NCBI RefSeq assembly: GCF_000238915.1
Contig: NZ_BAEG01000054.1
Span: 62,001 to 126,000, forward strand
Reading direction: 5' to 3'
DNA length: 64,000 nt
From: Arthrobacter globiformis NBRC 12137
Lineage (GTDB): Bacteria; Actinomycetota; Actinomycetes; Actinomycetales; Micrococcaceae
Shown here: positions 1 to 64,000 of the stretch, in pieces
How the letters are laid out: the number at the start of each line of letters is the position of its first letter
Numbering within the stretch: position 1 is the stretch's first letter
Program-made: the position numbers and the translations under genes
Notes under the pieces: generated by a model
Seen by the model: only the letters and a program-made list of their open reading frames with translations
The model's database searches: none
What the model was told of the DNA's origin: nothing

Positions 1-2
1 TG

Positions 3-350
3 GACGTCCTGACGCAGGCCGGTCCGCTGCGCTGCGAGACCGGCCGCAACATGCTGGACGACATGACCCGGATCGTCGGCACTCCGCTCCGGAAGAGCAC
101 CGTAGACCTCGCCCGCACACTGGCCGACACGGTGCCCAACGCCTCGGTGGTCTTCCTCGTCGCGGGCAGCCAAGTGACGCCCACCCAGCTGCGCTCGGCC
201 GCCGCCTCGGTGCCGCCCGGCGTCCGCAGCCTCGCCGTGCTCGTTGACCTTGGCGCTGCGCCGGCCCGCGCCAACATTGGCGACCTGACCGTCCTCACGG
301 TCGGTGACCTCTCCGACCTTCCCTCCGTCCTGCGAAAGGCTGCAGCATGA
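3..350 (+). CDS. DUF58 domain protein, C-terminal fragment
   Basis: The reading frame is open from the left edge, so the start lies outside the window and only about 115 C-terminal residues are present. The visible part contains LDDMTRI and an alpha/beta segment (VVFLVAGSQVTP, LAVLVDL) that resembles the von Willebrand A-like end of DUF58 proteins. These usually sit between a MoxR-type AAA ATPase and a transglutaminase-like gene, and a transglutaminase-like gene follows here. Its TGA stop overlaps the next ATG (ATGA at 347-350), which suggests translational coupling. The family name is inferred from this short tail plus context. Biochemical function is unknown. Confidence 0.6.
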   Translation, partial: DVLTQAGPLRCETGRNMLDDMTRIVGTPLRKSTVDLARTLADTVPNASVVFLVAGSQVTPTQLRSAAASVPPGVRSLAVLVDLGAAPARANIGDLTVLTVGDLSDLPSVLRKAAA

Positions 351-2770
351 GTGAGGCCCCCGGTCTCCGCCCCCGCCGTTCAGACAGCGCCCGCCGTTCG
401 GCCCGGCCCGCTGCCGCGTCCGCGTTCGCGGACGGCCGGCCGCGGTGGCATTTTGTGCTCGACGGCGGTGCCCTCACCATGCTGCTCGGGCTGGGTATCC
501 TCGGGTTCAGCCTTAGCTTCGGCGGCGACCCCCATTACCTGGTTGCCGGTTTTGGCGGGATCATCCTGGGCCTGGCCATCGCTGCCGGCAACGCCCATTT
601 CCGGCTGGGCCTGCTGATCACCACGGCCCTGGCCTTCGGCGGTTACCTGGTACTGGGGACGGCCCTCGCCGTCCCCGACGCCGCAGTGGCTGGAATCCTG
701 CCCAGCCTGGAATCCCTGCGCACGCTGCTGCTCGGCGTCGTCTTCTCCTGGAAGGACATGCTCACCGTCGGAGTGCCCGTGGGCACCGCAGGCGGCGTGC
801 TGATCGTCCCCTTCCTGAGCTCACTCATCACGGCAGCCGCCGCCGGCGTCCTCACATGGCGGATCCGGAGCCCCTACTGGCCGCTGCTGCCGGTCCTGGT
901 CCTGTTCGTCACGGGCATCGCCTTCAGCACCAACGCCGGGTTCCTGACCGTGGAACGGGGCATCGCGCTGACGGTGGTGGGCATCGCCTGGGCCACCTTC
1001 CGGCGCGACGCCCTTCGCCGGCACGACACCCACAAGGTCTCGGTGAACCGTCCCCCGCACGACGCCGGCACTGCCGGGAAGGCGCGCATGCGCCGCTTGG
1101 CGGCCGGAGCCGCAGTCCTGGCGGCGACGGTGGGCATCACCACGGCGGTATCGCCGCTGATCGCCGCCGGTGACGAGCGGCGAGTCCTCCGCAACGTCGT
1201 CGTACCGCCCTTTGACCCCAAGGCCTACGTCACGCCGCTGGCGAGCTTCCGCAACTTCGTCAAGGACAAGAAGGACGACGCCCTGTTCACCGTCAAGGGG
1301 CTGCCGAAAGACGCGCGGGTCCGGCTCGGGGCACTCGATTCCTTCAACGGCACCAACTACAGCATGGATCCGAACGGCTCCGGCAGCTTCAGCAAGGTGG
1401 GCGATGCGAAGTCGATCAACACGCTCGCCGGTTCCACGGACTCGGTGCCGACGAACGACTACAGCCTGGACATCACCATTGATGACTACCAGGGCTACTT
1501 CGTCCCGGGCGGCCGGAAGACCACCGGGCTGAGCTTTGGCCCGGGCTCATCCGCCGCCGCCTCGGGGCTGTACTTCAACTCCGGAACCGACACCGCGGTG
1601 ACCACCCAGGGCCTGTCCCGGGGCGATTCCTACACCGTCCAGGTCTCGGACCCGGTGAAGCTCGAGCATGGGCAACTGACGCAATACGACTTCGCCAAGG
1701 TCAGCCTGCCCGACACCACCGACGTGCCGCCGGTGGTGGGCGCCCAGGCAAACGACCTCGCTGCGGACGCCCCGACCGCCGCGGACCAGGTCCGTCAGAT
1801 CGAGGCCCACTTCCAGAAGAAGGGTGCCTTCAGCAACGGGCTCATCGCCGACGGGCAGCTCCCGAGCGTCTCGGGGCACGGCGCGGCGCGCATCCGCGAC
1901 CTACTGACCGCCAAGCAGATGCTGGGCGACGATGAGCAGTATGCCGTGGCGATGTCCCTGATGCTTCGCCATTTGGGCATCCCCTCGCGCGTGGTGATGG
2001 GCTTCTATCCCGACCCGAAGAGCCCGGAGAACGGTGCCGGCGAAATCAGGATCCTGGGCAAGGACGTCCATGCCTGGGTGGAGGTGGCCTTCGACCGCGT
2101 GGGCTGGGTGGCCTTCGACCCCACCCCGCCCAAGGACAACGTTCCCATCCCGCCCGATCCGGAAAACAAGTCCAAGCCCAAGCCCCAGGTCCTGCAGCCG
2201 CCGCCACCGCCGCAGGAACCGGCCGACCTGCCGCCGGACTCCTCTCCCGACGCCCTCGACGCCGACGAGAAGAAAAACAACCCCTGGCTTATCTGGGGTC
2301 CCATCCTCACCGCCATCGGCATCGCCATGATTCCCGCAGGCATCCTCGCACTGCCGCTGCTGCTCATCGCCCTGCTCAAGTCCCGGCGCCGGAAGGCCCG
2401 CTTCACCGGCGGCGATCCTGCCCAGCGGGTCGGAGGCGGCTGGAACGAGGTCCTCAGCCTGGCAACGGACATGGGTGCCAATGTGGACAAGCGTGCAACC
2501 AGGCGGGAAACGGCGGCGGTAGTCGCTGAGGCGTTCCCCGCCACCGGCACCACCACAACCCTGCTCGCGCACCGGGCTGACGCCTCCATCTTCGGGGCGG
2601 TCCAGCCGAGCGAGGACGAGGTGCGGGAGTACTGGGACGTCGTGGACGGCTCGCTCAGGGAGATGACCGGAACCGTTGGCTTCTGGCGGCGCCAGCAGGC
2701 GCGGTTCTCGCCACGGTCGCTGCTGGCTGAGGCCCGGGCGGCCCTGGCCGCGCGGGGGTTCCGGCGGTGA
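347..2770 (+). CDS. TgpA-type membrane protein with transglutaminase-like domain lacking the catalytic Cys
   Basis: An 807-residue protein. About seven hydrophobic segments fill residues 35-275, matching the DUF3488/TgpA N-terminal part. An extracytoplasmic region follows, then a transglutaminase-like core at about 500-600, a Pro/Lys-rich linker, one more membrane segment (about 645-675) and a cytoplasmic tail of about 130 residues. The core keeps the His and Asp positions (DVHAWVEV, VAFDPTPP). Where active family members read GDCEQF, this protein reads GDDEQYA, so Asp529 replaces the nucleophilic Cys. A structural or binding role is therefore more likely than crosslinking or proteolysis. The start is fixed by the 4-nt overlap with the upstream gene, and the stop overlaps the following GTG. 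Confidence 0.88.
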   Translation: MSEAPGLRPRRSDSARRSARPAAASAFADGRPRWHFVLDGGALTMLLGLGILGFSLSFGGDPHYLVAGFGGIILGLAIAAGNAHFRLGLLITTALAFGGYLVLGTALAVPDAAVAGILPSLESLRTLLLGVVFSWKDMLTVGVPVGTAGGVLIVPFLSSLITAAAAGVLTWRIRSPYWPLLPVLVLFVTGIAFSTNAGFLTVERGIALTVVGIAWATFRRDALRRHDTHKVSVNRPPHDAGTAGKARMRRLAAGAAVLAATVGITTAVSPLIAAGDERRVLRNVVVPPFDPKAYVTPLASFRNFVKDKKDDALFTVKGLPKDARVRLGALDSFNGTNYSMDPNGSGSFSKVGDAKSINTLAGSTDSVPTNDYSLDITIDDYQGYFVPGGRKTTGLSFGPGSSAAASGLYFNSGTDTAVTTQGLSRGDSYTVQVSDPVKLEHGQLTQYDFAKVSLPDTTDVPPVVGAQANDLAADAPTAADQVRQIEAHFQKKGAFSNGLIADGQLPSVSGHGAARIRDLLTAKQMLGDDEQYAVAMSLMLRHLGIPSRVVMGFYPDPKSPENGAGEIRILGKDVHAWVEVAFDRVGWVAFDPTPPKDNVPIPPDPENKSKPKPQVLQPPPPPQEPADLPPDSSPDALDADEKKNNPWLIWGPILTAIGIAMIPAGILALPLLLIALLKSRRRKARFTGGDPAQRVGGGWNEVLSLATDMGANVDKRATRRETAAVVAEAFPATGTTTTLLAHRADASIFGAVQPSEDEVREYWDVVDGSLREMTGTVGFWRRQQARFSPRSLLAEARAALAARGFRR

Positions 2771-4122
2771 ACGGCGAGGGGCCCGGAGCTGCCGGGGGAA
2801 CAGACCGGTGCCTGCGCTGTGGGCAGCCTGTCCTGGCCGGGGCGAGCTTTTGCGGTGCGTGCGGCACCCCGCTGCCCAACAGGGGAGCCATGCCCAGCCG
2901 GGGCGGGAGGCAAGCCGTTCCGATTCCCGGTAGCATCCCGGTAGGGCTGGGGGAAGGATCGGACATGTCAGGCACTCTTGCGCTGGTTCCAGCGGCGCCG
3001 GGCAAACGCCTCGGCGCAGCCGTCCTCGACTGGCTTGCGCCGGTGGCCATCCTGACGGTTCTGCTGTCGTTCGGGTTCGCAGGCATCACCAGCACGCGGA
3101 GCGCCGGACTCATCATCTACGACACAAGCCTGCTGGCGCTCCTTGGAAGCATCGGAGCCGGACTGGCGCTTGTCTACGCGTTCGCCGTCGCAACTGTCGA
3201 GGGCCGCTCAGGCAACACCATCGGCAACCGGCTGATGGGCATCCGCAGCGCCGACAAGGACGGCTACGCGCCGGGCCTCGGGGCTGTGTTCCTGCGGGGC
3301 ATCGTGACCGGCGCCGGCATCCTGCTGGCCGTCCTTGCCTCGGTACTGGTGGCCGTCTTCAAGTGGTTCGATGCCGCCCCGCTGATCCTCGGTCCGCTGC
3401 TGCTTCTCGGAACGGCCTGGGCCGCCGTCGTTGTGGTATCCAGCGCCTGGGACCGGAACGGCAAGCTCCGCGGATGGCACGACCGTGCGGCCAAGACCCT
3501 TGTGTTCGACGTCGTGAACGGCCGCAATCCCGTGGCCACCGGCGGCATCGAAGGCCCGTACAGCTTTGCACCCCTGGACCTGCCCCCGGTGCAGCACGTG
3601 GCATCCCCGGTGGCTTCCCGGACGCCGGTTGTCCCGGGCCCGGTTGCTTCCGAAACCCCGGTTGAGCCGCTCCCGCCTGCGGCCCATGCTGTTCACCTCG
3701 ATACTGCTGCTCATCCGGAAACTGCTGCTCACCCGGACGATGCGATGGACCGCACCCAGGTCCGCGCCGGCGTGCGCCAGGACGCGCCTGAGGCGGTGCT
3801 GAGGATAACGCTCGACGACGGCCGCGACTTCCGCCTGGAACGGACCGTCCTGATCGGACGCAATCCGGCACCCGCCGCCGGGGAATCGCAGGCACAGCTG
3901 CTGCCGGTCCCGGACCCCGGCAGGACCATTTCCAAGACACACCTCCACCTGCTCACGGACGGCACTGGCCTCTGGGTCACCGACCGGCATTCGACCAACG
4001 GCAGCGCCGTCACCACACCCGACGGCATGCGCACGGCGCTGCAGCCGGGCGTGCCCGCATATGTCAGCCCCGGAACCACAGTTCATTTCGGGGACCGCAC
4101 CTTCAACGTAGGACACGCATGA
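2767..4122 (+). CDS. Zinc-ribbon / RDD membrane / FHA domain protein
   Basis: A 451-residue protein starting with GTG inside the previous stop (GTGA). In order it has a short zinc ribbon (Cys pairs near residues 15/18 and 30/33), an RDD-type membrane domain with several hydrophobic helices (about 75-235, including NTIGNRLMGIR and DRAAKTLVFD), a Pro/Ala/His-rich linker, and a C-terminal FHA domain (about 345-440). The FHA phosphothreonine pocket looks intact: IGRN, SKTH and STNG. The FHA domain would face the cytoplasm and could recruit a partner phosphorylated by the kinase at 6861. The stop overlaps the next ATG. A role as membrane docking factor is inferred. Confidence 0.85.
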   Translation: MNGEGPGAAGGTDRCLRCGQPVLAGASFCGACGTPLPNRGAMPSRGGRQAVPIPGSIPVGLGEGSDMSGTLALVPAAPGKRLGAAVLDWLAPVAILTVLLSFGFAGITSTRSAGLIIYDTSLLALLGSIGAGLALVYAFAVATVEGRSGNTIGNRLMGIRSADKDGYAPGLGAVFLRGIVTGAGILLAVLASVLVAVFKWFDAAPLILGPLLLLGTAWAAVVVVSSAWDRNGKLRGWHDRAAKTLVFDVVNGRNPVATGGIEGPYSFAPLDLPPVQHVASPVASRTPVVPGPVASETPVEPLPPAAHAVHLDTAAHPETAAHPDDAMDRTQVRAGVRQDAPEAVLRITLDDGRDFRLERTVLIGRNPAPAAGESQAQLLPVPDPGRTISKTHLHLLTDGTGLWVTDRHSTNGSAVTTPDGMRTALQPGVPAYVSPGTTVHFGDRTFNVGHA

Positions 4123-4997
4123 ATTCACAGCAGGTGGCCGGAACTCCAGGGACCGGCGGCGAGCCGGGCCTCAGGCTGAGCTACGGCTACGGAACGGACC
4201 GGGGCCTTCGCCGCGAGCTCAATGAGGACTCGTACATAGCCTCGGATCCTGTGTTCGCCGTCGCTGACGGCATGGGCGGCCACGAAGCCGGCGAGGTAGC
4301 CAGCGGCATGTGCGTGCGGGCGCTGGCACAATTGCCGCAACTGGCCACGGGGGAGCGGACAGCCACCGCGGGAGTGGTGCAGCAGTATCTGTCCAGCGCC
4401 GACGAATCGATCCGTTCCGCCACCGGCTCGCGGGCCGGAACGACGCTCAGCGGCGTGGTGGTCGTGGAGCAGATGGGTGTTCCCTACTGGCTGGTTATGA
4501 ACATCGGGGATTCCCGGACGTACCGGCTGAGCCAGGGCCGGCTCTCGCAGGTCAGCGTGGACCACTCCGAGGTCCAGGAGCTCGTCGAGAGTGGCGAGAT
4601 CACCGCCGAGGAGGCCGCGGTTCATCCCCGCCGGCACGTCGTGACGCGCGCGCTGGGCGCCGGCGACGAGACTGAAGCCGACTACTGGCTCCTGCCCATT
4701 GAGGAAGGTGACCGGATGATGGTGTGCTCGGACGGTCTCAACGGGGAGCTGACGGACGGTCAGATGCTGGAGATCCTCAGCACTGTCGAGGACCCCCAGG
4801 AAGCCGTGGATGCCCTGATCCAGGCAGCGCTGAGGCGCGGGGGCCGGGACAACATCACGGTGATCGTCATCGACGCCAGGAACGTGCTCAACGATGCCGG
4901 TATCGCGACGACGGCTCCCCGGACCGCCGCCGACGCGGAAGAGGAAGACACGCTGCCGCGTGCCGGCAGCGAGGACGCCGTCAATGGCCGCAGCTAG
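4119..4997 (+). CDS. PP2C-family Ser/Thr protein phosphatase
   Basis: A 292-residue soluble protein with the full set of PP2C metal-binding motifs: RELNEDS near the N-terminus, VADGMGGHEAGE near residue 50, NIGDSRTYRL, CSDGLNGELTD and GGRDNITVIV. It should remove phosphate from Ser/Thr residues using Mn/Mg. It lies in the same coupled operon as a Ser/Thr kinase and four FHA proteins, so it is the likely opponent of that kinase, as with PstP and PknB in mycobacteria. The last 40 residues are an acidic tail outside the domain. The start overlaps the upstream stop (ATGA). Confidence 0.93.
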   Translation: MNSQQVAGTPGTGGEPGLRLSYGYGTDRGLRRELNEDSYIASDPVFAVADGMGGHEAGEVASGMCVRALAQLPQLATGERTATAGVVQQYLSSADESIRSATGSRAGTTLSGVVVVEQMGVPYWLVMNIGDSRTYRLSQGRLSQVSVDHSEVQELVESGEITAEEAAVHPRRHVVTRALGAGDETEADYWLLPIEEGDRMMVCSDGLNGELTDGQMLEILSTVEDPQEAVDALIQAALRRGGRDNITVIVIDARNVLNDAGIATTAPRTAADAEEEDTLPRAGSEDAVNGRS

Positions 4998-6864
4998 CTA
5001 TGTCCCCGGTGGATGGCTGGGCCTCATCCGGTCGGGAACTGCGGTGATCCTCGACCCCGCCACTCCGGCCACGCTGGTCAGCACGGTGTGGGATCTGCTG
5101 GCGAAAGGCCCGGACGCAGCCGAGATTCTTCATGCCGTAACCGGAGGATTCGGAGCTCCCCTGTCCGCCAGCCCGTGGTTCGGGATCATCGGGTTCAGTG
5201 ACTCGCTGCGGGTCTTCCTGCGCGGCGACATCGACCTGACAGTCCAGCTCCCGTCGGGTCCCGTGAACCTCGACGGCCGGAACGTCACCACCTGGACCGA
5301 GCGGTGGCTGGATACACCCGAGTGGTTCAGCGTGGCGGTGCCCGAAGCCGCGTCAGGGCAGTCCGCTCCGTCGGGGCCCGGCTCCGTTGCTGGCAAGCCG
5401 GCCGGCGCGTTGCCTGTTGCCGAATTGCCCGTGGTGGAAGGGGCAATGCTGCTGCAGTCCCTGCGCGTCAGCCTTACCGGACCCGGACAAGCACTGTCAT
5501 TCCGGCCGGAAACTGCTGCTCCTGCAATGTCTGTTGCTGCCACGTCTGCGGCTGCAATGTCTGTTGCTGCCACGTCTGCGGCTGCAATGTCTGTTGCTGC
5601 CACGTCTGCGGCTGCAATGTCTGTTGCTGCCACGTCTGCGGCTGCAATGTCTGTTGCTGCCACGTCTGCGGCTGCAATGTCTGTTGCTGCCACGTCTATG
5701 GAGGCGTCGGCGGAGACTGTCGCCGGGCTGCAGGAAACTGTCACGGGCTTCACCGAGACCGGTGCTGCCGCTGCCGGGACATTGCCCGAGGAAGTCCTGT
5801 CCGAGGAAGCACCGTCCCAGGACGCGCCGCCCGAGGAATCACTGAGTCGGGAAGACAGCCCAGCCACCGAATTCACCAGCTCCTACGACCACCTCTGGGA
5901 CAAGACCGTGGTGCGCAGCATCGAGGACGCCGCCGTGCGGACCGGCGAGGAGGACGACGGCGGTGCTCCCGCAGCCGGGGAGGAGGCAGTTCAGGAAACA
6001 GCGGGCCAGGAAGCTGACCTGCCAGACGCTGACCTGCCAGACGCTGACCTGCCAGACGCTGACCTGCCAGACAATGCCGCCCGTGAAGCAGCGCCTCCGG
6101 CGCCTCCGTCGGCACCTGCGCTGTCAGGGCTGATCGACTCGGTGCCGTGGGCGACCGGCGGCGACCGTGCCCCGGGACCCCAGGTCCCGCCGTCGTTCGT
6201 CCCGCCGTCGTTCTCGGCGCCCAATGCCCAGTCACCGTTCCCGGGACCCCAGGTCCCGCCGTCGCTCCTCTCTGTGCCCGGGCCCCGCGAGGCAGCGGAA
6301 GGCGACCACGACGGCCAGACCGTCCTCAAGAGCGCTCTCCCCGCACCCGGGGCCCAGCAGACAGGGCAGAAACCGGAATCCGGCCAGGGCGTTGCCGCAG
6401 GCAACGGTCCCCTGGTACTGGCCCGGGTGTGCCCCGGCGGCCACGCCAACCCTCCCACCAGCGGCCAGTGCTTCACCTGCGGGGCGCCGCTTCCGGACGT
6501 CGCGAGCCAGGTGCCGCGCCCCCCGCTCGGCCGGCTGCGGCTGTCCACGGGGGAGCTGATCGACCTCGAACAGTCGCTCGTGATCGGGCGGCAGCCGTCC
6601 GTGTCCCGGGTCCAGGGCGGCACCATGCCGCGGCTGGTCCAGGTTGCCAGCCCCGGCGGTGACATTTCGAGGTCCCACGTGGAGGTCCGGCTGGAGGGCT
6701 GGCACGTCATGCTCTGCGACCTGAAGGCAACCAACGGCACGGTGCTGATCCGCGAGGGCCAGCCGCCGCGGCGCCTTGCCCAGAACGAAATGGCCATTAT
6801 TTTGGACGGCGACATCGCAGAACTCGGCGATGACGTTTCCTTGCGCTTCGAGGAGATCCTGTGA
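4984..6864 (+). CDS. Repeat-rich zinc-ribbon/FHA domain protein
   Basis: I place the start at ATG 4984, 14 nt inside the phosphatase gene, giving 626 residues. The longer reading from 4894 only adds out-of-frame phosphatase sequence. The N-terminal 150 residues hold no domain I recognise. A low-complexity middle follows, with six decapeptide repeats AAMSVAATSA (nt 5521-5700), four LPDAD-type pentapeptides (nt 6013-6072) and two PGPQVPPS blocks. A Cys/His ribbon (CPGGH, CFTCG) precedes a C-terminal FHA domain (about 510-620) with intact IGRQ, SRSH and TNG. The middle probably acts as a flexible, length-variable linker between the N-terminus and the FHA domain. The stop overlaps the kinase start. 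Confidence 0.82.
   Translation: MAAASYVPGGWLGLIRSGTAVILDPATPATLVSTVWDLLAKGPDAAEILHAVTGGFGAPLSASPWFGIIGFSDSLRVFLRGDIDLTVQLPSGPVNLDGRNVTTWTERWLDTPEWFSVAVPEAASGQSAPSGPGSVAGKPAGALPVAELPVVEGAMLLQSLRVSLTGPGQALSFRPETAAPAMSVAATSAAAMSVAATSAAAMSVAATSAAAMSVAATSAAAMSVAATSAAAMSVAATSMEASAETVAGLQETVTGFTETGAAAAGTLPEEVLSEEAPSQDAPPEESLSREDSPATEFTSSYDHLWDKTVVRSIEDAAVRTGEEDDGGAPAAGEEAVQETAGQEADLPDADLPDADLPDADLPDNAAREAAPPAPPSAPALSGLIDSVPWATGGDRAPGPQVPPSFVPPSFSAPNAQSPFPGPQVPPSLLSVPGPREAAEGDHDGQTVLKSALPAPGAQQTGQKPESGQGVAAGNGPLVLARVCPGGHANPPTSGQCFTCGAPLPDVASQVPRPPLGRLRLSTGELIDLEQSLVIGRQPSVSRVQGGTMPRLVQVASPGGDISRSHVEVRLEGWHVMLCDLKATNGTVLIREGQPPRRLAQNEMAIILDGDIAELGDDVSLRFEEIL
5521..5700 (+). repeat. Six tandem 30-bp coding repeats
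   Basis: Six back-to-back 30-bp units lie in frame in the FHA gene. The four inner units look identical by eye; the first differs in its first base and the last in its final bases. Each unit encodes AAMSVAATSA. The codons used (GTT, GCT, TCT) are less GC-rich than those around them. Near-identity at DNA level suggests recent expansion and possible length variation between strains. Confidence 0.97.
6013..6072 (+). repeat. Four tandem 15-bp coding repeats
   Basis: Four copies of GCTGACCTGCCAGAC, in frame, encode an acidic ADLPD repeat in the linker of the FHA protein. Confidence 0.95.
6174..6263 (+). repeat. Pair of direct repeats encoding PGPQVPPS
   Basis: The string GGGACCCCAGGTCCCGCCGT occurs near 6175 and again near 6242, about 67 bp apart, in frame in the proline-rich linker of the FHA protein. 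Confidence 0.85.
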
Positions 6865-8468
6865 GTTCCAAGCGGCCGGCGGCGCCACCGCCCCGCATTC
6901 CCGGTTTCAACTACGTCAGCCTGCTCGGATCGGGCGGCTTTTCCGACGTCTACCTCTACGAGCAGGACCGGCCTCGCCGCAAGGTTGCCGTGAAGGTCCT
7001 GCTGTCCGGCCTTAAGACCGAGGGCGCCCGCCGCCGGTTCGAGTCCGAGGCCAACCTCATGGCCCAGCTGTCCTCGCACCCCTTCATCGTCACCATCTTT
7101 GAAGCCGAGGTGACCGAGGACGGGCATTCCTACCTCGCCATGGAGTACTGCTCCCGGCCCAGCCTGGACGTCCGGTACCGCCGGCAGCGCTTCAGCGTGG
7201 ACGAGGTCCTGGCCGTCGGCATCCAGGTGGCCTCCGCCGTCGAAACGGCGCACCGGGCAGGCATCGCCCACCGTGACATCAAGCCCGCCAACATCCTGGT
7301 TACCGACTACAACCGTCCGGCGCTCACCGACTTCGGCATCTCCGGCACGCTGGCCGGCGACGTCGACGAGGACGCCGGGATGTCCATCCCGTGGTCCCCG
7401 CCGGAACAGTTCAGGGACGGCAGCGTCGACGGCGTGCTGGTGGACGTGTGGGCCCTCGGCGCCACGCTGTACACGCTGCTCGCCGGACGGTCGCCGTTCG
7501 TGCTGCCGGGCGGGGACAACTCCCAGCGTGAGCTCATTTCTCGCATCACCAACATGCCCGTACCCCGGCTGAGCCGCGCCGACGTGCCGGACTCCCTTGA
7601 ACTGGCCCTGGCAACGGCGATGGCCAAGCCGCCGGCCTCACGCTATTCGTCGGCCCACGCTTTCGCCCTGGCGCTGCAGCGGATCCAGGCCGAGCTCAAC
7701 CTGTCCGTCACGCCGTTCGAGGTGCTCGAGGAACGCTTGCCGGAGGACGTGCACCTGGACGACGGCGTGGAGGAGACCCGCGTCCGCAACGTCGCGTCCA
7801 TCGACCCGGACCGGACCGGAAGCGCCCCCACGTTCCCGGCCCGCACCAAGCCGCTGGACGGTGGGCCCGCACCGGCGCCAGGCCCGGTCAGCGGGCAGGC
7901 ACCGGGCATCCCGCCGTCGGGCTCTGCTGTACCGGCGCCGGGGCCGGCGGCGGACGACTGGGACGACGCCACGGTCCTGCGAAGCAACCAGCCCAAAGCT
8001 GCGGAGGATGATGCGCCCGGCCAGCCGGGAGACCAGCCGGCGGACCACGGGAAACGCAACCTGTGGCTCGCCATCTCCGGCGGAACGCTCCTGGCGCTGG
8101 CGGTCATCGTGGGCATCGTGATGGCATCGTCCGCGCCGCAGCCGGAGGTCCGGCCCACCGAAACGGTCAGCAAGCCGCCCGCCGACGCCATCGACGACGG
8201 GTCCGTGCCCGACGTCGCCAAGCTGGCCGGCAGCGCGGGCGCGCAGGGTAAGGTCCGGTTCACCTGGACCAACCCCCAGCCGAAGCCCGGGGACACCTAC
8301 AAGTGGCGGATCAAAACGGTCAAAGGCGGCGGAAACTACCTGTCGACGTCGGCCACCCGGGTGGATGTCACGGCGAATCCGGCCGAACCCACCTGCGTCC
8401 AGGTGATCATCGTCCGCGCCGACGGATCGGCATCACCCGCCGGCGAGGACTCCATCGCCTGCCTTTAG
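6861..8468 (+). CDS. Membrane-anchored Ser/Thr protein kinase
   Basis: A 535-residue PknB-like kinase starting with GTG in the preceding stop. The glycine loop (GSGGFSDVYLYEQ), the Lys in VAVKVLLSG, the HRDIKPANIL catalytic loop (near 137) and the DFG (near 157) are all present, so it should be active. A Pro/Ala-rich linker leads to one membrane segment (about 398-422). About 110 extracytoplasmic residues follow, with a beta-rich stretch (VRFTWTNPQ to CVQVIIVRADG) resembling a fibronectin-III-like sensor. No PASTA repeats are present, so the sensed signal differs from that of PknB. Likely substrates are products of the same operon that would be read by its FHA domains. Confidence 0.93.
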   Translation: MSSKRPAAPPPRIPGFNYVSLLGSGGFSDVYLYEQDRPRRKVAVKVLLSGLKTEGARRRFESEANLMAQLSSHPFIVTIFEAEVTEDGHSYLAMEYCSRPSLDVRYRRQRFSVDEVLAVGIQVASAVETAHRAGIAHRDIKPANILVTDYNRPALTDFGISGTLAGDVDEDAGMSIPWSPPEQFRDGSVDGVLVDVWALGATLYTLLAGRSPFVLPGGDNSQRELISRITNMPVPRLSRADVPDSLELALATAMAKPPASRYSSAHAFALALQRIQAELNLSVTPFEVLEERLPEDVHLDDGVEETRVRNVASIDPDRTGSAPTFPARTKPLDGGPAPAPGPVSGQAPGIPPSGSAVPAPGPAADDWDDATVLRSNQPKAAEDDAPGQPGDQPADHGKRNLWLAISGGTLLALAVIVGIVMASSAPQPEVRPTETVSKPPADAIDDGSVPDVAKLAGSAGAQGKVRFTWTNPQPKPGDTYKWRIKTVKGGGNYLSTSATRVDVTANPAEPTCVQVIIVRADGSASPAGEDSIACL

Positions 8469-8543
8469 CACCCCGCAGCGGCAGGCATGAGAAGCATCAA
8501 CTGCCGCCCGGCATCAACAGACCCAACGACAAGACGGGAAACC

Positions 8544-9248
8544 ATGGGAGACCTGGCCATAGATTTCTGCGGCGAGTGGTACGAACCGACCGATGAGGAC
8601 ATCTTCAGCATCGGCCGCGAAGGCGACCTCGAGGTGGACGACAACCCGTACCTGCACCGGCGCTTCCTCCAGATTGCCAGGTACGACGGCATCTGGTGGC
8701 TCAGCAACGTGGGCAGCCGGCTCTCCGCCACGGTGGCCGACGGATCCGGCGGCATGCAGGCCTGGCTCTCACCCGGCGCCCGGCTGCCGCTCGTCTTCAG
8801 CCACACCAGCGTCATCTTCACGGCCGGACCCACCACCTACGAATTCGCCGTCCACCTGAAAACGCCGTCGTTCCGGCAGGAGACCAGCAGCGAAGCCAGC
8901 AGCGGGGACACCACCATCGGCCCGGTGGTCTTCACGGACTCCCAGAAAGCACTCATCGTGGCGCTCGCCGAGCCCATGCTCCGGCGCGAAGGCACCGGAT
9001 TCAGCGCCATTCCGTCGTCGGCAGAGGCGGCCCGGACCCTGGGCTGGGCCATCACACGGTTCAACCGGAAGCTGGACAACGTGTGTGACAAACTGGACCG
9101 GGCCGGCGTGGCCGGCCTTCGCGGAGGCGGCGGCAAGCTGGCCACCAACCGCCGTGCACGCCTCGTGGAGCACGCGGTCACCTCGCACCTGGTCACCGCC
9201 GACGACCTCCACCTCCTGGAAAAGATGCGCGGGGACGGCGAAGCATGA
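8544..9248 (+). CDS. Small protein with a degenerate FHA-like domain
   Basis: I chose ATG 8544, which follows a GGGAA ribosome site, giving 234 residues; an upstream ATG at 8487 lies in sequence with no domain. Residues 1-110 look like an FHA fold (SIGREGDLEVDD, LHRRFLQIARYDGIWWLSN). The usual Ser-x-x-His and Asn pocket residues are altered, so phosphothreonine binding is doubtful. Residues 125-230 have a helical, possibly winged-helix character (LVVALAEPMLRREG, AARTLGWAITRFNRKLDNVCDKL). It precedes the FtsK-type ATPase gene and overlaps it by 4 nt. Its role is unknown and may be to link kinase state to the ATPase. Confidence 0.75.
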   Translation: MGDLAIDFCGEWYEPTDEDIFSIGREGDLEVDDNPYLHRRFLQIARYDGIWWLSNVGSRLSATVADGSGGMQAWLSPGARLPLVFSHTSVIFTAGPTTYEFAVHLKTPSFRQETSSEASSGDTTIGPVVFTDSQKALIVALAEPMLRREGTGFSAIPSSAEAARTLGWAITRFNRKLDNVCDKLDRAGVAGLRGGGGKLATNRRARLVEHAVTSHLVTADDLHLLEKMRGDGEA

Positions 9249-12200
9249 GGATCCGACTGACCCTGCGCCGGGACCCTGCGGAGGCCAAGGACCTGGCCGT
9301 CACCGTGGACGGCCGCGCCACCGTCGCGGACATCGCCACCGAGCTGTGGACCGCCGACCCCGCCCGGCGGCAGGAGACCGCACCGCCGAACCTCTCACTC
9401 CGGATCGACGAGGCATTCGTGGCCGGTGGCATGCGCGGCATCGTCCTCGACCGGGCGGACAACCTCCTCGAATCCGGGCTGCGGCCCGGGTCCGTCGTCT
9501 CGCTCACCCAGGTGAGCGACCAGTTCGGCAACCCGAACGACGCCGGCCCGGCCGCGGACCGCGGCCCCGCCGCGGCGACGCTCCGGATCGTCTCCGGGCC
9601 CGACGTCGGCCGGGAGTTTTCGCTGCCTTCCGGCACCAGCTACATCGGACGGGACCGGAACGTGGACGTCCGGCTCACCGACCCCCTGACGTCGAAGCGG
9701 CACGCCCGCATCACCGTGGGGGAGAGCATCGAGATCGTCGACACAAACTCCGCCAACGGCCTCCAGATGGACGGGCTGCCGGTCACCCGGGCCACCCTGA
9801 ATTCCTCCGACACCGTCACGCTGGGCGACACCGGGCTGACCGTGGTGCCGCTGGCGCGCAGCGGTGCGGCAGCTCCTACGTCGCCCCTGGTGGACTTCAA
9901 CCGTTCCCCGCGCGTGGTTCCCCGGTTCAACCCTTCAAAGCGGGTGCCGCCCGCGGGGCCAAAACGGCAGGACCACCACCCCTTCCCGTACATCATGCTG
10001 ATCGCGCCGCTGATGATGGGCGCGGTGCTGTTCGCTGTGACCCAAAGCCTGCTGTCCATGCTGTTCATGCTGATGATGCCGCTGTTCATCGTGGGCCACT
10101 ATGTGGACCAGAAGCTGCAAAACAAGCGCGAACGCAAGGAGCAGCTGAAGCAGTTCAGGGAGGCCATGGCAGCCTTCCGGCAGGACACCACCGAGCTGCA
10201 GCGCGTGGAGCGGGCCGTCCGGCTCCAGGAAGCGCCGTCCGTCAGTGACACCGTTGACTCCATCTACAAGCTTGGCCCCCTGCTCTGGACCCACCGGCCG
10301 GAACACTCCGGGTTCCTGGCACTCCGGTTCGGGCTCGGCACGGTGCCGTCCCGGATCCCGTTCGAGGAACCCAACACTTCGGAAACCGAGACGGAGTACC
10401 GGCGCGAGATCGAGGACTGCCTGGACCAGTTCCGGCACATCGAGGGCGTGCCGGTGGTCTCCCAGTTGCGGTCCGCCGGCTCGTTCGGCCTCGCCGGGCC
10501 GCGCGGACTCGTCGATGACGTGGCACGGGGAGTGGTGCTCCAGCTCGTGGGCCTGCATTCGCCCGCGGAAGTAGCCGTGGCCGCCATCACCTCGGCACGG
10601 TCCAGGGAACGCTGGAACTGGCTGCAGTGGCTGCCGCACGTCGGCTCGAGCCACAGTCCGCTCGGCGGCGACCACCTTGCTGCCGGTTCGGCAGGCGGCA
10701 CCAGCCTGCTCGCCCGGATCGAGGACCTCGTGGAAGTCCGGGAAGCCACCACGCGTTCGCAGGGCCCAGCGCAGGGTCCGGCGCAGCGGCCCGGCATCGT
10801 CGAAGAAACCGCGGACGTTCCGCCGCCGGTGCTGCCCTCGGTGCTGGTCATCGTCGAGGATGACGCGCCGGTGGACCGCGGCCGGCTGACCCGGCTCGTG
10901 GAGCGCGGACCCGATGCAGGTGTCCACGTGCTGTGGGTGGCTGCCGGCGTCGCATCCCTTCCGGCGGCCTGCCGCGACTTCATGGCGGTGGACGGCGAGC
11001 ACGGCACCACCACCGGCCAGGTCCGGCTGGGACGCCACACCTACCCGGTGAGCTGCGAAAGCCTCGACGCCGAACTCGCCGGCCAGCTGGCCCGCATGCT
11101 CTCGCCCGTGGTCGACGCCGGCAAGCCCGTGGAGGACGACTCGAACCTGCCGCGGGCCGTGTCCTATGCGGCGCTGGTGGGCAAGGACTTCCTCGACAAC
11201 CCGCAGGCCGTGGCCGAACGCTGGCAGGAGAACAACTCCGTCCGTTCCACCGCCGTTGCCAACCGCAAGGACAACGGATCGCTGCGTGCCCTCGTGGGGT
11301 CCAAGGGCGTGGAGCCCCTGCACCTGGACCTCAAAAACGAGGGCCCGCACGCGCTGGTGGGCGGCACCACCGGCGCCGGAAAGTCCGAGTTCCTGCAGTC
11401 CTGGGTGATGGGCATGGCCACTGCCTACAGCCCGGACCGTGTCAGCTTCCTGTTCGTGGACTACAAGGGCGGCGCCGCGTTTGCCGACTGCGTCCGCCTT
11501 CCGCACACCGTGGGCCTGGTCACCGACCTCTCGCCGCACCTGGTGCGCCGCGCCCTCACGTCGCTGCGGGCCGAGCTCCACTACCGGGAACACCTGCTCA
11601 ACAGGAAAAAGGCCAAGGACCTGCTCGCGCTGCAGCGCGAGGCCGACCCCGAGACCCCGCCCTACCTGGTCATCGTGGTGGATGAATTCGCTGCCCTGGC
11701 CACCGAGGTGCCCGAGTTCGTGGACGGCGTGGTTGACGTTGCCGCCCGCGGCCGGTCCCTGGGGCTGCACCTGATTCTCGCCACCCAGCGGCCCGCCGGC
11801 GTCATCAAGGAAAGCCTGCGTGCCAACACCAACCTTCGGGTGGCGTTGCGCATGGCCGATGAGGACGACGCCACGGACATCCTTGGCGTTCCGGACGCCG
11901 CCTACTTCGACCCCTCCATTCCCGGGCGCGGCGCGGCGAAAACCGGCCCGGGCCGCATCCAGGGTTTCCAGACCGGGTACGCCGGCGGCTGGACCACCGA
12001 ACGCCCGCAGCGCCCGCAGATCGACATCGTGGAGATGGCCTTCGGATCGGGTCCCGCGTGGGAGACACCGGCCCCCGACACCGCCGGGCAGGATGAACCC
12101 GCCGGGCCGAACGACATCGCCAGGATGACCGCCAACGTCATCGCCGCCGCGGACCTGCTGGCCATCGAGCCGCCGCGGAAGCCGTGGCTGAACCAGCTGG

Positions 12201-13717
12201 CAACGACGTACGACTTCTCCCTGCTGCCCAACCCGCGCACGGATGAACGGCTCCTGCTGGGAGTTGCGGACGACCCCGCCCACCAGGACCAGCCCACTGT
12301 CTTCTACGAGCCGGACAAAGACGGCAACATGGCTATCTACGGCACGGGCGGCTCGGGCAAGTCCGCGGCGCTGCGGGGGATCGCCATCGCGGCCGCCGTC
12401 ACGCCCCGCGGCGGTCCCGTCCACGTTTACGGGATCGACTGCGGCTCCGCCGGGCTGAAAATGCTCGAGGAGCTCCCGCACGTGGGCGGGATCATCGACG
12501 GCGACGATGTGGAGCGCGTGGGCAGGCTGCTGCGCTGGATCCGCGACCTCGCCGAGGACCGGGCGAGGCGTTTCGCCGAGGTGCGCGCCTCCACGATCGG
12601 GGAGTACCGCACGCTCGCCGGCATGCCGGATGAAAAGCGCATCTTCGTGCTGGTCGACGGCATGTCGGCCTTCCGAGAGGCCTACGAATACAGCAAGCTC
12701 TCCGGCCTCTGGGACATCTTCCTGCAGCTGGCGACTGACGGCCGTCCCCTGGGTATCCACCTCGTCGTCACCGGCGACCGCCCCAACTCGGTCCCGGCGT
12801 CGTTGCTCGCCTCCATCCAGCGGCGGCTGGTGCTCCGGCTGTCCGCCGAGGACGACTACCTGACCATGGACGTGCCGAAGGACGTCCTCGGCCAGGCCTC
12901 GCCTCCCGGCCGCGGGCTGCTTGGCGGCCATGAGGTGCAGCTCGCCGTCCTGGGCGGCAACTCCAACCTGGCCCTGCAGGCGCGTGAAGTGCACAAACTC
13001 AGCGAGGCCATGCTCCGCCAGGGCGTGGAAAGGGCTCCGCGGATTGAGCGGCTGCCCGAGCAGATCGACCTGGACATCCTGCCTGCCGGGGTGCCGGACC
13101 TTCCCGTCATCGGTGTGGACGATGAAACACTGCAGCCCGCCACGCTCATGGCCAAGGGCCCGCTGCTGCTCGCCGGCCCGCCCGGCGCCGGCCGCACCGT
13201 GGCCCTGGTGACCATGGCGTACGCGCTGCGCCGGTCCAACCCCGGCACCGAACTGGTTTACCTTGCCGCCAGGAAGTCCGCCGTGGCCTCCCTTCCGGTC
13301 TGGGACCGCTCGCTGGTGGGGGCCGACGACGTCGAAGAGGCGGTGGAAGCGCTCACGGACCACGCCTCGGCCAACCCGGGCAGGGTGGCCATATTCATCG
13401 AGGGACTCACGGAGTTCACGGACACCCTGGCCGAGTCCGGCATCGAAAGGCTCGTGGCGGCGTCCATCAAGGCCGACCAGTGGGTGGTAGGGGAATCCGA
13501 AACCTCCACCTGGTCATCGGCGTGGTCGCTGGCGCAACCGTTCAAGTCGGGCAGGCGGGGACTGCTGATCAATCCGGGCGATATCGACGGCGACAGCCTC
13601 CTCAATACCTCACTGGGACAGGTCGGCACCGACTTCATTCCGGGACGCGGCTACATCGTTGGCAGGGGCAAGGTGCGCAAGCTCCAGATCGCGCTGCCGC
13701 CGGAAAACCGGCAGTAG
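9245..13717 (+). CDS. FHA-FtsK/SpoIIIE ATPase of EccC/EssC type
   Basis: A 1490-residue protein. A beta-rich N-terminal region (1-90) is followed by an FHA domain (about 115-205: YIGRDRN, SKRHARI, SANG), two membrane helices (about 244-285) and three ATPase modules. Module 1 has Walker A GGTTGAGKSE (near 706) and Walker B VIVVDEFAAL (near 810). Module 2 has GTGGSGKSA (near 1035) but VLVDGM where Walker B acid pairs are expected. Module 3 has GPPGAGRT, with Arg for Lys, and IFIEG. An FHA domain, membrane pair and three ATPases is the plan of EssC/YukBA, the motor of type VII secretion. No WXG100 substrate gene is visible, so the substrate is unknown. Confidence 0.9.
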   Translation: MRIRLTLRRDPAEAKDLAVTVDGRATVADIATELWTADPARRQETAPPNLSLRIDEAFVAGGMRGIVLDRADNLLESGLRPGSVVSLTQVSDQFGNPNDAGPAADRGPAAATLRIVSGPDVGREFSLPSGTSYIGRDRNVDVRLTDPLTSKRHARITVGESIEIVDTNSANGLQMDGLPVTRATLNSSDTVTLGDTGLTVVPLARSGAAAPTSPLVDFNRSPRVVPRFNPSKRVPPAGPKRQDHHPFPYIMLIAPLMMGAVLFAVTQSLLSMLFMLMMPLFIVGHYVDQKLQNKRERKEQLKQFREAMAAFRQDTTELQRVERAVRLQEAPSVSDTVDSIYKLGPLLWTHRPEHSGFLALRFGLGTVPSRIPFEEPNTSETETEYRREIEDCLDQFRHIEGVPVVSQLRSAGSFGLAGPRGLVDDVARGVVLQLVGLHSPAEVAVAAITSARSRERWNWLQWLPHVGSSHSPLGGDHLAAGSAGGTSLLARIEDLVEVREATTRSQGPAQGPAQRPGIVEETADVPPPVLPSVLVIVEDDAPVDRGRLTRLVERGPDAGVHVLWVAAGVASLPAACRDFMAVDGEHGTTTGQVRLGRHTYPVSCESLDAELAGQLARMLSPVVDAGKPVEDDSNLPRAVSYAALVGKDFLDNPQAVAERWQENNSVRSTAVANRKDNGSLRALVGSKGVEPLHLDLKNEGPHALVGGTTGAGKSEFLQSWVMGMATAYSPDRVSFLFVDYKGGAAFADCVRLPHTVGLVTDLSPHLVRRALTSLRAELHYREHLLNRKKAKDLLALQREADPETPPYLVIVVDEFAALATEVPEFVDGVVDVAARGRSLGLHLILATQRPAGVIKESLRANTNLRVALRMADEDDATDILGVPDAAYFDPSIPGRGAAKTGPGRIQGFQTGYAGGWTTERPQRPQIDIVEMAFGSGPAWETPAPDTAGQDEPAGPNDIARMTANVIAAADLLAIEPPRKPWLNQLATTYDFSLLPNPRTDERLLLGVADDPAHQDQPTVFYEPDKDGNMAIYGTGGSGKSAALRGIAIAAAVTPRGGPVHVYGIDCGSAGLKMLEELPHVGGIIDGDDVERVGRLLRWIRDLAEDRARRFAEVRASTIGEYRTLAGMPDEKRIFVLVDGMSAFREAYEYSKLSGLWDIFLQLATDGRPLGIHLVVTGDRPNSVPASLLASIQRRLVLRLSAEDDYLTMDVPKDVLGQASPPGRGLLGGHEVQLAVLGGNSNLALQAREVHKLSEAMLRQGVERAPRIERLPEQIDLDILPAGVPDLPVIGVDDETLQPATLMAKGPLLLAGPPGAGRTVALVTMAYALRRSNPGTELVYLAARKSAVASLPVWDRSLVGADDVEEAVEALTDHASANPGRVAIFIEGLTEFTDTLAESGIERLVAASIKADQWVVGESETSTWSSAWSLAQPFKSGRRGLLINPGDIDGDSLLNTSLGQVGTDFIPGRGYIVGRGKVRKLQIALPPENRQ

Positions 13718-13805
13718 TCAATTTGGCGCGCCGCGCGGGACTGTAGGAAGATACCCGGGACAAAACTCGGCGCGGGGAGTCCTGCGCGGCTGCAAAGGTA
13801 CTTCC

Positions 13806-17634
<3,829 letters not shown>

Positions 17635-17647
17635 CCGGGTGGCCCGA

Positions 17648-17671
17648 GCCCTGGCCGCTTACGGCCGGGGC
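17648..17671. terminator. Hairpin between convergent genes
   Basis: GCCCTGGCCG, loop CTTA, CGGCCGGGGC: nine of ten pairs form between the convergent ends at 17634 and 17677. There is no clear T-tract on either side. Confidence 0.5.
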
Positions 17672-17676
17672 CTGGT

Positions 17677-18189
17677 TCACATGCGCGGCGGAGTCAGGTT
17701 GTAGCGCGCAATGATGTCCGGCAGCCAGGGCGCCTCGGCGAAGCGCAGGCCGAAGTGGGCCGCGAGTTTCTCGATTGTCTCGGGGTCCGGAAGCCCGGCT
17801 TCGATGTGGTTGGCAAGCCCCCAGAAGAAGTGCTCAAATCCGGCCGGGCTGATCACCTCTATCATCCGGGCAGGCACCTTGCCCGCGTTCCACATGGTGT
17901 GAAGTTCATTCCGTGGCTTCGTGATGTACCCGCCGGCACCCAGGACCGCCTCGCGGTCACCGGACCGGAATCCTATTTCGCCCTCGATGACGATCGAGTA
18001 TTCGTCTTCGCGGGTGTGGATGTGCGGAGGCACCAGTGCGCCGACCGGGAACGGGTGCTCCACGATCGAGAGCTTTTGGTCTGTGTGCTCTCCGAAGAGC
18101 TTGAACACGACCCCGATGCCGCCAAGCGATGCCTCGCGTCCCTCGCCGGGCTGCACGACGGTAAGTCGCGGAGCCCCTTCCTCGTTCAT
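17677..18189 (-). CDS. Cupin domain protein
   Basis: A 170-residue protein. The start at 18189 is preceded by GAAGGGAAG, a good ribosome site; the longer reading to 18225 lacks one. The cupin barrel shows motif 1 (VPPHIHTREDEYSIVIEGEI) with two His and a Glu, then a second motif region (GYITKPRNELHTMWNAG). A family member could be a dioxygenase, an isomerase or a small-molecule sensor. Nothing in the neighbourhood fixes the substrate. It faces the ssu-like operon on the same strand across a 116-nt gap. Confidence 0.8.
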   Translation of the reverse strand: MNEEGAPRLTVVQPGEGREASLGGIGVVFKLFGEHTDQKLSIVEHPFPVGALVPPHIHTREDEYSIVIEGEIGFRSGDREAVLGAGGYITKPRNELHTMWNAGKVPARMIEVISPAGFEHFFWGLANHIEAGLPDPETIEKLAAHFGLRFAEAPWLPDIIARYNLTPPRM

Positions 18190-18305
18190 GGCTCTTCCCT
18201 TCAATCGGTGAACTCTGCGGTGCACGCATTATCGTCCCGCCAACCCCGCCGGTCCATACCGAAAACACGGCAGGGATCAACCGGCTGCATCAGCGGACGG
18301 GACGG

Positions 18306-19664
18306 TTATGCGCCTGACGCTCCCGCTGCGGCGAGTGCGCCGGAGTAACGGTTCAGCGGCCGGGCCAGTCCGTAGTGCTCGCGCAGCGTGTTCCCCGTGT
18401 ATTCGTTGCGGAAGAGGCCCCTGGCCCGGAGTACCGGAACCACGTGGTCCACGAACGCCTCCAGCCCTGACGGAAGCACTGCGGGCATGATGTTGAAGCC
18501 GTCCGCAGCGCCGTTACGGAACCACAGCTCAATGGCATCTGCCACCTGTTCCGGCGTCCCTGTGAAGGTCCGGTGCCCCCGTCCGCCGCCAAGCCGGGCG
18601 ATGAGCTGCCTGACGGTGAGGTTCTCCCGGCGGGCCAGCTGGACGATCAGCGTGTACCGGCTCTTCGCACCCTCGATCTCGTCCTCGTTGGGGAGATCCG
18701 CCGGGAGCTGCCGGTCCAGGGCAAGGTCGGCGGGATCCACCCGCAGCGTCTTGGCCAGCTGGGCCCTTGCATACTCCGGCTTGATGAGGTCCTCGAGTTG
18801 CTGGTCCAGCTTCCGGGCCTCGCTTTCGGTGGACCCGATCACCGGCACGATGCCCGGGAGAATCTTGATCCCCTCGGGATCCCGCCCCGCGGCGGCAGCC
18901 CGGCCTTTCAGATCCGAGTAGAAGGCCTGCGCGTCCCCGAGGGTCTGCTGGGCGGTGAACACCGCCTCGGCGTACCTGGCCGCCAGGTCCTTGCCATCGT
19001 CGGACGAGCCCGCCTGAACCAGCAGCGGATAGCCCTGCGGGGAGCGCGGAACGTTCAGCGGCCCCTGCACGCTGAAGTGCTTGCCGGCATGGTTGATGGG
19101 CCTGACACGGTGAGGATCGGCCCAGACCCCGGACTCCTTGTCCGCGATCACGGCGTCGTCGTCCCAGCTGTCCCACAGCTTGCCGGCAACATCGAGGAAC
19201 TCCGCCGCCCGCTCGTATCGCGCTGCGTGGGACGGCTGGTCATCGATGCCGAAGTTGCGGGCAGCATCAGGGCCCGCCGTCGTCACCACATTCCAGCCGG
19301 CCCGGCCGCCGCTGACCACGTCGACGGAGGCGAAACGCCGCGCCAGGTTATAGGGATCGTTGTACGTTGTGGAGGCCGTGGCGATCAGGCCGATCTTCTC
19401 GGTCACGGCAGCCAGGGCGGTCAGGAGCACTGTGGGCTCCAGCCGTCCGGCGGGCCGCCGGCCTACATCCCCGAAGATCACGGGGGAGTCCGCGAAGAAC
19501 ACGGAATCAAATCTTCCGCGTTCGGCGATCGTGGCGAGGTTCTGGAAGTGGCGGACATCGGTTCCTGCCACGGGATCACTTTCCGGCAGCCGCCAGGATG
19601 CCTCATGGTGTCCGGTGCTCATGAGGAAAGCGTTCAGGTGGAGCGTGCGTCCGGGGGTGCTCAT
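18306..19664 (-). CDS. LLM-class flavin-dependent monooxygenase (NtaA/SnaA/DszA type)
   Basis: A 452-residue protein of the bacterial luciferase-like family. Subfamily hallmarks include YNDPYNLARRF, GGRAGWNVVTTAGP, NFGIDD, AGSSDDGKDLAARYAEAVFTAQ and TFTGTPEQVADAIELW. Such enzymes use reduced flavin from a separate reductase to cleave C-S or C-N bonds. It is the last gene of an operon with a nitrate/sulfonate-type ABC importer, so it probably oxidises the imported organosulfur compound to release sulfite. It belongs to the NtaA/DszA branch rather than the shorter SsuD branch, so the substrate may not be a simple alkanesulfonate. No flavin reductase gene lies nearby. Confidence 0.88.
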   Translation of the reverse strand: MSTPGRTLHLNAFLMSTGHHEASWRLPESDPVAGTDVRHFQNLATIAERGRFDSVFFADSPVIFGDVGRRPAGRLEPTVLLTALAAVTEKIGLIATASTTYNDPYNLARRFASVDVVSGGRAGWNVVTTAGPDAARNFGIDDQPSHAARYERAAEFLDVAGKLWDSWDDDAVIADKESGVWADPHRVRPINHAGKHFSVQGPLNVPRSPQGYPLLVQAGSSDDGKDLAARYAEAVFTAQQTLGDAQAFYSDLKGRAAAAGRDPEGIKILPGIVPVIGSTESEARKLDQQLEDLIKPEYARAQLAKTLRVDPADLALDRQLPADLPNEDEIEGAKSRYTLIVQLARRENLTVRQLIARLGGGRGHRTFTGTPEQVADAIELWFRNGAADGFNIMPAVLPSGLEAFVDHVVPVLRARGLFRNEYTGNTLREHYGLARPLNRYSGALAAAGASGA

Positions 19665-19724
19665 GGTTCGGTCCTTTTCGAAGGTGTCTGGGCGTGGGCT
19701 TCGGGGGCGGCCTTTAGGCGGCTT

Positions 19725-20489
19725 TCATGCAGTGGCGAGGGCCCGGTGGCGGTCCACGCCCAGGGCTCCCAGCAGGCTTGCGTGCAGGGTGGCGAACCCG
19801 GCGTCGTCCGGGGCCCGGTTGGTCCCGGAGATGACCTCCCGTTCCAGCGCCACCTTGCCGTGGTCCAGCACAACGATGCGGTCCGCCAGGGCAATCGCCT
19901 CATCCACGTCGTGGGTGACCAGCAGCACCGCAGGCTGGTGGGCGGCCACAAGGTGGGCGAGCAGGCTGTGCATCTTGAGTCGGGTCAGGGCATCCAGCGC
20001 CCCGAAAGGTTCGTCCGCCAGCAGCAGTTCGGGATCGCGGACCAGGGATCTGGCCAGTGCAACACGCTGCTGCTCACCGCCGGAAAGCTGATGCGGCCAG
20101 GCCCGTTCGCGTCCGGCCAGTCCCACTTCGGCGAGCGCACGGCGGCCGCGTTCCCCGGCGTCGTGATCCTGCAGGCCCAGCGTGACGTTACCCAGCACGG
20201 AGTCCCAGGGGAGCAGCCTGGAGTCCTGGAAGACGACTGAGACTTTGGCGGGAACGGTGACCGTTCCGCTTCCGCTGACCTCGTGGTCCAGCCCCGCCAG
20301 TGCGCGGAGCAGGGTGCTTTTGCCGCAGCCGCTCGGACCCAGCAGCGCCACAAACTCACCGGGGGCGATGTCCAGGTCCACGCCGTTCAGGACGCCCTTG
20401 GGTCCGTAGCCGCGGATCAGGCCGCGCACGCTGACCGTCGTGGTGGGGGCCTTGGCGGCCGGGGTCAGCCGGCCATCGTTCGTTGCCAT
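19725..20489 (-). CDS. ABC transporter ATP-binding protein, SsuB-like
   Basis: A 254-residue ATPase. I set the start at ATG 20489 (MATNDGRL), 25 nt inside the permease gene; longer readings run through permease coding sequence. It carries Walker A GPSGCGKST, a Q-loop region, the signature LSGGEQQRVALARSL, Walker B LLLADEP and the switch THDVDEA. The short single-domain form and gene order match the nitrate/sulfonate/taurine importer family. It powers the permease encoded immediately upstream. The 61-nt gap to the monooxygenase gene suggests one transcript. Confidence 0.92.
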   Translation of the reverse strand: MATNDGRLTPAAKAPTTTVSVRGLIRGYGPKGVLNGVDLDIAPGEFVALLGPSGCGKSTLLRALAGLDHEVSGSGTVTVPAKVSVVFQDSRLLPWDSVLGNVTLGLQDHDAGERGRRALAEVGLAGRERAWPHQLSGGEQQRVALARSLVRDPELLLADEPFGALDALTRLKMHSLLAHLVAAHQPAVLLVTHDVDEAIALADRIVVLDHGKVALEREVISGTNRAPDDAGFATLHASLLGALGVDRHRALATA

Positions 20490-21346
20490 GACAGTGCCTT
20501 TCGTTGCAGGAGTTGGACGGCGCCGTCGGAGAGGAGTCCGAGGATCCCATAGACGGCCAGGCCGAGGACGATGATGTTGGTTTGGCCGTAGGTGCGGGCG
20601 AGCTCCATCATGTAGCCAATGCCGCTGGTTGAGTTGATCTGTTCGACGACGACGAGGGAGACCCAGGCGCCAGTGACCGCGAACCGGAGGCCGAGGAAGA
20701 ATCCAGGAAGGGCACCCGGCAGCACCACCTTTTTGATGAACGCCAGGCGGCTCAGGCGCACTGTCTGTGCCAGCTCCACATACTTGGTTTCGATGCTGCG
20801 GAGTCCGGCATGGGTCTGCAGGTAGATGGGAACGAATACGCCGAGCGTGATGGTGAGGACCTTCATCGTCTCGTCGATCCCGAACCACAGGACAAGCAGG
20901 GGCAGGAGCGCCAGAGACGGAATGGCCCTCTTGATCTGTACCGGCCCGTCCACCAGGGCCTCGCCGATTCTGCTCAGCCCGGCAGTCAGGGCAAGGACGA
21001 CGCCGAGGACAATGCCGAAGAACAGCCCCAGGGCCGCACGATGGGCAGAGATTCCCAGGTGCTCCTGCAGTTTTCCGGAGGCCAGCTGCTCACTGGCGGT
21101 GGCGACGACGGTCCAGGGCTCGGAGAGGATGCGCGGGTCAAGCAGGCCCGTGCCGGAGGCGAGGCACCAGGCGGCCAGAAGCAGCGCGGGGCCCGCGAGG
21201 GCGGCGAACCGGCGCCGGGGTCCCGGGCCCAGCCGCCTGGTCAGCGGGCGCCGGTCGGCTGTCCCGGGAGGCGTGCCTCCGGTGCCCCGTTGGCTGTTGC
21301 CGGGTTCGCCGTACGCCAGTTTCCGCACCAGCACCGCGGCGGTCAT
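20465..21346 (-). CDS. ABC transporter permease, SsuC-like
   Basis: A 293-residue membrane protein with a hydrophobic segment near 55-75 and about five more between 100 and 280. The cytoplasmic coupling loop VVLPGALPGFFLGLR fits the EAA-type motif of BPD permeases. It forms the channel of the importer whose ATPase (19725) and binding protein (21343) flank it. The start overlaps the stop of the binding-protein gene by 4 nt, and its end overlaps the ATPase start, so the three are translationally coupled. The assignment to sulfonates rather than nitrate or taurine follows from the linked monooxygenase. Confidence 0.92.
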   Translation of the reverse strand: MTAAVLVRKLAYGEPGNSQRGTGGTPPGTADRRPLTRRLGPGPRRRFAALAGPALLLAAWCLASGTGLLDPRILSEPWTVVATASEQLASGKLQEHLGISAHRAALGLFFGIVLGVVLALTAGLSRIGEALVDGPVQIKRAIPSLALLPLLVLWFGIDETMKVLTITLGVFVPIYLQTHAGLRSIETKYVELAQTVRLSRLAFIKKVVLPGALPGFFLGLRFAVTGAWVSLVVVEQINSTSGIGYMMELARTYGQTNIIVLGLAVYGILGLLSDGAVQLLQRKALSWQRTMAG

Positions 21347-22467
21347 GGCCGGGCTCCGGTGGCCGGGGCGGATGGTGCGGGGGAGGTGGCCGCATCTGCG
21401 AAGGAGGTGCCGCCGATCGATTCAAACCTCGTGTCGTACAGGCTGTGGGCGTCAAACTGCGGCTTTTGCTGTTCCCGTGCCAGCAGATCGATGGTCTGCT
21501 GGTGACGCGCGATGGCGTCTGTCCACGAGGTGGGGATGTCTTTCCGTCCGGCGGCCTTGATGAGGTAGTCGCCGTCCTCCGTGCTCAGGTTCTGGTTGCG
21601 GACGTAGTACCCGTCGCGCCATTCCTTCGGATGGTCCTGGATCCAGCGCTGTGCGGCGCCCCAGCGCTGTACGTATTCACGAAGGGCGGCGGCCTTGGCC
21701 GGGTCCTGCAGTACCTGTACCGGCGCGTACAGATGTCCGGGATTGTCCCGGAGCCCGTGCCTGATGGTGCTGGCACCTTCACCGCCGTACTTGGCCAGGT
21801 AGCGCTTGATGTTGACCCCGCCCAGAGGTGCGGCGTCCACCTGCTTTGCCGCCAGCGCGGTGGGATAGACGTCCCCGGTGCTGGGCAGCTCCACGAGCTT
21901 GACGTCGCTCTGCTTGAGCCCCGCCTTTTCCAGGATCCGCAGGACCAGCGCGCCCTGCGCCTGGCCCGGGCTGTAGGCGATCTTCTTTCCCCGGAGGTCG
22001 GCCAGGCTGCTGATGCCCGCATGCGGGGCTATGCCGAGTTCGTAGACGGGGAAGCGGACCGCATCCGCCCGGTACTGGCTGGCGACGATCTTCACCTCCA
22101 GGCCCGTCCATGTGGCGTGGATCGGCGGGATGTCCGCTACCGAGCCGACGTCGAGCGCCTTGGCGCGGAACGCCTCGGTGGTCTGCGGGCCGCCGGACAG
22201 ATTGGCGAACTTGACGGGGAACGTGAAGTTATCGATCTCGCCGGACAACTCCAGCGCAACCTGCGTGGTCGGATCACCCACGACCAGTTCGGTGCCGGCC
22301 GGGACCTCGGACGCCAGCGGGGCCTTCAGCGCGCCAGAGTCTGCCTCCCCGGCTGCAGTGGCCTGGACGCTGCACGCGGTGAGCGCGGCAATGGCGGGAA
22401 GGGCAACCGACCAGGCCAGCAGCTGGCGGCGGGTGTGACGCTTCGTTCGGTCCGGGTGCGGCGGCAT
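21343..22467 (-). CDS. Substrate-binding lipoprotein, SsuA-like
   Basis: A 374-residue protein. ATG 22467 is preceded by AAGGAGG at good spacing, so upstream readings are rejected. An RRQLL segment and hydrophobic stretch end in a lipobox LTAC (Cys near residue 33), which predicts a lipid-anchored extracytoplasmic protein. The rest matches the NMT1/SsuA type-2 periplasmic fold (VGSVADIPPI, LADLRGKKIAYSPGQAQG, YPTALAAKQVDAAPLGG). It captures the ligand for the permease and ATPase downstream. A 283-nt divergent intergenic region with a perfect palindrome precedes it. Confidence 0.9.
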   Translation of the reverse strand: MPPHPDRTKRHTRRQLLAWSVALPAIAALTACSVQATAAGEADSGALKAPLASEVPAGTELVVGDPTTQVALELSGEIDNFTFPVKFANLSGGPQTTEAFRAKALDVGSVADIPPIHATWTGLEVKIVASQYRADAVRFPVYELGIAPHAGISSLADLRGKKIAYSPGQAQGALVLRILEKAGLKQSDVKLVELPSTGDVYPTALAAKQVDAAPLGGVNIKRYLAKYGGEGASTIRHGLRDNPGHLYAPVQVLQDPAKAAALREYVQRWGAAQRWIQDHPKEWRDGYYVRNQNLSTEDGDYLIKAAGRKDIPTSWTDAIARHQQTIDLLAREQQKPQFDAHSLYDTRFESIGGTSFADAATSPAPSAPATGARP

Positions 22468-22682
22468 GGGGGATCCTCCTTGGTTGGCGGTGCGGGTGGA
22501 CACCACTAAACACGCCCCTGATGGGTGCCGCCACTGCGCGGGTCGTACGCCGAAACCCCCGGAAATGCGCCGGAAATCCGGCGCAAAGAAGCCGCAACGT
22601 CGGGTTATCCGGAGCCTTCCGGAGCCCCGCTGCGTAACACCGGGTGGCCGCTCCGGCAGCGGTTCCGGACCGTCGCCGGACC

Positions 22683-22713
22683 GTGATAGTTCAGTCACGG
22701 AAACAGCTGTTTC
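22683..22713. promoter_or_regulatory. Palindromic operator candidate between ssu-like operon and GNAT gene
   Basis: GAAACAGCTGTTTC at 22700-22713 is a perfect 14-bp palindrome. GTGATAGTTCAGTCAC at 22683-22698 has GTGA/TCAC ends and contains a possible minus-strand -10 (AACTAT). The pair lies in the divergent region and could bind a repressor of the ssu-like operon. Confidence 0.4.
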
Positions 22714-22738
22714 GCACCGCGCATCAGTCCCTCGGCAC

Positions 22739-22744
22739 TACCAT
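22739..22744 (+). promoter_or_regulatory. Probable leaderless -10 box for GNAT gene
   Basis: TACCAT ends 6 nt before GTG 22751, the same geometry seen at several other genes in this window. Confidence 0.35.
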
Positions 22745-22750
22745 TGACGG

Positions 22751-23263
22751 GTGCAGCCGCAGATCACCGTCCGTCCCGCCGTCCCCGCCGACTTTGCGGC
22801 CATCGCCCGCATCACCCGGGACGCCTACCTGGCGGCCGGCTACTTCGAGAGCGCGGACCATCCGTACATGAAGCAGATCCAGGACGTGGCCACCCGCGCG
22901 GAGCGGGCCACCATCTGGGTGGCAGAGCGGGCCGGCACCATCGTCGGCTCGGTGACGCTGGCGCTGGCCGGTGAGAAGTATGCCGACATCGCGCTGAACG
23001 ACGAGCTTGAGTTCCGCATGCTGGTGGTGGATCCGGCCGTACAGCGCAGTGGCGCCGGCCTGGCCATGGTCGAAGCGATCATTGCGCACGCCAGATCGCT
23101 GAACGGGATCCGTGCCGTGGCCCTGACCACCGGCGGGACCTGGGAGAGCGCCCACGGTCTCTACCGGAAAACAGGCTTCCGGCGGGTGCCCGAGCGCGAC
23201 TGGTATGTGCCCGGCACCGACATAAAGCTGCTGGTTTTCAGGCTCGACGTCCAGCCCGCCTAG
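22751..23263 (+). CDS. GNAT family N-acetyltransferase
   Basis: A 170-residue single-domain acetyltransferase starting with GTG. It has the N-terminal RPAVPADFAAIARITRDAY, the central strand FRMLVVDPAVQRSGAGLAMVEAI, which forms the acetyl-CoA pyrophosphate loop (Q-x-x-G-x-G/A type), and a late LYRKTGFRRVPERDW. The acceptor is unknown. A probable leaderless promoter precedes it. It is followed by a RidA-family gene on the same strand; the stop lies in a possible -10 (TAGAGT) for that gene. Confidence 0.88.
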   Translation: MQPQITVRPAVPADFAAIARITRDAYLAAGYFESADHPYMKQIQDVATRAERATIWVAERAGTIVGSVTLALAGEKYADIALNDELEFRMLVVDPAVQRSGAGLAMVEAIIAHARSLNGIRAVALTTGGTWESAHGLYRKTGFRRVPERDWYVPGTDIKLLVFRLDVQPA

Positions 23264-23302
23264 AGTGGAGCCGACTTAGAACTCCCTAGTGAAAGGCGCA
23301 GC

Positions 23303-23686
23303 ATGCGCAAGACGTTTGGCACCGGCTCGGTCTGGGAACAGAAACTCGGCTACTCCCGCGCGGTCCAGGTGGACAACACGCTGTACATCTCGGCCACCTC
23401 GGCCAGCGGCGAGAACGGCATCGTCGGCAGCGACTTCTACGAGCAGACCCGGTTCATCCTGCAGAAGCTGGAGACCGTCCTGGCCGACGCCGGATTCGCG
23501 CTCGCCGACGTCGTGCAGTCCAAGCTGTACCTGACGGACATCAGCAAGTGGGAGGACGCAGGCCGTGCGCACGGCGAGGTCTTCGGCGAGATCCGCCCCA
23601 CGCTGTCACTGGTCCACGTGCTGCCGTTCCTGGACCCGGAGATGCTCGTCGAGATCGAGCTCGTCGCGCAGAAAAGCGCCAGCTAA
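23303..23686 (+). CDS. RidA family protein
   Basis: A 127-residue protein of the YjgF/YER057c/UK114 family. It shows VQVDNTLYISATSAS, the central DVVQSKLYLTDIS and the C-terminal RPTLSLVHVLPFLDPEMLVEIELVA. RidA proteins hydrolyse reactive enamines and imines left by PLP enzymes; several subgroups have other roles. The typical catalytic Arg region (RPTLSLV) is present. ATG 23303 follows GAAAGG. It converges with the response regulator gene, leaving 6 nt between stops. Confidence 0.9.
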   Translation: MRKTFGTGSVWEQKLGYSRAVQVDNTLYISATSASGENGIVGSDFYEQTRFILQKLETVLADAGFALADVVQSKLYLTDISKWEDAGRAHGEVFGEIRPTLSLVHVLPFLDPEMLVEIELVAQKSAS

Positions 23687-23692
23687 CCCGGG

Positions 23693-24355
23693 CTAAGAGG
23701 CCGGGAGGCCGTAGCGGTGTTCGGGCCGCCCGGTGGTGCCGTAGCGGAGCTGGATCTCGACGGCGCCGTCGTCCGCCAGTGAGGAGAGGTACCGCTGGGC
23801 GGTGGCACGGGACACGCCTACCCTCCGCGCGACGTCGGCCGCCGAGTACTGCTCGCCGGGAATCAGAGACTCCAGCACCGCCGCCTCCGTCGCCGACCGC
23901 GGCTTGGCCGACGGCGAGACGTCACCCGGAATGAGCGCCCGCTTCGCCCGCTCCACGGTGTCCTGGTCCAGGGCACCCGGCTGGCCAAGGATCCGCCGGT
24001 ACCGGGCGTAGGACCGCAGCTGCTGGGACAAGGACTCGGCCGTGAACGGCTTGAGCAGGTACCCGAGGGCGCCCCGCCGGAAGGCCGTCCGCAGCGACGC
24101 GGCGTCCGATGCCGCACTGAGAATCATCGTGTCCACGTCCAGCTGATGCAGGAGATCCAGGCCCGAGGCATCCGGCAGGTACACGTCCAGCAGCACCAGG
24201 TCCGGACGCAGGCTGTGGATGGACTGCAGTGCCAGCGACGCCGAACCCGCCGGCGGCAGCGCCAGGAACCCGGCCACGGAATCCACATAGGCGGCGTGGA
24301 GCTTGGCGACGTGGAAGTCGTCGTCCACGATCAGCACCCTGAAATCCTCAGACAT
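23693..24355 (-). CDS. Response regulator of CitB/DcuR type
   Basis: A 220-residue protein. The receiver domain (1-120) has the acidic pair in VLIVDDDFHVAKLH, the phosphorylated Asp in LVLLDVYLPDASGLD (near residue 57), and later Ser and Lys positions (ILSAASD, YLLKPF). The C-terminal helix-turn-helix (LIPGEQYSAADVARRVGVSRATAQRYL) is of the type found in regulators of citrate and C4-dicarboxylate transport. It is encoded 24 nt after its partner kinase and probably activates the divergent CitMHS gene at 26341. Confidence 0.93.
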   Translation of the reverse strand: MSEDFRVLIVDDDFHVAKLHAAYVDSVAGFLALPPAGSASLALQSIHSLRPDLVLLDVYLPDASGLDLLHQLDVDTMILSAASDAASLRTAFRRGALGYLLKPFTAESLSQQLRSYARYRRILGQPGALDQDTVERAKRALIPGDVSPSAKPRSATEAAVLESLIPGEQYSAADVARRVGVSRATAQRYLSSLADDGAVEIQLRYGTTGRPEHRYGLPAS

Positions 24356-24379
24356 CCTCGTCCTTCCGTCCGCTATCCA

Positions 24380-26104
24380 TCAGTCTTTGCGTGCCGTGGT
24401 GGTTCCGGGCAGCGTGGCCATGAAGACGGCGCCGGGTCCACCAACGTTCCCCGGTTCCAGCACGGTAACGTCGCCGCCGCGCCGCCGCGCCAGTTGCCGT
24501 GCGAGAGCCAGGCCCAGGCCCTGGCCGCCCGCGGGCCGGACCTGTCCCTGGAGAACCCCGCCGGCCGCCGTCGTAAACCCTTCGGCGAAAACCGCTTCCG
24601 GATCGCCGCCGTCCGGCAGCCCGTTGCCGGAGTCGGCGACGACGACGTGCAGCGTCCCGCCGTCGGCTCCCGGTTCGTCCAGCAGCTCAAGCTCTACCCA
24701 GCGCTCGGCAGCCGTGCCGGCCACCGCGGCGTTGACCGCGTTGTCGATCAGGTTTCCGAGCACCGTGGTGACGTCCTGCGGCTCCGATACCTGGCCCCGC
24801 ACCAACGTTTCCGGCCCGATCCGCAACGATACCCCCCGCTCGTCGGCCTCGACGCCCTTGGCGCCGATGAATGCCTGCAGGTACGGGTCCTGCAACAGTT
24901 CGGCCTGGTCCACGGGGAACTTCAGCGGGCCCGTGGCGGCGAGCCGCTCAAGGTATTCCCGCGCCTGCTGGTGCTGGCCGATACTCATGAAACCGGCGAT
25001 CGTGTGCAGCTGGTTGGCGAACTCATGCCGCTGGGCGCGCAGGGCCGTGGACATGGTTCCCACCGCGTCGAGCTGCCGGGTCAGGTGCTGGAGTTCGGTG
25101 CGGTCACGGAGCATGACCACCCAGCCCAGGTCCTCGCGGCGGTGCAGCGCCTTCCGGGCGCTGGCCACCAGGACCTGTTCGCCCGCTACCAGCTCCGCTG
25201 CCTCGCCCTCCCGGGCATCGGGCAGGGTCAGGGCTTTGAGCCGGGCTGGCACCGGGGCGTCCTGCCAGAGCTGGCCGGCGAGGTCGGGCTGGCCGAGGAG
25301 GCGCTGGGCGGCGGCGTTGAACACACTGATCCGGCCGTCGGCGGAGATGCCCACGACACCTTCATCCACACCCTCCAGGACCGCCACCTGGTCATGCACC
25401 AGGGCGCCGATTTCCTCCGGTTCCAGGCCGAGCGTGAGCCGCTGCAGCCGGCGCCGGAGCAGGAATGAGGCCAGGATCCCCGCCACCAGCGAGCCGGCGG
25501 CGGTCAGCACGATCGGCACGATGTCCCGGGCCAGGCTCTGCCCGATGGACTCGGTGGAATAGCCGACGCTGACCTCGCCCACCACGGTCCGGGAACCCAA
25601 ACCGGAATCGGAACCCGAACCCGTGCCGGGGGCAAAGACGGGGACCTTCGCCCCGGCCGACGGACCCAGCGTGCCGGTGTTGCGGGTGGTCACCTCGCGG
25701 CCGGCGAGCGCCTCGGACGGGTCCGTGCTTACCCGCTCACCCAGCCGGTCGGCGTCGGGATGGGCCAGCCGCAGGCCAGTTTCGTCGGTAATCACCACGA
25801 ACAAGGCACCGGTGCGGGTCCGGGCGCCCTCCGCCACTGCCATGAGTGGCCCGGTCTTCAGCTCTGCGGGCGGGGGAGTACCGGCCTGCCGGCTGATGGC
25901 CTGCACGTTGGCACGGACCGAAGGGTCCGAGGCCACAGTCCGGGCCAGCGTCAGTGCCTGGTTTTCCGCCTCACGGCCCAGCCGTTCAAATGTGAGCCAC
26001 GCGTGCACCGCGCCACTGAGCAGCACAACGAGGAGAACCACGCCCAGCTGCAGCAGCAGGGTCTGGGTGGAGAACCTGAGCGGAAGCCTGCCGGCGGGGC
26101 TCAT
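24380..26104 (-). CDS. Sensor histidine kinase of CitA/DcuS type
   Basis: A 574-residue membrane kinase. I prefer ATG 26104 because AAGGAG lies 7 nt upstream; ATG 26107, one codon earlier, is possible. It has a first membrane helix (about 14-36), an extracytoplasmic PAS-like sensor (about 40-170), a second helix (about 180-205), a cytoplasmic PAS domain (VAVLEGVDEGVVGISADGR) and a dimerisation region with the phospho-His in AQRHEFANQLHTI. A GHKL ATPase follows (GNLIDNAVNAAV, VVVADSGNGLPDGG, GGQGLGLALARQL). Family members sense external citrate or dicarboxylates. The adjacent citrate transporter fits that ligand. Confidence 0.93.
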   Translation of the reverse strand: MSPAGRLPLRFSTQTLLLQLGVVLLVVLLSGAVHAWLTFERLGREAENQALTLARTVASDPSVRANVQAISRQAGTPPPAELKTGPLMAVAEGARTRTGALFVVITDETGLRLAHPDADRLGERVSTDPSEALAGREVTTRNTGTLGPSAGAKVPVFAPGTGSGSDSGLGSRTVVGEVSVGYSTESIGQSLARDIVPIVLTAAGSLVAGILASFLLRRRLQRLTLGLEPEEIGALVHDQVAVLEGVDEGVVGISADGRISVFNAAAQRLLGQPDLAGQLWQDAPVPARLKALTLPDAREGEAAELVAGEQVLVASARKALHRREDLGWVVMLRDRTELQHLTRQLDAVGTMSTALRAQRHEFANQLHTIAGFMSIGQHQQAREYLERLAATGPLKFPVDQAELLQDPYLQAFIGAKGVEADERGVSLRIGPETLVRGQVSEPQDVTTVLGNLIDNAVNAAVAGTAAERWVELELLDEPGADGGTLHVVVADSGNGLPDGGDPEAVFAEGFTTAAGGVLQGQVRPAGGQGLGLALARQLARRRGGDVTVLEPGNVGGPGAVFMATLPGTTTARKD

Positions 26105-26202
26105 CATGGCACTCCTTCGTGGGTCGAGCGGGTTCGTGGGTCAAGCGGGCTGCCGGGTGTTTGGGGCTGGCAGCGGTGTTTGTCGCGGCGCGGAGGGCGT
26201 TT

Positions 26203-26256
26203 GAGCAAAATGCGCAAAATGCTCCCAATAAGCAGTATGCCAATCAATTGAGCCAA
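26203..26256. promoter_or_regulatory. AT-richer control region between kinase and citrate transporter
   Basis: The divergent spacer contains GCAAAATGCGCAAAATGC (two direct GCAAAATG units, 26206-26222) framed by GAGCA and TGCTC, then CAATTGAGCC. This is the only clearly AT-enriched stretch of the spacer and is a candidate response-regulator site. Confidence 0.3.
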
Positions 26257-26292
26257 AGGCACTGCCGTGACCGGGGCCACTCTAACGTCTGT

Positions 26293-26308
26293 AGTACGCA
26301 TCACACCG
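26293..26308 (+). promoter_or_regulatory. TAGTACGCATCACACC motif upstream of the citrate transporter
   Basis: This 16-mer matches TGGTGCGCATCACACC at 42091-42106 upstream of the MFS transporter at 14 of 16 positions. The copies lie 32 and 55 nt before their start codons. Confidence 0.35.
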
Positions 26309-26340
26309 GGGTGGTGCCGTTCACGTAGAAGGAGCCGGCT

Positions 26341-27834
26341 GTGCTGGTATTACTTGGATTCGCCATGATCGCGGTTTTCATGGTGCTGATCATGACGAAG
26401 AAGTTGACGCCAGTGCTGGCGCTGATCATCGTCCCCACCGTTTTCGGTCTTTTCGCGGGTGCCGGCCTCGGCATCGGCGACATGGTCATGGACTCGATGA
26501 AGTCCATGACCTCCACCGCGGCGCTGCTGATGTTCGCCATCATCTACTTCGGCCTGATGATCGACGTCGGGCTGTTCGATCCGCTGGTCCGGTTCATTCT
26601 GCGCAAGCTCGGCAATGATCCCGCCAAGGTGGTCCTGGGCACCGCGCTGCTGGCCGCTGCCGTGTCCCTCGACGGCGACGGCTCCACCACCTTCATCCTC
26701 ACCACCGCCGCCATGTTGCCGATCTACCTCCGGCTGAAGATGAGCCCCGTGGTCCTCACCTGCGTGGCCGGCCTGGCCAACGGCACCATGAACATCGTTC
26801 CCTGGGGCGGCCCCACGGCCCGCGCCGCCAGCGCCCTGAAGATCGATGTCAACGAAGTCTTTGTTCCGATGATCCCGTCGCTGATCGCCGGCCTCGCCGT
26901 CGTCCTGGTCTTCGCCTGGGTCCTCGGCCTGCAGGAACGCAACCGCCTCCGCGCCACGCAGCCGGAGATGTGGGGAACGCCGGAGACGGCTGAAGCGTTC
27001 GACGGCGGTACCCCCGCCGGCGGCGGCCGCACCGGCCGCGGTGGTTCGGGCGGTTCCGGTCGAGGGTCTGCACCTGTTCCCGCAACGGGAGGCCCCGCCG
27101 TCGGCGGTTCCCCTGAAGGCTCTTCGGTCGCCGTCCTGGAACGGACTGAGATCCTGGTCGACGACAGCGACACGGCCATGGCGGACACCGCGCTGGACCC
27201 CAACCGCAAGACCCTGCGCCCCAAGCTGCAGTGGTTCAACCTGGCCCTCACCGTCGCCGTCATGGGCATGCTCATCGCCGACCTCGTGCCCCTGCCGTAC
27301 GTCTTCATGGTGGGCTCGGCCATCGCCCTGCTGGTGAACTTCCCGCACGTCAAGGACCAGGGCGCGCAGCTCGTGGCCCACGCACCGTCGATCGTCGCCG
27401 TCGTCAGCATGGTCATGGCAGCTGCAGTCCTCACCGGTGTCCTGACCGGCACCGGCATGGTTGAGGCGATGTCCGCCTGGCTGGTCCAGATCATCCCGTC
27501 CAGCATGGGCCCGCTCATGGCAGTCATCACCGGCGTGCTCAGCATCCCCATGACGTTCTTCATGAGCAACGACGCCTTCTACTTCGGCGTGCTGCCGGTC
27601 CTGAGCGAGACCGCCGCCCACTACGGCATCAGCGCAGCCGAGATGGCCCGTGCCTCCATCACCGGCCAGCCGTTCCACATGCAGAGCCCGCTGGTTCCCG
27701 CCATCCTGCTCCTGGTCTCGCTGGCCAAGGTAGACCTGGGCGACCACCACAAGAAGGTCCTCTGGAGGAGCGCAGTCGTCGCCCTCGTCATGCTCGGAGT
27801 AGGGATCCTGACCGGAGCAATCGGCATCCACTGA
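26341..27834 (+). CDS. CitMHS-family citrate:metal transporter
   Basis: A 497-residue membrane protein starting with GTG after AGAAGGAG. About twelve hydrophobic helices sit in two halves. A Gly/Pro-rich, charged cytoplasmic loop (about 215-290) joins them. Family hallmarks are MFAIIYFGLMIDVGLFDPLV, SLDGDGSTTFILTTAAMLP, NIVPWGGPTARA and IPMTFFMSNDAFYFGVLP. CitMHS proteins import citrate complexed with Mg or Ca together with protons. Divergent placement from a CitA/CitB-type two-component system suggests induction by external citrate. A strong terminator follows. Confidence 0.95.
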   Translation: MLVLLGFAMIAVFMVLIMTKKLTPVLALIIVPTVFGLFAGAGLGIGDMVMDSMKSMTSTAALLMFAIIYFGLMIDVGLFDPLVRFILRKLGNDPAKVVLGTALLAAAVSLDGDGSTTFILTTAAMLPIYLRLKMSPVVLTCVAGLANGTMNIVPWGGPTARAASALKIDVNEVFVPMIPSLIAGLAVVLVFAWVLGLQERNRLRATQPEMWGTPETAEAFDGGTPAGGGRTGRGGSGGSGRGSAPVPATGGPAVGGSPEGSSVAVLERTEILVDDSDTAMADTALDPNRKTLRPKLQWFNLALTVAVMGMLIADLVPLPYVFMVGSAIALLVNFPHVKDQGAQLVAHAPSIVAVVSMVMAAAVLTGVLTGTGMVEAMSAWLVQIIPSSMGPLMAVITGVLSIPMTFFMSNDAFYFGVLPVLSETAAHYGISAAEMARASITGQPFHMQSPLVPAILLLVSLAKVDLGDHHKKVLWRSAVVALVMLGVGILTGAIGIH

Positions 27835-27864
27835 TCCGTCAGTTGCCGCGGCCCTGCCGCGGCC

Positions 27865-27912
27865 GACAGTGCCCGTCCGGCACCCGCTGCAGGGTGCCAG
27901 GCGGGCACTGTC
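27865..27912 (+). terminator. Strong hairpin after the citrate transporter
   Basis: GACAGTGCCCG pairs perfectly with CGGGCACTGTC (11 bp), and an inner GGCACCC/GGGTGCC stem extends it. GTTTGCC follows. It separates the transporter from gatC. Confidence 0.8.
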
Positions 27913-27961
27913 GTTTGCCACGTAGACTAAGGGGAAACCAACTACATTGCAGGGGAGATCC

Positions 27962-28258
27962 ATGGCTGCGATCAACCGTGACGACGTCGCGCACCTAGCG
28001 CGGCTCGCGCACATTGAGATGAGTGCTGAAGAGCTGGACAGGATGGCCGGCGAACTTGCCGTCATCGTAGACGCGGTGAAGTCCGTGAGCGAGGCCGCAG
28101 GTGACGGCGTTCCGGCCACTTCGCACCCGATTCCGCTGAGCAACGTGTTCCGCGAGGACGAGGTGGGCCACACCTTCACCGCCGAGCAGGCACTCTCCGG
28201 CGCTCCGGACTCGGACGCAGACCGCTTCAAGGTCCCGGCAATCCTGGATGAGGACTAG
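27962..28258 (+). CDS. gatC: Asp-tRNA(Asn)/Glu-tRNA(Gln) amidotransferase subunit C
   Basis: A 98-residue protein starting at ATG 27962 after AGGGGAG. It matches GatC throughout: INRDDVAHLARLAHIEMSAE, the MAGELAVIVDAV helix, PLSNVFREDEV and DADRFKVPAIL at the end. GatC wraps around and stabilises GatA in the GatCAB complex, which converts misacylated Glu-tRNA(Gln) to Gln-tRNA(Gln). gatA starts 3 nt after its stop. A possible -10 (TAGACT, near 27923) lies just past the preceding terminator. Confidence 0.96.
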   Translation: MAAINRDDVAHLARLAHIEMSAEELDRMAGELAVIVDAVKSVSEAAGDGVPATSHPIPLSNVFREDEVGHTFTAEQALSGAPDSDADRFKVPAILDED

Positions 28259-28261
28259 AAC

Positions 28262-29824
28262 ATGACTGAAACCAACAGCACGGAACTCATCCGTCTTTCC
28301 GCGGCCCAGCTGGCCGCGAAGCTCGCCGCCGGTGAGGTCACCGCCGTCGAGGTCACCCAGGCGCACCTGGACCGCATCGCCGCCGTCGACGGGGGAGAGC
28401 GCGGCGTCAACGCGTTCCTGCACGTCAACACCGAGGAGGCGCTCGCCGTCGCGGCCGAGGTGGACGCCATCCGCGCGGCAGGCGGGCAGGCCGCCGAGGA
28501 ACTGCACGAGCTCGCCGGCGTTCCGATCGCCGTCAAGGACCTCATCGTCACCATCGGCCAGCCCACCACGGCCGGTTCCAGGATCCTCGAAGGCTGGCAC
28601 AGCCCGTACGACGCCACGGTCGTCAAGAAGCTGCGCGCCGCCAAGATGCCGATCCTGGGCAAGACCAACCTGGACGAGTTCGCCATGGGCTCCTCCACCG
28701 AGCACTCGGCCTTCGGACCCACCCGCAACCCCTGGGACCTGGACCGCATCCCCGGCGGTTCCGGCGGCGGGTCCGCAGCCGCCGTCGCCGCCTTCGAAGC
28801 ACCCCTGGCCCTGGGCACGGACACCGGCGGATCCATCCGCCAGCCCGGCGCCGTCACCGGCACCGTGGGCGTCAAGCCCACCTACGGCGGCGTCTCCCGC
28901 TACGGTGCCATCGCCATGGCGTCCTCGCTGGACCAGATCGGGCCCGTTTCGCGCACCGTCCTGGACTCGGCGCTGCTGCAGCAGGTCATCGGCGGCCACG
29001 ACCCGCACGACTCCACCTCCCTGCCGGACCCGCTGGGCGACCTCGTGGCCGCTGCGCGCCTCGGCAACGTGGACGGCATGAAGATCGGCATCATCAAGGA
29101 GCTCCACGGCGAGGGCTACCAGGCCGGCGTCGAAAACCGCTTCAACGAAGCCCTTGAGCTGCTCAAAGACGCGGGTGCGGAGATCGTTGAGGTGTCCTGC
29201 CCCAACTTCCAGTACGCACTGGGTGCCTACTACCTGATCATGCCGTCCGAGGCCTCCTCCAACCTGGCCAAGTTCGACGGCGTCCGCTACGGCCTGCGCG
29301 TGCTCCCCGAGGACCCGCCGATGACCATCGAGCGCGTCATGGGCGCCACCCGCGCCGCAGGGTTCGGTGACGAGGTCAAGCGCCGCATCATCCTGGGCAC
29401 ATACGCGCTGTCCGCCGGCTACTACGACGCCTACTACGGCTCCGCGCAGAAGGTCCGCACGCTCATCCAGCGTGACTTCGAGGCTGCCTTCGCCAAGGCC
29501 GACGTCCTGATTTCCCCCACAGCGCCCACCACGGCGTTCAAGCTGGGCGAGAAGCTCGATGACCCGCTGGCGATGTACCTCAACGACGTCGCCACCATCC
29601 CCGCCAACATGGCCGGGGTCCCCGGGCTGTCGCTGCCCGGCGGCCTGGCTGACGAGGACGGACTGCCTGTCGGCATCCAGCTGCTGGCTCCGGCCCGCGA
29701 GGATGCCCGCCTCTACCGGGTGGGCGCTGTCCTGGAATCCCTGTTGGAGGCGAAGTGGGGCGGTCCGCTGCTGGACAAGGCCCCGGCGCTGGTTGAGCTT
29801 GTCGGAACCCAGGAGGCAAAATAA
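28262..29824 (+). CDS. gatA: Asp-tRNA(Asn)/Glu-tRNA(Gln) amidotransferase subunit A
   Basis: A 520-residue amidase-signature enzyme. The catalytic Ser-Ser-Lys triad is visible: Lys in VPIAVKDLI, the Gly/Ser-rich [14 protein letters not shown], and the Ser of [11 protein letters not shown]. It hydrolyses glutamine and passes ammonia to GatB for amidation of the tRNA-bound Glu or Asp. Length and order gatC-gatA-gatB are standard for Gram-positive bacteria. Its TAA overlaps the gatB ATG by one base. Confidence 0.97.
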
Positions 29825-31332
29825 TGAGCGCTGACGCGATTCTGAGCTTCGAAGAAGCCATGGAGAAGTACGACCCCGTCCTGGGGTTCGAGGTCCACGT
29901 TGAACTCAACACCAAGACCAAGATGTTCTCCTCCGCGCCCAACGTGTTCGGCGACGAGCCCAACACCAACGTCAACGAGGTGGACCTGGGCATGCCCGGC
30001 GTCCTGCCGGTGGTGAACAAGACCGCGGTGGAGTCCTCCATCAAGATCGGCCTCGCGCTGAACTGCAAGATCGCCGAATCCTGCCGCTTCGCCCGGAAGA
30101 ACTACTTCTACCCGGACACCCCGAAGAACTTCCAGACGTCCCAGTACGACGAGCCGATCGCGTATGACGGCTACCTGGACATCGAACTCGAGGACGGCAC
30201 CGTGTTCCGGGTCGAGATCGAGCGCGCGCACATGGAGGAGGACGCCGGCAAGCTCACCCACCTCGGCGGCTCGGCCGGACGCATCCAGGGCGCGGAATAC
30301 TCGCTCGTGGACTACAACCGCGCCGGCGTTCCGCTCGTGGAGATCGTCACCAAGCCGATCGAGGGTGCCGGTTCCCGCGCCCCCGAGCTGGCCAAGGCCT
30401 ACGTGGCGGCAGTGCGTGAAATCGTCAAGAACCTCGGCGTCTCGGACGCCAAGATGGAGCGCGGCAACGTCCGCTGCGACGCCAACGTTTCGCTGCGCCC
30501 GCACGGCCGCGAACGCTTCGGCATCCGCTCCGAGACGAAGAACGTGAACTCGCTGCGCGCCGTCGAACATGCCGTCCGCTACGAGATCCAGCGCCACGCC
30601 GCCGTCCTGGACTCCGGTGAGCCGGTGATCCAGGAAACCCGCCACTGGCACGAGGACACGCGCACGACGACGTCGGGCCGGGCCAAGTCCGACGCCGACG
30701 ACTACCGCTACTTCCCGGAGCCGGACCTGGTTCCCGTGGTTCCCTCCCGGGAGTGGGTGGAGGAGCTCCGCGCGACCCTGCCCGAGCCGCCGGCCGAGCG
30801 CCGCAAGCGGCTGAAGCAGGACTGGGGCTACTCGGACCTGGAGTTCCGCGACGTCGTCAACGCCGGCGTGCTGGACGAGATCGAGGAAACCATCGCCGCC
30901 GGCGCCACGGCATCCGTGGCCCGCAAGTGGTGGATGGGCGAGATCGTGGGCCGCGCCAAGAACGCCGACGTCGACCCCGGCCAGCTGGGCATCGAACCGG
31001 CCACCATCGTGGAGCTGAGCCGCATGGTGGAAGCGGGAAAGATCAACAACAAGATGGCGTCCGCGGTGCTGGACGGCGTGCTCGCCGGCGAAGGCACCCC
31101 GGCCGAGGTCGTCGAGAAGCGCGGCCTCGCCGTGGTATCGGACGACGGCCCGCTCCTGGAAGCCATCGACGCAGCCCTCGCCGCGCAGCCCGACGTCGCG
31201 GACAAGATCCGCGCCGGCAAGCTTCAGGCCATCGGTGCCATCGTCGGCGGCGTCATGAAGGCCACCCGCGGCCAGGCCGACGCCGGCCGCGTCAAGGAGC
31301 TGATCCTGGAGAAGCTGGGCGTCAACGCCTAG
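29824..31332 (+). CDS. gatB: Asp-tRNA(Asn)/Glu-tRNA(Gln) amidotransferase subunit B
   Basis: A 502-residue protein with the GatB N-terminal signature ([40 protein letters not shown]), the kinase-like catalytic part ([25 protein letters not shown]) and the C-terminal tRNA-binding YqeY-like tail (about 350-500). It phosphorylates the misacylated tRNA carboxylate and completes amidation. It ends 8 nt before a long hairpin repeat that separates it from the convergent LysR gene. Confidence 0.97.
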
Positions 31333-31340
31333 CGGTTTGC

Positions 31341-31410
31341 AACCCAACTGGGTCGCAGCTGTGGGGGTTCTGAGCGCTCAGAACGCCCTGTGCTGCGACC
31401 CAGTTGGGTT
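31341..31410. repeat. Long-hairpin intergenic element, copy 1 (bidirectional terminator candidate)
   Basis: Left arm 31341-31359 and right arm 31392-31410 (GCTGCGACCCAGTTGGGTT) pair perfectly over 19 bp. Inside is the perfect palindrome GTTCTGAGCGCTCAGAAC (31367-31384). The right half shares GAACGCCCTGTGCTGC and AGTTGGGT with the element at 58301-58368. Both copies sit between convergent genes, so they probably end transcription in both directions. Confidence 0.85.
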
Positions 31411-32327
31411 TAACCGTGGCTGAGCCGGGCCATGATGTCCTGCAGCGCCTCGCACACTACCCGGACCGAGGCGCGCTTGAGGTTTTCCGGGCGCGCCAGG
31501 ATATCGATCCGGCGCCGGGTGCTGATCCCGTGCAGCGGCCGCAGCACGATGTCCGGGTTCAGCACCGGCCGCGCGGTATGCCGCGGCAGCAGGCCGATCA
31601 CGCTTCCCGAGGCCACCAGCGCCGCCACCGTGGAATAGTCATTGATCCGGTGCACGATGTTCAGTTCCCGGCTGGATACCGCGGCGACGGCGGACAGCAC
31701 GTCCGCGGGCGAGTAGCCGGCGCGGCTGGTCACCCAGGGCTCGCCGACGACCTCGGACGCTGTCAGCGCCGCCTGGCCCGCCAGCCGGTGGCCGGCCGGC
31801 AGCGCCACATCCAGCGGCTCATGGGCCAGCGGTATCACCGCCACCCTTTCCTCCGGCCACTTGGGACTGTGGTCCATCCGGTGCGCCAGCACGAGGTCGT
31901 ACCTCGCGGTCAGCGCGGGGAATTCCTGCTGGGCCACGTCCTCGTCGGAGAGCAGCACCTTCGGCTTGTCCGGGCCGTCCAGAAGCCGCGCCAGCGGCGC
32001 GAACAGCGCCTGCCCGGCGCTGTGGAATCCGCACACCGTCACTGGCGCCACGGTTGAGCTGTGGTACGCACCGATCGCCATCCGCGCGTCGGCCATGGCG
32101 CTGACGACGGCGGCACCCGCGTCCGCGAGCACCTGGCCGGCCTCAGTGAGGACCAGGTTCCGGCCCTCCTTGCGGGTCAGCGGCACCTCGACGCTTTTCT
32201 GCAGCTGGGCGAGCTGCTGGGACACGGCGGAGGGTGTGACGAGCAGGGTGTCGGCCACGGCCTTGACGCTTCCCAGCGCGCCAAGCTCCCGCAGCATTTC
32301 GAGCTGGTGGATCTCCATGCGCTCCAT
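31410..32327 (-). CDS. LysR-family transcriptional regulator
   Basis: A 305-residue protein. ATG 32327 has AAGGAAT about 6 nt upstream; the next ATG (32318) is also possible. The N-terminal winged helix (MEIHQLEMLRELGALGSVKAVADTLLVTPSAVSQQLAQLQ) is followed by an effector-binding domain. It lies back to back with tdh-kbl, the usual layout for a LysR regulator of that operon, so it probably responds to threonine, glycine or a derived metabolite. The TAA stop lies at the edge of the hairpin element shared with gatB. Confidence 0.92.
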   Translation of the reverse strand: MERMEIHQLEMLRELGALGSVKAVADTLLVTPSAVSQQLAQLQKSVEVPLTRKEGRNLVLTEAGQVLADAGAAVVSAMADARMAIGAYHSSTVAPVTVCGFHSAGQALFAPLARLLDGPDKPKVLLSDEDVAQQEFPALTARYDLVLAHRMDHSPKWPEERVAVIPLAHEPLDVALPAGHRLAGQAALTASEVVGEPWVTSRAGYSPADVLSAVAAVSSRELNIVHRINDYSTVAALVASGSVIGLLPRHTARPVLNPDIVLRPLHGISTRRRIDILARPENLKRASVRVVCEALQDIMARLSHG

Positions 32328-32346
32328 CCTATTCCTTAGCAATTCC

Positions 32347-32362
32347 TTAATCGTCGATTGAG
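32347..32362. promoter_or_regulatory. Dyad between LysR gene and tdh
   Basis: TTAATCGTCGATTGAG is an imperfect inverted repeat (TTAATC/GATTGA, one mismatch) in an AT-richer stretch between divergent starts. It is a candidate LysR binding site. Confidence 0.35.
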
Positions 32363-32452
32363 AAAATTCCCCTTGTGCTAACGGGTCCAAGGTGGCTCTA
32401 ATGAAGGGAGATTTCCCCCGCATGCCACTGCATGCCGAACGTAAGGAAGCCA

Positions 32453-33499
32453 ATGAAGGCCCTCTACAAGGCCGGCGCACACGCCGGGTTTGAACTGACC
32501 GACCGCCCGGAACCCGAGGCGGGACCCGGCGAGGTCAAGATCCGCGTGCTGACCACCGGCATCTGCGGCACTGACCTGCACATCCAGTCCTGGGACGCCT
32601 GGGCACAGGGCATCATCGAGGCCCCGCTGATCGCCGGTCACGAGTTCTACGGCGAAGTGGTGGCCACCGGCGAGGACGTGCGCTATGTCAAAGTCGGCGA
32701 CCGCGTGTCCGGCGAGGGCCACATCGTCTGCGGGATCTGCCGCAACTGCCGCGCCGGCCGCCGGCAGATGTGCATCCACACGGTCAGCGTGGGCGTGCAG
32801 CGGGACGGCGCGTTCGCCGAGTATGTGGTCATCCCCGAGACGAATGTCTGGGTGCACCAGGACCCGTCCGTCACACCCGAGCTCGGCGCCATCTTTGACC
32901 CGTTCGGCAACGCCGTGCACACCGCGCTGAGTTTCCCGCTGGTGGGTGAGGACGTCCTGATCACCGGCGCCGGGCCGATCGGCCTGATGGCCATCGCCGT
33001 GGCCCGCCACGCCGGCGCCCGCAAGATCGCCATCACTGACGTCTCTGCCCCGCGGCTCGAGCTTGCCCGGCAGCTCGGCGTGGACCTCGCCATCGACGTT
33101 TCCAAGACGCGGGTCCGGGAAGCGCAGCGGGAGCTGGGCATGCGCGAGGGCTTCGACATTGGACTGGAAATGTCCGGCCACCCCACGGCGCTGCCGGAGA
33201 TGATCGACAACATGAACCACGGCGGACGCATCGCCATGCTCGGCCTGCCCAGCCAGTCCATCAACATCGACTGGGGCAAGGTGGTCACGCACATGCTCAC
33301 CCTGAAGGGCATCTACGGCCGCGAGATGTACGAGACCTGGTACGCCATGAGTGCCATGCTGTCCTCCAACCCTGCACTGCACGCCAGCATCTCCGCCGTG
33401 GTGACGGACGTGCTGCCGGCCACCCAGTGGGAGAAGGGCTTCGAAATCGCGAAGGCCGGGGTCGGCGGCAAGGTCGTGCTCGACTGGTCGGAAATCTGA
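32453..33499 (+). CDS. tdh: L-threonine 3-dehydrogenase
   Basis: A 348-residue zinc-dependent medium-chain dehydrogenase that oxidises L-threonine to 2-amino-3-ketobutyrate with NAD. ATG 32453 follows AAGGAAG. Visible features are the catalytic zinc region [13 protein letters not shown] and GHEFYGEVV, the structural zinc cysteines in [15 protein letters not shown] and the NAD site [14 protein letters not shown]. It is followed by kbl, which uses its product, so the pair forms the threonine-to-glycine route. A weak hairpin (33521-33545, GCCCGG/CCGGGC) lies between the two genes. Confidence 0.95.
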
Positions 33500-33605
33500 C
33501 CTGCGCCAAAAGCTGACGGCGCCCGGAACCTGACGCGCACCGGGCCTGCCCCTGCCACCTCCCACCCATAGTCTTTAACTGTTTCCCAGCCGAGGAGAAC
33601 CCGCC

Positions 33606-34802
<1,197 letters not shown>

Positions 34803-34830
34803 GTTATGGCTATCTGTAAAGATTGAGCCC

Positions 34831-35949
34831 ATGGCATCAACCTATGACGTGGTCATTGCGGGCGGCGGGATTGCCGGCCTTTCACTGGCCTCCGCGCTGG
34901 CCGGCAAATGCACCGTTGCGCTCGTGGAGGCGGAGCAGCAGCTGGCCTACCACACGTCCTCACGCTCGGCCCGGCAGCTCATCCCCAGCTACGGTCCGCC
35001 GGTGGTCCAGGAACTCACGGTCCGCACCCTCGAGCTGATTGCAGCGGACGACGCCGGACAGCCCCAGCCCGTGCTGACGCCGCGAAGCTTTATGCTCATC
35101 GGGGACGAACAGACGGTGCGGGCCGAGGCCAGCGGCGAGATGCGCCTGATCAGCCACGGGGAAGCGCTCGGGTTGTGCCCGGCCCTGAAACCGGAGTCCT
35201 TCTCCGCCGCGGGGCTGGACACCGGGTCCTTCGGGTGTGACGCCCCGGTGCTGCTGGAAAGGCACCGGGAGCGTGCCGAAGCTGCCGGCGTGGACATCAT
35301 TACCGGTGCCCGCGTGCACTCCGCCCAGCGGCTCGGAACGGGATGGGAGATCGGCGCCGGGCAGGAAGGCTTCTCCGCCGGCGTCCTGGTCAACGCCGCC
35401 GGCGCCTGGGCGGACGAACTGGCGGTGCTGAGCGGCGTCGAGAAGATCGGCCTGCAGCCGTACCGGCGCACGGCGGCGATTGTCGGCGTCGACCATCCGC
35501 TGCCGGAGGGCAGCCCCATGGTGGCTGCCGCCGACGACTCCTTCTACTTCCGCAGGGAAGGCGGCGACGTGCTGATCTCACCGTCGGAGCACGTGGCCAG
35601 CCCGGCGGAGGACGCACGTCCCCGTCCCGGGGACGTGGAGCGGCTCATCGCCCGGCTCAATACGCTGACGACGCTGGGGATCGGCCCCGTCCGGACGGCC
35701 TGGACCGGCCTGCGCACCGAGGCGGCCGACGGCGTCCCGGTCGTGGGGTTCGACGCCGAGGCCCGCGGGTTCTTCTGGCTCGCCGGCCAGGGCGGCTACG
35801 GGTTCCAGACGTCGTCCGGCATCGCGGAACTGGCCGCGGCCCAGATCCTGGCGGGTCCGGAAACCACCGCCGCGGGAGAAACCAGTGCCGGTCCGGTATC
35901 CCGGACGGCGGATGCGCTGGCTGCGACGCGCTGGTCCATCCGGCGCTGA
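34831..35949 (+). CDS. FAD-dependent amine/amino-acid oxidoreductase
   Basis: A 372-residue protein of the DAO (glycine/D-amino-acid oxidase) family. ATG 34831 begins the Rossmann motif DVVIAGGGIAGLSLASALAG; longer readings are kbl shadow. Other hallmarks are SRSARQLIPSYG, the mid-protein LVNAAGAWADELAVLSGV and the C-terminal second FAD contact (FFWLAGQGGYGFQTSSG). The substrate is unknown. Position after kbl and 12 nt before hutI suggests amino acid catabolism. An AAAGAT box ends 7 nt before the ATG and could be a leaderless promoter. Confidence 0.85.
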   Translation: MASTYDVVIAGGGIAGLSLASALAGKCTVALVEAEQQLAYHTSSRSARQLIPSYGPPVVQELTVRTLELIAADDAGQPQPVLTPRSFMLIGDEQTVRAEASGEMRLISHGEALGLCPALKPESFSAAGLDTGSFGCDAPVLLERHRERAEAAGVDIITGARVHSAQRLGTGWEIGAGQEGFSAGVLVNAAGAWADELAVLSGVEKIGLQPYRRTAAIVGVDHPLPEGSPMVAAADDSFYFRREGGDVLISPSEHVASPAEDARPRPGDVERLIARLNTLTTLGIGPVRTAWTGLRTEAADGVPVVGFDAEARGFFWLAGQGGYGFQTSSGIAELAAAQILAGPETTAAGETSAGPVSRTADALAATRWSIRR

Positions 35950-35960
35950 AGAATGGATCC

Positions 35961-37172
35961 ATGAGCACCCTGATCACCAACATCGCCGAACTGATGACCC
36001 AGGACCCGGAACACCGTGTCCTCAAGGACGCGGCAGTGGTGATCGAGGGGGAACGGATCTCGTGGATTGGCCAGGCATCCGGCGCCCCGGCGGCCGACGA
36101 CGCCGTGGATGCCGGCCGCCGGGCCGTGCTGCCCGGCTGGGTGGACTCCCACACGCACCTGATTTTCGCCGGTGACCGGACGGCCGAATTCGAAGCGCGG
36201 ATGGCGGGGGAGGACTACAGCGCCGGCGGCATCGCCGTCACCACCGAAGCCACCCGGACCACCGGCGACTACGACCTCACACGGCTGGCGCAGGGGCGCG
36301 TCGCCGAAGCGGTATCGCAAGGCACGACGTACCTGGAAACGAAAACGGGCTACGGCCTCGACGTCGAGCAGGAGGCCAGGAGCGCCCGGATCGCGTCAAC
36401 AGTGGCGGACGAGGTCACCTACCTGGGCGCCCACCTGGTGCCGGCCGGGATGGACGCGGAGGAGTACGCCAAACTCGTCTGCGGCCCGATGCTGGACGCG
36501 GTCCGCCCCTACGCCCGGTGGGCCGACGTGTTCTGCGAACGCGGCGCCTTCTCGGAGGAGCAGTCCCGCTCCGTGCTGCAGGCCTGCCGCGACGCCGGGC
36601 TGGGGCTGCGGGTGCACGGCAACCAGCTGGGTCACGGGGCCGGGGTCCGCCTCGCCGTGGAGTTCGGCGCAGCGAGCGTGGACCACGTCAACTATCTCTC
36701 GGAGCAGGACATCGCCGGCCTCGCCGCCGGCTGGACCGGCTGGGATGCCGCCGCAGGAACGGGCCGGCGTGGAACGGTGGCCACCTGCCTGCCGGCCTGC
36801 GACCTTTCCACCCGGCAGCCGCTGGCCCCCGGCCGGCAACTGCTGGACGCCGGTGTGCCCCTGGCGCTCGCGTCCAACTGCAACCCCGGCACGTCCTACA
36901 CGAGTTCCATGGCGTTCTGCGTCACCACCGCCGTCCTCCAGATGGGCCTGAGCGTCCACGAGGCCGTCCGGGCGGCGACGTACGGCGGCGCCCTGGCGCT
37001 GCAGCGCGAGTCCGGAAACGACGTCGACGGCGAACGCGCAGTGGGCTCCATCGCCGTGGGGCACCGGGCGGACCTGCACGTCCTCAACGCCCCGTCCGCC
37101 ACCCACCTCGCCTACCGGCCCGGCATGCCGCTCACCCACGCGGTTTGGCGCGCAGGGGTGCGCGCACGGTAG
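35961..37172 (+). CDS. hutI: Imidazolonepropionase
   Basis: A 403-residue metal-dependent amidohydrolase of histidine breakdown, opening the imidazolone ring to formiminoglutamate. ATG 35961 follows the FAD gene by 11 nt. Visible are the metal motif GWVDSHTHLIFAGDRTAEF, the ETKTGYGLD loop, HGNQLGHGAGV with metal His, and ASNCNPGTSYTSSM carrying substrate-site residues. The other hut genes are not in this window, so hutI is separated from hutU and hutH here. The coupling to an FAD oxidoreductase is unexplained. Confidence 0.93.
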   Translation: MSTLITNIAELMTQDPEHRVLKDAAVVIEGERISWIGQASGAPAADDAVDAGRRAVLPGWVDSHTHLIFAGDRTAEFEARMAGEDYSAGGIAVTTEATRTTGDYDLTRLAQGRVAEAVSQGTTYLETKTGYGLDVEQEARSARIASTVADEVTYLGAHLVPAGMDAEEYAKLVCGPMLDAVRPYARWADVFCERGAFSEEQSRSVLQACRDAGLGLRVHGNQLGHGAGVRLAVEFGAASVDHVNYLSEQDIAGLAAGWTGWDAAAGTGRRGTVATCLPACDLSTRQPLAPGRQLLDAGVPLALASNCNPGTSYTSSMAFCVTTAVLQMGLSVHEAVRAATYGGALALQRESGNDVDGERAVGSIAVGHRADLHVLNAPSATHLAYRPGMPLTHAVWRAGVRAR

Positions 37173-37194
37173 TGTCAGGCGGGGCCACCACCCG

Positions 37195-37235
37195 ACGTTC
37201 GTGACGGAACGTGATCATTAGGGGTCTGCTACAAT
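37195..37235 (+). promoter_or_regulatory. Operator dyad and extended -10 for the DeoR-type gene
   Basis: ACGTTC-GTGACG-GAACGT (37195-37212) is a perfect 6-bp inverted repeat at the -35 position. TGCTACAAT (37227-37235) is an extended -10. The layout suits autorepression. Confidence 0.5.
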
Positions 37236-37283
37236 CACAAAGCGTCATTTTTCGTGGCGCTTTTGGATCCTGAGAGGCCCTGC

Positions 37284-38072
37284 ATGACCCGCACCGACCG
37301 ACTGACGGCCATCCTTGATCTCCTTGCCGCGACCGGCCAGGTGGAAGTCGAGGAGATCGTCACCCGGCTCGGCGTGTCACCCGCAACCGCCCGGCGCGAC
37401 CTGGACAGCCTGGCCAAGCGGCGGCTGCTGACGCGGACCCGCGGCGGCGCCACCACCGGCGCCCTGGCCTACGACCTTCCCGGCAGGTACAACCGGGACG
37501 ACCACGCCGTGGCCAAGCAGGAGATTGCCCTGGCCGCCTCGGCGCTCATTGCCCCGGGCATGGTGATCGGGCTCTGCGGCGGCACCACGAGCACCGCCCT
37601 GGCGCAGATCCTGGCCACCCGCGAGGACCTCAACTCGCCGTCGAACCAGCCCACCCTCACGGTGGTCACCAACGCGATCAACATCGCCTCGCAGCTTGCC
37701 GTCCGGCCCAACATCAAGGTGATGGTGACAGGCGGCATCCTCAACACCCGGTCCTATGAGCTCGTGGGCCCGTACACGGACATCATCATGCAGAAGGTAG
37801 TGCTGGACATCGCCTTCATCGGGGTCAACGGTGTCGACGCCGAGGTGGGGCCAACCAACACCGGCGAGGCCGAGGCAACGGTCAATGCGCTGCTGGCCAG
37901 CCGTGCCAGCGTCTCCTACGTGATCGCAGATTCCTCGAAGGTGGGCCGCCGGGCGTTCGCCACCATGGACGGCTACGACTTCACCCGGCTTATCACCGAT
38001 GCCGGCATTTCTGCGGCGGACAAGGCCGCGTTCGAGGCCCGCGGCACCGACGTGATCGTGGCCGGCGCCTAA
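37284..38072 (+). CDS. DeoR/GlpR-family transcriptional regulator
   Basis: A 262-residue protein. ATG 37284 begins MTRTDRLTAILDLLAATGQV, and the DeoR signature EEIVTRLGVSPATARRDLDSLAKRRLLTRTRGGA follows. The C-terminal sugar-phosphate sensor domain shows IGLCGGTTSTALAQ, TGGILNTRSYELVGP and DIAFIGVNGVDAEVG. It likely represses a sugar or polyol operon; no such operon is adjacent, so the target is unclear. Its stop overlaps the stop of the convergent phosphatase gene. Confidence 0.92.
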   Translation: MTRTDRLTAILDLLAATGQVEVEEIVTRLGVSPATARRDLDSLAKRRLLTRTRGGATTGALAYDLPGRYNRDDHAVAKQEIALAASALIAPGMVIGLCGGTTSTALAQILATREDLNSPSNQPTLTVVTNAINIASQLAVRPNIKVMVTGGILNTRSYELVGPYTDIIMQKVVLDIAFIGVNGVDAEVGPTNTGEAEATVNALLASRASVSYVIADSSKVGRRAFATMDGYDFTRLITDAGISAADKAAFEARGTDVIVAGA

Positions 38073-38749
38073 AAGATTACCGGCGGTGCGTCCAGCACCG
38101 TCTCGTCCACCCTCCGGTCCACCCACTGGGTGAAGGGCGTGTCGAGTTCGTACTTGCCCAGACTGTTGCGCACCAGCATGCGGACTTCGGCGTTTTCGGG
38201 GTTGTTCAGCGACTCGAAATACTCCACCGACCAGTGGAACCAGCGCATGCAGAACAGGCGCATGGTCAGCCCGTGCGTGACCAGCAGGGCGTTGGGGGAG
38301 TAGTCCGGCTTGGACCAGTGCCGGTACAGGGTTTCCATGAACGAGGAGATCCGGTCGTAGACGTCGGAGCCGGACTCGCCCTCCCGGAAGCGGTAGAAGA
38401 AGTGGCCGTAGGCGTTGCGGAGTTCCTTTTGGTCCTCGATGTCGCCGGAAATCTGGAAGTTGGCCCAGTCCTGCTCCCGCAGCCGCGGCTCCTCGATCAC
38501 CCGCTCGGTCAGGGCTCCCAGGTTGAGCGCCTCGAGGGTCTGGTAGGCGCGCAGGTACGGAGACACGTAGACGCTCACCTGCCGCCCGTCCAGCTCCCGG
38601 CGGATGCGCTCCCCGGCGGCCTTCGCCTGCTCCAGTCCGAGCTCCGTCAGTGGAATCCGGTAGTCGGGCACCCTGTTGTAGATGGAGGTGTCCGCGTTGG
38701 CCGCCGACTGGCCGTGCCGGATCATGATGATTTTCCCGGGAGCGCTCAT
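38069..38749 (-). CDS. Histidine phosphatase family protein
   Basis: A 226-residue protein. The start is ATG 38749, just before IIMIRHGQSAANAD; longer readings carry no recognisable domain. RHG holds the phosphorylated His. VYVSPYLRAYQT, EEPRLREQDWANFQ and the second His in LLVTHGLTMRLFCM complete the phosphoglycerate-mutase-like site. The substrate could be a small phosphoester; nothing local specifies it. The gene converges with the DeoR-type gene, and the two stops overlap by 3 nt. Confidence 0.9.
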   Translation of the reverse strand: MSAPGKIIMIRHGQSAANADTSIYNRVPDYRIPLTELGLEQAKAAGERIRRELDGRQVSVYVSPYLRAYQTLEALNLGALTERVIEEPRLREQDWANFQISGDIEDQKELRNAYGHFFYRFREGESGSDVYDRISSFMETLYRHWSKPDYSPNALLVTHGLTMRLFCMRWFHWSVEYFESLNNPENAEVRMLVRNSLGKYELDTPFTQWVDRRVDETVLDAPPVIF

Positions 38750-38853
38750 AGTTTCCCAGCATAGGGTCAGCCCGCAGCCGGACAGGAACCGACTGGCCAG
38801 CAGGAAGCGAATGGCAGGAGCCGGCAGGCTGACAGGAAAGTACCAGCAGGTAC

Positions 38854-38865
38854 AGGCAAGATAGG
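38854..38865 (+). promoter_or_regulatory. Probable leaderless promoter of the CPBP gene
   Basis: AGGCAAGATAGG, identical to the sequence upstream of ligA, with CAAGAT ending 6 nt before ATG 38869. Confidence 0.45.
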
Positions 38866-38868
38866 AAC

Positions 38869-39648
38869 ATGTTGGTTCCCTCCCGCCGCCGGCTGCGGTT
38901 CGAAGTCTGGATTGTCCTGGGGTTGTCGCTGGGGCAGTCCGCCGTCTATTCCGTGGTGCAGCTGCTGGACAAGATGACCCGGGCACCGCTGGCGCAGGGG
39001 ACGTCCACGCTGAACAGGTCACAAAGCACCCGGGAGTACTTCGACCTGACGTACCAGCTGCTGGACATCATCTTCGCCCTGGTGCCGGTCCTGCTGGTGA
39101 TCTACTTCATGACAGACCAGCGCCAGGCGAAGGCCGGGTCCGGGCACGACGCCGGCTCCGCCTTCCGGAAGCTGGGATTCAACTTTGCCCGGCCCGGAAA
39201 GGACCTGGTGCAGGGGCTCGGGCTGGCCGCCCTGATCGGCATCCCGTCGCTGGGCCTCTACGCCGCCGGACGTGCCCTGGGGATTACGACGGCGATCATC
39301 CCCAGCGGCCTGGACGCATACTGGTGGACAGTGCCCGTGCTGATCCTGTCCGCCATGCGCCACGCGATCGTGGAGGAAGTCATTGTAGTGGGCTATCTCC
39401 TGGACCGGTTCGCCAAGTTCGGCTGGTCCATGCCCCTGGCGATCTTTGCCTCCTCGATGCTTCGCGGCAGCTACCACCTGTACCAGGGGTTCGGGCCCTT
39501 CATCGGAAACGCGGTCATGGGCGTCGTTTTCGCCTGGGTCTACACCAAAACCCGCCGGGTGATGCCGCTCGTCATCGCGCACGCGCTGCTGGACATCGTG
39601 GCGTTCGTCGGCTTCAGTCTGTTCGGCAAGGCGGCCGGGCTGGGTTAG
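38869..39648 (+). CDS. CPBP-family intramembrane protein (Abi/Rce1-like)
   Basis: A 259-residue membrane protein with about seven hydrophobic segments. The CPBP motifs are recognisable: EEVIVVGYL (motif 1), LRGSYHLYQG with His (motif 2) and HALLDIVAF (motif 3). Motif 1 is usually EE-x3-R; here the Arg position is Val, so peptidase activity is uncertain. The Glu pair and two His expected for catalysis remain. It stands alone between a divergent phosphatase gene and a convergent glyoxalase-like gene. Confidence 0.85.
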   Translation: MLVPSRRRLRFEVWIVLGLSLGQSAVYSVVQLLDKMTRAPLAQGTSTLNRSQSTREYFDLTYQLLDIIFALVPVLLVIYFMTDQRQAKAGSGHDAGSAFRKLGFNFARPGKDLVQGLGLAALIGIPSLGLYAAGRALGITTAIIPSGLDAYWWTVPVLILSAMRHAIVEEVIVVGYLLDRFAKFGWSMPLAIFASSMLRGSYHLYQGFGPFIGNAVMGVVFAWVYTKTRRVMPLVIAHALLDIVAFVGFSLFGKAAGLG

Positions 39649-39706
39649 TGGTCCTCGGCTGGCGGTCCCAGGCCATCGGTCCTGCGCTGGCAGCCGTTAA
39701 AAATGA

Positions 39707-39758
39707 TTCGGCCGCCATCGGCGGGTGGCGTCTTTGGCACCCGCTGATGGCGGCCGAA
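39707..39758. terminator. 21-bp hairpin between convergent genes
   Basis: Left arm 39707-39727 and right arm 39738-39758 pair at 20 of 21 positions. On the minus strand it is followed by TCATTTTTAAC, a T-tract, so it should end the glyoxalase-like transcript. It may also act on the CPBP transcript. Confidence 0.8.
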
Positions 39759-39777
39759 GTTAAGGGCAGAAAATGCG

Positions 39778-40416
39778 TCAGATGGTGACGGCGCCTGCCG
39801 CGGTTTCGAACGTGACGGAGAGGATTCCCGGAGTGCCGTGCGGGGCCACCCAGTTCACTGCGACATCCTCAAGCGGCCGTTCGACGGGCTCGCCGAGCCA
39901 CTCGGTCACGCGCTCGGCAGAGCCCGCAATCGTGAGGCTGGACATCTTCACATTGCTGTCGTAGGCGTTGGACGGGTGCAGTCCCGGATCGCCCTCCCAC
40001 TTCAGCATGTACGGAACCTGCGGGTCCGCGATCAGGCCCAGGATGCCAATCTGCTTCCAGACCAGCTCTCGGCCGTCGGGGAACTTGCGGTTGCCGTTGA
40101 CGGCGGAGCGGCCCAGACGCTCCTCGAAGGGGGCAAGGTCGTCAACTTCGACGCACCAGCCCATCCAGCCGCCGCCCGCTGCGGACCGGGCCCGGACGGC
40201 CTGGCCGAACGGTGCCTTGTCCGACGCCGGGTGGTCCAGGACCTCAACAACCTCGAGATACTTGTGGCCTGCCAGGGGGATGATCATGTTCCGGGTTCCA
40301 AACCGGGGGTGCACTCCGCCCTTTACGGCTTCGACGCCGAGGGCAGAGGAGATACGTTCGGTGGTGGCCGCGAGGCCATCGTGTTCACAGGCGTAAGAGA
40401 CGTGATCCATGCGCAT
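39778..40416 (-). CDS. Glyoxalase-like (VOC) domain protein
   Basis: A 212-residue protein. MRMDHVSYACEHDGLAATTE and HPRFGTRNMIIPLAGHKYLEVVEVLD match the N-terminal beta-alpha-beta module of the glyoxalase-like family; the second module (about 110-205) is less regular. Metal-site candidates are His5 and the Glu in YLEVVEV. The substrate is unknown. The gene ends at a strong terminator, and an IdeR/DtxR-like box lies 37-55 nt upstream of its start, which could tie it to iron supply. Confidence 0.8.
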   Translation of the reverse strand: MRMDHVSYACEHDGLAATTERISSALGVEAVKGGVHPRFGTRNMIIPLAGHKYLEVVEVLDHPASDKAPFGQAVRARSAAGGGWMGWCVEVDDLAPFEERLGRSAVNGNRKFPDGRELVWKQIGILGLIADPQVPYMLKWEGDPGLHPSNAYDSNVKMSSLTIAGSAERVTEWLGEPVERPLEDVAVNWVAPHGTPGILSVTFETAAGAVTI

Positions 40417-40452
40417 GCCCTCATCTTGGCACTTTGTGACGGGGCTCTCAGC

Positions 40453-40471
40453 TTAGGGTTGCCTAACCTGG
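40453..40471. promoter_or_regulatory. IdeR/DtxR-like box
   Basis: TTAGGGTTGCCTAACCTGG matches the iron-box consensus TTAGGTTAGGCTAACCTAA at 14 of 19 positions. It lies between the glyoxalase-like gene (39778, - strand) and metX, closer to the former. Confidence 0.4.
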
Positions 40472-40542
40472 AGGAAAGTCCATACTTTGTCGAAGTTCGT
40501 CACAAAGCTGTGCGCGTAACAGAGCCATTCGTGCACTGATCG

Positions 40543-40561
40543 CAGGTCATGAGTGCCGGCG
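40543..40561 (+). repeat. Partial duplicate of the SAM-IV aptamer 5' strand
   Basis: CAGGTCATGAGTGCCGGCG differs by one base from the first 19 nt of the SAM-IV aptamer, CAGGTCATGAGTGCCAGCG (40645-40663). The remaining aptamer strands are not conserved after it. Confidence 0.75.
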
Positions 40562-40644
40562 AAAAAGGCCCCGGAAAAGGCCCGGGAGTCACACAGCCGT
40601 CACATTCTTCGCGCAGATGTCCGCCTGTTTCGTAAACTGGGCAA

Positions 40645-40726
40645 CAGGTCATGAGTGCCAGCGACAGCCCCGGCTTGCTGGCCGGCAACCCTCCTTCCGC
40701 GGTGGGGTGCCCCGGGTGAAGACCTG
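40645..40726 (+). promoter_or_regulatory. SAM-IV riboswitch aptamer upstream of metX
   Basis: The closing stem is CAGGTC (40645-40650) with GACCTG (40721-40726). Conserved segments are in order: GGTCATGAGTGCCAGCG, CCCGGCTTGCTGGCCGGCAA, CCCTCC, CGCGGTGGGGTGCCCCGGGT and GAAGACC. This pattern is the SAM-IV class of actinobacteria, which binds S-adenosylmethionine and lowers expression of methionine genes. The next gene is metX, the expected target. Confidence 0.88.
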
Positions 40727-40774
40727 GCCTGCCGGACAGCTGTCGGCGGGCAAGCGCGAAGAAGAGGTTTACCT

Positions 40775-41947
40775 ATGACGATTTCTGTCAGCAGCACCGA
40801 CCTTCCGGCCGCCGGGGCTCCGCACCCGACGGGTCTGGACGGCACCGTTCCCGGCGGCGCAAACCAGGACGGCACAGTCCGGTACGTCAACATTGGCGGC
40901 CTGGAGCTCGAGGCCGGAGGCTTCCTGCCGGACGTCACACTGGCCTACGAATCCTGGGGAACCCTCAACGAGGACGGCTCCAACGCCATCCTCGTTCAGC
41001 ATGCCCTCACCGGCAGCACGCACGTGACGCGGGGTGCCGGTGACGAGGAGGGCTGGTGGGAACAGTTCGCCGGGCCCGGTGCGCCGGCGGACACTGACAG
41101 GTTCTTTGTCGTTTCCATCAATATCCTGGGCGGCTGTTACGGGTCCACGGGGCCGTCGTCGGCCGCTCCGGACGGCAAACCCTGGGGTTCACGCTTTCCG
41201 CTGGTGACGCTCAGGGACTCCACCCTCGCCGAGGCCAGGCTCGCCGACCGGCTCGGCATCAGCAGCTGGCACGCCGTGGTGGGCGGATCCATGGGTGGGG
41301 CCCGCGCCCTCGAATGGGCGGTGACTTTCCCGGAGCGGGTGCGCCGCTGCGGTGTCATCTCCGTCGGTGCCAGGAGCACGGCTGAACAGATCGCCTTCGC
41401 CCAGGCGCAGACTCTTGCTATCCGGCAGGACCGCCACTTCAACGGCGGCGACTACTACGGCGGGCCGGAACCCGTGGAGGGCCTGGCGCTCGCACGGCGG
41501 ATTGCGCACATCACCTACCGGTCTGCCTACGAACTCGATTTCCGGTTCGGCAGGAACGCCCAGGCCGCCGAAGAGCCGCTGCAGGCCGACGCCCTGGCGG
41601 GCCGTGGCCGGTACCAGGTGGAGAGCTACCTCGACCACCAGGGCAGCAAGCTGGTCCGGCGCTTCGACGCCAACAGCTACATCGCCCTGACGGAAGCGCT
41701 CATGAGCCATGACGTCACCCGGGGGAGAGGGACGCTCAAGGAAACCCTGGCGCGGGCCTCCGCGGACTTCTTCGTTGCCGCCGTGGAGACGGACCGGCTG
41801 TACTTCCCCGCCCAGTCGCTGGAACTCGCCGAGGCCCTGCCCGGGGACGTGGATGTCCACATGATCGATTCGCCCATCGGCCACGACGGCTTCCTCACGG
41901 AGATCGGCCAGCTGAACGCCCAGCTCAGGGCACACCTCCTGAACTGA
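40775..41947 (+). CDS. metX: Homoserine O-acetyltransferase
   Basis: A 390-residue alpha/beta hydrolase-fold enzyme that transfers acetyl from acetyl-CoA to homoserine in methionine synthesis. ATG 40775 follows AAGAGG and the SAM-IV riboswitch; longer readings run through the aptamer. Visible are LAYESWGTLN, the INILGGCYGSTGPSS oxyanion region, the nucleophile elbow VVGGSMGGARALEW (Ser172), and the C-terminal Asp and His (YFPAQSLELAEAL, SPIGHDGFLTE). The usual neighbour metY is not adjacent; an MFS gene follows instead. Expression should fall when S-adenosylmethionine is plentiful. Confidence 0.96.
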   Translation: MTISVSSTDLPAAGAPHPTGLDGTVPGGANQDGTVRYVNIGGLELEAGGFLPDVTLAYESWGTLNEDGSNAILVQHALTGSTHVTRGAGDEEGWWEQFAGPGAPADTDRFFVVSINILGGCYGSTGPSSAAPDGKPWGSRFPLVTLRDSTLAEARLADRLGISSWHAVVGGSMGGARALEWAVTFPERVRRCGVISVGARSTAEQIAFAQAQTLAIRQDRHFNGGDYYGGPEPVEGLALARRIAHITYRSAYELDFRFGRNAQAAEEPLQADALAGRGRYQVESYLDHQGSKLVRRFDANSYIALTEALMSHDVTRGRGTLKETLARASADFFVAAVETDRLYFPAQSLELAEALPGDVDVHMIDSPIGHDGFLTEIGQLNAQLRAHLLN

Positions 41948-42006
41948 CTCCAGGGCCGGTCCGTGCCGCCGAGCCGACCGTATCGTGGCAATGCCGATGC
42001 CGCATA

Positions 42007-42022
42007 TGTGCATTTATGCAGA
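42007..42022. promoter_or_regulatory. LysR-site candidate upstream of the MFS gene
   Basis: TGTGCATTTATGCAGA contains the dyad TGCAT/ATGCA. It matches TGTGCATCAGTGCACA at 45766-45781 in 12 of 16 positions, which suggests control by the LysR protein at 44840. Confidence 0.45.
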
Positions 42023-42090
42023 TGTGCCCTGCACTATTTGGCGTTGAGCTTGCGTCATCGGCAGACCATACTCGTTGAATCCGGCGTTCG

Positions 42091-42106
42091 TGGTGCGCAT
42101 CACACC
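42091..42106 (+). promoter_or_regulatory. TGGTGCGCATCACACC motif upstream of the MFS gene
   Basis: This is partly palindromic (GGTG.G.ATC.CACC type) and matches the motif at 26293-26308 upstream of the citrate transporter at 14 of 16 positions. Confidence 0.35.
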
Positions 42107-42161
42107 AGTTCGCCATCGACTGGTCCCCGTGGCGTCGAGGAAGACGCCGAAGGAGTTCGCA

Positions 42162-43544
42162 ATGAGTACGGAAAGCTCCGCCGCAAGGCGTGCAGAGGAA
42201 ACCGATATCAAGGCCACAGGCCTCAAGAAAGTTGTCACGGCGTCCATGGCCGGCACCGTCGTGGAGTGGTATGAGTTCTTCCTCTATGCGTCGGCTGCCA
42301 CCCTGGTCTTCGGCAAGACCTTCTTCCCCAACGCCGGCACCGAGCTGGACGGCATCATCGCCGCCTTCCTCACGTACGCGGTCGGCTTCATTGCCCGCCC
42401 GATCGGCGGCATCGTCTTCGGGCACTTCGGCGACAAGTTCGGCCGCAAGCAGCTGCTGCAGCTGAGCATCATCCTGGTCGGTGTCTCCACCTTCCTCATG
42501 GGCTGCCTCCCGACGTTCCAGCAGATCGGCTACTGGGCGCCCGCGCTCCTGGTCTTCCTGCGGTTCGCCCAAGGCTTCGCGGTCGGCGGCGAATGGGGCG
42601 GCGCGGTCCTCCTCGTGGCAGAGCACAGCCCCAGCAAGTCCCGCGGATTCTGGGCCAGCTGGCCGCAGTCCGCCGTGCCCATGGGCAACCTGCTCGCTAC
42701 GGCCGTGCTGTTCATCCTGTCCTCCACCCTGACCCAGGAAGCCTTCCTCGGCTGGGGCTGGCGCGTCGCGTTCTGGCTCTCCGCGGTGATCGTCCTCATC
42801 GGTTACTACATCCGCACCAAGGTCAACGACGCCCCGATCTTCCTCGAAGCCCGCAAAGAGGTCGAGGCCGGGCACAAGGGCTACGGCGTGGCCGAGGTCT
42901 TCAGGCGCTACCCGCGCGGCGTTTTCACCGCCATGGGCCTGCGCTTTGCCGAGAACATCCTTTACTACCTCGTGGTGACCTTCTCCATCACTTACCTGAA
43001 GACGGTTGTCCAGGCCGACACGACCCGGATCCTGCTGCTGCTGCTGCTGGCCCATGCCGTGCACTTCGCCGCCGTTCCGCTGGTGGGCAAGATGTCGGAC
43101 CGCTTCGGCCGCAAGCCCGTCTACATGGCCGGGGCCATCCTCGGTGCCACCTGGGGCTTCTTCGCCTTCCCGATGATGGACACCAAGAACGACGTCATCA
43201 TCCTGGCGTCCATCATGATCGGCCTGCTGTTCCACGCACTCATGTACGCCGGCCAGCCTGCGATCATGGCGGAAATGTTCCCCACCCGGATGCGCTACTC
43301 CGGCGTCTCGCTCGGCTACCAGGTAACCTCCATCGTGGCCGGTTCGCTGGCCCCGATCATCGCCGCGTCGCTCCTGAGCACCTACAAGTCCTCCGTCCCG
43401 GTGGCCATCTACCTGCTGATTGCCTGCGCCATCACCGCTGTCGCGGTGTTCTTCCTGAAGGAAACCCGCGGCATCTCGCTCCACGACGTGGACGCGGCCG
43501 ACGCCCAGGGCACTGCCGACCTGCTCGCAGCCGGCAAGAAGTAA
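42162..43544 (+). CDS. MFS transporter, metabolite:H+ symporter family
   Basis: A 460-residue membrane protein with about twelve helices. ATG 42162 follows AAGGAG. It matches the MHS group (proline/betaine, shikimate, citrate and alpha-ketoglutarate carriers): ASMAGTVVEWYEFFLYASAA, FGHFGDKFGRKQLLQLS, RFAQGFAVGGEWGGAVLL and GKMSDRFGRKPVYMAG. The ligand is not certain. Position before an alcohol dehydrogenase and close to mmsB-mmsA, with a shared candidate operator, suggests a hydroxy- or branched short-chain acid such as 3-hydroxyisobutyrate. Confidence 0.92.
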   Translation: MSTESSAARRAEETDIKATGLKKVVTASMAGTVVEWYEFFLYASAATLVFGKTFFPNAGTELDGIIAAFLTYAVGFIARPIGGIVFGHFGDKFGRKQLLQLSIILVGVSTFLMGCLPTFQQIGYWAPALLVFLRFAQGFAVGGEWGGAVLLVAEHSPSKSRGFWASWPQSAVPMGNLLATAVLFILSSTLTQEAFLGWGWRVAFWLSAVIVLIGYYIRTKVNDAPIFLEARKEVEAGHKGYGVAEVFRRYPRGVFTAMGLRFAENILYYLVVTFSITYLKTVVQADTTRILLLLLLAHAVHFAAVPLVGKMSDRFGRKPVYMAGAILGATWGFFAFPMMDTKNDVIILASIMIGLLFHALMYAGQPAIMAEMFPTRMRYSGVSLGYQVTSIVAGSLAPIIAASLLSTYKSSVPVAIYLLIACAITAVAVFFLKETRGISLHDVDAADAQGTADLLAAGKK

Positions 43545-43582
43545 GCCCGGCTTTAGCCTCGACCCTGACGAGCATCCAGCAG

Positions 43583-43617
43583 CTGCCCGGACCCGCCACC
43601 CGTGCGGGGCCGGGCAG
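43583..43617 (+). terminator. Hairpin between MFS and alcohol dehydrogenase genes
   Basis: CTGCCCGGACCCGC pairs with GCGGGGCCGGGCAG at 13 of 14 positions around a short loop. Only a weak T-run follows, so it may attenuate rather than fully stop transcription into 43647. Confidence 0.65.
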
Positions 43618-43646
43618 TTGCCCGTTCACCGAGACCAAGGATTTCC

Positions 43647-44783
43647 ATGAAAGCAGCAGTCCTCTACTCCGCCGTCCCCAGCACCGGTAGTGCATCGCAG
43701 AAGCCCAGCTACGCGGACGCCCGGCCCCTGGTGGTGCAGGAGCTGGCCCGGCCCGAGCCGCGCGCCGGCGAGCTGGGCGTTGCCATCACCTACTCCAGCC
43801 TGTGCCACTCGGACCTTTCCGTGGTGGACGGTTCGCGGGTCCGGCCCCTGCCCATGGCACTGGGCCACGAGGCCGTGGGGCGGGTCGTGTCTGTCGGCGG
43901 CGGCGTCTCCGACGTGTCCGTGGGGGACCACGTGGTGCTGGTCTTCGTGCCGAGCTGCGGGGACTGCCGTGCCTGCCGGTCCGGCCGTCCCGCCCTCTGC
44001 CACCAGGCGGCCGAGGTCAACGGCTCCGGCGACCTGCTCCACGGCGAGGCGCTGCTGCGGACGCCGGCAGGGGAGCGCATCAACCATCACCTGGGCGTCT
44101 CGGCTTTCGCCGATTACGCCGTAGTGGCCCGGGAGTCCGTGGTGGTAATTGACGACGACGTCCCGGACACCGTTGCGGCGATGTTCGGTTGCGCCGTGCT
44201 CACCGGCATGGGCGCTGTGCTCAACACCGCCGCCGTCACGGCCGGCCAGTCGGTGGCCGTCTTCGGGCTGGGGGCAGTGGGCCTTTCCGCCGTCATGGCC
44301 GCCTCCCTCGCGGAAGCCGGCAGCGTGATCGCCATCGATCCCAATTCCGGCAAGCACCAGCTCGCCCTCGACTGCGGCGCCACCGCCGTGGGGACGCCCG
44401 AGGACGCGGCCGGACTCATCGCGGAAGCCGCCGGGGACGGGGTCGACGTCGCCGTCGAAGCGGTTGGCTCGGCCGGCGTGATCGCCGCGTGCCTCGGGCA
44501 CGTGACCCGGGGCGGCGCCGTCGTCTCGGTCGGCCTGCCCCATCCCTCGGCAGAGCTGACAGTGCCGGCGCTGCAGTTCGCCGGGGCCGGCAAACGCCTG
44601 CTCGGTTCGTACATGGGCGATGCCGTTCCCGGGCGGGACATCCCGCTCTATCTCGGCTACTGGCGGGAGGGCCGGCTGCCGGTGGAACTGCTGCACACCG
44701 ACACCAGGCCGCTCACCGAGATCAACGAGGGACTGGATGCGCTGGCGTCCGGGCAAGTGGTGCGGCGGCTGTTCACGGCCTGA
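43647..44783 (+). CDS. Zinc-dependent alcohol dehydrogenase
   Basis: A 378-residue medium-chain dehydrogenase. ATG 43647 begins MKAAVLYSAVPSTG. Catalytic zinc ligands lie in SLCHSDLSVVDG and GHEAVGRVV; the structural zinc cysteines are in CGDCRACRSGRPALC. The NAD site is AVFGLGAVGLSAVMAA with an acidic residue after (VIAIDPN), indicating NAD preference. The long loop and overall pattern resemble class III or aryl-alcohol types. With the neighbouring MFS and mmsB-mmsA genes it probably oxidises an alcohol related to the imported substrate. The stop lies in a 16-bp tandem repeat. Confidence 0.92.
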   Translation: MKAAVLYSAVPSTGSASQKPSYADARPLVVQELARPEPRAGELGVAITYSSLCHSDLSVVDGSRVRPLPMALGHEAVGRVVSVGGGVSDVSVGDHVVLVFVPSCGDCRACRSGRPALCHQAAEVNGSGDLLHGEALLRTPAGERINHHLGVSAFADYAVVARESVVVIDDDVPDTVAAMFGCAVLTGMGAVLNTAAVTAGQSVAVFGLGAVGLSAVMAASLAEAGSVIAIDPNSGKHQLALDCGATAVGTPEDAAGLIAEAAGDGVDVAVEAVGSAGVIAACLGHVTRGGAVVSVGLPHPSAELTVPALQFAGAGKRLLGSYMGDAVPGRDIPLYLGYWREGRLPVELLHTDTRPLTEINEGLDALASGQVVRRLFTA

Positions 44784-44821
44784 CGGGGGCACGGCCTGAC
44801 GGGGGCGCGGCCTGACGGGGG
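44774..44821 (+). repeat. Three 16-bp tandem repeats across the stop codon
   Basis: CACGGCCTGACGGGGG occurs twice (44774-44789, 44790-44805), then CGCGGCCTGACGGGGG (44806-44821). The first copy contains the TGA stop of the alcohol dehydrogenase, and the others extend into the spacer. Confidence 0.95.
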
Positions 44822-44839
44822 ACGGCTGGCAGGCGCGCG

Positions 44840-45772
44840 TCAGCCCGCCAGCAGGCCCGCCCGGGCCTTGACCTCCTCCTTGAGTGACGCGATGACGGCC
44901 TGCACCGCGGCCGAGCGGAGGGACTCCGGCCGCGCCACCGCCCAGATGGGCAGCTGGCGCTCGAAGTCGCCGGCGAGCACGGGAACGAAATCCGGCTGCC
45001 CGGCCACCATGAAGTTCGGCAGCAGCCCGATGCCTGCGCCCTGCCGCACCGCCTCCACCTGGGCGAAGACACTCGTGGCCTGGAAGCTCGAGGTAGGCAT
45101 CGGCAGCTGCGAGGACCAGCGGTGCCCCAACTCGGCCACCTGGAGCGCAGACTCAACGTAAGAGACAAAGCCGTGCTGCCCGACGTCGTCGAGCGTTTCC
45201 GGCAGTCCATGCTCCGCGGCGTAGCCGGGGCTGGCGTAGAGGCGCAGGTAGTAATTGCTCAGGAAGATCGTTTGGGCGTTGCTGACATCCGTCCGGCCAA
45301 CCACGATTTCCAGGTCCACGCCGGACCTGTTCTGGCTGACCTTCCGCGTCGCGCTCAGCATCTCGATGTTCAGCTGCGGGTTCTGTTGCTGCAGCCGGAC
45401 CAGCGCCGGCGTAACGAACACGGCTCCCACACCGTCCGTCGTCGCCACCCGCACCAGCCCGGACAGGGCGCTCTGGTCCTGGCTGATCAGGCCGGAAAGT
45501 GATCCAAGAGTGTTCTCGATGGCTTCCGCCGCCTCCACGGCGGCGGCACCGAGCTGGGTCAGCTCCCAGCCCTGCGGGCTGCGTTCAAGAGTGCGCCCGC
45601 CAAGCTGCTTGTCCAGGGCGAGGATCCGGCGGGAGATGGTGGTGTGGGTGGTGCCCAGGGTTTCCGCCACCGCGTTGAACCTGCCCAGACGCGCAACTGT
45701 CAGCAGGATCAGCAGGTCGTCCGGGCTCGGAAGCCGCCTCAGGTCCACGGCAGGCCTTTCATCTGTGTGCAT
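44840..45772 (-). CDS. LysR-family transcriptional regulator
   Basis: A 310-residue protein. I take ATG 45772 (MHTDERPAVDLRRLPSPDDLLILL); the longer reading to 46084 is antisense to mmsB. The winged helix shows LLTVARLGRFNAVAETLGTTHTTISRRILALDKQLGGR. The effector domain covers about 95-300. It lies between the alcohol dehydrogenase gene and mmsB and is divergent from mmsB, so it is the likely regulator of the hydroxyacid genes. The palindrome TGTGCATCAGTGCACA overlaps its own start codon, which suggests autoregulation. Confidence 0.92.
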   Translation of the reverse strand: MHTDERPAVDLRRLPSPDDLLILLTVARLGRFNAVAETLGTTHTTISRRILALDKQLGGRTLERSPQGWELTQLGAAAVEAAEAIENTLGSLSGLISQDQSALSGLVRVATTDGVGAVFVTPALVRLQQQNPQLNIEMLSATRKVSQNRSGVDLEIVVGRTDVSNAQTIFLSNYYLRLYASPGYAAEHGLPETLDDVGQHGFVSYVESALQVAELGHRWSSQLPMPTSSFQATSVFAQVEAVRQGAGIGLLPNFMVAGQPDFVPVLAGDFERQLPIWAVARPESLRSAAVQAVIASLKEEVKARAGLLAG

Positions 45773-45781
45773 CAGTGCACA
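45766..45781. promoter_or_regulatory. Palindrome over the LysR start codon
   Basis: TGTGCA-TCAG-TGCACA is a perfect 6-bp inverted repeat. It overlaps the LysR ATG and lies about 104 nt upstream of mmsB. A related site is at 42007-42022. Confidence 0.5.
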
Positions 45782-45884
45782 TACCGCCTGTAATTTTTCC
45801 CCTTGATTGCACTCTAGCAGGGTGTGATTGTGGACACAGAGCTTCCGGCCCGAGCGGCCGGATCCGAAGCAAAGGAGCTTACGA

Positions 45885-46787
45885 ATGGCAGTAATCGGCT
45901 GGATTGGCCTCGGAAACATGGGCGGCAACATGTCCGCGAACCTGGCCAAGGCGGGGCACGATGTCCGCGGTTTTGACCTCAATCCCGCAGCGCTGGCCGC
46001 CGCAGAGGAGGCCGGCGTAAAGCCGGTCGGCAGCATTGCCGAGGCCGTCGACGGCGCTGACGTTGTGTTCACCATGCTGCCCAAGGGCGAGCACGCCCGT
46101 GCGGTCTACCTCGGTGAAGACGGCGTCCTCGCGCATGCCGACACCCGCACGCTGCTGGTGGACTCCTCCACCATCGACATCGCGTCCGCCCAGGAACTGC
46201 ACGACGCCGCTGCTGCCGCCGGCTTCCGCTTTGTGGACGCCCCGGTCTCGGGCGGCATGAGCGGTGCCAAGGCGGGGACGCTGACCTTCATGGTGGGCGG
46301 CGAGGCGGGCGCCGTTGCGGACGCCACCGGCTACATCGGCCCGATGGCAGCCAACATCATCCCCACCGGCGGCGCCACCACCGGGCAGGCAGCGAAAATC
46401 TGCAACAACCTGATGCTCTTCATCAACCTCGCCTCCACCGCCGAGGGTGCGGTCCTGGCTGACCGGCTGGGCCTGGACAAGCAGGTCTTCTGGGACATCG
46501 CGTCCGTCTCCTCGGGCGATTCCTGGGCGCTGCGGACCTGGTACCCGGTGCCCGGCGTCGTCCCCACCGCGGCCTCGAACAACGACTTTGCGCCCACCTT
46601 CACCACCGAACTGGCGAACAAGGACATCGGCCTGGCCATCAGCGCCGCCGAGGACACCGGCACGCCGCTCGAGATCGGAAAGCACGTCCAGCAGCTGTTC
46701 CAGCAGCTCATTGACGCCGGTGAGGCGGGCAAGGACTGCTCGATGATCATCAAGCTCGCCGACGGCTCGCTGGGCTCCGCGAAGTAG
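45885..46787 (+). CDS. mmsB: 3-hydroxyisobutyrate dehydrogenase
   Basis: A 300-residue beta-hydroxyacid dehydrogenase. ATG 45885 follows AAAGGAG. It has the NAD motif GWIGLGNMGGNMSANLAKAG, the substrate loop FVDAPVSGGMSGAKAGTLTFM and the catalytic Lys in GQAAKICNNLML. Length and motifs fit MmsB, which oxidises 3-hydroxyisobutyrate to methylmalonate semialdehyde in valine breakdown. The next gene encodes the enzyme that uses this product. Specificity for 3-hydroxypropionate or tartronate semialdehyde cannot be fully excluded from sequence. Confidence 0.93.
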   Translation: MAVIGWIGLGNMGGNMSANLAKAGHDVRGFDLNPAALAAAEEAGVKPVGSIAEAVDGADVVFTMLPKGEHARAVYLGEDGVLAHADTRTLLVDSSTIDIASAQELHDAAAAAGFRFVDAPVSGGMSGAKAGTLTFMVGGEAGAVADATGYIGPMAANIIPTGGATTGQAAKICNNLMLFINLASTAEGAVLADRLGLDKQVFWDIASVSSGDSWALRTWYPVPGVVPTAASNNDFAPTFTTELANKDIGLAISAAEDTGTPLEIGKHVQQLFQQLIDAGEAGKDCSMIIKLADGSLGSAK

Positions 46788-46848
46788 CCCTCACGGCCAG
46801 ACACTTTCCCAGTCCCACCTGCCAGCAACGCACGAAGAGAGACTTCCC

Positions 46849-48333
46849 TTGGAAACCATTCCGCATTTCATCAACGGCAGCCGCGTCAGCGACGCCGAAC
46901 GTTTCGGTCCCGTCTTCAACCCCGCCACCGGGGAACAGGAGAAGCAGGTGGCGCTCGCCTCGGCGTCGCGGACTGAAGAGGCGATCGCCTCCGCCCGCGC
47001 CGCGCTCCCGGCGTGGCGGGCAACCAGCCTGGCCAAGCGCACCAACATCTTCTTCCGGGTCCGCGAAATCCTGAACCAGCGCAAGCCCGAGCTAGCGGCC
47101 ATTCTCACCAGTGAGCACGGGAAGGTCCTCTCCGACGCCGAAGGGGAAATCTCCCGCGGCCTGGAGAACATCGAGTTCGCCACGGGCCTGTCCCACATGC
47201 TCAAGGGTGAGCGCTCGGAGCAGGTCTCCAGCGGCATCGACGTCCACTCCGTGCGCCAGCCGGTGGGCGTGGTGGCCTGCATTACCCCGTTCAATTTCCC
47301 GGCCATGGTGCCGCTGTGGATGATCGGCAGCGCCCTGGCCTGCGGCAACACCGTGCTGCTGAAGCCCAGCGAGAAGGATCCCTCGGCCGCCATCTTCATC
47401 GCCGAGGCCTTTGCCGAAGCGGGGCTGCCCGCCGGCGTGCTGAACGTGGTCCAGGGGGACAAGGAAGCCGTCGACGTCCTGCTCGAGCACCCCGATGTGA
47501 AAGCGGTGAGTTTCGTGGGCTCCACGCCCATCGCGCAGTCCATCTACAAGCGGGCAGCCGACCACGGCAAGCGCGTCCAGGCCTTGGGCGGGGCGAAGAA
47601 CCACATGGTGGTGCTGCCCGACGCCGACCTGGACATGGCGGCCGACGCCGCGGTTTCCGCTGCCTACGGTTCGGCGGGCGAACGCTGCATGGCCGTCAGC
47701 GTCCTTGTCGCAGTGGGCAACATCGCGGACGACCTGGTGCAGGCGATCTCCAGCCGCATGGCGGGCCTCAAGATTGGTCCGGGAACCGATCCGGCCTCCC
47801 AGATGGGTCCGCTGATCACCGCGGAGCACCGGGACCGCGTGGCCTCCTACGTTGCGGGAGCGGAAAGCGAAGGCGCCACGGTCGTCGTCGACGGGCGCTC
47901 GCAGCAGTTCGATTCGAACGGCTTCTTCATCGGCGTCAGCCTGGTTGACCACGTCAAGCCCGGCATGAGGGTGTACGACGACGAGATCTTCGGCCCGGTC
48001 CTGTCGGTGGTCCGCGTCGACACCTACAGCGACGCCGTCCGGCTGGTCAACGAGAACGAGTTCGGCAACGGCACGGCCATCTTCACCCGCGACGGCGGCG
48101 CAGCACGGCAGTTCGAGTTCGACGTCGATGCCGGAATGGTGGGCGTCAACGTTCCCATCCCCGTCCCGGTGGGCACGTTCTCGTTCGGCGGCTGGAAGAA
48201 CTCGCTGTTCGGCGACACCCACATGTATGGTCCGGACAGCATCCGGTTCTACACCCGCGGCAAAGTGGTCACCACGCGCTGGCCGGATCCGTCCACCTCG
48301 GTCATTGACCTCGGCTTCCCGCAGATCGACTAA
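46849..48333 (+). CDS. mmsA: CoA-acylating methylmalonate-semialdehyde dehydrogenase
   Basis: A 494-residue aldehyde dehydrogenase with a probable TTG start (46849, METIPHFINGSRV). It converts methylmalonate semialdehyde to propionyl-CoA, or malonate semialdehyde to acetyl-CoA. Visible are LTSEHGKVLSDAEGEISRGLE, the ITPFNFPAMVPLWMIG segment typical of this subfamily, GGAKNHMVVLPDADLDMAAD and the nucleophile in GSAGERCMAVS (Cys280). The aldehyde-site Glu seen in other aldehyde dehydrogenases is replaced, as usual in MMSDH. It lies 61 nt after mmsB and ends at a strong terminator. Confidence 0.95.
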   Translation: METIPHFINGSRVSDAERFGPVFNPATGEQEKQVALASASRTEEAIASARAALPAWRATSLAKRTNIFFRVREILNQRKPELAAILTSEHGKVLSDAEGEISRGLENIEFATGLSHMLKGERSEQVSSGIDVHSVRQPVGVVACITPFNFPAMVPLWMIGSALACGNTVLLKPSEKDPSAAIFIAEAFAEAGLPAGVLNVVQGDKEAVDVLLEHPDVKAVSFVGSTPIAQSIYKRAADHGKRVQALGGAKNHMVVLPDADLDMAADAAVSAAYGSAGERCMAVSVLVAVGNIADDLVQAISSRMAGLKIGPGTDPASQMGPLITAEHRDRVASYVAGAESEGATVVVDGRSQQFDSNGFFIGVSLVDHVKPGMRVYDDEIFGPVLSVVRVDTYSDAVRLVNENEFGNGTAIFTRDGGAARQFEFDVDAGMVGVNVPIPVPVGTFSFGGWKNSLFGDTHMYGPDSIRFYTRGKVVTTRWPDPSTSVIDLGFPQID

Positions 48334-48368
48334 ACTCGAAACTCGGTTTACATCAAAACTTGAGTTTG

Positions 48369-48445
48369 GGCCGGTCACGACCGGCCTATGCCTCAGCCCG
48401 CGTCCCGCAGCCACAAGCAGCGGGCCGCGGGCTGTTCCTTTTCCC
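48369..48445 (+). terminator. Double hairpin after mmsA
   Basis: A first stem GGCCGGT-CACG-ACCGGCC (48369-48386) is followed by CAGCCCGCG/CGCGGGCTG (48394-48434) with an inner CCCGC/GCGGG, then TTCCTTTTCCC. The second has the form of a Rho-independent terminator. Confidence 0.75.
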
Positions 48446-48548
48446 GGCGCCGTAAGGGATTTCGCGCGAACGGTCCTCACAGGCAGGTGTGGCCCCAGAG
48501 CCGCGCCCGCGCAGTAAAAATGTCGGTGCCCGGTGAGATGCTTCGGGT

Positions 48549-50253
48549 ATGGAAAGCAGTGCAGCTGTGGAGACGGTGGAGGCTATCGGCGCCTCGGTCG
48601 GTGCGCTGGCTGTTTTTGTTGATCTCGCTATGGGAAATGGCCCGCTGAAGGGTGGGCAGATCTCGGGCGTGGACGGGGGCGTGGCCGATCCGTTGCGGGA
48701 TCGGGCGGATGCGTGCCTTGATGGTTTGGCCGAGCTGGCCAAAATGGAAGCGCGTATGGCGGCTTTGAAAGTGCGGCTCGTTGCCGGTTACGCCCACGTG
48801 GAGAAGGCCGTGACGCCGCCAGCCGCGTCCCCGCAGGACCGTACCGTCAGGGAGATGGCCGTGACATCGGAGATCGCCGGTGTCCTGACCATCAGCGAAC
48901 GCGCCGCCAGTGCACTTCGGTTCGAGGCCGGCATCCTGATCACCGGGCTGCGGTTGACGTTGTCCGCGCTGCAGGCAGGGTCCGTTTCTTGGCAGCACGC
49001 CCGGATTATGGTGGACGAGACCGCGGACCTCGATCTGGCCGGGGCGGCAGCGTTGGAGGCGCATTTCCTCGACCCGGCCGCGCCGGTCCCGGCCAGGGGC
49101 TGCCCGGCGGGGGAGCTTGTTCCGTGCCGGTTCCGGGCGAAGGTCCGCACCTGGCGGGAGCGGCACCACCGGGTCAGCATCGAAACACGCCACAGCCGCA
49201 GTGCCACTGACCGGCGGGTGGAGTACGCCCCGGACCGGGACGGGATGGCCTGGTTTTCGGCCAACCTGCCCGCGGCGCAGGCGGCCGGGATCTGGGACCG
49301 CACCACCGCCGCCGCCCGGGCCATGCAGGGACCGGCCGAGGCCAGGACCCTGACCCAGCTGCGCGCCGACATCGCCTCAACCTGGCTCCTCACACCGGCC
49401 TCGAACCCACGCCGGTCAGTATCACGGGTGAAATCGTCGAGGGGGCGGCGGACGGTACCGGGTCTGGCGGCGTTGCGGGTGGCCCGGGGAGCGGCCACAC
49501 CGGCGGCAGTACTGTTGAAGGGCACGGGAAGGCCTTGCGCCGGTCGGGGGCGTCCCCTCGCCCGTGGCCCAGGTCCTGGTCACGGTTCCGGCGTTCTCCC
49601 TGCTCGGCTTGACCGAGGAACCGGCCCTGCTCGACGGGTACGGGCCGATCCCGCCCTCCATGGCCCGTGCACTCGTCGCCGAGGCACCGTCATTCCGCAG
49701 GGTGCTGACCGACCCCCGCGACGGCGCTCCCCTGGAAATCGGGCGGACCAGCTACCGCATCCCCAAACCCATACGGCAATGGCTCCGGCTCAGGGACGCC
49801 AAATGCACGTTCCCGGCCTGCAACAACCACTCCCTGGACAACGACGCCGACCACCTCCTGGCTTGGGCCCGCGGCGGACCCACCGGGATCAGCAACCTTA
49901 GCCAACCCTGCCCCAAACACCACCGCCTCAAACACGGCTCCGCCTGGGCCCCCACCGCCGCCACCGCCAACGACCCTCCCGGCTGGACCTCACCCACCGG
50001 CCGCCACTATCCCAGCGAACAACCCGACTGGGAACCACCCCACTGGCCACCACAAATCCAAGCCATACTCAACGGCCTTGACCCCGGCCTGCCCGAAAAC
50101 CACGGACTAACCAGCTTCACCAGCCATTCCACTGCACCGCCGCCCGCGTCTGGGACCCCGACTATAGCCACACGCCTAGGCCGCAAACGGGAGCTGCTTC
50201 ATCGTGCCAAGTCCCTGAAGCGTGAACGCAATCAGGATCCGCTCGCTGCGTAG
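48549..50253 (+). pseudogene. DUF222-HNH endonuclease gene with two frameshifts
   Basis: DUF222 coding (VETVEAIGASVGALAVF to LTQLRADIASTWLL) runs in one frame to about 49390. Plausible linker sequence (TGLEPTPVSITGEIVEG) then continues in the next frame to about 49545. The C-terminal HNH part (PVAQVLVTVPAFSLLGL to CTFPACNNHSLDNDADHLLAW and CPKHHRLKH) is in the third. Two single-base deletions explain this, one near 49394 and one in the G-run near 49547. An intact gene would encode about 568 residues. Such genes are multicopy in Arthrobacter-type genomes and of unknown biological role. Sequencing error at two GC-rich sites is the alternative. Confidence 0.8.
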
Positions 50254-50331
50254 GCGCAGTTCCGATGCGGGCCTCCACCGGCTGCCGGTCAGCCTGCCGG
50301 GAAGGACCGGCCAAACGCGACGGCCGGCGGA

Positions 50332-50361
50332 CACCTATCCTGCGGGCACCTATCCTGCGGG
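50332..50361 (+). repeat. Two 15-bp tandem repeats before the lipoprotein gene
   Basis: CACCTATCCTGCGGG occurs twice in succession, 25 nt before the start of the gene at 50386. Each unit contains TATCCT, a possible -10-like hexamer. Confidence 0.9.
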
Positions 50362-50373
50362 CATTGGGGGATC

Positions 50374-50379
50374 TATGCT
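50374..50379 (+). promoter_or_regulatory. Probable leaderless -10 box for the lipoprotein gene
   Basis: TATGCT ends 6 nt before ATG 50386. Confidence 0.45.
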
Positions 50380-50385
50380 GGCCGC

Positions 50386-50880
50386 ATGCCCCGGCTGAGA
50401 TCCACTGCCTGCCTTGCAGTCCTGCTGTCAGGGCTCCTGCCGGTAACGGGATGCGCGCGGGTTTGCCCGGCAATCGGGTGGAACAACTCAGTCACTGTGG
50501 CCCTGGCTGGGGACACCCGTAACGTCGCCTGGGTCCAGCTGTGCACGCCGGACGCGTGTTCCCGGGCGACCGAACGCCCCACCCCGCAGCCGGTATCTCC
50601 AAGCCCGACCACGACACCGACCGGCGCCAACGGTCTCGGTTTCCCCCCGGGTGGTGGTCCTGCCGTTCACCGCATCGCGGTCGAGAACGTCGGCGCGGAC
50701 ACCTGGCGCTTTAGCTTCGACATGGACTCTCCCGGATCAGCGACCGTACGGGCTCTGGACGCCGTGGGCGGGACTCTCGCGGAAGAAAAGGTGCAATTGA
50801 ACTGGCAGCGGATCGGTGGCACGGCCGATTGCGGCGGACCCTCGACGGCAGCACCTGTCACCCTGGCGGTCAGCCCGTAG
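50386..50880 (+). CDS. Small putative lipoprotein
   Basis: A 164-residue protein with an N-terminal signal helix and lipobox VTGC (Cys near residue 23), so it is probably lipid-anchored outside the membrane. A Thr/Pro-rich stretch (about 60-80) joins two parts. The C-terminal half (HRIAVENVGADTWRFSFDMDS to VQLNWQRIGG) looks like a small beta domain. Two further Cys (near 50, then 150) could form a disulfide. No family recognised. It converges with the SHOCT gene at 50902. Confidence 0.7.
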   Translation: MPRLRSTACLAVLLSGLLPVTGCARVCPAIGWNNSVTVALAGDTRNVAWVQLCTPDACSRATERPTPQPVSPSPTTTPTGANGLGFPPGGGPAVHRIAVENVGADTWRFSFDMDSPGSATVRALDAVGGTLAEEKVQLNWQRIGGTADCGGPSTAAPVTLAVSP

Positions 50881-50901
50881 CCTACAGCGGCGGCCGGCTG
50901 C

Positions 50902-51492
50902 CTAACCGTTCATGATGTCGTTGCGCCGGGCCATGTACTCCTCCATGGAGATCTGGCCGTCGCTGTACTGCTGGTCCAGTTCGGCCAGTTTCCGCGCCCG
51001 GAAACCCTGCGGGGCCGACGGCGGCGGGGGAGCGGAGGGCGCCGGGCCAGTAACCGGGTTCTGTTGTGGTTGGGGCGGGTTGGCCCGGTATTCGGGGCTG
51101 TCCTCGTAGGGGACCGGCCCCTGCCGCCAGGACGGCGCACCGGTGCCGCCGGGACCGGGCTGGTTGGGGTACGGCTGACCCGGGTAGGGCTGATTCAGGG
51201 GCGGAAGCTCTTCCCGGCCACCGCGCTGCGGAAACGCCAATCCACCGCTGAAGTAGTCCTGCTGCGTGTAGCCGTCCCCGGGCCGGTTGTCCGGACGGCC
51301 CTGGAACGGGCCGCCGAACCGGCTGCCTGGCTGGTTGCCGAACTGGTCGTCGATCTGGTTGGGAAACTGGCCGGGGTACTGTCCGGGCAGGCCGGGCCCC
51401 TGGTTCCGCTGTTGGACCGACCGCCGGTACATCCGCATGCCCATGGGAACCAGGACGGCCAGAATGATGATCCAGAAAAACAAGTCGAACAC
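50902..51492 (-). CDS. SHOCT-domain membrane protein
   Basis: A 196-residue protein. GTG 51492 is preferred because GAGAGG lies about 8 nt upstream; ATG 51519 has no clear ribosome site. One membrane helix lies at the N-terminus (FDLFFWIIILAVLVPMGM). A Gln/Pro/Gly-rich middle (GQYPGQFPNQ, QPYPGQPYPNQPG) follows, then a C-terminal SHOCT module (KLAELDQQYSDGQISMEEYMARR). SHOCT modules are short oligomerisation or binding helices in many bacterial proteins. Function unknown. Confidence 0.78.
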   Translation of the reverse strand: MFDLFFWIIILAVLVPMGMRMYRRSVQQRNQGPGLPGQYPGQFPNQIDDQFGNQPGSRFGGPFQGRPDNRPGDGYTQQDYFSGGLAFPQRGGREELPPLNQPYPGQPYPNQPGPGGTGAPSWRQGPVPYEDSPEYRANPPQPQQNPVTGPAPSAPPPPSAPQGFRARKLAELDQQYSDGQISMEEYMARRNDIMNG

Positions 51493-51600
51493 GGTGGGGC
51501 CCTCTCGGTGAGTGTCCATTCCAGCTTAGTCCCGCCGGGGAACGCATCCAGGATCCTTATGCCCAGGGCGCACATCATCGCTGGAGGGCCGCACTGGACG

Positions 51601-52770
51601 TCAGGTGCCAGCCGGAATCCGGACCGCCGGCATGCCGAGGAAGTCCCCGTACCTTGCCACCGCCAGGTCCAACGCGTTTTCCAGCTCCCATCCGAGCGGC
51701 CGGGAGAGCCGGATGTCCAGTACGCAGCGCTGTGCGGCGGACCCCCGCCGGACCAGGGAATGCCGCCAGGAGCCCGCCAGTACCCCGTCGAGCAGGACCA
51801 CGTGCATGGGATTGTCGCCAAAGGGATAGGCCGGCGCGCTTCCGCCGAAGTAGTGCCGTGAGACCGAATAGCCCATGATGTATTCGTCGTAGCACTGGAT
51901 CAGGTCGATCTGCGGCTGGCCATCCCAGGCACCCGCCGGCGCCGATTCCCCGCCCCGCCCCTGCGCCTCCTCAGCCTCCGGCGGCCGGAGATAGAACTCG
52001 GCGCCGTCGAAGCCGGCGGAAACGATGGTGCCCGGAGCGATCTCTCCTGCCAGTGCCAGCCCCCTGCGCACATCAGTCATCGTGAGTCCGGACCAGTCCG
52101 CGCAGTCCCGGACGGTGGCGGGCCCGCGGCTTCCGAAATACCTCAGAGTCAGGGCCGCCAACGATTCCTCCCGTGAGGGCGCGGCAGCCGGGGTGGCCCC
52201 GGCCACGCGCTCATCGAACGCCGCGTACGTCTGCCGCAGCGCGCCGCCGGGACTGCGGACGGGAGCGCCGCTCACCAGCACCCCGCTGATCTCGGCGTGC
52301 ATGATCAGGTATGCGAGGGCGAGTCCCTTGGCCGGGAATCCCGCACCCTGCAGCCTTGCCGCCAGCTGCTCACGGGTGAGGTGCACGCCGCCGGACACCG
52401 CTTCCGCCAGCACGCCGGCGCTCCGGGACGCTGCCGCATCGTCGATCCCGGTCTTGCGGTACGTGCCGGCGTTCGCCTGGTGCAGCCGTGGTGCGGACAG
52501 GGCCCGGAGCCATGGCAGGTCAGCGCGGTGCACAAAATGCCAGGTGGGCCGCAGGATGTGGGTCCGGAGGATCCGTCCGTCGGCAACTGCCTGCTCCACG
52601 TCGGCGGCCGCCGCGCCGGTGGTCCGCTGGGCCAGCGACCAGCGCGCGTAGGGGAACTCCTGCGCCTGGACCGCCAGCAGGTTTTTCAGGGCATCCTCCG
52701 CCGCGGCGGCCCGCGGATCCCTCAGCTGCTGGCCGGCCAGGCGGGTCCGCAGCACCTCATGGGGTTCCAT
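51601..52770 (-). CDS. Winged-helix DNA-binding domain protein (HTH_42 / AlkZ-like)
   Basis: A 389-residue protein. The N-terminal LRTRLAGQQLRDPRAAAAEDALKNLLAVQAQEFPYARWSLAQR, THILRPTWHFVHRADLPWL and the C-terminal YDEYIMGYSVSR and HVVLLDGVLAGSWR match the tandem winged-helix family. This family includes the DNA glycosylases AlkZ and YcaQ, which unhook crosslinks. Catalytic Gln-x-Gln of those enzymes corresponds to the QAQEF segment here, so glycosylase activity is possible. It stands alone; the downstream neighbour is 108 nt away on the same strand. Confidence 0.82.
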   Translation of the reverse strand: MEPHEVLRTRLAGQQLRDPRAAAAEDALKNLLAVQAQEFPYARWSLAQRTTGAAAADVEQAVADGRILRTHILRPTWHFVHRADLPWLRALSAPRLHQANAGTYRKTGIDDAAASRSAGVLAEAVSGGVHLTREQLAARLQGAGFPAKGLALAYLIMHAEISGVLVSGAPVRSPGGALRQTYAAFDERVAGATPAAAPSREESLAALTLRYFGSRGPATVRDCADWSGLTMTDVRRGLALAGEIAPGTIVSAGFDGAEFYLRPPEAEEAQGRGGESAPAGAWDGQPQIDLIQCYDEYIMGYSVSRHYFGGSAPAYPFGDNPMHVVLLDGVLAGSWRHSLVRRGSAAQRCVLDIRLSRPLGWELENALDLAVARYGDFLGMPAVRIPAGT

Positions 52771-52838
52771 GCCCGACGCCGCTCCTCACCTTTGGCAGTT
52801 CAGTTACCAACCGGTCACCTGCCCCAGCCATCCGCCGG

Positions 52839-53729
52839 CTAATGCCGGACGGGATCACCCAGGCCCAGCGGCCCTTCACCCGAACCCAACGGAACACCCG
52901 GACCGAATACGGGTCCCGGCGTCGGCCGTTTGGGGGCGATGCCGTCGCCGGAGGACCGGTGGCGCATGCGCCGGATTACCCACGGCACAAAGTACTCGCG
53001 GGCCCAGACCAGGTCTTCGCTGCGGGCCTCGCGCCAGCTGCGCGGCGGGAGCGGCTTCGGCGAGAATGGCTCCAGGCTGTGCTGGACGTTCAGGGCTTCG
53101 AGCACCATGGCGGCGATGGTGTGGTGTCCCAGCGGCGAGAAGTGCAGCCGGTCCTCGTTCCACATCTGCGGGTCTTTCAGCTGCCGGAGCGACCACATGT
53201 CGGCGATGATCGCGTCGTGCCGGGCGGCGATGGTACGGAGGTTTTCGTTGTAAATGGCCACCTTGCTGCGGATCCGCCCAAGGACGGACGATCCTGTGTC
53301 CGGGCCGTTGAAAAGCACCACGGTGGCTCCGCTCATCGCCAGGATCTGCACCACCGGGTCGAGCCGTTCGGCCAGGGCATCGGGGTCGCCGCCGGGCCGG
53401 ATGAGGTCGTTGCCGCCGGCGGACAGCGTCACCAGATCGGGCTTGAGGGCCAGGCAGGGCGCCAGCTGCTGGTCGATGATCTGCTGCAGCAGCCGTCCCC
53501 GCACCGCAAGGTTGGCATACGCGAAATCCTCATGACCCCGTCCGAGCTCTTCTGCTACCCGGTCCGCCCAGCCGCGGTAGCCGCCCGGGCTGTTGGGTTC
53601 GGGGTCACCGATACCTTCGGTGAAGGAATCACCCATCGCCACATACCGGCTCCATGGGTGCCGGTCCGCAGACACCTGGGATTCTTCCAAGGGCTCCGGG
53701 GGCTGCTGCATGGGTTCGGTTCCGCTCAC
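52839..53729 (-). CDS. SGNH/GDSL-family hydrolase
   Basis: A 296-residue protein. GTG 53729 has AGGA 7 nt upstream; ATG 53711 is an alternative. Block I (YVAMGDSFTEGIGD) holds the nucleophile Ser, block III is SAGGNDLIRPGGD, and block V is EDRLHFSPLGHH with the Asp and His. There is no signal peptide, so it is probably cytoplasmic. Members deacylate lipids, sugars or peptides; the substrate is not determined here. A divergent esterase gene starts 76 nt away, with an inverted repeat between them. Confidence 0.9.
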   Translation of the reverse strand: MSGTEPMQQPPEPLEESQVSADRHPWSRYVAMGDSFTEGIGDPEPNSPGGYRGWADRVAEELGRGHEDFAYANLAVRGRLLQQIIDQQLAPCLALKPDLVTLSAGGNDLIRPGGDPDALAERLDPVVQILAMSGATVVLFNGPDTGSSVLGRIRSKVAIYNENLRTIAARHDAIIADMWSLRQLKDPQMWNEDRLHFSPLGHHTIAAMVLEALNVQHSLEPFSPKPLPPRSWREARSEDLVWAREYFVPWVIRRMRHRSSGDGIAPKRPTPGPVFGPGVPLGSGEGPLGLGDPVRH

Positions 53730-53774
53730 CTTTCCATCCTGTACCGTCACCGCCTGGCTACGCCACCGTAGGTT

Positions 53775-53799
53775 GTTACCGATGGGTAACTGTAAGAAT
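53775..53799. promoter_or_regulatory. Dyad and leaderless -10 between divergent hydrolase genes
   Basis: GTTACC-GATG-GGTAAC (53775-53790) is a perfect 6-bp inverted repeat. AAGAAT (53794-53799) ends 6 nt before ATG 53806. The dyad lies between the -35 and -10 positions of the rightward promoter, a good place for a repressor. Confidence 0.4.
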
Positions 53800-53805
53800 G
53801 GAGCC

Positions 53806-54456
53806 ATGACTTTAGCCGACTCCTTTCCTGCCCCCGTTGTTCTGTGGTCCAAGCCTGAGGAAGCCAGGGCCGGCAAGCCACTGCTCGTCCTGCTGCACGG
53901 CTACGGCGCGAACGAGCAGGACCTCCTCAGCCTGGCTGAGATGCTGCCGGACGACTTCGCGGTGGCATCGGTCCGCGCACCCATCGCCATGGGGCCGGGC
54001 TTTTCCTGGTTCCCGCTGACCGGCTCGATCGAATACTCCGTCGACGCCGTCAAGGCTGCGTCAGCGTACGTCCTGGACTGGCTGGACACGGTCAAGGCCA
54101 ACCACCCGTCGGTCACCCTTCTTGGGTTCTCGATGGGCATGGCCATGGCCACGACGCTGCTCCGGCAGCGGCCCGCTGACTTTGCCGCCGTCGTCGGCCT
54201 TTCAGGTTTTGTGGTCAATGCGGAGTCCGACGGCGAGTTCCGCGACGCCGAACTGGACGGAACGGTGCCGCTGTTCTGGGGCCGGGACCAGCAGGACCCG
54301 GTCATCACGCCGGACAAGATCGAATACACGATGGGCTGGGTTCGCAAGCACGTAAAGCTGACCAAGGTCCTTTACACCGGCATGTGGCACGGCATCAATG
54401 CCCAGGAGGTCGGGCACGTGTCCGAGTTCCTCACCCACGAGGTGCTGAACAAGTAG
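53806..54456 (+). CDS. Alpha/beta hydrolase, phospholipase/carboxylesterase family
   Basis: A 216-residue esterase. ATG 53806 begins MTLADSFPAPVVLW; longer readings are antisense to the GDSL gene. Visible are LLVLLHGYGANEQDLLSLAEML (oxyanion HG), the nucleophile elbow LLGFSMGMAMA, LFWGRDQQDPVI with the Asp and GMWHGI with the His. Family members cleave short acyl esters or lysophospholipids. It converges with the S4-domain gene, 21 nt away. Confidence 0.9.
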   Translation: MTLADSFPAPVVLWSKPEEARAGKPLLVLLHGYGANEQDLLSLAEMLPDDFAVASVRAPIAMGPGFSWFPLTGSIEYSVDAVKAASAYVLDWLDTVKANHPSVTLLGFSMGMAMATTLLRQRPADFAAVVGLSGFVVNAESDGEFRDAELDGTVPLFWGRDQQDPVITPDKIEYTMGWVRKHVKLTKVLYTGMWHGINAQEVGHVSEFLTHEVLNK

Positions 54457-54477
54457 GCCCTCCTGCAGCAAAAGCTT

Positions 54478-54711
54478 TTACGCCTGGGGAGCGCTGACCC
54501 GGACGGTCTGGCCGTTCACGGTGACCGTGTCCCCGTTGTGAAGCTGCCGGCCGCGCCGGTCATCGATCTCACCGTTGACTTTGACCAGGCCGTTCTTGAT
54601 CAGCTCCGTTGCCTCCACGCCGTCCTCCACGAGGTTGGCGAGCTTCAGGAGCTGGCCCAGGCGGATCATGGTGTCGCGGATGGGGATCTCTTCGATTTCC
54701 GGGTTGCTCAT
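54478..54711 (-). CDS. S4-domain RNA-binding protein
   Basis: A 77-residue protein consisting of one S4 RNA-binding domain: IRLGQLLKLANLVEDGVEATELIKNGLVKVNGEIDDRRGRQL, ending in GDTVTVNGQTVRV. It resembles the YaaA/RlbA/YbcJ group. It probably binds structured RNA, possibly ribosome-associated. Its start lies only 34 nt from the divergent DMT gene. A CATTAT box ends 7 nt before the ATG, so a leaderless transcript is possible. Confidence 0.9.
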   Translation of the reverse strand: MSNPEIEEIPIRDTMIRLGQLLKLANLVEDGVEATELIKNGLVKVNGEIDDRRGRQLHNGDTVTVNGQTVRVSAPQA

Positions 54712-54744
54712 ACCAGTAATAATGCCTGACGTAAGGTGAAACGA

Positions 54745-55758
54745 ATGACCCATGCACCCCGGCTGCCCCTTGCCGTGGGCCTTCCGATGGCTGTGGCCTC
54801 CGGGCTTGCCATCCCCGTCCAGGGGCGCATCAACGGGGCCCTCGGTGCCCGCCTCGGGGACGGGATAGCCGCCGCCGTCGTCAGTTTCAGCACAGGGCTG
54901 ATCGTGATGGTCATCGTGTCCCTGCTGGCTCCGCGCGGGCGCGCCGGCCTCGCCCAAATCCTGCCCGCCCTGCGGGAACGCCGCTTCCCGCCGTACTACG
55001 CGCTCGCCGGCGGCATCGGAGCCTTCTTCGTCTTCGCGCAGTCCTTCACGGTGGGGCTGCTGGGCATTGCCCTCTTCACCGTGGCAACCGTCACCGGACA
55101 GACACTGAGCGGCCTGCTCGTGGACCGCCTGGGCATCGGTCCGGCCGGCAAGAAGTCCGTGACCGGCATCCGCGTCATCGGCTGCATCCTCACCATCGCG
55201 GCCGTCTCCTGGGCGGTGTCGCCCCGGTTCGCCGGCGGCGGAGCGGGGGCTGCGGGCGCGGCCGGCAGTGCGGCAGCGGGCGGAGCGGCCGACCCCGCAG
55301 CGCTCCTGCTGCCGATCATCCTGCCCGTTCTCGCCGGGTTCCTGATGAGCTTCCAGCAGGCCATGAACGGCACCGCCACCGTGCACTACGGAACCCCGAT
55401 CGCGGCCACCCTGGTGAACTTCATCGCCGGAACCTGCGTGCTGGGGGTTGCCTGGTCCATCAAGGTGGCCGTCGCCGGGCCGGCCAACCCGCTGCCGGGG
55501 GAGTGGTGGTACTACCTCGGCGGGCCCATGGGCTGCGTGTTCATCGGCCTCGGCGCGCTGCTGGTCCGCAGCCTCGGCGTGCTCGTGACAGGACTGGGAA
55601 TGATCGCCGGGCAGCTCCTGGGGTCGCTCGGCCTGGACCTGCTGGTCCCCACGCCGGGCACCGTGGTGGAGGCGGCCACGGTTCTGGGGACCCTGCTGAC
55701 CCTCGCGTCCATTGTCGTGGCCACCCTGCCCTGGCCGCGTGGTGCCTTCCGAAGATGA
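54745..55758 (+). CDS. DMT-family (DUF606/YdcZ) transporter
   Basis: A 337-residue membrane protein with ten predicted helices in two halves. Each half starts with a related pattern ([23 protein letters not shown], then [19 protein letters not shown]), showing internal duplication. AAGGTGA precedes ATG 54745; a GTG at 54736 is less likely. A Gly/Ala-rich loop (about 160-185) joins the halves. DUF606 transporters are poorly characterised and the substrate is unknown. The last codons and stop form the first unit of a 20-bp tandem repeat. Confidence 0.88.
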
Positions 55759-55800
55759 GCGGCGCCTTCCGGAGATGGGGGCGCGCCTTCCGGAGGCAGC
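55741..55800 (+). repeat. Three 20-bp imperfect tandem repeats across the stop codon
   Basis: GGTGCCTTCCGAAGATGAGC, GGCGCCTTCCGGAGATGGGG and a third diverged copy (55781-55800) follow each other. The first includes the TGA stop of the DMT gene. Confidence 0.85.
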
Positions 55801-55806
55801 TCCCGG

Positions 55807-55812
55807 TAGGCT
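55807..55812 (+). promoter_or_regulatory. Probable -10 box of glyS
   Basis: TAGGCT fits the actinobacterial TANNNT pattern. It would give a leader of about 115 nt containing a GCGGTCC/GGACCGC stem (about 55873-55903). Confidence 0.35.
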
Positions 55813-55933
55813 AGGACTCGCAGCTTCCTGCACAGTTTTCCCTTTCACACGCCCCCGCCCGGCATCCAGCCGCGGTCCAGGGCCAGAGACACCGCGGACC
55901 GCACCCAGCGGCCCTGTAGAAATTGGAGTTCCC

Positions 55934-57319
55934 ATGGCAGCAAAATCCGTCCTCGACCAGGTCATTTCCCTTTCCAAGCGGAGAGGTTTCGTTTTCCAGG
56001 CCGGGGAGATCTACGGAGGCTCGCGTTCCGCTTGGGACTACGGACCCCTCGGTGCCGAGCTGAAGGAAAACATCAAGCGCCAGTGGTGGCAGTCAGTCGT
56101 GCGCGGCCGCGAGGACGTAGTGGGCCTGGACTCCTCAGTGATCCTGCCCCGCCAGGTATGGGAAGCATCCGGCCACGTCGAGGTCTTCTCCGACCCCCTC
56201 GTCGAATGCCTCTCCTGCCACAAGCGCTACCGCGCCGACCACCTCGAAGAGGAATACGAGGAGAAGAAGGGCCGCCCCGCCGAGAACGGCCTCAAGGACA
56301 TCGCCTGCGCCAACTGTGGAACCCGCGGCGAGTGGACAGAGCCGCAGGAATTCTCCGGCCTCCTGAAGACCTTCCTGGGCCCCGTTGCCAGCGACGAGGG
56401 CCTGCACTATCTGCGCCCCGAAACCGCCCAGGGCATCTTCGTGAACTTCAGCAACGTGCTCACCACCTCCCGGAAGAAGCCGCCCTTCGGCATTGGCCAG
56501 ATCGGCAAGTCCTTCCGCAACGAGATCACCCCGGGCAACTTCATCTTCCGCACCCGTGAGTTCGAGCAGATGGAAATGGAATTCTTCGTCGAGCCGGGAA
56601 CCGACGAAGAGTGGCACGAGTACTGGATGAAGGAGCGCATGGCCTGGTACACCGGCCTGGGCATCCGCGAGGAGAACCTGCGCTTCTTCGAGCACCCGCA
56701 GGACAAGCTCAGCCACTACTCCAAGGGCACCACGGACATCGAGTACCGCTTCGGTTTCCAGGGCTCTGAGTGGGGCGAGCTCGAAGGCATCGCCAACCGC
56801 ACGGACTTCGACCTGTCCACGCACGCCAAGGCCTCCGGAACGGACCTCAGCTACTTCAACCAGGCCACCAACGAGCGGTACACGCCGTACGTGATCGAGC
56901 CCGCCGCCGGCCTGACCCGGTCCTTCATGGCCTTCCTCATCGACGCCTACACCGAGGATGAGGCCCCGAATGCCAAGGGCGGAGTGGACGTCCGCACCGT
57001 GCTCAAGCTTGACCCGCGGCTCGCGCCGGTCAAGGCCGCGGTGCTGCCGCTGAGCCGCAACGAGGACCTGTCCCCGAAGGCCAAGGACCTGGGCACCCAG
57101 CTGCGCAAGAACTGGAACATCGACTTCGACGACGCCGGCGCCATCGGCCGCCGCTACCGCCGCCAGGACGAGATCGGCACCCCGTTCTGCATCACGGTGG
57201 ACTTCGACACGCTCGAGGACCAGGCGGTCACCATCCGTGAACGCGACACCATGAGCCAGGAACGCGTGTCCCTGGACAAGGTGGAGGGCTACCTGGCCGC
57301 ACGGCTGATCGGCGCCTAG
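55934..57319 (+). CDS. glyS: Glycyl-tRNA synthetase (class II, single chain)
   Basis: A 461-residue enzyme of the homodimeric type that charges tRNA(Gly). ATG 55934 begins [22 protein letters not shown]. Class II motifs are present: [47 protein letters not shown] and [15 protein letters not shown]. The final anticodon-binding domain (about 355-455) includes [10 protein letters not shown] and the [20 protein letters not shown] signature. Two CxxC pairs ([22 protein letters not shown]) suggest bound zinc. A GNAT gene starts 2 nt after its stop. Confidence 0.97.
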
Positions 57320-57321
57320 CC

Positions 57322-58284
57322 GTGGCGATCCAATACCGTGAATGGCGCGAGGGCGACGACCTGGCGCTGCTGGAGATCTGGGGCGACCCGGAAACCGACC
57401 AGGCGGGTCAGTTCCGCGGCACCCTCGCGCCCTCCGGCAACGCGCCGTGGCGGCGCTGCATCGTGGCCGAGGACGTCGTCGACGGCGTGGCCATCCCGGT
57501 TGCCGCCGGCGTGGTCCACGAGGCCAGCCTGCACCCGGAGCGGCTCTGGGTGTACGTCGAAGTCGCCCGCGACCACCGCCGGGCCGGGATCGGCTCCACG
57601 CTGCTCATGATGCTGCGCCGCGAGGCGGAGGGATCGCCGTCGGGCGTTACCCGGCTGCGCTGCAAGGTGGAGCCGGGTACCACCGGCGCCGCGTTCGCGG
57701 AGGCGGCCGGGCTCACCCCGATCCAGCACACCCGGCTCGTCGTGGTGGAGCCGGCGGCCCTGAAGCTGCCGGTCTTCGGCGACGGTTCCGAGGAAGCGGC
57801 GTCGGAACGCATCGAGGACCTGGCCACCGGGTCCGTGGAGCTTTCCGACGTCGTGGGCCGGTACTACTCGTCCGTCCACGGCTGGGACAGCCCGGGCGAA
57901 CTGGGCATCGGCACGGTGCAGCGGCTGTTCCTGGATGAGCTCAGCGGCGCGCACGGCGCGATCGTGCTGCGCGCCCCGAAGGCCAGCGCCTTCGGGGCAG
58001 GCGTGCCGGCAAGCCGGAAGGGCAAGATCCAGGCCTTCGCGATCAGCTATGCCCAGGGCAACTCTGATCACCCCTCGGATGTGTTCCTCGGCCACGAGCC
58101 GGAGCTGGACGCCGATGAGGCAGAGGCCGCGGTCCGTGACCTGCTGGCCCTCATCGCCTACCAATACCCGGTGCTCATGGAAGTGGACGATTCAATGTCA
58201 GCGCTGCGCGCCGTCGTCGGGCCCCTGATGGAAGCGGGCAAGGCCCGCCGGCAGGGCTCCGAGACGTTCGTCGTCTCCGACTGA
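57322..58284 (+). CDS. GNAT family acetyltransferase, two-domain
   Basis: A 320-residue protein starting with GTG 2 nt after glyS. The N-terminal GNAT domain shows YREWREGDDLALLEIWG, LWVYVEVARDHRRAGIGSTLLMML (acetyl-CoA loop R-x-x-G-I-G) and AFAEAAGLTPIQHTRLVVVE. The C-terminal half (about 165-320) looks like a degenerate second GNAT fold (IQAFAISYAQGN, YPVLMEVDDSM). Coupling to glyS hints at a role connected with translation, but this is only inference. A long hairpin repeat follows the stop. Confidence 0.85.
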   Translation: MAIQYREWREGDDLALLEIWGDPETDQAGQFRGTLAPSGNAPWRRCIVAEDVVDGVAIPVAAGVVHEASLHPERLWVYVEVARDHRRAGIGSTLLMMLRREAEGSPSGVTRLRCKVEPGTTGAAFAEAAGLTPIQHTRLVVVEPAALKLPVFGDGSEEAASERIEDLATGSVELSDVVGRYYSSVHGWDSPGELGIGTVQRLFLDELSGAHGAIVLRAPKASAFGAGVPASRKGKIQAFAISYAQGNSDHPSDVFLGHEPELDADEAEAAVRDLLALIAYQYPVLMEVDDSMSALRAVVGPLMEAGKARRQGSETFVVSD

Positions 58285-58314
58285 CCCAGCCATGTAACTG
58301 ACCCAACTATGTAG
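58281..58314 (+). repeat. 17-bp imperfect direct repeat after GNAT stop
   Basis: CTGACCCAGCCATGTAA is followed directly by CTGACCCAACTATGTAG (13 of 17 identical). The first copy holds the TGA stop; the second runs into the long hairpin. Confidence 0.7.
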
Positions 58315-58368
58315 CAGCACAGGGCGTTCCCAGGTCTGGGAACGCCCTGTGCTGCTACGTAGTTGGGT
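58301..58368. repeat. Long-hairpin intergenic element, copy 2 (bidirectional terminator candidate)
   Basis: Left arm 58301-58333 and right arm 58336-58368 pair at 32 of 33 positions with a 2-nt centre. The right arm shares GAACGCCCTGTGCTGC and AGTTGGGT with the element at 31341-31410. It lies between the convergent GNAT and acyltransferase genes and supplies the last codons and TAG stop of the latter. Confidence 0.9.
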
Positions 58369-59197
58369 GCGCCGTTCGGGAAGTACGACGGCGGTCCCTC
58401 GCCAGATCGGCCGCATCGAGCTTTTGGCGTTCCGCCTCCGAGATGGCGCCGCCGCCGAGGTCCGCCGGCATCCACCAGTCGCCCGGCCGCGGTGCCACGG
58501 GAAAGCCGGCGATCGCGGCGTCGATGCCAGCCTGGAGGGTCCTGCGGAGCCGCGCCGTTTCAGCCTCAGCGTCGATCCCCGTGGCCAGATGCACCGGTTC
58601 GCCGACATGCACCCGGACCGGCGCGCGCCAGACGCGGTGGAGGGGAAGGCCGTTGCCGCGGGTCAGGATCCGGTGGGCACCCCAGACGGAGACCGGAATG
58701 AGCGGCACGCCTGCCTCGGCCGCCATCCGCACGGCCCCCGTTTTGCATTCGCGGACCTTGAAGCTGCGGCTTACGCCGGCCTCGGGCATGACGGCCAGGT
58801 ATTCGCCGGCGCGGAGCCTTGCCACTGCGTTGTCGTAGGCCGCAGTTCCCGAACCGCGGGGCACCACCACCTGGCCCGCTGCGCTGATGAAAGGACCCGC
58901 CAGCCAGTGGTCCGCGGCTCCCTGGTGGATCATGAACCGCAGCTGCCCGCGGTTGTGCCGCCACAGCACCAGTTCGGCAGCGGCGAAGTCCAGATATCCG
59001 AAATGGGTGATGGCGACGACGGCACCCCGGCCCGGCAGCACCGCCCTCGCCGCCGTGTCGCCACTTCGCGCTTTTTCGCCGGGCAGGTTTCGCTGCCCGG
59101 TCACGATCAGGCGGATCCGGAACAGCCACCGCAGGAACAGCCCGGTCCGGACAAGGAGGCGGTAGAAGCGGTCGCTGGCGGCTGGGGTCCAGGGCAT
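58355..59197 (-). CDS. Lysophospholipid acyltransferase family protein (PlsC-like)
   Basis: A 280-residue protein with an N-terminal hydrophobic region (LLVRTGLFLRWLFRIRLIV). The catalytic HX4D motif is in AITHFGYLDFAAAEL, and the acceptor motif is VMPEAGVSRSFKVRECKTGAV, an altered form of the usual EGTRS block. Members move acyl groups onto lysophospholipids or glycerol phosphate. It is the last gene of an operon with a DUF1295 protein (17 nt upstream) and an alpha/beta hydrolase. Its final residues are encoded by the hairpin repeat. Confidence 0.88.
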   Translation of the reverse strand: MPWTPAASDRFYRLLVRTGLFLRWLFRIRLIVTGQRNLPGEKARSGDTAARAVLPGRGAVVAITHFGYLDFAAAELVLWRHNRGQLRFMIHQGAADHWLAGPFISAAGQVVVPRGSGTAAYDNAVARLRAGEYLAVMPEAGVSRSFKVRECKTGAVRMAAEAGVPLIPVSVWGAHRILTRGNGLPLHRVWRAPVRVHVGEPVHLATGIDAEAETARLRRTLQAGIDAAIAGFPVAPRPGDWWMPADLGGGAISEAERQKLDAADLARDRRRTSRTAHPTT

Positions 59198-59214
59198 GCG
59201 GTCCTCGGAGGCCT

Positions 59215-60015
59215 TCAGTGCCGCCGCGGGGGCCAGGGGATAAAGCTGCTGGTGGACTGCACGTATTCACGGTAGCCGGGGCGGCCGGACATGGCCTTCT
59301 CGGTGAGCGGCTTCCCGGTCTTGGCGGCCAGCGTCCAGATCATCAGCGCAGGGGAGAGGACGGTCAGCACGCCGGGCCAGGACTCCGCCGCGACGAGGAA
59401 CAGGCCCGCCCAGACGGCGGCATCGCCGAAATAGTTGGGGTGCCGGGTGTAGCGCCACAGCCCGGTGTTCAGGACGGTTCCCTTTCGGGCCGGATCGCTT
59501 TTGAACTGCTCCAGCTGCCGGTCGCCTACGGACTCAAAAATGAACCCGATCAGCCAAACTGCCGAACCCGCCACGGCGAGAGGACCCAGCGGACCGGTGG
59601 CGAACATGCCCACCTGGATGGTCAGCGAGACGAAGAACATCACGAGGCCCTGGGGCAGGTAGACACGGCGGAGGGCGTAGGCGTTCCGGGACCCGCGTGC
59701 TCCTTTGAGCAGCGCCACGTAGCGGGGGTCCTCATGTCCGCCGCGCGCCCGGCGGCCGATGTGCGCGCCCAGCCGGATCCCCCAGATGCCCGCCAGGACC
59801 AGCAGGAGTACCCGCCTGCCGCCGTCGCCCTCCCCGGCTGAGAGGACAAAGGAGATCACCGCGACGACGACGAAACCCGGACCCCAAGCCACGTCCATCA
59901 CCGAATGCCGCGCTTGGCCGACGGCCACGGCATAGGTGACGGCGAGCACCAGCACCACGCCCAGCGCCGTCCACGGCAGGCTGGCCAGAAACGCCTCCAG
60001 CGGAAACGGGCTCAT
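59215..60015 (-). CDS. DUF1295 (steroid 5-alpha-reductase-like) membrane protein
   Basis: A 266-residue protein with about six membrane helices. It matches the DUF1295 family: VMDVAWGPGFVVVAV, GIRLGAHIGRRARGGHEDPRY, FESVGDRQLEQFKSDP and the C-terminal TGLWRYTRHPNYFGD block shared with isoprenylcysteine methyltransferase and sterol reductase folds. A lipid- or terpenoid-directed reductase or methyltransferase is possible. Its place between a hydrolase and an acyltransferase supports a lipid role. Confidence 0.88.
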   Translation of the reverse strand: MSPFPLEAFLASLPWTALGVVLVLAVTYAVAVGQARHSVMDVAWGPGFVVVAVISFVLSAGEGDGGRRVLLLVLAGIWGIRLGAHIGRRARGGHEDPRYVALLKGARGSRNAYALRRVYLPQGLVMFFVSLTIQVGMFATGPLGPLAVAGSAVWLIGFIFESVGDRQLEQFKSDPARKGTVLNTGLWRYTRHPNYFGDAAVWAGLFLVAAESWPGVLTVLSPALMIWTLAAKTGKPLTEKAMSGRPGYREYVQSTSSFIPWPPRRH

Positions 60016-60034
60016 GACAGTGGTCGCCTACTTC

Positions 60035-60796
60035 CTAGAGGACCAAGGGCAGTGCCTCGCCGGACGGGGGAATCACCCTGTCCAGGGCTGCGGCGGGCGC
60101 GGAGGATCCTGCCCCGGGAACTCCGGTCCGTTCCATGAAGGCCTTCATCAGGAACCCGGTGGCCAGCCTGTGCCACAGCCGGACCCGCCGGAACATGAAG
60201 TGCCCCGCCCCGCGGAGCGAGACGTAGCGCAGCTCCGCCGCACCCGGTGCAGCGCGCCGCGCGAACCGCAGTGAGGCCGACGGGCTCGTCCACCGGTCCT
60301 CGTTCCCGTGAACGATCAGGACTTTCCGTCCGGTGACGGCGGACGCGGGAGTGACATCATCGAGCCACGGAGCCAGCGCCACCACGGCGTCCACGTTCGG
60401 TTCGTCCGCGGCGCAGATCGCGGTGAGGCCGCCCATCGAGTGCCCCAGCAGGTAGATGGGCACGCCGGGGTGCTCCGCGCGGATCCTGGCCAGCGCCCAG
60501 CGCGCATCCTTCAGTGGGGTCATGTCCTCGCCGTTCCAGCCGCGCACGCTGTTCCGCAGGATCCACACTGCCAGGCCGTGTTTCCGGCCGGCGGCGTGCA
60601 GGTGGCGGGCGAACGGCACCATCCGCGCAGGGCTCAGGTGCCGGGCCTGGACAGGCTCGAAGCTGTGCGACTTGCCGCCGTGCAGGACCAAGGCCACGCC
60701 GCGGGTGGGACCGGACGGGGCCAGAACCGTCAGCACCGCTTCGTGGCCAGTTCGGCGTTGGTTCACTGCTGCATCCTCCGACACTTCGTGGTTCAT
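60035..60796 (-). CDS. Alpha/beta hydrolase
   Basis: A 253-residue hydrolase. Visible are VALVLHGGKSHSF (oxyanion region), the nucleophile elbow YLLGHSMGGLTAI, LIVHGNEDRWTSP with the Asp and LRGAGHFMFRR with the His. No signal peptide. It is the first gene of the leftward operon leading to the DUF1295 and acyltransferase genes, with a 19-nt gap to DUF1295, so its natural substrate is probably a lipid ester. It is divergent from the YibE/F gene. Confidence 0.88.
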   Translation of the reverse strand: MNHEVSEDAAVNQRRTGHEAVLTVLAPSGPTRGVALVLHGGKSHSFEPVQARHLSPARMVPFARHLHAAGRKHGLAVWILRNSVRGWNGEDMTPLKDARWALARIRAEHPGVPIYLLGHSMGGLTAICAADEPNVDAVVALAPWLDDVTPASAVTGRKVLIVHGNEDRWTSPSASLRFARRAAPGAAELRYVSLRGAGHFMFRRVRLWHRLATGFLMKAFMERTGVPGAGSSAPAAALDRVIPPSGEALPLVL

Positions 60797-60820
60797 TTAC
60801 CAACCCTATGGCGGCCGCCG

Positions 60821-60826
60821 TAGAGT
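60821..60826 (+). promoter_or_regulatory. Probable -10 box upstream of the YibE/F gene
   Basis: TAGAGT ends 6 nt before ATG 60833, which opens a five-codon frame (MRFNC) whose TGA overlaps the YibE/F ATG (TGATG at 60848-60852). Confidence 0.35.
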
Positions 60827-60849
60827 TCAAGCATGAGGTTCAACTGCTG

Positions 60850-62301
60850 ATGGGTGCAGGTCACTCCCACGGTCACACAGGGCATTCGGAGCCAACCGCT
60901 GAAGCGATGGCTGCCCGCAGGAAAGCAAACAGGATTCTGGCCGCGGTGCTGGTTCCGCTGACACTGCTGACCCTCGCGGCCATGGCGGCGCTCTGGCCCT
61001 CGGGCAGCAAGGAAGGCCTGACCCTGGCCAACCCGTATGCCGCAGCTCCGGGCGTCACCTTCGACACAGGACGGATCCAGCGGGTGGTCACGGAGAACTG
61101 CACGCAGGCGTCAGCAACAGACTCCACAGCCCAAGGCAATACGGCCGGCGGCTCGCAGTGCACCTTCGCGTTCACCGAGCCGGACAAGGGCGGCAACCCG
61201 GTCAAGGTGGTGATCAACCCGGACATCGCCAAGTCGCACGGGGTGAAGGTGGGCGACAACATCCGCTACCTGAACCTGTCCAACGCCCAGGCTGCCGCCA
61301 CCGGCGCCGATGCCCCGGCGGCCCAGGGGTCGCCGTCGTACATTTTTGTGGACTTTGTCCGCACCATGCCGATCATCCTGCTCGCCATCCTCTACGCCGT
61401 AGTGGTGGTGGCCGTGGCGCGCTGGCGCGGGCTGCGCGCCCTGATCGGCCTCGTCGGCGCCTATTTTGTCCTGGGCAGCTTCATGCTTCCCGGCCTCGTG
61501 GAGGGCAAGCCGCCGCTCCTGCTGGCCCTCGTCGGTTCCACGGTGATCATGATCGGGGTGCTCTACTTCGCGCACGGCTTCTCGGCGCGGACCTCGACGG
61601 CGCTGCTGGGCACCATTTTCGGGCTGGGCATCACCGCGCTGCTCGCGGCCTGGGCCACCGACGCGGCGAACCTCGCAGGCGTGGGAAGCCACGACGCCGC
61701 CACGCTCGTGAACATCTCGGACAACATCTCCATCTCCGGCATCATCCTGTGCGGCCTCATCATCTCGGGGCTCGGCGTGCTGAACGACGTCACCATCACG
61801 CAGTCCTCCGCGGTGTGGGAACTGTACGAACTCGCGCCCAACACGAGCGCGCGGAAGCTGTTCTCCTCGGCGATGCGGATCGGCCGCGACCACATCGCCT
61901 CCACCGTGTACACCATCGCGTTCGCCTACGCCGGCGCCGCCCTGCCCATCCTGATCATCGTGATGCTCTACAACCGTCCGCTGGGGGAGGCGTTGACCAG
62001 CGCCGAACTGTCCGAGGAGGTCATCCGCACGCTGGTCGGCTCAATCGGGCTGGTCCTGGCGATTCCGGTCACCACCCTGATCGCCGTGTTGGTGGTCAAG
62101 GCCACGGGAGTCCGGGGTGCTGGCCTGCCTGGGCAGCAGCCGCGGGGAAGGACGGCCATAACCGCCGACGACGTCGAGGACACCGGCGCGCTTGCGGCCG
62201 CCGCGGCGGTGGCTGGCCGGGAAAACGCCGACGCTGACGCGCCGCCGGCGACCCGGCGGGGACGGCGTGCCGCCCAACGGGATCAGCCGCAGCGGGATTG
62301 A
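60850..62301 (+). CDS. YibE/F-like membrane protein
   Basis: A 483-residue protein. I use ATG 60850; ATG 60808 is in frame but lies upstream of the probable promoter. A His-rich start (GHSHGHTGHSE) could bind metal. One membrane helix (about 28-50) leads to an extracytoplasmic domain (about 55-165), followed by about seven helices. YibE/F hallmarks are VDFVRTMPIILLAILYAVVV, RGLRALIGLVGAYFVL, SDNISISGIILCGLIISGLGVLNDVTITQSSAVWEL and SAMRIGRDHIASTVYTIAFAYAGAALP. A transport function is assumed for the family but the substrate is not known. Confidence 0.88.
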   Translation: MGAGHSHGHTGHSEPTAEAMAARRKANRILAAVLVPLTLLTLAAMAALWPSGSKEGLTLANPYAAAPGVTFDTGRIQRVVTENCTQASATDSTAQGNTAGGSQCTFAFTEPDKGGNPVKVVINPDIAKSHGVKVGDNIRYLNLSNAQAAATGADAPAAQGSPSYIFVDFVRTMPIILLAILYAVVVVAVARWRGLRALIGLVGAYFVLGSFMLPGLVEGKPPLLLALVGSTVIMIGVLYFAHGFSARTSTALLGTIFGLGITALLAAWATDAANLAGVGSHDAATLVNISDNISISGIILCGLIISGLGVLNDVTITQSSAVWELYELAPNTSARKLFSSAMRIGRDHIASTVYTIAFAYAGAALPILIIVMLYNRPLGEALTSAELSEEVIRTLVGSIGLVLAIPVTTLIAVLVVKATGVRGAGLPGQQPRGRTAITADDVEDTGALAAAAAVAGRENADADAPPATRRGRRAAQRDQPQRD

Positions 62302-62320
62302 GCGCCGCAGCCGGCACCCT

Positions 62321-62359
62321 GACGATTTGCCGGCTTTGAGACGATTTGCCCGGCTTTGA
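62321..62359 (+). repeat. Tandem 19/20-bp duplication at the dusB promoter
   Basis: GACGATTTGCCGGCTTTGA (62321-62339) is followed at once by GACGATTTGCCCGGCTTTGA (62340-62359). The duplication ends in the -10 box. Confidence 0.92.
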
Positions 62360-62365
62360 GACAAT
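62336..62365 (+). promoter_or_regulatory. Probable leaderless promoter of dusB
   Basis: TTGAGA (62336-62341), 18 nt, GACAAT (62360-62365), then 6 nt to GTG 62372. The -35 is formed by the first copy of the tandem duplication and the -10 by the end of the second. Confidence 0.45.
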
Positions 62366-62371
62366 GGAGGG

Positions 62372-63553
62372 GTGACTGTTGTAGCTACGCCTCCCGCCCC
62401 CCGGCTGGAACTTCCGCCGCTGAAACTCGGCCCCATCACCGTGCACACCCCGGTGGTGCTCGCCCCCATGGCCGGAATCACCAACACCGCCTTCCGCAGG
62501 CTCTGCCGTGAATACGGCGGCGGGCTGTACGTGGCGGAGATGGTCACTTCCCGTGCCCTCGTGGAGCGCACGCCGGAATCGCTGCGCATCATCTCGCACG
62601 ACGAGGATGAGAAAGTCCGTTCCGTCCAGCTCTACGGCGTAGACCCCGTCACTGTGGGTGCGGCCGTCCGCATGCTGGTGGAGGAGGACCGGGCGGACCA
62701 CATTGACCTCAACTTCGGCTGCCCCGTACCCAAGGTCACGCGGCGCGGCGGTGGTTCGGCGCTGCCCTGGAAGATCGACCTTTTCACCTCCATCGTCCAG
62801 ACCGCCGTGCGGGAGGCCTCCAAGGGCGGCATCCCCCTGACCATCAAGATGCGCAAGGGCATCGACGATGACCACCTGACGTACGTCGACGCCGGCCGGA
62901 TCGCGCGCGATTCCGGTGTTGCCGCCGTCGCCCTGCACGGCCGCACAGCGGCGCAGTTCTACTCCGGCCAGGCGGACTGGTCAGCTATCGCCCGCCTGCG
63001 CGAGGCGCTGCCGGACATTCCGGTGCTGGGCAACGGCGATATCTGGTCCGCCGAGGACGCCGTCCGCATGGTCCGCGAAACCGGCATCGACGGCGTCGTC
63101 ATCGGCCGCGGCTGCCAGGGCCGGCCCTGGCTGTTCGGAGACCTGCAGGCGGCGTTCGACGGCAGCGACCAGCGGCACCGGCCAGGCCTGCGCGAAGTGG
63201 CCGAGGGCGTCTACCGGCATGCCGAACTCATGGTGGAAACCTTCGGCAATGACGAATACAAGGCGCTGCGGGAAATCCGCAAGCACATGGCCTGGTACTT
63301 CAAGGGCTACGTGGTGGGCGGCGAACTGCGGGCGAAACTCGCCACAGTGCCCACACTCGAAGTGCTCCGCGAACTGCTGGACCAGCTGGACATGGACCTG
63401 CCGTATCCCGGCGTTGATTCCGAAGGGCCCCGTGGACGCGCCGGCTCGCCGAAGAAACCGGCCCTGCCCAAGGACTGGCTGATGAGCCGCCAGCTGAACG
63501 AGGACCAGTCGCGGGACATTGCCGCGGCGGAACTGGATGTGTCCGGTGGCTGA
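62372..63553 (+). CDS. dusB: tRNA-dihydrouridine synthase
   Basis: A 393-residue flavoenzyme that reduces uridines in the tRNA D-loop. It has the FMN site [21 protein letters not shown], the VQLYGVDP segment, the catalytic Cys in [20 protein letters not shown] (Cys117), [16 protein letters not shown] and [11 protein letters not shown]. The C-terminal helical domain (about 270-335) binds tRNA, and a short extension follows. GTG 62372 is the start, and the gene overlaps dgt by 8 nt. Confidence 0.94.
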
Positions 63554-64000
63554 AAGCCGGCTGGCGGATGCCCGCACCACCCCGCAGGCGCTGCCGGGCT
63601 ACGAAGCCCACGATTCCGCCCGATGGGTGGAGGAGCCGCCCAAGAGCACGTACCGCTCGGACTTCGAGCGTGACCGCGCCCGCGTGCTGCACTCCTCTGC
63701 GCTGCGCAGGCTCGGTGCCAAGACACAGGTGGTTGCTCCGGACACCGACGACTTTGTCCGCACCCGGCTGACGCACAGCCTTGAGGTGGCCCAGGTGGGC
63801 CGGGAACTTGGCCGCGCCCTCGGCTGCGATCCCGATGTGGTGGACACCGCCTGCCTCAGCCACGACCTCGGGCACCCGCCGTTCGGGCATAACGGGGAAT
63901 CCGCGCTCAACGAGATGGCCCATGCCATCGGCGGGTTCGAGGGCAACGCCCAGACCTTGCGCCTGCTCACCCGGCTCGAGCCGAAGGTCCTCGACCCGGA
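63546..64000 (+). CDS. dgt: Deoxyguanosinetriphosphate triphosphohydrolase-like protein, N-terminal part
   Basis: The frame opens at GTG 63546, 8 nt inside dusB, and runs off the right edge with 151 codons and no stop. It shows [49 protein letters not shown] and the HD metal motif [16 protein letters not shown], the signature of the Dgt family that removes triphosphate from dNTPs. The overlap with dusB implies coupling. It is only partly visible, so length and C-terminal domain are unknown. Confidence 0.92.

Follow-up and report, generated by a model that had tools for sequence, protein, structure and literature searches.

A Probable Relic of the metY SAM-IV Leader Upstream of the metX Riboswitch in Arthrobacter globiformis

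Results and Discussion

The metX gene of Arthrobacter globiformis NBRC 12137 is preceded by an intact SAM-IV riboswitch and, further upstream, by a second copy of the aptamer start. We analyzed a stretch of 64,000 nucleotides, called the window in the following, and conclude with high confidence that the upstream copy is a relic of the SAM-IV leader of a different gene, metY, which was left behind after deletion of metY. Judged from the comparison of sequences, this stump corresponds to the first ~32 nt of the metY riboswitch, and represents neither a copy of the metX riboswitch nor a native tandem. The stump and its flank are homologous to metY leaders, metY is missing, the −10 box of the old metY promoter is changed, and relatives carry intermediates of the loss (L198, L199, L200, L205 and L041). 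The features of the region are listed in Table 1.

Table 1: Features between the VOC-like gene and metX (positions are those of the window).
Feature	Position	Strand	Basis
Divergent VOC-like gene (presumed product)	39778..40416	-	Open reading frame; homologue 87.7–100% identical over the matched part in 111/111 loci
CGTCACAAAG, upstream element kept from the old metY promoter	40498..40507	+	Alignment with near relatives
−10 box of the former metY promoter, changed to TGCACT	40532..40537	+	Comparison with metY leaders
Stump, probable start of the former metY SAM-IV leader	40543..40574	+	Identity to the metX aptamer start and to metY aptamers
Deletion junction AAAA, assigned to neither side	40575..40578	+	Alignment with near relatives
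Old metY-metX spacer, then metX promoter region	40579..40646	+	Alignment; this part of the query matched in many genomes of the genus
metX −10 box TAAACT	40633..40638	+	TANNNT hexamer kept across loci
Intact metX SAM-IV aptamer	40647..40762	+	Rfam RF00634, 111.9 bits, whole model (1-116)
metX, homoserine O-acetyltransferase	40775..41947	+	NCBIfam NF001209, 444.4 bits (cut-off 331); start codon from sequence

The Repeated Aptamer Start

The segments CAGGTCATGAGTGCCGGCGA (40543-40562) and CAGGTCATGAGTGCCAGCGA (40645-40664) point in the same direction, start 102 nt apart and differ by one change. A sequence-only reading of this DNA had noted the near-repeat; it is real, with 19 of 20 nt identical, and it extends further than was described there, to 40574. 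A pattern covering both copies with up to three mismatches found two matches in the 64 kb, each with 0 mismatches. In dinucleotide shuffles the mean was 0.12 matches, even at this tolerance, and two matches were reached in one of 100 shuffles. Chance similarity of the two copies can be dismissed in view of the homology that continues into the flanks on either side, as described below.

Alignment with the metY aptamers of near relatives showed that the homology of the stump reaches 40574 (CAGGTCATGAGTGCCGGCGAAAAAGGCCCCGG) and thus covers ~32 nt instead of 19. Over this length the stump has three mismatches in 32 positions to the metY aptamer of each of the genomes G143, G147 and G174. It comprises the 5′ strands of P1 and P2 with the loop CCCCGG and is devoid of the 3′ strands of P1 and P2, of P3, P5 and the pseudoknot partners. 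The SAM-IV fold used for comparison consists of P1, P2, P3, P5, PK-1 and PK-2, as given in PMC6890682. The stump fails to provide this fold with both strands of P1 and P2, since the homology stops at ~40574; the closing and pseudoknot strands had correctly been described as missing. A covariance-model search, which had been proposed along with that description, located SAM-IV only at 40647-40762. For the upstream copy no match to the Rfam SAM-IV model was obtained up to E = 10 (gathering score 38 bits).

metY and metX in the Genus

Loci for comparison were collected by a search over 101 genomes of the genus including that of the window, which provided stretches from 99 of the 100 others. The nearest relatives were found by a search with the intergenic region alone. 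The resulting set of 111 loci includes the window and 11 usable near relatives from the latter search; L207, which is without metX at a contig end, and G097 are not among them. The common gene order among the relatives is a divergent VOC-like gene, metY and metX, with metY coding for O-acetylhomoserine sulfhydrylase. The commonest arrangement in the genus sample is SAM-IV, metY, SAM-IV, metX (61 of 111 loci); in relatives of the L048 type one SAM-IV start stands before metY and another one before metX, ~1.6 kb apart. We take the product of the left-hand gene to be VOC-like; a match to NCBIfam was not obtained for it. In most of the genus sample metY has this gene as its neighbour on the left; the two lie within 700 nt of each other in 84 of the 91 loci with a full metY, defined by at least 425 of 441 aligned amino acids. 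At six further loci a metY fragment is found beside metX and at 14 none. An aptamer start precedes the full metY in 61 of the 91 loci and is not recognisable in the other 30 (e.g. L099, L108, L111 and L114-L126), where metX keeps its own. The metY switch is thus absent from more loci than metY itself.

Between the VOC-like gene and metX of the window no match to metY was found. The same holds at E ≤ 1e-180 for the entire genome of the window, a draft of 124 contigs with 99.97% completeness, whereas 172 of the 206 genomes of the genus sample contain metY at this threshold. The best match in the genome of the window is 44% identical and represents more distant enzymes. Other loci without metY beside metX differ in detail: two metY genes lie at other places in the genome of G016 (L058), and the VOC-like gene and metX of L065 and L127 are separated by 2.4–2.9 kb of other DNA.

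Origin of the Upstream Copy

The upstream flank of the stump aligns with metY leaders all the way back to the VOC-like gene. In order to compare the flank with both kinds of leaders, profiles were derived from the 60 nt ahead of the aptamers, using 51 of the 61 metY leaders with an aptamer start (window left out) and 108 of the 110 metX leaders other than that of the window. The 60 nt before the stump scored 25.3 bits on the metY profile, and the best of 200 shuffles reached 1.5. The 60 nt before the real aptamer of the window scored 48.8 bits on the metX profile and were not reported with the metY profile.

If the SAM-IV leader of metX itself had been duplicated locally at its start, giving a decayed tandem, this would explain the identity of 19 of 20 nt, the direct orientation and the distance of 102 nt, and the flank of the stump does show a weak resemblance to metX leaders (3.2 bits; best of 200 shuffles 1.7). 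However, the flank is far closer to metY leaders, not only in its score but also in its highest identity: 0.90 among metY leaders (reached with L203) against 0.65 among metX leaders. Moreover, an aptamer followed by metY occupies exactly this place in near relatives. The duplication was rejected by the flank test and is almost certainly wrong; we ascribe the 3.2 bits to promoter elements common to both leaders. The sequence-only reading was right in calling the copy decayed, as what remains here is the stump of an earlier SAM-IV riboswitch. The tandem origin considered there does not hold: the copy would have belonged to metY as a separate gene and would have come close to the metX switch upon the deletion of metY.

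On the other side of the junction, the spacer from ~40579 aligns with the 3′ arm of a hairpin that stands after metY in near relatives. The aptamer starts are 102 nt apart in the window and 1,579 nt apart in G174 (L203), a net difference of ~1,477 nt. The metY relic can accordingly be pictured as follows. The ancestor would have carried the VOC-like gene and a promoter followed by SAM-IV, metY, SAM-IV and metX, and metY would have been lost in the lineage of the window. One deletion, or several totalling ~1.48 kb, would have joined 40543-40574 to the metY-metX spacer. We infer that a relaxed need for metY came first, followed by decay of promoter and aptamer with deletions.

Stages of the Loss in Near Relatives

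Near relatives cover the range from an intact to a completely lost metY unit. G143, G147 and G174 have kept the first SAM-IV (100.2, 108.4 and 108.4 bits), metY, the second SAM-IV and metX; these are the loci L202, L203 and L204 (108.4, 108.4 and 100.2 bits, in this order). G197 (L201) has kept metY with a weaker aptamer of 76.4 bits, in the start of which a base is missing. In G164 (L200) the upstream SAM-IV is whole (99.4 bits) and only the last codons of metY are left, as judged by eye. Two complete SAM-IV aptamers, 272 nt apart, consequently precede metX at this locus (1275-1392 and 1547-1662, the second with 108.8 bits). The upstream aptamer of G110 (L199) is reduced to positions 3-77 (56.5 bits) and is accompanied by a 3′ fragment of metY. 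G002 (L041) carries a longer, decayed aptamer stump that no longer scores, and G112 (L198) a stump like that of the window, shorter and with a different junction. A metY fragment without a stump is found in G111 (L205), and neither metY nor the tip in G028 and G036. The tip is absent from 15 of the 20 loci without a full metY. The sequence-only reading would have given up its proposal if close relatives showed no trace of the copy; five loci including the window retain the tip or more.

In a tree of VOC and metX coding DNA from 25 chosen loci of the 111, the window and G112 are sisters (100/99) and G111 branches next (100/99). The surrounding clade of 10 rows (100/100) mixes loci with and without metY, and across the 25 rows at least five changes between presence and absence of metY are required. 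If metY was never regained, it was lost at least two times within this clade, or three times unless G002 is the sister of G110 and G164.

Two further observations concern truncated aptamers. G073 (L070) has a full metY, the SAM-IV of which has been shortened to roughly its first 31 nt; only the metX SAM-IV scores at this locus. It is a parallel truncation, and a truncated 5′ aptamer end can hence arise without gene loss. Within the decayed aptamer of G002, in the gap between the VOC-like gene and metX, a 12-nt inverted repeat (CCACGAAGCGCT / AGCGCTTCGTGG) was seen by eye.

Promoters and the metX Transcript

A TANNNT hexamer stands 7–10 nt ahead of the metX aptamer in all 111 loci. From this −10 box, transcription of metX is expected to start at ~40645, i.e. 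at the first bases of the aptamer and downstream of the stump. Since the −10 box sits between stump and aptamer, the stump lies probably outside the metX transcript. As metX retains a promoter sequence of its own together with a complete SAM-IV, it should be controlled by S-adenosylmethionine, as is the case in relatives.

The old metY promoter has been altered in its −10 box. At the position of the changed box, G143, G147, G174 and G197 have TACACT, and hexamer positions 1-2 are TA in 61 of 61 metY leaders that contain an aptamer start (three by eye). These are the bases that −10 elements require. The hexamer is changed in each of the five tip-keeping loci without a full metY, to TGCACT in the window, TGCGTC in G112, TGCGCT in G110 and G164, and CACACG in G002. 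Thus, the stump would be silent. In relatives the element CGTCACAAAG precedes the metY aptamers at a similar spacing; it is unchanged in the window and in G112.

The sequence-only reading had also regarded the copy as a possible alternative 5′ strand, which would pair with the P1 closing strand GACCTG and give metX a second fold. The CAGGTC of the stump does have the same sequence as the true P1 strand, and equal duplex energies were computed for the two (−10.8 kcal/mol each). The argument against such a role rests on the promoters, with the metX −10 box between stump and aptamer and the stump's own −10 box changed, and on the absence of the tip from the 15 of 20 loci mentioned above. In a pseudoknot-free model of a hypothetical long transcript (from 40537) the pairing probability of stump and GACCTG was 0.0; this is a weak test, as the true P1 reached only 0.005. 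A working alternative strand is therefore unsupported and extremely improbable. That the copy might lie outside the transcript had been named as the outcome that would speak against this proposal, and the promoter sequences make it probable.

Two other candidates from this region were discarded. A 10-nt complement between TTCTTCGCGC (40605-40614) and GCGCGAAGAA (40754-40763) renders part of the region before the metX start codon less accessible in the modelled long transcript, and was set aside because 40605-40614 belongs to the promoter region of metX and precedes the expected start of transcription. A terminator-like site on the minus strand (40587-40569) is within chance (one found, 0.5 expected, sd 0.7).

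The stump might also have been kept as DNA of a promoter or start region, for instance for a regulator of metX or of the VOC-like gene. G112 retains the tip, G073 retains the tip of its truncated aptamer before a full metY, and CGTCACAAAG has stayed unchanged in the window and in G112. On the other hand, G111, G028 and G036 have lost the tip and still possess the TANNNT box before the metX aptamer, and the old −10 box has been altered wherever the tip persists without a full metY. We consider retention for such a purpose very improbable. The stump of the metY leader is probably an evolutionary scar without function, although a single change in 20 nt relative to a working aptamer start and the kept tip of G112 agree with slow decay and with residual constraint equally well.

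Some elements of the region recur. Sequences resembling CGTCACAAAG at 40498-40507 and 40599-40604 have a like distance to the −10 boxes of metY and metX, respectively, and an inverted copy lies at 40432-40441 near the VOC-like gene; possibly they are sites of a shared regulator. TTAGGGTTGCCTAACCT (40453-40469) recurs in relatives between the VOC-like gene and metY, near the start of the former, and presumably resembles a DtxR/IdeR iron box.

Tandem Arrangements and Known Systems

Scars of gene loss with remains of promoter and leader are a general kind. The locus of the window resembles them in its conserved neighbours, the missing gene, the differing junctions and the leftover fragments in sister genomes. 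It differs in that the leftover is of the same riboswitch class as the switch of the next gene, and for this reason it imitates a tandem. With respect to SAM-IV (RF00634) before metY and metX, the letters of the stump are those of the first ~30 nt of the aptamer, at the place of the metY SAM-IV, but most strands and a covariance-model score are lacking.

A tandem in the sense of two complete aptamers in one leader is not present in the window, which contains one complete aptamer. Among 10 other genomes checked for tandems, nine of them without metY among the matches listed at E ≤ 1e-180, two complete, close aptamers were found only in G164, while G110 has one complete and one partial aptamer 380 nt apart. 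The full tandem in relatives that had been suggested as a check thus exists in G164, and the other genomes among the 10 are without it. Deletion of a gene between two riboswitches of the same class could be a route by which tandems are born, with G164 caught in that state; we consider this unlikely. If the upstream switch of G164 were still transcribed, both aptamers would control metX in series, and the window would then show how such a newborn tandem decays. Probably, the upstream switch of G164 is also on its way out, as its changed promoter box (TGCGCT) suggests. Four stretches with two SAM-IV starts 74–104 nt apart, from a Mycobacterium MAG (twice), a beta-proteobacterial MAG and Paenibacillus, were dropped since none exceeded the Rfam gathering score; they come from a scan of named genomes that may omit the near relatives of the window.

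Singleton glycine riboswitches are accompanied by ghost aptamers, in which a second aptamer has degraded next to a functional one; many of them derive from true tandems in one leader and keep a scaffold role, according to PMC6944388. The stump is likewise a degraded aptamer beside a working one. In contrast to the ghost aptamers as portrayed there, it stems from the switch of another gene, lacks the strands to fold and probably precedes the point at which metX transcription starts. Missed open reading frames can create false tandems, as a review on tandem riboswitches warns (PMC9481103); in the accessible portion of this review SAM-IV occurs once, in the reference list. Among the matches listed in the open literature searched, no title or abstract opening dealt with SAM-IV relics or SAM-IV tandems, and the combination of SAM-IV with Arthrobacter gave no match there.

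The analysis removes a false lead, as nothing speaks for an additional SAM-IV fold in the leader of metX, and illustrates that a gene-loss scar can mimic a tandem riboswitch in raw sequence. The upstream copy itself is in all likelihood an ordinary scar of gene loss; wider interest attaches to the state of G164. The close relatives represent a fairly complete series of riboswitch decay, which is useful for the study of promoter and aptamer erosion after gene loss.

Further SAM-IV aptamers were observed upstream of other genes at L001, L003 and L004, which belong to the same genome. The genes preceded there code for a SufS-like cysteine desulfurase (113 bits), a MetZ-like O-succinylhomoserine sulfhydrylase (92.9 bits) and a third protein (63.5 bits) that we take to be flavin-monooxygenase-like.
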